In this document: piece after piece, positions 1 through 21,283 of the stretch
Layout: each line of letters starts with the position of its first letter
How positions within the stretch are numbered: the stretch's first letter is position 1
Source of the DNA: a virus
Reading direction: 5' to 3' (one strand)
Length of the DNA stretch: 21,283 bases
IMG/VR virus record: IMGVR_UViG_3300047373_000109
Span: 1-21,283 of that record
The notes under the pieces: generated by a model
What the model was told of the DNA's origin: nothing
The model's input: the letters and a program-made list of their open reading frames with translations, nothing else
The model's database searches: none
Translations under genes and position numbers: made by a program

Positions 1-408
1 TAGTGTCCCTAGCTTAACCTCACCCTCAGAACCTTGTTTCTTGTCTGCGCTACGCCCACGCCAAACATCAGGCATATAGAACTCAGGCTCATCATCTACA
101 TAACGTCGGCTAATCTCATTCCAACGAAGGAACTTATGCTTAACTAACTGACGTGCTACAAAGATTGGAGCCTTGACGTGGAAGGATGCGAAGGCATGAC
201 CGAAGGGTGACAGGTGCTTGTGCTTGGCTAGGTAACGGATCAGCTTAGTATCACGCAAGGCCAGTGTTTTTTCGATAACTTCACCTGTGTCGTAACACTG
301 TGTAAGTGTCTCATATTCTGACTTCTTACCAAACGACACCCGTGCTGCGTTGACTACTGACAGGTCACTGCCCATGTGGTCGATGTATGTTGCTTCAATC
401 TGTGTCAT
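1..408 (-). CDS. thyX: Flavin-dependent thymidylate synthase ThyX, 3' end outside window
   Basis: The first 136 residues of ThyX, which makes dTMP from dUMP using FAD, NADPH and methylene-tetrahydrofolate. The N-terminus reads MTQIEATYIDHMGSDLSVVN, followed by AARVSFGKK (residues 21-29), typical of phage ThyX. HLSPFGHAFASFHVKAPIFV (65-84) leads into the signature at 90-103, KHKFLRWNEISRRY. This aligns with the ThyX motif RHRxxSxNExSxRY, but both Arg of RHR are Lys and the first Ser is Arg; N, E, S, R and Y are kept. The start is an ATG at 408 with GAGGAAGTGG just upstream, in an ATGA overlap with the 102-aa gene. It is last in view of a leftward cluster, read from the promoter near 920. The role is presumably boosting dTMP supply for phage replication. 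The family call is firm; activity with the altered motif is inferred. Confidence 0.93.
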   Translation of the reverse strand, partial: MTQIEATYIDHMGSDLSVVNAARVSFGKKSEYETLTQCYDTGEVIEKTLALRDTKLIRYLAKHKHLSPFGHAFASFHVKAPIFVARQLVKHKFLRWNEISRRYVDDEPEFYMPDVWRGRSADKKQGSEGEVKLGTL

Positions 409-713
409 TCCACTTCCTCATTAGTTTTGTGGTAACTTTCTTTGCGTTCTCTTACTTCAAAGAAACCTATAAGATGTGGGTGTTCTAACATGAATTTGCG
501 GGAGTAGTGTGCTATCCATCCATCATCAATCTTAAACTCTGAAGCATACTCAGTGACCATAGTTTCCCACCTAATCCTGTGGAATATACTTTTAGCCGAA
601 TACCTTTCTTTGTAGTTAGATGCTTGTAGAGAAAATCTTTTAAACATATCGTAAATATGTGGATTCTCTGCGTCGTGCTTTTGAAAGTTTTCTTGTGTCC
701 ATTTCCCGTTCAT
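405..713 (-). CDS. Conserved phage protein of unknown function, 102 aa
   Basis: A small soluble, charged protein with no signal peptide or membrane segment. Central blocks IRWETMV, FKIDDGWIAHYSRKFM and EHPHLIGFFEVR resemble a family of short phage and prophage proteins I recognise by pattern (IRWxT...FKIN...YARxxMxxHPxxxGFFExR) but cannot name. The ATG at 713 overlaps the stop of the 51-aa gene (TAATG), and its own TGA overlaps the thyX start (ATGA), so the three genes are translationally coupled. The gene is noticeably more AT-rich than the genes to its right (one 60-bp line, 601-660, is about 28% GC). The function is unknown; the coupling with thyX suggests an early-gene role, but that is only inferred. 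Confidence 0.8.
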   Translation of the reverse strand: MNGKWTQENFQKHDAENPHIYDMFKRFSLQASNYKERYSAKSIFHRIRWETMVTEYASEFKIDDGWIAHYSRKFMLEHPHLIGFFEVRERKESYHKTNEEVE

Positions 714-868
714 TAGAAAGGAACCTCCCCTGTAATCGGATCACGTGGATCGTTGTAAACGTACTTCACTTCTTTCTTAGGTAACACCATGTCAGGGGCT
801 ACCTTCTTAGGTTTAACTTCTAGGATACCCATATCCTTTAGGTGTTCTTCTAGTGATTGACTAACCAT
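713..868 (-). CDS. Small phage protein, 51 aa
   Basis: A short ORF beginning MVSQSLEEHLKDMGILEVKP and ending YNDPRDPITGEVPF. The start at 868 has a strong Shine-Dalgarno (TAAGGAGT, 8 nt before the ATG), and the stop overlaps the next start (TAATG). The protein is hydrophilic, lysine-rich in the middle, with no membrane segment and no domain I recognise. It is the first gene after the leftward promoter at 918-945, so it heads the transcript for the 102-aa protein and ThyX. The reality of the gene rests on its RBS, the exact fit between promoter and next gene, and the coupled overlap. Confidence 0.72.
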   Translation of the reverse strand: MVSQSLEEHLKDMGILEVKPKKVAPDMVLPKKEVKYVYNDPRDPITGEVPF

Positions 869-897
869 TAGTGTTACTCCTTACGTGTAGTCGTGGC

Positions 898-945
898 GGG
901 GGGACGTATTAATACTTAGTATACAAGGGATTTCCATTCTGTCTA
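898..945 (-). promoter_or_regulatory. Leftward sigma-70-like promoter with downstream CCCCCC element
   Basis: On the minus strand, TAGACA (945-940) is followed by a 16-nt spacer and TATACT (923-918), each 5/6 to the consensus. Fourteen nucleotides further on lies GTCCCCCCGC (C-run at 903-898). The same C-run follows the -10 box by 13 nt in the rightward promoters at 2539 and 13188. It lies in the only real gap of the leftward cluster and should drive the 51-aa, 102-aa and thyX genes. Confidence 0.72.
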
Positions 946-955
946 CCCCCTTTCT

Positions 956-1159
956 TCACTTTCTTACAGTCCAGTTAACCCAGCACATCTGACAGTGACC
1001 TTTCTGCAACACTAGGTCAATGAACCAAACGATATGCAACTTGTTATCCTTCTTGCGTTGGTAATTCCTCGCACTGAATGTCTGGTTGCTCTTGCCCCCT
1101 AGGATCACGTTGATCAGGATCGACAGGGCAATGCCTACTCTAAACAGATAAGCCTTCAT
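956..1159 (-). CDS. Small phage protein with hydrophobic N-terminus, 67 aa
   Basis: The N-terminus MKAYLFRVGIALSILINVIL is a hydrophobic stretch that could be a membrane anchor or uncleaved signal. It is followed by the block GGKSNQTFSARNYQRKK, then a hydrophobic strand HIVWFIDLVL and a CxxC-containing end (GHCQMCWVNW). The blocks NQTFSARN and HCxxxWVxW recur in small phage proteins I recognise by pattern, for which I know no function. The ATG at 1159 overlaps the stop of the upstream gene (ATGA) and has GGGAAGGG upstream. The two Cys could bind metal or form a disulfide, which is inference. Confidence 0.75.
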   Translation of the reverse strand: MKAYLFRVGIALSILINVILGGKSNQTFSARNYQRKKDNKLHIVWFIDLVLQKGHCQMCWVNWTVRK

Positions 1160-1377
1160 AGCTGACCCTTCCCATACCCGCCTGACCAGTCATCGCAGGG
1201 GCTGTCTAGCCCTAGGATCAGCAACCGTTGCTTTGCCCCCTCAATCCTCTGGTAGTTGAGGGCTAGGTCAGTAGACACCCATGAAGGCCTGACCCCTGTC
1301 CCATACTTTGTATCTAGCCTGTCGCAATCAGCCTGTAGCCTGTCAATGTAGGCCTGTATCTGTTCTTTAGTTTCCAT
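1156..1377 (-). CDS. Small helical protein of unknown function, 73 aa
   Basis: The N-terminal half (METKEQIQAYIDRLQADCDR) is predicted helical or coiled-coil, followed by ALNYQRIEGAKQRLLILGLD (about 39-58) and a Gly-rich tail DDWSGGYGKGQL. There is no recognised family and no membrane segment. It starts at 1377 with GGAAGGATAAGACA before the ATG; that SD overlaps the 3' end of the 95-aa gene, so the two are coupled. Its own stop overlaps the start of the 67-aa gene. The DNA is GC-richer (about half) than the thyX end of the cluster, which suggests mosaic origin. Confidence 0.72.
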   Translation of the reverse strand: METKEQIQAYIDRLQADCDRLDTKYGTGVRPSWVSTDLALNYQRIEGAKQRLLILGLDSPCDDWSGGYGKGQL

Positions 1378-1381
1378 TGTC

Positions 1382-1669
1382 TTATCCTTCCATCTCTAAC
1401 GTCATGCCGTCATAGTATTTAACAGTCTCACCCTGTGGCGTGTCAACATACCAAACGAAATCCTTTTGGAATACCCCGAAACCTAAACCGAATTGGTGGC
1501 TTGCTTGGTTCATCTTTCTTTTGGTGGTGACAGTTTCCCAGCCATCGGAGTTAAGTTTGATCTTAGTTCCTACCCATTCAACAATCTTGGTCTTGGTGTA
1601 GATGACGCACCCGCCCTCATCGTCTTGTGTCCATGCGGTTTTGTATGTGCTAAGTTTGTTATATGCCAT
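1382..1669 (-). CDS. Phage protein of unknown function, 95 aa
   Basis: Starts MAYNKLSTYKTAWTQDDEGG. The rest is rich in predicted beta strands (CVIYTKTKIVEWVG, KIKLNSDGWETVTTKRKMNQ, FGVFQKDFVWYVDTPQG). NSDGWETVTTKRKMNQASH is a block I associate with small phage proteins found in early regions, without an assigned function. The ATG at 1669 has GAAAGGAAAGACA upstream, and 4 nt separate its stop from the next start. No signal peptide, Cys cluster or catalytic motif is visible. Confidence 0.78.
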   Translation of the reverse strand: MAYNKLSTYKTAWTQDDEGGCVIYTKTKIVEWVGTKIKLNSDGWETVTTKRKMNQASHQFGLGFGVFQKDFVWYVDTPQGETVKYYDGMTLEMEG

Positions 1670-1743
1670 TGTCTTTCCTTTCTAAGGTTTGGTTTATCTA
1701 GTGACACCCTATTGAGTGCCACCAATAAATCAATCCGTTATAT

Positions 1744-1974
1744 TCAGGCTACATAATCCCCCCAATGGTCGCCCTTGTCAAATTCACCCTTGGCAACCCC
1801 TTCACGGAACAAATTGTCAATTTGGAGCATGTGCCACTTCATTGAGTACTCACGGGCAAGGGCCATTGCGCCATCTTCACTATCTGTCAGGCTATTGGGG
1901 AAATACTCTTTACCCGCCTTAGACGTAACGGCCCACTTGCCTTCATGTTCGATATATCCTGCATTGTATTTCAT
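1744..1974 (-). CDS. Phage protein of unknown function, 76 aa
   Basis: Begins MKYNAGYIEHEGKWAVTSKA and ends GEFDKGDHWGDYVA. It looks like a small alpha/beta protein: two N-terminal strands, then a helix LTDSEDGAMALAREYSMKWH (29-48). I recognise no family. Support for a real gene is the strong GGAGG (inside the end of the 35-aa gene) before the ATG at 1974, and the 4-nt gap to that gene. About 74 nt without a gene follow before the 95-aa gene; they hold a weak 7-bp stem with one mismatch (1701-1722) and nothing else I can see. Confidence 0.74.
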   Translation of the reverse strand: MKYNAGYIEHEGKWAVTSKAGKEYFPNSLTDSEDGAMALAREYSMKWHMLQIDNLFREGVAKGEFDKGDHWGDYVA

Positions 1975-1978
1975 AGTC

Positions 1979-2086
1979 TTACCCTCCTACAGGTTTAAAT
2001 GTTTTAGTTACACAAAAAGAAAAGCAGAGTTTTCCTACCTTGATGAATCTGATACCGCCTACCTTGCGTGTGCTGATATTGAGCAT
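1979..2086 (-). CDS. Very small phage protein, 35 aa
   Basis: Reads MLNISTRKVGGIRFIKVGKL and continues CFSFCVTKTFKPVGG before TAA. The pattern RKVGGxRFxKxGxxxFSFCVxxxxKP matches very short phage proteins I have seen in many phage early regions, without a known function. Evidence that it is real: an AGAGG Shine-Dalgarno followed by TAAGACA before the ATG at 2086, and a 3' end that carries the GGAGG of the next gene 4 nt downstream. It is the first gene of the leftward cluster. The basic N-terminus and paired Cys are the only notable residues. Confidence 0.72.
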   Translation of the reverse strand: MLNISTRKVGGIRFIKVGKLCFSFCVTKTFKPVGG

Positions 2087-2337
2087 TGTCTTACCTCTTG
2101 TGTGTTTGTTTCGATACATACAAACAATCACAACAAACAACACACGTCAAGAACAAAATACACATTGTTACAAATTATTTTATAGGGGTAGGTCTGACTA
2201 CATATATGCAAGATTAAATTGATTGGCTGGGTTACCTAGTTATTGAACCTTTTCAGTGGGTTAAGTAGTCGGGGGGATATCTTGGGTGTAACACCGCATC
2301 TATACTGTTATAACATAACATAATACTGTAACATATT

Positions 2338-2400
2338 GGCAACAGGTGTATCATGCAGGCAACAGATGCAGATCAGCAACAGTGTGACATGTGTGCAACA
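2338..2400 (+). repeat. Four iteron-like GCAACA repeats
   Basis: GCAACA occurs with its first base at 2339, 2359, 2376 and 2395, so spacings are 20, 17 and 19 bp. The first two copies share the longer core GGCAACAG, the third is AGCAACAG and the fourth TGCAACAC. The first three copies continue with G/A/T-TG. Spacing near two helical turns puts the copies on about the same DNA face, as expected for an initiator or regulator binding array. The upstream 40 bp (TATAACATAACATAATACTG and flanks) is AT-rich. Confidence 0.6.
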
Positions 2401-2406
2401 CTCCTA

Positions 2407-2429
2407 GGGGGGCAGGGGGGGTATGGGGG
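2407..2429 (+). other. G-rich tract, G-quadruplex candidate
   Basis: Three G-runs of 6, 7 and 5 separated by CA and TAT. If the seven-G run splits into GGG-G-GGG, the tract provides four G3 tracts with loops of 1-3 nt, enough for an intramolecular quadruplex on the plus strand. It lies 7 bp after the last iteron. Folding is inferred from composition. Confidence 0.45.
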
Positions 2430-2538
2430 TAGCCGCTTGTATGTACAACACACCAAAATATTTACTAACAAAAATTCTAGAGGCTTAGGTTAATTAGTCA
2501 CTCTACCTAACTATTTTACATTTTAAGTAAATTAAGGG

Positions 2539-2567
2539 TTGACAACTCTAGAACCTATGTGTATAAT
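2539..2567 (+). promoter_or_regulatory. Perfect-consensus sigma-70 promoter
   Basis: TTGACA (2539-2544), a 17-nt spacer, and TATAAT (2562-2567): exact consensus in both boxes and spacing. It is followed 13 nt later by CCCCCC (2581-2586) and TGCTA, as in the promoter at 13188. It should drive the TerS, fibre and TerL genes. The long leader (about 120 nt) contains the palindrome CCTTAAGG near its end. Confidence 0.85.
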
Positions 2568-2693
2568 AGTATTAAGATGTCCCCCCTGCTATATATACCT
2601 ATAAGGTGTACAGGAAGGTAGGACCATATACTTTGTGTAGTAGCACAGCTACGCAGTGAAACATTCCCTTACCTTAAGGACTAGATAGGTTAC

Positions 2694-3185
2694 ATGGCTA
2701 AGAAACCTAGTAAGACATGGTTCTATGAAACTACCTTACCTGATACACGTAACGATCTTACTTTATACTCTTTGAAGAAAAGAGATCACAAGGTAGGAGA
2801 TACAACTTACAAATCCCTCCATAAGATTTATCTTAGTATGGAAGACCCTACTGAGTATGAATTTGCTATGGCTGTGTTTGGTGATTACTCCGTTTGGGAG
2901 AACTTGTGTAGCCTTTCATGGTTTAAGAAACACCACCATCAGATGCAGAAAGAGTTGGTGTTAAAGTTGAAGGCTCGTACTGTTAAGAACATGATCAATG
3001 ATCTTAATGAGGGCAAGGCTAGTTACAATGCTCAGAAGTACTTGGCAGATGCTGGATACTTAGAGGGTAACGAGAAGAGAAGAGGTCGTCCTTCTAAGGA
3101 TGAGCTTGACGGAGCTTTGAAGGAAGCTGTACGAGATAAAGCAGATACAGAAGATGATGCAGCTAGGATTGGGTTGATTAACTAA
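2694..3185 (+). CDS. Candidate terminase small subunit, 163 aa
   Basis: Probable DNA-recognition subunit of the packaging motor. After MAKKPSKTWFYETTLPDTRN the protein is mostly helical: LHKIYLSMEDPTEYEFAMAV (about 43-62), WENLCSLSWFKKHHHQMQKE (68-87), LKLKARTVKNMINDLN (90-105), YNAQKYLADAGY (111-122). A basic KRRGRPSKDE (128-137) resembles an AT-hook core, and the tail is acidic. The size and this helical-plus-basic layout match small terminases of marine podoviruses as I remember them; no diagnostic motif proves it. AAGGA lies 13 nt before the ATG and a weaker ATAGG 4 nt before, so the RBS is ambiguous. It is the first gene after the consensus promoter and ends 1 nt before the first fibre gene. 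An alternative is another DNA-binding early-late protein. Confidence 0.5.
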   Translation: MAKKPSKTWFYETTLPDTRNDLTLYSLKKRDHKVGDTTYKSLHKIYLSMEDPTEYEFAMAVFGDYSVWENLCSLSWFKKHHHQMQKELVLKLKARTVKNMINDLNEGKASYNAQKYLADAGYLEGNEKRRGRPSKDELDGALKEAVRDKADTEDDAARIGLIN

Positions 3186-3186
3186 C

Positions 3187-4962
3187 ATGGCTAAGAAACC
3201 AACAATTACAACAGTGACTTCTGGATTTAGTTCTCAGAATGTTCTTGCAAGTAACTTTGAGAACCTACGAGACGGGTTTGACAATACTTTGTCTTTGGAT
3301 GGTAGTACTCCCAATGCTATGGGTGCTGACTTAGACTTGAACAACAATGATATTATTAATGTCAGTACTCTAGAAGCTGATACAATTATTATCAACGGAG
3401 ATACCTTAGTACCTAACTTACAGGGGCCAGCTGGTGCAGACGGTACAAACGGTACAGATGGTGTAGATGGTATAGACGGGGCAAGTCCTAAAGCTCATCA
3501 TTCTCTTTCTGTTATCAATGCTCCACAGGCTGCACTGCAACGGTTTAATCTGACCAAGCAAGGCACTGGTTCTGGTAATGTAATCCAAGGCTTTGCTCAA
3601 GACCCTTACACTAATGAACTCTTTACACTGCATGTAACAGGAACCCCTGATACTTGTGTTTTGAATAAGTTTGAAGCAGATGGTGCAAGAGCACAGACAA
3701 GCTATCGTTACAACTCCACACCACTGACAACACTAGGACATCAAGAGTTAGAAATTTCTTGGGACAAGTCAGGTGCTCGTTGGTTCTGGACAGGTGAGAA
3801 TGAAGCTGTAACCAATCAGGCTCGTTACATTAAACGGTTTCAGATTGCGGATGGTTCAGGAACTGAGCTTACGGTTTCTAACGTACAGCAGTTTCAAGTC
3901 TTTACAGATGCTGAAACTACAGGTGTTGAAACTGGAAGTGCTACATCGTGTATCTCTTTGGATGGTCGTTACCTCGTTACTGAGTACAGTGGTTCAGACA
4001 CTAACCGTGTTAAAGTATTTGAAACAGCAACCCTAATGAACGGTGGTGCTGGTGATTACTCAACACAACAAGTTTATTCTTGGACGTTTGACTTAGACAC
4101 TGGGGACTACCCACTACAGAGTACGGCCTGTGATGGCTCTCATGTTTATATCTTTACTGGTAACATTGCTACGGGCAACACACTGAAGGTGTTTGTCTAC
4201 ACAGTTACAGGTCAGTTCGTTGAAGAGATTGATGACTTTACTATAGGTGAGACAGAAGCTCAGGGTGACGGTGCAGGTACAGCATACGAACTAGAAGGTG
4301 CTGGTTGGATTTGGCATGGTGGCCAGCCAATGCTTGCTTGCTCTATTGCCTCTGGTGATTCTGGTAGTCGTGTCAACCGTATCTGGGTTTTGGGTGGTAA
4401 GGTTTCTGTGACAGCCTACGGTGACGGAAACAAGCCAGCATTTATTTCTCAAGGTAGTAATGACCTAGCTGTACCTGACGGTGAGGTCTTACGCCTTGGA
4501 CACTACAATGGTGCAACAGATACCTTTACACAAGGCGCAAGCATTAACACGTCCAACCAGTTAGAGTTTACTCCCGTTTCTGGGACATGGACAGCTTCTA
4601 TTTATGATGCTGCATCTGGTGGCAACGCAAGCCCAACAACAGACACTGCTCAGTATTCCAAGATTGGTAACATGGTCTGGGTCAATCTTAAATTTTCTAA
4701 TGTAAGTATCTCTGGAATGACTTCTGGAAATAATTTTTACATTCGTGGGCATGGCTTCACTCCAACTGAAAGTGCAGTCTTTGGCACTCCTGTTGTTTCT
4801 GACTTTGACTTAGCAACAGGTGACTTCAATGTAGTTGCTGAGATAGGTACAGACGGAAACATTACCTTGAGAGAAATACAAGACAGCGCCCAGAACACAA
4901 TCGCAAATGTCCATCAAATTAATGGGGCAGATATTCGTATATCGGGATGGTTTAAAGTATGA
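3187..4962 (+). CDS. Tail fibre / receptor-binding protein 1 with collagen-like linker and probable beta-propeller, 591 aa
   Basis: A host-recognition protein. Residues 1-70 are a virion-anchor domain (FENLRDGFDNTLSLDGSTPN at 24-43) nearly identical to that of the next gene. Residues 80-98 are a short collagen-like Gly-X-Y run (GPAGADGTNGTDGVDGIDG), a trimerisation linker. From about 110 to 430 there are repeated beta strands with blocks such as NVIQGFAQDPYTNELFTLHV and HQELEISWDKSGARWFWTGE, resembling the TagC/P68-type beta-propeller of phage receptor-binding proteins. The C-terminus (about 455-591) is a separate beta domain (YSKIGNMVWVNLKFSNVSIS; ends DIRISGWFKV), like receptor-binding tips. 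The SD is weak; the ATG is 1 nt after the previous stop, so it is probably coupled. No endosialidase or lyase catalytic motif is recognised. Confidence 0.8.
   Translation: MAKKPTITTVTSGFSSQNVLASNFENLRDGFDNTLSLDGSTPNAMGADLDLNNNDIINVSTLEADTIIINGDTLVPNLQGPAGADGTNGTDGVDGIDGASPKAHHSLSVINAPQAALQRFNLTKQGTGSGNVIQGFAQDPYTNELFTLHVTGTPDTCVLNKFEADGARAQTSYRYNSTPLTTLGHQELEISWDKSGARWFWTGENEAVTNQARYIKRFQIADGSGTELTVSNVQQFQVFTDAETTGVETGSATSCISLDGRYLVTEYSGSDTNRVKVFETATLMNGGAGDYSTQQVYSWTFDLDTGDYPLQSTACDGSHVYIFTGNIATGNTLKVFVYTVTGQFVEEIDDFTIGETEAQGDGAGTAYELEGAGWIWHGGQPMLACSIASGDSGSRVNRIWVLGGKVSVTAYGDGNKPAFISQGSNDLAVPDGEVLRLGHYNGATDTFTQGASINTSNQLEFTPVSGTWTASIYDAASGGNASPTTDTAQYSKIGNMVWVNLKFSNVSISGMTSGNNFYIRGHGFTPTESAVFGTPVVSDFDLATGDFNVVAEIGTDGNITLREIQDSAQNTIANVHQINGADIRISGWFKV
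3290..3311 (+). repeat. 22-bp direct repeat, copy 1 (fibre 1)
   Basis: An exact 22-bp match to 5062-5083, covering the codons for the LSLDGSTP part of the shared anchor domain. Both copies begin 103 nt after their gene's ATG, so they are in the same reading phase. The flanking DNA is similar but diverged at codon third positions. Confidence 0.85.
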
Positions 4963-7013
4963 CAAAGAAACCAACAGTAACTACTTTACAGTCAGGGTTC
5001 AACTCAACTGAGACCCTCAATACTAACTTCGAAGCCCTACGTGATGGTTTCGATAATACCCTGTCTTTGGATGGTAGTACTCCTAATGCTATGGAGGCAG
5101 ACCTAGACCTTAATGGTAATAACATTATTGGTGCTGATGGTTTGCTTATCAATGGTACGGATTACCTAGCTGACGTTACAGCTGCTAAGACTGCTGCTCA
5201 GGCTGCACAGGCGGCTGCTGAGACTGCCGAAACAAATGCTGAAACAGCTGAAACCAATGCTGAGTCCTCAGAGACTGCTGCTGGTTTGTCAGCTACGGCT
5301 GCTGCTACGAGTGAGACTAACGCAGGAGCCTCAGAGACAGCCGCTAGTGGGTCAGCTACTGCTTCGGCTACCTCAGCTACCAATTCAGCTACATCGGCTT
5401 CTGAGGCGGCTGCTAGTGCCTCTGCTGCATCCACCAGTGAGACTAATGCAGCTACAAGTGAAACAAATGCTTCTACTTCTGAAACCAATGCAGCTACATC
5501 AGCTACAGAAGCTGAGACAGCTAAAACTGGGGCAGAGACAGCACGGGATGCAGCCCTTGCAGCTTTGGATTCGTTTGATGATCGTTACCTAGGTGTTAAG
5601 ACTTCTGACCCAACTGTAGACAATGACGGGGATGCTCTTGTTGTAGGAGCTATCTACTTCAACTCAAACACTGAGTTACTCTACATCTACAATGGTGCAA
5701 CTTGGCAGGTTACTGCATCTGGTGCTGCATCTGGTGATCTTATTTCAACCAACAACCTGTCAGACCTTACCAGCCCTGCTACTGCTCGTACTAATCTTGG
5801 CTTGGGTACTGCGGCTACTACAGCCTCTACTGACTATGCTACGGCTGCACAGGGAGCCTTGGCTGATACTGCTACTCAACCTGCTGATCTTGGCACGGCT
5901 GCTGCTTCAGACACTGGCGACTTTGCCACGGCTGCTCAAGGCACTCTAGCTGACAGTGCAGTGCAGCCTAACGACAGCCCCACGTTTGCAGGTGTAGACG
6001 TCACTGGGACTATCACCAGCGATGGGCTGACTGTGGATACAGACACGCTTCACGTTGATGCAGCGAATAATCGTGTTGGGATTGGGACGAGTTCGCCCTC
6101 AAGTTTACTGCATGTATCTAGTGCAGCATCAACCATTCTTAATGTTGAGGCAACTGGTGTAAACGACAGCCGTGTTCGGATTACCGCTGGAAACACTAGT
6201 ATTTCTTATGTTGAATTTGCTGATCCAGATGATGCTGATACTGGTGAAATACGTTACGATCACTCAGATAACCACATGGGCTTCCGCACCAACGGCAACA
6301 CAGAACGTATGCGCATCGACAGCAGCGGTAATGTTGGGATTGGCACAGACAGCCCAACAGAACAGCTTGAGGTTCACAGCACAGGTGACACCGCCGTTCT
6401 AGTAAAGACTTCTGGTACAGGCGATGCTGATGCTACGCTTGTTTTAGACTCAGCGGACTCAGGTGAAAGTGTACTTCAGTTTGCCCATGACGGTGTTAAC
6501 GGGGCTAAGATCGAGTGGTTTACTGACGGTTCTCCTGACCTCAATCTTACTACAGTAGGTGCTACCAGTGTAATTGATATGCAGCCCAATGGGAGCCGCA
6601 TTGGTAGGTTTGACACATCGGGCTTGGATGTGAATGGTACAGTCACGGCTACATCCTTCGAAGGCGATGGCTCAAGCCTAACAGGTATTGCAGCGGGTGC
6701 AGGTAGTGTAGAGGCTTGGGTAAACTGGCGACAGTCAAGTACAGTATCTATTTATTCTTCTGGCGGCGTTTCCAGCGTTACAGACAGGGGTACTGGTCTA
6801 GCTAGGATTAACTTTAGTAGCACTAAGAGTAATGTTAACTACGGATTTAATGGTTCGGCTAATACTTACATTACAAGTACCCGATGGGACGTGCATTGCA
6901 TTGAAAGAAATATAACTGATATCAGGTCTACTTCGTCAGTGGGGGTAAATATGGGTTACGGTGGTTACGCTGAGTATGACTTTAGTCGAGCTACGGTGGT
7001 GATTACACAATGA
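4959..7013 (+). CDS. Tail fibre protein 2 with Ala/Thr/Glu-rich stalk, 684 aa
   Basis: A second fibre with the same anchor (FEALRDGFDNTLSLDGSTPN, 24-43). Residues about 70-205 form a low-complexity Ala/Glu/Thr/Ser stalk with repeated AETAETNAE and SETNAATSE units, likely a trimeric coiled coil. Next comes a fibre-type region with NNLSDLTSPATARTNLGLGT, the phage fibre repeat style. Two units RVGIGTSSPSSLLHV and NVGIGTDSPTEQLEV (about 370-470) are common in long phage fibres. The last 110 residues begin VEAWVNWRQSSTVSIYSSGG, a typical fibre tip. The ATG overlaps the stop of fibre 1 (ATGA), with GGGATGG upstream. The shared anchor implies both proteins compete for, or share, one attachment site on the tail. 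Confidence 0.88.
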   Translation: MTKKPTVTTLQSGFNSTETLNTNFEALRDGFDNTLSLDGSTPNAMEADLDLNGNNIIGADGLLINGTDYLADVTAAKTAAQAAQAAAETAETNAETAETNAESSETAAGLSATAAATSETNAGASETAASGSATASATSATNSATSASEAAASASAASTSETNAATSETNASTSETNAATSATEAETAKTGAETARDAALAALDSFDDRYLGVKTSDPTVDNDGDALVVGAIYFNSNTELLYIYNGATWQVTASGAASGDLISTNNLSDLTSPATARTNLGLGTAATTASTDYATAAQGALADTATQPADLGTAAASDTGDFATAAQGTLADSAVQPNDSPTFAGVDVTGTITSDGLTVDTDTLHVDAANNRVGIGTSSPSSLLHVSSAASTILNVEATGVNDSRVRITAGNTSISYVEFADPDDADTGEIRYDHSDNHMGFRTNGNTERMRIDSSGNVGIGTDSPTEQLEVHSTGDTAVLVKTSGTGDADATLVLDSADSGESVLQFAHDGVNGAKIEWFTDGSPDLNLTTVGATSVIDMQPNGSRIGRFDTSGLDVNGTVTATSFEGDGSSLTGIAAGAGSVEAWVNWRQSSTVSIYSSGGVSSVTDRGTGLARINFSSTKSNVNYGFNGSANTYITSTRWDVHCIERNITDIRSTSSVGVNMGYGGYAEYDFSRATVVITQ
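5062..5083 (+). repeat. 22-bp direct repeat, copy 2 (fibre 2)
   Basis: Exact copy of 3290-3311, 1,772 bp apart, at the same codon offset within fibre 2. Recombination between the copies would delete one fibre body and leave an intact chimeric reading frame. Confidence 0.85.
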
Positions 7014-7402
7014 GCAGTTACAGAGTAATCTTCGAAGACCCAGAGCAGCCAGATGCACCAGCTATGGTTCTTGTTCCTAGTGACAGCTGGCTTGAAGAGG
7101 CTAAGGCTGGGAACCTTCCACCTATCTCCGTTTACTGGGCTTTGCAGGACGATGAGCAGCAAGCCATCGCTGAGGGTCGCTACGGCAACTTTAAGCATGA
7201 CCCTGAGAAACACGCAGCACAGTGGACTGCTCCTCGTATCGGCCCTCTTACAGAGGAAGAAGCGATTGAGTATCTGGTCATGAAAGACATTCCACGACAC
7301 ATCTGGTCTAAGGAATACAACAGGCCAATGTTCAAGATCGTCAAAACAGAAGACGTGCCAAGTGATCGGCAGTTTAGAAATGCTTGGAGGTTGACGGCAT
7401 GA
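7010..7402 (+). CDS. Fibre-module protein of unknown function, 130 aa
   Basis: A soluble protein starting MSSYRVIFEDPEQPDAPAMV, with LTEEEAIEYLVMKDIPRHIW (about 81-100) and a C-terminal RPMFKIVKTEDVPSDRQFRN-AW. The last motif, RxFRNAW, recurs in the next protein. LPPISVYWAL and the EAIEYLxMKDIP block match short proteins I have seen next to fibre genes in marine phages; none has a function known to me. The start overlaps the fibre 2 stop (ATGA), and the stop overlaps the next start (ATGA). Position and coupling suggest a fibre assembly or chaperone role, which is inference. Confidence 0.78.
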   Translation: MSSYRVIFEDPEQPDAPAMVLVPSDSWLEEAKAGNLPPISVYWALQDDEQQAIAEGRYGNFKHDPEKHAAQWTAPRIGPLTEEEAIEYLVMKDIPRHIWSKEYNRPMFKIVKTEDVPSDRQFRNAWRLTA

Positions 7403-7755
7403 CACAAATATTCATCCAGATCGGCGCAACAACGTATGACGCCGCAGACTACACCATCCCAGCAGAACGTACTTTCCGTAATGCTTGGGAAGCTAATGCT
7501 GATACAAAAGTTATCTCTGTAGATATGGAAGCAGCTAAAGACATCTGGCGTGACAAGATTCGTCAGGCTCGTATTGAACCCCTTGAAGCCCTCGACACGG
7601 CCTACATGAAAGCCCTTGAGACGGGTGCTGACACTACTCAGATTATTGCTGATAAGCAGGCTCTACGTGATGCACCCAGTGATCCAGCTATTGATGCGGC
7701 TACTACGCCTGCTGAGATTGCCATGGTGCAGCCTGCTGGCCTGACTGTGGAATAA
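7399..7755 (+). CDS. Probable tail fibre assembly-type protein, 118 aa
   Basis: A longer frame could start at a TTG (7384). I chose the ATG at 7399 because GGAGG (7386-7390) sits 8 nt before it and it forms an ATGA overlap with the previous stop. The N-terminal half is beta-rich (MTQIFIQIGATTYDAADYTI), then AERTFRNAW, then helices with KDIWRDKIRQARIEPLEALD and YMKALETGADTTQIIADKQA. This strand-then-charged-helix layout with WRDKIRxxR is what I recognise from tail-fibre assembly/chaperone-like proteins next to fibres (DUF4376-like style). No enzymatic motif is visible. The context is directly after the fibres and before terL. Confidence 0.68.
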   Translation: MTQIFIQIGATTYDAADYTIPAERTFRNAWEANADTKVISVDMEAAKDIWRDKIRQARIEPLEALDTAYMKALETGADTTQIIADKQALRDAPSDPAIDAATTPAEIAMVQPAGLTVE

Positions 7756-7776
7756 ATGACTAAGGCAGAGTAACAT

Positions 7777-9321
7777 ATGCCAACAGTACAAGAAATCAGA
7801 GAAGCTGCTGAAAGCAGTCTTGTAACCTTCATCAAACTTGTAGCACCTCAACGTGTCTTAGGTAACTGTCACGAGGATGTTTGCAAGTGGTGGACACGTC
7901 AAGACCGTAAGAGTCACCAGCTTCTCCTATTCCCACGTGACCATGGCAAGTCAGCTATGGTTGCCTATCGTGTTGCGTGGGAGTTAACTAAGAACCCTAC
8001 ACTTCGTGTTCTGTATATCTCAGCTACGTCTAACCTAGCCCAGAAACAGTTGTCGTTTATCAAGAACATCTTTGAGTCAGACATCCACCAGAAGTATTGG
8101 CCTCAACACTTAAACAAGGACGAGAGTAAACGGGAAAAGTGGACTACATCAGAAATTGCTCTCGACCATCCAGACCGTAAGAAAGAAGCTATCCGTGACC
8201 CTTCGATCTTTACCGGTGGCCTTACTACTTCTCTTACAGGTATGCACTGTGACATTGCGGTCCTCGACGATGTTGTTGTTTTCGAGAATGCTTACACGAA
8301 TGAAGGCCGTACTAAGGTTAAGTCTCAGTACTCTCTACTCTCGTCTATTGAAGGTAGTGAAGCACAAGAGTGGGTAGTAGGTACTCGTTACCATCCTAAG
8401 GATTTGTACTCTGACCTGATGGGTATGGAGGAAGACATCTACTCTAAACAGGGTGAGCTTGTAGGTAAAGAGAGTATCTACGAGGTTATGGAAAAGGCTG
8501 TAGAGGATAACGGTGACGGCACTGGAGACTTCCTCTGGCCTCGTCAGCTGCGTAAGGACGGTAAGTTCTTTGGCTTCGATATTCAAATCCTAGCTAAGAA
8601 ACGAGGACAGTACCTTGACCGTGTCCAGTTTAGAGCACAGTACTACAACGATCCTACGGACCCTGACAGCCAGCCTATCGCCTATGATAGGTTCCAGTAC
8701 TACGATAAGAAGCACCTCATCAGAGAGGGCGGACAGTGGCTCTACAAAGGGAAGAAACTTAATGTTAGTGCAGCTGTTGACTTTGCTTACAGTGTCAGTA
8801 AGAGAGCAGACTACACAGCCATTGTCGTCATTGGAGTGGACAGTGAAAATAACGTATATGTTCTAGACATTGATCGTTTTAAGACAGACAAGATTTCTGA
8901 GTATTTCAAGCATATTCTAGACCTACTAAACCGTTGGGACTTTAGAAAGTTACGTGCTGAATGTACAGCTGCTCAGTCAGCTATCGTGTCTGAACTTAAG
9001 GACAACTACATCAAGCCTAACGGTCTTGCTTTGAAGATTGATGAGCACCGACCTAACAGACACCAAGGCTCTAAGGAAGAACGTATCGCAGCTATCCTTG
9101 AGCCTCGTTACGATAACCTACAGGTCTACCACTACAGAGGTGGTAACTGTCAGGTCTTAGAAGAAGAACTTGTTTCTCACAACCCCGCACACGATGACTG
9201 TAAAGACTGTCTAGCAGCTGCTGTTGAAGTAGCAGTCAAGCCTAGTAGTTCAGTAAGAAGAACCCGAAGTCAAGATAATAATGTAGTATTTCACCCTAAA
9301 TTCGGTGGTGTTGCATTTTAA
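7777..9321 (+). CDS. terL: Terminase large subunit (packaging ATPase and nuclease), 514 aa
   Basis: The DNA-packaging motor. The N-terminal ATPase has Walker A PRDHGKSA (53-60; the usual first Gly is replaced, as in many T7-like TerL), Walker B IAVLDD (160-165) and the coupling motif VVGTRYHP (200-207). The C-terminal RNase H-fold nuclease has AAVDFAYS (Asp335), RAECTAAQS (Glu395) and HDDCKDCLAA (Asp473/474/477) as likely metal ligands. The length is usual for podovirus TerL. The ATG at 7777 has AAGG 14 nt upstream; 21 nt separate it from the previous gene. The gene stands between the fibre module and portal, with a promoter directly after it. Confidence 0.95.
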   Translation: MPTVQEIREAAESSLVTFIKLVAPQRVLGNCHEDVCKWWTRQDRKSHQLLLFPRDHGKSAMVAYRVAWELTKNPTLRVLYISATSNLAQKQLSFIKNIFESDIHQKYWPQHLNKDESKREKWTTSEIALDHPDRKKEAIRDPSIFTGGLTTSLTGMHCDIAVLDDVVVFENAYTNEGRTKVKSQYSLLSSIEGSEAQEWVVGTRYHPKDLYSDLMGMEEDIYSKQGELVGKESIYEVMEKAVEDNGDGTGDFLWPRQLRKDGKFFGFDIQILAKKRGQYLDRVQFRAQYYNDPTDPDSQPIAYDRFQYYDKKHLIREGGQWLYKGKKLNVSAAVDFAYSVSKRADYTAIVVIGVDSENNVYVLDIDRFKTDKISEYFKHILDLLNRWDFRKLRAECTAAQSAIVSELKDNYIKPNGLALKIDEHRPNRHQGSKEERIAAILEPRYDNLQVYHYRGGNCQVLEEELVSHNPAHDDCKDCLAAAVEVAVKPSSSVRRTRSQDNNVVFHPKFGGVAF

Positions 9322-9324
9322 CAC

Positions 9325-9353
9325 TTGACACAGATTATAAAGTGTGTTAATAT
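9325..9353 (+). promoter_or_regulatory. Probable sigma-70 promoter for portal-capsid operon
   Basis: TTGACA (9325-9330), 17-nt spacer, TAATAT (9348-9353, 4/6). The -35 box and spacing match the other two rightward promoters, but the CCCCCC element is absent. It starts 4 nt after terL ends and lies 28 nt before the portal ATG. Confidence 0.6.
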
Positions 9354-9360
9354 TAACACA
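9343..9360. promoter_or_regulatory. 18-bp perfect palindrome over the -10 box (operator candidate)
   Basis: TGTGTTAATATTAACACA is a perfect 18-bp inverted repeat without spacer that covers the whole -10 hexamer. A second, shorter pair, ACACTT (9321-9326) and AAGTGT (9340-9345), frames the spacer and shares bases with it. The position fits a dimeric repressor site; no matching regulator gene is in the window. Confidence 0.55.
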
Positions 9361-9381
9361 TAGCTAGGACTAGGAGTCATC

Positions 9382-11175
9382 ATGGCTGGCACGACTATTG
9401 ACATTGAAGGCGTAATTAATCCGCATGCCCTAGCTGTGGACATTGCAGACCGTTGGACATCGTGGAACAATGCACGATCAAACAAGGTTGAGGAATGGAA
9501 AGAGTTACGTAACTATATCTACGCAACAGATACACGTACCACAAGCAACAACAAGTTGCCTTGGTCTAACTCTACGACTACCCCTAAACTTACACAGATT
9601 GCTGACAACCTTCACGCAAACTACTTTGCTGCTCTCTTCCCACAGAAGAGATGGTTCCGTTTTGAGGCCACTGACACAGACAGTGACGTTAAGATTAAAC
9701 GAGATATTATTCAGGCCTATATGCAGAACAAGCTGCGTCAGTCTGACTTTGTAAACACGACAAGTAAACTCATTAATGACTACATCCAGTACGGCAACTG
9801 CTTTGCTACTGTAGAGTTCAAACGTAAGATCACAAACTTTGAAGATGGTGATCGTGTTGTAAACTACGTTGGTCCTAAACTGGTTCGTATCTCTCCTCAC
9901 GACATCTGCTTTAATCCAGTAGCTGCTGAGTTTGCGGATACTCCTAAGATCATTCGTTCTGTCCTTACCTTGGGTGAAGTGCAACGTATGGTCGAGACAG
10001 CACCAGACAAAGAGTATATGTCTGACATCTTCAACAAGATGCTAGGCAACCGTGGTGCAGCTAAGGGTAACGAAGTAGACAACGACAAGTCCCAAGGGTT
10101 TGTAGCTGATGGCTTCTCTAACCTGACTGATTACTATGAGTCAGACTACGTAGAAGTCCTTACGTTCTATGGTGACATTTATGACACAGAAACAGGAAAG
10201 TTCCTGAACAACCGTGTTATTACTATTGTAGACCGTTCTTACGTCTTGGCTAACGAAGAGAATCCTAGCTTCCTTGGTCGTGACCCTATCTTCCACGTAG
10301 GTTGGAGAGACCGTCCTGACAACCTGTACAGCATGGGTCCTTTGGATAACTTGGTTGGTATGCAGTACCGCATTGACCACCTTGAGAACCTTAAGGCTGA
10401 CGTGTTTGACCAGATTGCCTACCCAGTTCTTAAGATCAGGGGTGACGTAGAAGACTTCGACTTTGAGCCTAATGCTCGTATCTACTTGGGTGATGAGGGT
10501 GACGTGGGTTACCTTGTACCTGACAGCACAGCCCTCAATGCTGACTTCCAGATTAGAGAACTAGAAGCTAAGATGGAGATGATGGCTGGTGCTCCTCGTG
10601 AGGCTATGGGTATCCGTAGTGCTGGTGAGAAGACAGCCTTTGAAGTTAACCAGTTGATGACAGCTGCGGGTCGTATCTTCCAACACAAGACTGCCCACTT
10701 TGAACGTGTGTTCCTTGAGCCTATCCTGAACGCAATGCTTGAAGTAGCTCGTCGTAACATGGACTACGAAGATACAGCTAAGGTCTTGAACGAGGACACA
10801 GGTCTGTACTTCTTTACACAGATTACTCGTGATGATCTAAGAGCAAACGGTAAGATCGTACCAATGGGTGCTCGTCACTTTGCTGAACGTGCTCAACGTG
10901 TACAGAACCTCACCACCATGTATCAGATCAAAGCCTCTGATCCTACAGTAGCTTCTCACTTGTCAGGTAAAGAGTTTGCCCGTCTGCTTGCAGATGAATT
11001 GGGTGAACCAGCACTCTTCGGTGAGAACATTGCAGTCACTGAACAGCTTGAGACTCAGAAGGTCGTCACAGACGCACAGGTCGAGTTTGAGGCTGAACAA
11101 GAGGAAAAGGTAGAGCAGGGTATGCAACAGCTACAAGCAGCCCCTCCTCAAGCCCCTGAGGAGCCTGTAGAGTGA
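9382..11175 (+). CDS. Portal protein (head-tail connector), 597 aa
   Basis: The dodecameric portal of podoviruses, forming the DNA channel at one capsid vertex and docking TerL and the tail. Early blocks are ADRWTSWNNARSNKVEEWKE (about 22-41) and NLHANYFAALFPQKRWFRFE (75-94). LVRISPHDICFNP (about 167) is the portal wing region. The most diagnostic part is PREAMGIRSAGEKTAFEVNQ (about 403-422), followed by the long helix with FQHKTAHFERVFLEPILNAM. The C-terminus is acidic and Gln-rich with a Pro-rich end. The ATG at 9382 has TAGGAG upstream. Length is close to T7 gp8-type connectors (about 540) with a slightly longer tail. The stop overlaps the next start (GTGA). Confidence 0.93.
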   Translation: MAGTTIDIEGVINPHALAVDIADRWTSWNNARSNKVEEWKELRNYIYATDTRTTSNNKLPWSNSTTTPKLTQIADNLHANYFAALFPQKRWFRFEATDTDSDVKIKRDIIQAYMQNKLRQSDFVNTTSKLINDYIQYGNCFATVEFKRKITNFEDGDRVVNYVGPKLVRISPHDICFNPVAAEFADTPKIIRSVLTLGEVQRMVETAPDKEYMSDIFNKMLGNRGAAKGNEVDNDKSQGFVADGFSNLTDYYESDYVEVLTFYGDIYDTETGKFLNNRVITIVDRSYVLANEENPSFLGRDPIFHVGWRDRPDNLYSMGPLDNLVGMQYRIDHLENLKADVFDQIAYPVLKIRGDVEDFDFEPNARIYLGDEGDVGYLVPDSTALNADFQIRELEAKMEMMAGAPREAMGIRSAGEKTAFEVNQLMTAAGRIFQHKTAHFERVFLEPILNAMLEVARRNMDYEDTAKVLNEDTGLYFFTQITRDDLRANGKIVPMGARHFAERAQRVQNLTTMYQIKASDPTVASHLSGKEFARLLADELGEPALFGENIAVTEQLETQKVVTDAQVEFEAEQEEKVEQGMQQLQAAPPQAPEEPVE

Positions 11176-11414
11176 AGGCAGCTTGGTTTAAGGACTGCAA
11201 GTCAAAGAAACAAAAAGAGTCGGTAGCACAGGTACTCCAGTCTAATCGTGAGAGCCTAGACCGTCTTAAAGAAATCCTAGAGCCTATGCTAAAGGATACT
11301 ACCCCTGCCGCAGACTATGACTCACCATCGTGGGCATACAAGCAAGCAGATCGTAACGGGTTCAATAGAGCAGTGACCACTGTTTTGGACCTTATCAACT
11401 TAGACAAGGATTAA
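11172..11414 (+). CDS. Small portal-scaffold interval protein, 80 aa
   Basis: Starts with GTG at 11172 overlapping the portal stop (GTGA), with GAGGAG 9 nt upstream. The N-terminus KAAWFKDCKSKKQKESVAQV is basic, followed by a helix SLDRLKEILEPMLKD and the block DYDSPSWAYKQADRNGFNRA (about 49-68). That last block is familiar from small proteins placed between portal and scaffold in marine podoviruses; I know no function. It ends 2 nt before the scaffold ATG. A minor structural or assembly role is likely from position only. Confidence 0.8.
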   Translation: MKAAWFKDCKSKKQKESVAQVLQSNRESLDRLKEILEPMLKDTTPAADYDSPSWAYKQADRNGFNRAVTTVLDLINLDKD

Positions 11415-11416
11415 CA

Positions 11417-12184
11417 ATGAGTGTATTTTCTGAAGAGCAGGTGACCCCTGCAACGCAGAGTGAGCAAGTAGCATCTAATGAAGCGGTGACCGCCCCTTCT
11501 GTTGTAGGTGATCTTGTGGGTGAGGGTCGTAAGTTCAACGATGTCGAGGCACTAGCAAAGGGAAAACTTGAAGCAGACAAGTTCATCGAACAGATGAAAC
11601 AAGAAAATGCTGCACTCAAGGCTGACCTAGAGAAACAGGCTTATCGACTTGGTGTGAATGACCGTCTGGAGGAAAAGGCATCGGCATCCACAGCCGATCT
11701 TTCAGGTCCCAACAATAATAACAGTGGCACGTCGGATGAAGCTAATACCCAGCTTGTTTCGAGTGAAGCAAACATTGAGAGCCTAGTAGAACAGACCCTG
11801 AGGAAGCGAGAGCAGAAAACTGTAGCTGATAGCAACATTGCTCTTGTTGAGGCAGAACTTGAAAAGGCCTACGGAACAGAGGCAGCTGCCACAGTACGGC
11901 AGAAGTCAGAAGAACTGGGGCTACCTTTGGCAGAGCTACAAGGTATGGCAGCAAAGTCACCAGCTGCGTTTATGCAGTTGATGGGTAAGCCAGCACCTAA
12001 AGCAAACCCACTGGTTCAAGGGAGCATTCGTACCGAAGGTTCTACAATGCAAGCCTCTTCTGAAAAGGACTTTGGTTACTATCAAAGACTTCGCAAAGAG
12101 AACTCGTCCCTATACTATAAACCGTCAACCCAAAGACAAATGATGGCAGATGCTGATCGTCTGGGTGACAACTTCTACCGATAA
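11417..12184 (+). CDS. Capsid scaffolding protein, 255 aa
   Basis: An internal scaffold guiding capsid assembly. It is acidic, Gln/Glu/Ala-rich and lacks Cys. A predicted coiled coil lies at about 50-80 (LEADKFIEQMKQENAALKAD), a Ser/Asn-rich linker with NNNNSG at about 98-105, a helical segment LVEAELEKAYGTEAAATVRQ, and a C-terminus with FGYYQRLRKENSSLYYKPST before the final DRLGDNFYR, likely the coat-binding end. Size and position between portal and major capsid match T7 gp9-type scaffolds. The ATG is 2 nt after the previous stop, with AAGGA upstream. No protease motif is seen. Confidence 0.85.
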   Translation: MSVFSEEQVTPATQSEQVASNEAVTAPSVVGDLVGEGRKFNDVEALAKGKLEADKFIEQMKQENAALKADLEKQAYRLGVNDRLEEKASASTADLSGPNNNNSGTSDEANTQLVSSEANIESLVEQTLRKREQKTVADSNIALVEAELEKAYGTEAAATVRQKSEELGLPLAELQGMAAKSPAAFMQLMGKPAPKANPLVQGSIRTEGSTMQASSEKDFGYYQRLRKENSSLYYKPSTQRQMMADADRLGDNFYR

Positions 12185-12196
12185 AGGAATAAGAAA

Positions 12197-13138
12197 ATGG
12201 CTGGTAACACAGTATCGACACTCGCACTTGCTAAACGTGCAGAAGTTTGGTCCGCCGAACTTAAAGAAATCCTGCGTGACGAATTGCAGGGTATGAAATA
12301 TGTAAAGTGGCTGGACCAGTTTCCAGACGGCGATACATTCAAAATCCCATCACTCGGTGATGCAACTATCAACGACTACACTGAAGATGCAGCTGTAACA
12401 TACGATCCAATCGACGATGCACAGTTCACATTCTCTATCACTGAGTACCTGCAAGCTGGTAACTACATCACCAACAAAGCAATGCAGGACGTGTACTACG
12501 CAAACGAGATCATGTCTCAGTTCGTACCACTTCAGGAACGTGCTTTGATGGAACGTCTGGAAACAGACATCATGGCTCTTGGTGGTCAGCAAACTGTTGA
12601 TGATGCAAACACAATCAACGGTACTGCACACCGTATGCTTGGTTCAGGTACAGGCGGCAAGATTGCTGTTGAAGACTTTGCTAAAGCAAACCTTGCACTG
12701 AAAACAGGTAAAGTTCCACAGAAGAACCTCGTAGCTATCGTTGATCCTTCTGTTGAGTTTGAACTGAACACCTTGTCCCAGTTGACTAACGTTTCCAACA
12801 ACCCACGTTGGGAAGGTGTTGTACGTGACGGTATCGCCACTGGCATGTCGTTCATTGCTAACATCTACGGTTTCGACGTTTACACTTCTAACTATCTGAA
12901 GACTGAAACTGCTGAAACCATTGGTGGCACAACTGTCAACAATGCTATCACAAACATGTTCTTCTCTGCTGACCAAGCTGTACTGCCTTTCGTTGGTGCA
13001 TGGCGTCAGATGCCAGAAGTGGACACAGAGTACAACAAAGACCACCAGCGTACAGAGTTTGTAACTACTGCACGTTACGGTCTGAAACTGTACCGTCCAG
13101 AGAACCTTGCTACAGTGATGACTGCGCCTCTTGCGTAA
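12197..13138 (+). CDS. Major capsid protein, 313 aa
   Basis: Builds the icosahedral shell; an HK97-type fold is expected for this class. Blocks supporting the call are KYVKWLDQFPDGDTFKIPSL (about 35-54), the E-loop-like ITEYLQAGNYITNKAMQDVY, then VPLQERALMERLETDIMALG, and late strands FIANIYGFDVYTSNYL and FVTTARYGLKLYRPENL. The length suits T7-like coats (about 345) and smaller marine ones. AAAGGAATAAG precedes the ATG. Codon use is distinctive: every Arg I read is CGT and no Leu is CTA, whereas neighbours use AGA, CGG and CTA freely, as expected for a very highly expressed gene. A hairpin follows the stop. Confidence 0.92.
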   Translation: MAGNTVSTLALAKRAEVWSAELKEILRDELQGMKYVKWLDQFPDGDTFKIPSLGDATINDYTEDAAVTYDPIDDAQFTFSITEYLQAGNYITNKAMQDVYYANEIMSQFVPLQERALMERLETDIMALGGQQTVDDANTINGTAHRMLGSGTGGKIAVEDFAKANLALKTGKVPQKNLVAIVDPSVEFELNTLSQLTNVSNNPRWEGVVRDGIATGMSFIANIYGFDVYTSNYLKTETAETIGGTTVNNAITNMFFSADQAVLPFVGAWRQMPEVDTEYNKDHQRTEFVTTARYGLKLYRPENLATVMTAPLA

Positions 13139-13149
13139 CTAAAATACAA

Positions 13150-13184
13150 GGGGAGGGGAGAAATCTCCTCCTCTTCCTACTTTT
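13150..13184 (+). terminator. Candidate terminator after the capsid gene
   Basis: GGGGAGGGGAG (13150-13160) pairs with CTCCTCCTCTTCC (13165-13177) around an AAAT loop, giving an imperfect G/C-rich stem with G-T pairs and one mismatch. TACTTTTATC follows. The U-tract is only four, so termination may be partial, letting some transcription into the tail genes. Confidence 0.5.
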
Positions 13185-13187
13185 ATC

Positions 13188-13216
13188 TTGACATCTTATA
13201 CAGTTGTGTGTATAAT
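13188..13216 (+). promoter_or_regulatory. Perfect-consensus sigma-70 promoter for decoration/tail operon
   Basis: TTGACA (13188-13193), 17-nt spacer, TATAAT (13211-13216): exact consensus. CCCCCC follows the -10 box by 13 nt (13230-13235), then GCTAAGG, which carries the Shine-Dalgarno of the next gene. It shares TGTATAATAG and AGTCCCCCC-type sequence with the promoter at 2539 (TGTCCCCCC). Confidence 0.87.
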
Positions 13217-13251
13217 AGACTTAACAAGTCCCCCCGCTAAGGATACATAAT

Positions 13252-13824
13252 ATGGCTAACGTAGAACATTCCTCTCTTACTGGTAGTGCATTGCACGAAC
13301 CTAAGGGTGTAGCTGCTGCTAACAGTGGTGAAGCATACGTTGCTAATGGTTCTGGCAGTGGTACTTGGCAACCTATCCACAGACACCTTGGGGCAGCTAC
13401 TGCTTATTCTGCTACCTCCCCTTACGCATACTCCCTAGACACAGACACTACAGAAAAGTTCCTATCTTTTCCTGTAGACTCTTCTCACGTCACGGGTTTT
13501 ACAGTAGTTACATCTCCTAACCTTCGGTTCCGTTATGATGATGCTACAAGCATTACTTCTTTGATCAATGTAACAATGTCTTCCACACAAGACAGTGGAC
13601 CATCCCACGATGTAGAGTGGGTCTTGTTGAAGAACGGTACAGAGATTGGTGGATCACGAGCAATCAGAACTATCGGTACAGGTACTTGGGGTTCGATTAG
13701 TGTAACTGGTGTTACTTCTATGGTCCAAAACGATTACATTGAGATCAAGACTAAAGCAGATGCTGACAATGTAGATGTAGACTATGCAAACATCTATGTT
13801 TCTATTATTGGAATGAGTGCATAA
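13252..13824 (+). CDS. Virion structural protein, probable capsid decoration/head fibre, 190 aa
   Basis: N-terminus MANVEHSSLTGSALHEPKGV followed by AYVANGSGSGTWQPI (28-42), a style found at the start of phage decoration and fibre-like proteins (xLTGxxLHEPKGV...YVANGxGSGTW). The remainder is beta-rich with DVEWVLLKNGTEIGGSRAIR and a final strand pair DYANIYVSIIGMSA, suggesting a compact beta-sandwich at the C-terminus. No enzymatic motif is visible. It has its own consensus promoter and an AAGGAT SD, directly after the coat gene, so high expression is expected; that supports a multi-copy capsid surface protein. A tail or collar protein is the alternative. Confidence 0.62.
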   Translation: MANVEHSSLTGSALHEPKGVAAANSGEAYVANGSGSGTWQPIHRHLGAATAYSATSPYAYSLDTDTTEKFLSFPVDSSHVTGFTVVTSPNLRFRYDDATSITSLINVTMSSTQDSGPSHDVEWVLLKNGTEIGGSRAIRTIGTGTWGSISVTGVTSMVQNDYIEIKTKADADNVDVDYANIYVSIIGMSA

Positions 13825-13825
13825 C

Positions 13826-14575
13826 ATGAAAATGACTCTCCTCGAAATGGTGCAAAACATCTTGTCCGATATGGATTCGGAGGAGATCAATAGCATTTCA
13901 GATTCTAATGAAGCTGAACAAATAGCTAAGGTAGTTGAGAATACGTACTTTAGTCTTATTTCTTCTCGTATTATTCCTGAACATGCTCAAGCAATTAAGC
14001 TGACTTCTTTCTCTAGCTCTGCTCGTCCTACTCACTTCTCCTTTCCTTCCCGTGTAAAGAACATTGAGTTTCTAGACTACAATGTTTCTAAGGCAGTTGG
14101 TGGGGTAGACTACAAGAGGTTGACTTACTTAGAGCCAGATAATTTCTTTGCTTTGTCTGACGGTAGAGACAGTCTTGCGTCTAATGTAAAGCAAGTTGGT
14201 GACGTTCAAGCAGACAGTACACTTCTTATTCGTAATGATGTGATGCCTACCTACTACACATCTTTTGATGATGAGCATGTAGTACTGGACGCTTACATGT
14301 CTTCAGTAGATGCTACTCTAACCTCTTCTAAGACAAGAGCATACGGCGTTAAGTTCCCAACATTTGATTCTTTCTCCGACACCTTTACTCCTGATATTGA
14401 CGAAGTTATGTTTCCCTACCTTCTAGCAGAATCTAAAGGCACAGCAATGTCCTTGTTTAAGACAGGTCCTGACCCTAAGATTGAGCAGATAGCTAGGCGT
14501 CAGAAGGTTTACGTCCAGAACGATAAATACAAAGTAAATAGAGGAAGGCCTCATAACAACTATGGCAGACGTTAA
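13826..14575 (+). CDS. Tail tubular protein A (gp11-like adaptor), 249 aa
   Basis: The ring under the portal that connects head and tail in T7-like virions. MTLLEMVQNILSDMDSEEIN is the usual start of this family, followed by SDSNEAEQIAKVVENTYFSL (about 24-43), RPTHFSFPSRVKNIEFLDYN, and a late block FDSFSDTFTPDIDEVMFPYL then AESKGTAMSLFKTGPDPKIE. The end is basic (RGRPHNNYGRR). A GTG at 13817 also opens the frame, but I chose the ATG at 13826, 1 nt after the previous stop; an ATG at 13832 is a further option. It overlaps the next gene by 14 nt. Confidence 0.87.
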   Translation: MKMTLLEMVQNILSDMDSEEINSISDSNEAEQIAKVVENTYFSLISSRIIPEHAQAIKLTSFSSSARPTHFSFPSRVKNIEFLDYNVSKAVGGVDYKRLTYLEPDNFFALSDGRDSLASNVKQVGDVQADSTLLIRNDVMPTYYTSFDDEHVVLDAYMSSVDATLTSSKTRAYGVKFPTFDSFSDTFTPDIDEVMFPYLLAESKGTAMSLFKTGPDPKIEQIARRQKVYVQNDKYKVNRGRPHNNYGRR

Positions 14576-14879
14576 ATTAACCCGAAGTGCTGACGGTCAA
14601 GAAGTTAAAGTACACAGTGACAAGACAGAAAAAGCACTAATCGTTTATAAACCTCAAGACGGTTTTAAGTTTTACGCAGTCAAGTATGAGAACGGAGCAC
14701 AGGTTCCTCAGGAACTAAACGGTAGGTGGACAGGAATTGATTCAGCATTGAAGGCTGTAACTCGACACCTCGAACTGAAGAAGCCAACTACTCGTAAAGC
14801 AGTTAATGACAGGTCCAAGGCTCGTAAGGCCGATAAGGAAAAACTAGATGCCTCAGAGCTTAGTACAAAGAACGGTTAA
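14562..14879 (+). CDS. Small basic protein between the tail tubular genes, 105 aa
   Basis: MADVKLTRSADGQEVKVHSD opens a small beta-rich N-terminal half (ALIVYKPQDGFKFYAVKYEN), then a helix and a highly basic C-terminus rich in Lys/Arg (KKPTTRKAVNDRSKARKADK, about 73-92). I recognise no family. It overlaps tail tubular A by 14 nt and tail tubular B by 32 nt in different frames. Lengthy overlaps on both sides, and the basic tail, suggest a minor virion or assembly protein; possible DNA contact is a guess from charge. Confidence 0.7.
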   Translation: MADVKLTRSADGQEVKVHSDKTEKALIVYKPQDGFKFYAVKYENGAQVPQELNGRWTGIDSALKAVTRHLELKKPTTRKAVNDRSKARKADKEKLDASELSTKNG

Positions 14880-17007
14880 CACCTTTGTCAAAGGTCTCAT
14901 TACTGAGGCCTCTGAGCTTACGTTCCCTGAGAACGCATCTGTAGATGAACTTAACTGTGCTCTAGAGAGAGATGGCACTCGTCGTAGACGTAAGGCTGTT
15001 ACTCTAGAGGAGAATGCTGTAACTTCTGGTGCAGCTATTACAGAAGGTTCTGTTATCCAGACATCAAGCTGGTACAACGTAGCAGGTCAAACTAATCTAG
15101 AGTTCCTTGTTGTACAGAACGGCAAGGACTTAACTTTTTATGAGAAGGCTAGGAACCCTCTGTCTGATCAGAAGGTTGCAAATGCGAGCTTTGATCTAAG
15201 TACAGTTTCTGCTAACAACAATCTTTCCCCTTCAGAAGAACGTATTCAAGTTACTTCTTTGAACGGTGTGTTGGTTGTTGCTTCTCCTGCTATTGATACA
15301 GTGTACCTTGAGTATGATGCAGCTGGTAGTCCTAATAAGATTACAGGCACAGCCATTGAGTTCAAAGAACGTGACTTCGAATGGCAGGGTTCTATTGATG
15401 AAGTGACCGATGAATACTTTGAAGAAGGTACAGCCCTAGTCAGCAATCAGAGAAAGTACGATACAGAGAACGTAGGTTGGGTCGGAACGAAGGGTGCGGC
15501 TGCTCTAACAACTTATGGTGCTTCAACAACTTACCCTGCTCTAACACATGCTTGGTATTCAGGTAAAGATGCTAACGGGGCCTTCAATAAGGCAGACTGG
15601 CTAGAGATTTACACAGGCTCCTCCCTTGCAGCTAACGGTCACTATGTTCTAGACGTATTTAACAAAGTTCGTACCAATAGCATTGCTACTGAAGTCGAGA
15701 CAGGCAGGTTCCGTTCTGTTGCAGCCTATGCTGGACGTATTTTCTATTCAGGTATTGACTCAGCTAAGAACGGCGGCAAGGTTTACTTCTCTAGACTAAC
15801 TGAAAACATCAAAGACATTGGTAACTGCTATCAGGTTAATGACCCAACATCAGAAGTTCTTTCTGATCTTCTAGACACAGATGGTGGTGTAGTTAGTATT
15901 CCAGATGCTCACAACATTCGTAAACTACACGTACTAGGTGCTTCCCTACTGGTGTTTGCTGAGAACGGTGTATGGGCTGTAGCTGGTGTAGACAACGTGT
16001 TCCGTGCTACAGAGTTTGCCATTACTCAGATTTCTGATGTAGGTATTGTAAATGAGAATACTTTTACAGTTGGTGGTGGTGTTCCTATCTGGTGGGGTAA
16101 GACAGGAATCTACGCAATCCAAGCTGGTGAGAACCTGAACACACCTACTGCTAACAACTTGTCCCTGTCTACTATTCAAACTCTGTGGAATGACATTCCT
16201 AACGAAAAGAAAGCACAGGCTTTTGCTGAGTACGACCAGATCAATCAACGTATCTTCTGGTTCTATCCTGACAAAGATGAAACCATTGATTACAAGTACA
16301 ACAACATCCTTGTTCTTGATTTGGCTCTCCAAGCCTTCTACCCTTGGCAAGTAAGTGACGGTACAGACGGACACTACATTGTTGGCACTTCTTACTTTAG
16401 TGGTCTAGGTTCTACCTCTACAGAGACACAAGTAGTTAACGGTTCTGATACTATTGTTAACGGTTCTGACGATGTGGTTGCTACTTTGTACCGTGACTTC
16501 CTAGAGGGTGACAGTGAGATTAAGCTGCTTGTACGTAGTGGTGTAGACTCCAAACTTACTGTTGCCACGTTTAGAGGTGACAGCTACCTAGACTGGGGTG
16601 ATGCAGACTACAGTAGCTTTGCGGAAGCTGGTTACGATTTCATGGGTAACCTGTCAGGCTTTAAGAATGCCCCTTACGTTACAACTTACATGCGTGTGAC
16701 AGAGGATGGCTACGTTGCTGACGGACTAGGTTACGCCTTCATCAATCCCTCTAGCTGTAAGATGTCCGTGTCTTGGAACTTAAGCAAGGCTAACTCTACC
16801 CCTAGAGAAATCTATAAACTTAAGGATGTTCCTGTTGTAGACCCTGACGATCTTAGCTCAATCAACTATCCTACAGATACTGTTGTTACTAAGTCAAAGG
16901 TCAGAGGCAGAGGACGTTCAATGAAACTACGGTTTGAGAGTACAGCAGGTAAAGACTTTCATCTGGTAGGCTACGAGGTAATCGGTGCAAGAAACTCAGG
17001 AATCTAA
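14848..17007 (+). CDS. Tail tubular protein B (gp12-like nozzle), 719 aa
   Basis: The hexameric tail nozzle of T7-like phages. The N-terminus contains FVKGLITEASELTFPENAS (13-31) and DELNCALERDGTRRRRKAV (33-51), standard for the family. The middle has YAGRIFYSGIDSAKNGGKVY and VFAENGVWAVAGVDNVFRAT, a beta-propeller-like body. The C-terminus has GRGRSMKLRFESTAGKDFHL (about 687-706) and VGYEVIGARNSGI, also typical. Length is near T7 gp12 (about 794). The start at 14848 has ATAAGGAA upstream and lies inside the previous gene. Its last 23 nt overlap the GNAT-like gene. Confidence 0.92.
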   Translation: MPQSLVQRTVNTFVKGLITEASELTFPENASVDELNCALERDGTRRRRKAVTLEENAVTSGAAITEGSVIQTSSWYNVAGQTNLEFLVVQNGKDLTFYEKARNPLSDQKVANASFDLSTVSANNNLSPSEERIQVTSLNGVLVVASPAIDTVYLEYDAAGSPNKITGTAIEFKERDFEWQGSIDEVTDEYFEEGTALVSNQRKYDTENVGWVGTKGAAALTTYGASTTYPALTHAWYSGKDANGAFNKADWLEIYTGSSLAANGHYVLDVFNKVRTNSIATEVETGRFRSVAAYAGRIFYSGIDSAKNGGKVYFSRLTENIKDIGNCYQVNDPTSEVLSDLLDTDGGVVSIPDAHNIRKLHVLGASLLVFAENGVWAVAGVDNVFRATEFAITQISDVGIVNENTFTVGGGVPIWWGKTGIYAIQAGENLNTPTANNLSLSTIQTLWNDIPNEKKAQAFAEYDQINQRIFWFYPDKDETIDYKYNNILVLDLALQAFYPWQVSDGTDGHYIVGTSYFSGLGSTSTETQVVNGSDTIVNGSDDVVATLYRDFLEGDSEIKLLVRSGVDSKLTVATFRGDSYLDWGDADYSSFAEAGYDFMGNLSGFKNAPYVTTYMRVTEDGYVADGLGYAFINPSSCKMSVSWNLSKANSTPREIYKLKDVPVVDPDDLSSINYPTDTVVTKSKVRGRGRSMKLRFESTAGKDFHLVGYEVIGARNSGI

Positions 17008-17455
17008 AATTAGAAAAGCTACAGAAGATGATCTACTCGAACTTCTTTTCTTTTGTAAGAAGTTTTACAAGAAAGCTGGTTACGAAAAAACAGGCAAGTT
17101 TAACAGAAATAAAACTCAAGATGTTTTGAAGAGTGTGCTAGAAAGTCCTTTGTGCTACAGTAGAGTCGTTGAAGTAGAAGAAGAGATAAAAGGCTTTGCA
17201 GCTTTTACAACAGTAGATAATCCTTTTAGTGATACTAAGATAGGTTCTGAAATATTCTTTTGGCTAGATGACCATAAACAAGCTGGAAGAAACTTTCTAA
17301 AACTTTTAGCTAATTACGAGTCTTGGTGTAAAAGTAAAAACTGTGTTGCCATTAAGTTTGGTACAGTCCCTATGGAAAACGTAAGCAAATTAGAATCTTT
17401 GCTGAAGAAGAAAAGTTTTGTTAAGGCAGAAGCAGCCTTCATAAAGGAGATATAG
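16985..17455 (+). CDS. GNAT-like acetyltransferase/internal virion protein A position, 156 aa
   Basis: The start is a GTG at 16985 with GAGG 6 nt upstream, overlapping the nozzle gene by 23 nt; no ATG is available nearby. KIRKATEDDLLELLFFCKKF (8-27) is a GNAT-style N-terminus, and EIKGFAAFTTVDN and EIFFWLDDHKQAGRNFLKLL (acetyl-CoA loop region) are followed by YESWCKSKNCVAIKFGT and the ending KKKSFVKAEAAFIKEI. The layout matches phage GNATs, but the pyrophosphate-binding loop is degenerate (no clear Q/RxxGxG/A). Composition is about 30-35% GC across five 60-bp lines, against mid-40s or more on both sides. Position between nozzle and gp14-like gene equals T7 gp13. Activity is uncertain; it may be purely structural. 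Confidence 0.65.
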   Translation: MQETQESKIRKATEDDLLELLFFCKKFYKKAGYEKTGKFNRNKTQDVLKSVLESPLCYSRVVEVEEEIKGFAAFTTVDNPFSDTKIGSEIFFWLDDHKQAGRNFLKLLANYESWCKSKNCVAIKFGTVPMENVSKLESLLKKKSFVKAEAAFIKEI

Positions 17456-17456
17456 T

Positions 17457-18005
17457 ATGGCCTTTCTAGTTCCCGCCCTAACAGCTATTGGAGGAGGCTC
17501 TGCCGTTGCTGGTGGTCTAGTAGCAGCTGGTGCAGTAGCAGGTGTAGCAGGTACAGTTCAAGCTGGTAGAGCAGCTAGTAAGTCTGCTCGTCTGCAACAG
17601 AGAGCACAAGAACTGCAACAGAAGAGACAACGTAGAGCAGCTATCCGATCTAACATGATTGCATCTGCTAGGGCTAGAGCATCTGCTGAAGCATCTGGAG
17701 TAGCTCAGTCTTCTGGTTTGCAGGGTGCAGTAGGTTCTGGACGTTCTCAACTTGGTTCTGAACTAGGCTTCGGTACACAGATGAGTGGTCTTTCTGGTCA
17801 GATCACTGAACTAGGTATTAAGCAACAGAGAGCCAATCAGATTGCTGGTCTAGGGTTTAGTGCTATGAATTTTGGTATGTCTGGTCAAGGTCAGCAGTTC
17901 TTAGGCGGTATTGGTGACTCTTTTCAAGGGTTTCAAGCAAACAGGGCAAGGGCCTCTTCCATGAATCAAAGCAGTTCCTATAGAAGTTCAATCACGGGTT
18001 ATTAA
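17457..18005 (+). CDS. Internal virion protein (gp14-like), 182 aa
   Basis: A small Ala/Gly-rich protein with an N-terminal hydrophobic segment (MAFLVPALTAIGGGSAVAGG on to VAGVAGTVQ, about 1-33), then a basic helical Gln/Arg-rich region ARLQQRAQELQQKRQRRAAI (44-63) and a low-complexity Gly/Ser/Gln C-terminus. This hydrophobic-then-helical form and the position before the giant internal protein match T7 gp14, which is ejected and inserted in the outer membrane. The SD is strong (AAGGAGATATAG). The DNA is clearly GC-richer than the preceding gene. Assignment is by form and location, as these proteins diverge fast. Confidence 0.75.
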   Translation: MAFLVPALTAIGGGSAVAGGLVAAGAVAGVAGTVQAGRAASKSARLQQRAQELQQKRQRRAAIRSNMIASARARASAEASGVAQSSGLQGAVGSGRSQLGSELGFGTQMSGLSGQITELGIKQQRANQIAGLGFSAMNFGMSGQGQQFLGGIGDSFQGFQANRARASSMNQSSSYRSSITGY

Positions 18006-18018
18006 GGAAGAAAATTAA

Positions 18019-21000
18019 ATGACTGGTATCCCTTCCTTCGAAGATACTCTAACAAGTCTAGAGGAGCAGTTCGGTGACGAACCTCAACAGGCTCCTGTTA
18101 GGGTTGACCCTGAGTCTCCTCGTGAACAAGCTATTGTTGACCAACAGTCTACCCTCCTTGAGGTAGACCCTGTAGAGATTTCTAATGCGAGGGTTGCGGG
18201 TGACCTTACTCATGAAGACCTGTTACGTCAGTACCCTGACTCAGAGAGATACCTAGACACCTTGTTTGCTGCGGGTATTCCCGTTGAAGAAGCAGCTGAA
18301 AAGATGAGGTCATACCAAGATCGTCAGAGTAAAACTGTTGGTGTTAGAGAGTATTTCTTTAACAGCATGATGATGACTGACGATGGAGAGATTGATCCCC
18401 AAGGTCTTGGGATGTTGTCTAACTACGAGTGGTTGACTACCCGTATTGAAGCAAGGCTAGAAGCTAACGATCCTTCTACCTTCCGTTGGATTGCTGGTGG
18501 CATCGATAACTTTGCTCAACTTCCTCTCCTCGTTCTTAGAAATATTCAACGGTATGATGAGACTAAGAGCCAAGAGTATGCTGAAACACTTAACCTAGAC
18601 CCAGAAGCCTTCAAAGCATACTGGGAAGCTGAACTTGACTCTGCTGAAAGAGAAGGTATCTTTAACATCAGAGAGTTCGAGAACCTTAGAGAGGTTCAAG
18701 CACAACTAGAAAACTTCGGTACTGATCCTGCGGCTGGCTTTAAGCAGTTTATTGGTTGGGTTGAAGTTGCTACAGCTGGTACAACAAGAGGTGTTGCTCG
18801 TCTAGGCCTGTCTGCTGCAAAGGGTGCAGCTACAGGTATTCCTAAAGCATCTAGGGAAGTCCTTGAGAGATTGATGTCTTCTCGTTCTGCTACAGATGCA
18901 GTGACAGCTACGAGAGGTGCAGATGCAGGGGCAGATGCTACAGTCCGTCAGATGAACACAGGTGCTAGTCCTGACAACACTGTCTTTAAGGCTGGGCCTA
19001 GTGCTATGGACCCCTTCCAAGGCCCTACACGTCCAGTGAACATGCCTAACTCTGCTCGTACTACTCAGGGTACGTACTCTTCTATGCTTTTTGAGAAGAT
19101 GTCCAAACTTATGAAGTCCCCTGTTTCAGGCAGAGCTTTCTCTGTTGAGGCAGTACAGGAACTTGCAGAGGGCGTTGTATCTAGAGTTGCTAGAGTAACT
19201 AACAACCCTACAGCTGCTTTGTACAAGACTCTGGATGAAGGTTCTGACCTGTTCACAGCTACTGTACGTCTAGGTAATGCTATTGATGGAAGAGCTTTCC
19301 CTACTAAAGAAGCTGCACTTAAGGCTGTAAACAACAACCCTGACTACAAAGTAGTAGAAGCACCTAGAGTTATTCGTACAGATACAGGTGAGCCTGTGTT
19401 GAAGATGTCAGATGTTCCTGACGGTGCAGAAGCACGGGTTCAACCCAAGGGTTACTACCTTGAGTACAGTGAACGCCTTGACACTCGTCGCCTTGCTGAT
19501 GCACTTGAGGATGTGAGACCAGAAGAGAATGCTTTCAAGAGAGCAGTAGCTGGTGTTATCTCCGCACCTCAGACAGCCCTTGGTGAACGTCTAGGCTTCC
19601 TGATTAACGCAGCAGAGGGTGTAGTAACACGGTTCTCTAAGTTTGCTGATCAGTCCTTCAAGGATGTCCGTGCTCTTTCTAAGGGAGAGTTTGAAGAAGT
19701 TGAAGGTATCATGACAGGCTACCGTGATGGTATCCTTGGTGACATTGACACAGGCCTTGCTGCTGTCAGGGGTGCTCCTACTCATCCTGAGTTCATCAGA
19801 GACTTCTTTGCTTTGTACGGTAGGACACCTACAGAGAAGCAACTCAAAGCCTACTCAGCCCTTACTGACATCAACAACGCAGCATGGAACATCAAAGCCA
19901 CAGATATTCTCAAGAGAGTAGCTGAACGCAATGGTCGTACTGTAACTGTTGAAGAGGGTTACGACACGATTGGTGTTGTAGTTGATACAATTCCTGAGAA
20001 CACTGTTGTGTTTAGCAGACTGACGGGTCAAGTAAACCCAAGTCAGGTTGGTGAGAGAGTCGTCTACAAACTTGATGCACCCTTTGAGGCAGCTGACGGT
20101 ATCAAGTACGATCACGTAACTGATGTTGTCTCTACACGAGTACCTCTTAAGTCTGACGTACTAGGTTACAACGTAGGTGGTCCTCGTAACAACGACAGGC
20201 TGCGTCACTTTATTGGTACAAGCTACGACGAAACACTAGCAGGTGGTCGTAAGGTAACTGGTGGTTTCCGTACACTTCTTGGTTCTTTCAGTGTGAAGGA
20301 AGCTAGAACAGCTAGAAACCAGCTTAACAATATCGTAGATGCTTTAGCCCCTTTCATTGCCTCAAGAGGTTTGAAGGGTATACGGAAACTTAACTTGTCT
20401 GGTGAAGACCTTGCTAAGGTTAACGCAATCATTGCTCGTAATAACGACTGGAACCGTAACGTAGTAGACTTTGATACTCTTAAGAGAATTGCTGCTGATC
20501 ACAATGAGAGCTTCACTAACCGTTTTGACATTAAGGCTAGAGATGCTAAAGTAGAGGCATCCATTCCTGAGGGTGCAGGGATGAACATGGGTGAGTACCA
20601 GTCTATGCGGGTGACTCGTAGACGTGGTGACACAGCACCTATGACCTATGGTGGTGGACGTACAGTAAACCAAAGCCCTATCGAAAACATTGTAGAACAG
20701 TTTAAGTCTGAGGCTTACCGTTACTCACACTACAAGGCTACTCAGTCCGCAGTTAACGGCTGGGTCAGAAAGGCTAGAGCTAGAGGTAACGTGACCTTTG
20801 ATGGTGATGTACCCCACAACCCAGAAGACTTTATTAGACTTGCTAGAGTTAGTGACGACAATAAAGGTATCAACCGTGAGATGAAGCAGCAACAACAGGC
20901 TATTGCTTCACGTCTTGGTTTGCTGGATCGTACAGATGCAACCACGCCTTACATGACCTCCTTGTCTGAGTTTATCTACGATAAGACAGGTCCGTTGGGT

Positions 21001-21283
21001 AAGTTTATCGAAGATAAGACAGGTTTATCGGGAGTAGGGCCTGTTGTAACAAACCCTGCTGACTGGATTGGTAACGCAGCTGGTCGTACTAGGGCTGTTG
21101 TTTTCCACATGAAGATGGGTTTGGGTAACCCTGATCAGTTCGTTCTTAACGCCTCACACGTTGCACAGATTACGTTTATCTCGCCTAAGTATGGTGCTCA
21201 GGCTGCGGCTAACGTACCGATCATTGCTTCTCTCCTGTTTAAGACACGTAAAGCAGCTGATGCAGACATTGAGAGACTTGTCA
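18019..21283 (+). CDS. Large internal virion / DNA-ejection protein, 3' end outside window
   Basis: Open from ATG 18019 (AAGGAAG upstream, 13 nt after the previous stop) to the window edge: 1,088 codons without a stop. It starts MTGIPSFEDTLTSLEEQFGD. A helical N-terminal region contains DLLRQYPDSERYLDTLFAAG and FRWIAGGIDNFAQLPLLVLR (about 154-173). An Ala/Gly-rich segment TRGVARLGLSAAKGAATGIP (about 256) could be membrane-active. Later helices and a short repeat (FIYDKTGPLGKFIEDKTGLS, near residue 988) follow. No transglycosylase motif appears in the visible part. Size and order point to a T7 gp15/gp16-type core protein, possibly a fused version as in other marine podoviruses. The role is probably a trans-envelope channel for genome entry. 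Confidence 0.85.
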   Translation, partial: MTGIPSFEDTLTSLEEQFGDEPQQAPVRVDPESPREQAIVDQQSTLLEVDPVEISNARVAGDLTHEDLLRQYPDSERYLDTLFAAGIPVEEAAEKMRSYQDRQSKTVGVREYFFNSMMMTDDGEIDPQGLGMLSNYEWLTTRIEARLEANDPSTFRWIAGGIDNFAQLPLLVLRNIQRYDETKSQEYAETLNLDPEAFKAYWEAELDSAEREGIFNIREFENLREVQAQLENFGTDPAAGFKQFIGWVEVATAGTTRGVARLGLSAAKGAATGIPKASREVLERLMSSRSATDAVTATRGADAGADATVRQMNTGASPDNTVFKAGPSAMDPFQGPTRPVNMPNSARTTQGTYSSMLFEKMSKLMKSPVSGRAFSVEAVQELAEGVVSRVARVTNNPTAALYKTLDEGSDLFTATVRLGNAIDGRAFPTKEAALKAVNNNPDYKVVEAPRVIRTDTGEPVLKMSDVPDGAEARVQPKGYYLEYSERLDTRRLADALEDVRPEENAFKRAVAGVISAPQTALGERLGFLINAAEGVVTRFSKFADQSFKDVRALSKGEFEEVEGIMTGYRDGILGDIDTGLAAVRGAPTHPEFIRDFFALYGRTPTEKQLKAYSALTDINNAAWNIKATDILKRVAERNGRTVTVEEGYDTIGVVVDTIPENTVVFSRLTGQVNPSQVGERVVYKLDAPFEAADGIKYDHVTDVVSTRVPLKSDVLGYNVGGPRNNDRLRHFIGTSYDETLAGGRKVTGGFRTLLGSFSVKEARTARNQLNNIVDALAPFIASRGLKGIRKLNLSGEDLAKVNAIIARNNDWNRNVVDFDTLKRIAADHNESFTNRFDIKARDAKVEASIPEGAGMNMGEYQSMRVTRRRGDTAPMTYGGGRTVNQSPIENIVEQFKSEAYRYSHYKATQSAVNGWVRKARARGNVTFDGDVPHNPEDFIRLARVSDDNKGINREMKQQQQAIASRLGLLDRTDATTPYMTSLSEFIYDKTGPLGKFIEDKTGLSGVGPVVTNPADWIGNAAGRTRAVVFHMKMGLGNPDQFVLNASHVAQITFISPKYGAQAAANVPIIASLLFKTRKAADADIERLV

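Follow-up and report, generated by a model that had tools for sequence, protein, structure and literature searches.

Genome context and the three promoters

The window, by which we mean the whole stretch of viral DNA analysed here (a record of 21,283 bases), is a fragment of a Siovirus (Zobellviridae, Cobavirinae), the group of roseophage SIO1. In protein comparison, the major capsid protein encoded at 12197–13138 is 96% identical to that of SIO1, which is itself a Siovirus. Identity is about 90% with three further Siovirus phages, P12053L of Celeribacter and ICBM1 and ICBM3 of Lentibacter, and 56–59% with Veravirus ICBM2, CRP-4, and CRP-5. In complete relatives, the early and the late arm run outward from the terminal repeats until they converge on a bidirectional terminator. 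In the window, thyX (1–408) is found among the minus-strand genes at the left side, and a terminal-repeat region lies inside the sequence at about 2,200–2,560; the contig therefore joins both genome ends. A minus-strand sequence from this region, GTTGTACATACAAGCGGCTACCCCCATACCCCCCC, resembles the ICBM1 repeat. ICBM1 itself has about 600 bases (300–900) at its left end that carry no annotated gene and gave no Rfam match, and a structured RNA is possible there.

SIO1 has been reported to lack an RNA polymerase (PMC6775973); the same paper on the cobaviruses reports terminators, and the word “promoter” is absent from its main text. A search for papers on roseophage promoters or transcriptomes yielded nothing relevant, and a C-tract element was not described in any of the papers searched.

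Judged by their sequence, three sites in the window are host-sigma70-type promoters, each followed by a run of C. Site B stands at the head of the late/structural arm, the first gene of which begins at 2694; site A restarts transcription behind a strong terminator that follows the capsid gene; and site C lies on the early arm, upstream of a small gene (713–868) and thyX. The features are as follows, with the A of a common TTA counted as +1.

2539–2544, plus strand: −35 element TTGACA of site B, with a 17-nt spacer to the −10 (sequence; promoter scan 12/12)
2562–2567, plus strand: −10 element TATAAT of site B (motif search, promoter scan)
2574, plus strand: predicted transcription start of site B, the A of TTA, seven bases past the −10 (judged by the spacing and by the invariance of this A)
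2581–2586, plus strand: C tract CCCCCC of site B, +8 to +13 (motif search, leaders of relatives)
13148–13175, plus strand: intrinsic terminator between the capsid gene (12197–13138) and site A, with a 12-bp stem, −19.4 kcal/mol, z −3.1
13188–13193, plus strand: −35 element TTGACA of site A (sequence)
13211–13216, plus strand: −10 element TATAAT of site A (motif search)
13223, plus strand: predicted transcription start of site A
13230–13235, plus strand: C tract CCCCCC of site A, +8 to +13, followed by a gene at 13252–13824 (motif search, relatives)
940–945, minus strand: −35-like TAGACA of site C, with a 16-nt spacer (sequence; TAGACG in most relatives)
918–923, minus strand: −10 element TATACT of site C (motif search; TATAAT in other Siovirus copies)
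910, minus strand: predicted transcription start of site C, the A of TTA and eighth base after the −10
898–903, minus strand: C tract CCCCCC of site C, +8 to +13 (motif search, relatives)

All three promoter and C-run sequences listed in the initial annotation, on both strands, are present: TATAAT-N13-CCCCCC at 2562–2586 and 13211–13235 (plus strand) and TATACT-N14-CCCCCC at 923–898 (minus strand). The pattern TATAMT-N13/14-CCCCCC occurs three times in the window; dinucleotide shuffles average 0.00 matches, and none of 100 contains any. CCCCCC by itself occurs eight times where 3.67 matches are expected; since the run alone is not rare in the window, the signal lies in its link to the promoter. 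Sites A (13188–13235) and B (2539–2586) have a perfect TTGACA-N17-TATAAT, scored 12/12 with a 17-nt spacer in the promoter scan, and site C (945–898, minus strand) reads TAGACA-N16-TATACT. The predicted start, 7–8 nt after the −10, follows from the spacing and the invariance of the A; counted from it, all three C runs occupy +8 to +13, which corrects an earlier placement at +7 to +12.

Conservation and register of the tract

As the window record holds only 21,283 bases, the motif search of a complete genome was moved to relatives, whose homologous leaders were gathered largely without requiring the C's. Site A was followed in about 70 IMG/VR contigs reached via the capsid protein, site B in about 20 reached via the first late gene, and site C in 12 non-redundant Siovirus copies, most of them found with a pattern lacking the C's (a 13th aligned row is non-Siovirus and was excluded). 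The C-tract feature is real and conserved: it is present at the homologous promoters of the isolates SIO1, P12053L, and ICBM1/3, and it is kept in 27 distinct site A leaders, in most site B leaders, and in 12 of 12 Siovirus copies of site C, where the −35, the discriminator, and the leader differ from those of A and B. The suggestion of a promoter family is thus borne out, and two findings that would have counted against it, a lack of further instances and a lack of conservation, are contradicted by the relatives, complete ones providing further instances.

The consensus of sites A and B reads TTGACA-N13-TGTG-TATAAT-AGTCTTAACAAGTCYCCCC(Y)G, and their initially transcribed sequence is approximately 5'-AANANGTCYCCCC(Y)G, of which the C tract covers about +8 to +13. 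Among distinct leaders of site A, C is found at +8 in 27/27, at +11 in 25/27, and at +13 in 26/27; at site B it occupies +11 and +12 in all 16 distinct leaders, and at site C no position from +8 to +12 departs from C in more than one of the 12 Siovirus copies. Mean information at +7 to +13 is 1.55, 1.34, and 1.53 bits for sites A, B, and C, respectively, against 0.57, 0.65, and 0.55 bits at +21 to +27; the spacer between −35 and −10, at 0.81–1.26 bits, also stays below the initial sequence. Across relatives the tract is C-rich without being an invariant C6, the forms including CCCCCC, CTCCCC (common), CCCTCC, CCACCC, and CCATCC. On the capsid-gene tree, the +8 to +13 string of site A has changed at least 11 times (CCCCCC, CTCCCC, CCCTCC, CTCCGC, CCACCC, CCATCC, CCCCTT), with at least four C in six retained in every copy. 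One site B lineage has no C tract and carries AAGCC in its place, and in three contigs (L023, L046, L067) the site A promoter has been replaced. After the capsid gene, these three show a TTGACA promoter-like sequence and then a hairpin-like stretch, GTGCCCCTGAGGGTGCAT. The intrinsic terminator at 13148–13175 is kept across Siovirus relatives, with the new promoter (site A) directly after it. The site A leaders (13223–13252 in the window, and relatives) fall into two haplotypes, CTCCCC with GGAC and CCCCCC with GGAT, which apparently move between lineages as blocks.

Six bases separate the −10 from the predicted start at sites A and B and seven at site C, and the distance from TTA to the tract is equal in all. 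The distance from −10 to TTA thus varies by one base without moving the tract from +8 to +13, so that its position follows the start region instead of the −10. Leaders extend about 30–45 nt to the start codon at A and C and about 120 nt at B; a fixed distance to TTA combined with a varying distance to the start codon ties the element to transcription start, not to −10 sigma contacts or to translation.

Distribution among Siovirus, Veravirus, and host promoters

Two other Siovirus promoters, one before the portal gene (TATTAT-TAACACATAGC) and one after the polymerase gene (TACAAT-AATCAAACAG), have no tract. Of the conserved CCCCCC element first described, what stands is a tract at a fixed place; the hexamer itself varies, and not every Siovirus promoter carries it. 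Promoters of the sister genus Veravirus, the site A orthologue included, are likewise without a C tract. This orthologue (L008, 28596, and L009, 28083, both minus strand) has another conserved initial sequence, CCTTGGCAGGG. The same two Veravirus contigs also possess a promoter-like sequence opposite early genes (L008, 2650, and L009, 2570, both minus strand), whose start region holds a perfect dyad, CTTGTC-CCT-GACAAG, and resembles an operator.

The Siovirus form of the promoter was found in 59 IMG/VR stretches, most of which are contigs known as Siovirus via the capsid or first late gene, and in no genome contig. Similarity over the full 38-nt query was confined to Siovirus records among 50,697 phage records. 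Host promoters lack the tract: among 385 genomes from the class to which a Rhodobacteraceae MAG belongs, a single one has a promoter followed by N12–14 and CCCCC, and none has it at the control offset. On these counts, together with the absence of the Siovirus form from genome contigs, a host-promoter origin was rejected. On these sequence comparisons, the element is characteristic of Siovirus and not of the whole family.

A possible role in promoter escape

Of the functions initially proposed, control of initial transcription fits best, and a structured 5' RNA tag is unsupported by folding. We favor, at somewhat short of an even chance, a reading in which the C tract is an initially transcribed sequence element that would act at promoter escape or initial pausing, the promoters being close to consensus and the phage having no RNA polymerase of its own. 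The tract would then work on the level of DNA and RNA polymerase during escape: a pyrimidine run and a strong rC:dG hybrid at the escape juncture could cause the initially transcribing polymerase to pause or backtrack, which would set the rate of leaving a near-consensus promoter that is otherwise hard to escape, and output could then respond to Gre factors, to the supply of CTP, or to a factor of the phage.

By nearest-neighbour values, the hybrid predicted for +4 to +13 has above-average strength at all three sites of the window (z −1.4 to −2.0), and at the two Siovirus promoters without a tract it has z values of 0.9 and 0.0. Pyrimidine-rich initial sequences favor the pretranslocated state, backtracking, and abortive release, and N25anti shows efficient abortive release at +11 to +14 (PMC12464699), a zone with which the position of the tract coincides. 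Consensus promoters are often limited by escape, in which case the initial sequence matters, and YG steps pause initial transcription (PMC10911233). A YG step ends the tract in 14/19 A, 9/10 B, and 8/8 C distinct leaders (31/37); with respect to the elemental-pause consensus (G−10 Y−1 G+1), G at −10 is found in 7/8 C leaders and in 0/19 A and 0/10 B leaders. The literature points in opposite directions here: a stable first 10 bp is associated with faster escape in the work of Heyduk and Heyduk as cited in PMC10911233, whereas pyrimidine-rich sequence slows it. Both effects act on the same step, which is why we assign the element to promoter escape, where it may either slow or speed the polymerase.

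The use of bases within the tract bears on the main rival to an action at escape. G is almost never used there in Siovirus, though G's would strengthen the hybrid more; this suggests a base-specific reader, and with C preferred to G there is a genuine possibility that the tract is recognised in DNA by a protein of the phage. The region from −10 to +15 would then be an operator, where a Siovirus-encoded regulator binds TTAANNNNNCYCCCC beside the start and switches three units together, a serious possibility even if on balance an unlikely one. It would agree with the strong base-specific conservation (C, with mostly T and A tolerated), with an element common to three unit heads on both arms and confined to one genus, with the small HTH proteins annotated in Siovirus isolates, and with the exact match, from TGTG through the tract, that sites A and B of one genome can show. 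However, we saw neither a dyad nor a direct repeat that all three sites have in common, Veravirus ICBM2 has an annotated HTH protein and yet a site A promoter without the C tract, and all sites overlap initially transcribed DNA in equal register. Clearly less probable is a tract that serves as a 5' RNA tag, be it through protection of the 5' end, pairing with a G-rich RNA, or binding of a C-specific protein. The fixed distance from the predicted 5' end, and not from the ribosome-binding site, speaks for such a tag, as does site A, where the base at +9 covaries with the base after the Shine-Dalgarno AAGGA (Fisher p 2e-5, distinct leaders), a covariation present in 4–5 of 6 independent pairs with none opposed (sign test p 0.06). 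It is not seen at sites B and C, however, and the two bases are part of leader haplotypes, two in number, that apparently pass between lineages as units (e.g. GGACTAATTGATATG, present in clades far apart), so pairing need not be the reason for the covariation. Nor did folding reveal a conserved RNA secondary structure near the 5' end (mean leader z-score −0.24, 25 clusters); the tract falls in a loop in some leaders and in a stem in others, and a hairpin common to all leaders was rejected.

Very improbable, in our estimate, is a sigma-dependent pause site that would load a phage antiterminator, as at lambdoid late promoters. The promoter-proximal position and the reliance of the phage on host RNA polymerase would suit it, and site C of SIO1 reads AACGAT at +1 to +6, a −10-like hexamer known from lambda PR'. 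Yet a −10-like ANNNT core near +1 is not a general property of the distinct leaders (3/19 at A, 3/10 at B, 5/8 at C), and no antitermination is needed after the capsid gene, as the terminator there has a new promoter behind it. Barely credible, finally, is a C run that is an inherited accident or an effect of composition, with no function. Although C6 alone is not unusual within the window and site B is without the tract in one lineage, the tract is kept at three diverged promoters while the flanking leader changes, none of 100 shuffles reproduces the pattern, information at the tract exceeds that of neighbouring non-coding columns, and a common origin of sites A and B would leave site C unexplained.

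Rfam gave no match in the window, ICBM1, or SIO1. A test of flank complementarity across all C-tract promoters, non-Siovirus ones included, was positive (p 0.003); it is kept only as a lead because it mixes in non-Siovirus sequences and because sites B and C of Siovirus showed no consistent dyad. A comparison by eye found no co-variation between the C tract of the leader and the terminator arm GGGGAGGGG, and pairing of the two was rejected.

Comparison with known promoters

By sequence, the Siovirus sites appear to be of a kind already known, phage sigma70 promoters with a functional initial transcribed sequence; new here is the C tract, whose mechanism we infer. Promoters of the T5 N25 and T7 A1 type likewise combine a near-consensus −35 and −10 with host sigma70 polymerase, and their sequence from +1 to +20 matters; the native initial sequence of T7 A1, however, is purine-rich and allows ready escape, whereas the Siovirus sites have a C tract at the escape juncture that is common to three promoters. 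Lambdoid PR', with its sigma-dependent pause and loading of Q, is likewise a phage promoter that carries regulatory sequence among the first bases transcribed. It differs in its −10-like element early in the transcript, which is not consistently present in Siovirus leaders, in the new promoter that follows the terminator in Siovirus, and in Q and the Q-binding element between −35 and −10, neither of which is known in Siovirus. HK022 put is likewise a 5'-proximal transcribed element that needs no phage polymerase, but acts as a structured RNA, and Siovirus leaders are without a conserved fold. In pyrimidine-sensing promoters (pyrC/pyrD, upp, codBA), a C or U run in the start region ties initiation to nucleotide supply; both arrangements have a pyrimidine run near the start, but theirs sits at +1 to about +4 and the Siovirus run begins at +8.

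Siovirus are marine viruses that infect Roseobacter, and three of their main messages are predicted to start from C-tract promoters, which gives a first handle on gene-expression control in this marine group, which has no RNA polymerase of its own. What is known of how the initial sequence affects escape comes from engineered promoters and from a few promoters of model phages; a tract that occurs naturally at +8 to +13 in three diverged promoters of one genus, and is kept for where it lies relative to the start, would offer a clean test system for such effects.

C6 promoters in other marine phages

TTGACA-N17-TATAAT followed by C6 after N12–14 was found in at least 119 IMG/VR stretches, against 25 in the offset control (N24–26), and about 79 of the matches read are not Siovirus-like. 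Among these are several relatives of T4-like Kyanoviridae and of HMO-2011-type phages, the latter with a terminase that shares 66% identity with HTVC115P or HTVC033P; they often read CCCCCCGG, followed by a TA-rich stretch. As far as sequence can tell, the C6 architecture thus recurs in some marine lineages. Counted by sequence cluster, the non-Siovirus matches come to 16 at N12–14 and 15 at the offset, and C6 was not seen at the consensus promoters read in HTVC115P, HTVC033P, CRP-235, HMO-2011, HTVC008M, Mosig, and S-PM2 (HTVC008M and C48C1 were covered in part only). We therefore claim no independent enrichment outside Siovirus, and a general rule for marine-phage promoters was rejected on the same grounds. 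The G6 control gave 105 matches, some of them ribosome-binding sites before start codons. That the +8 to +13 tract is a dedicated promoter-escape (initial pause) element, which would mark a strong-promoter regulon on both arms and be used repeatedly by marine phages (Siovirus, some HMO-2011-type, T4-like), we hold to be unlikely, if well within reach.

Two T4-like marine contigs (L289, 3583–3631, and L406, about 9434, both minus strand) carry a consensus promoter opposite genes near gp55. These gp55-side promoters have a C6 run in one group and G6 in the other, and could give rise to a small antisense RNA.
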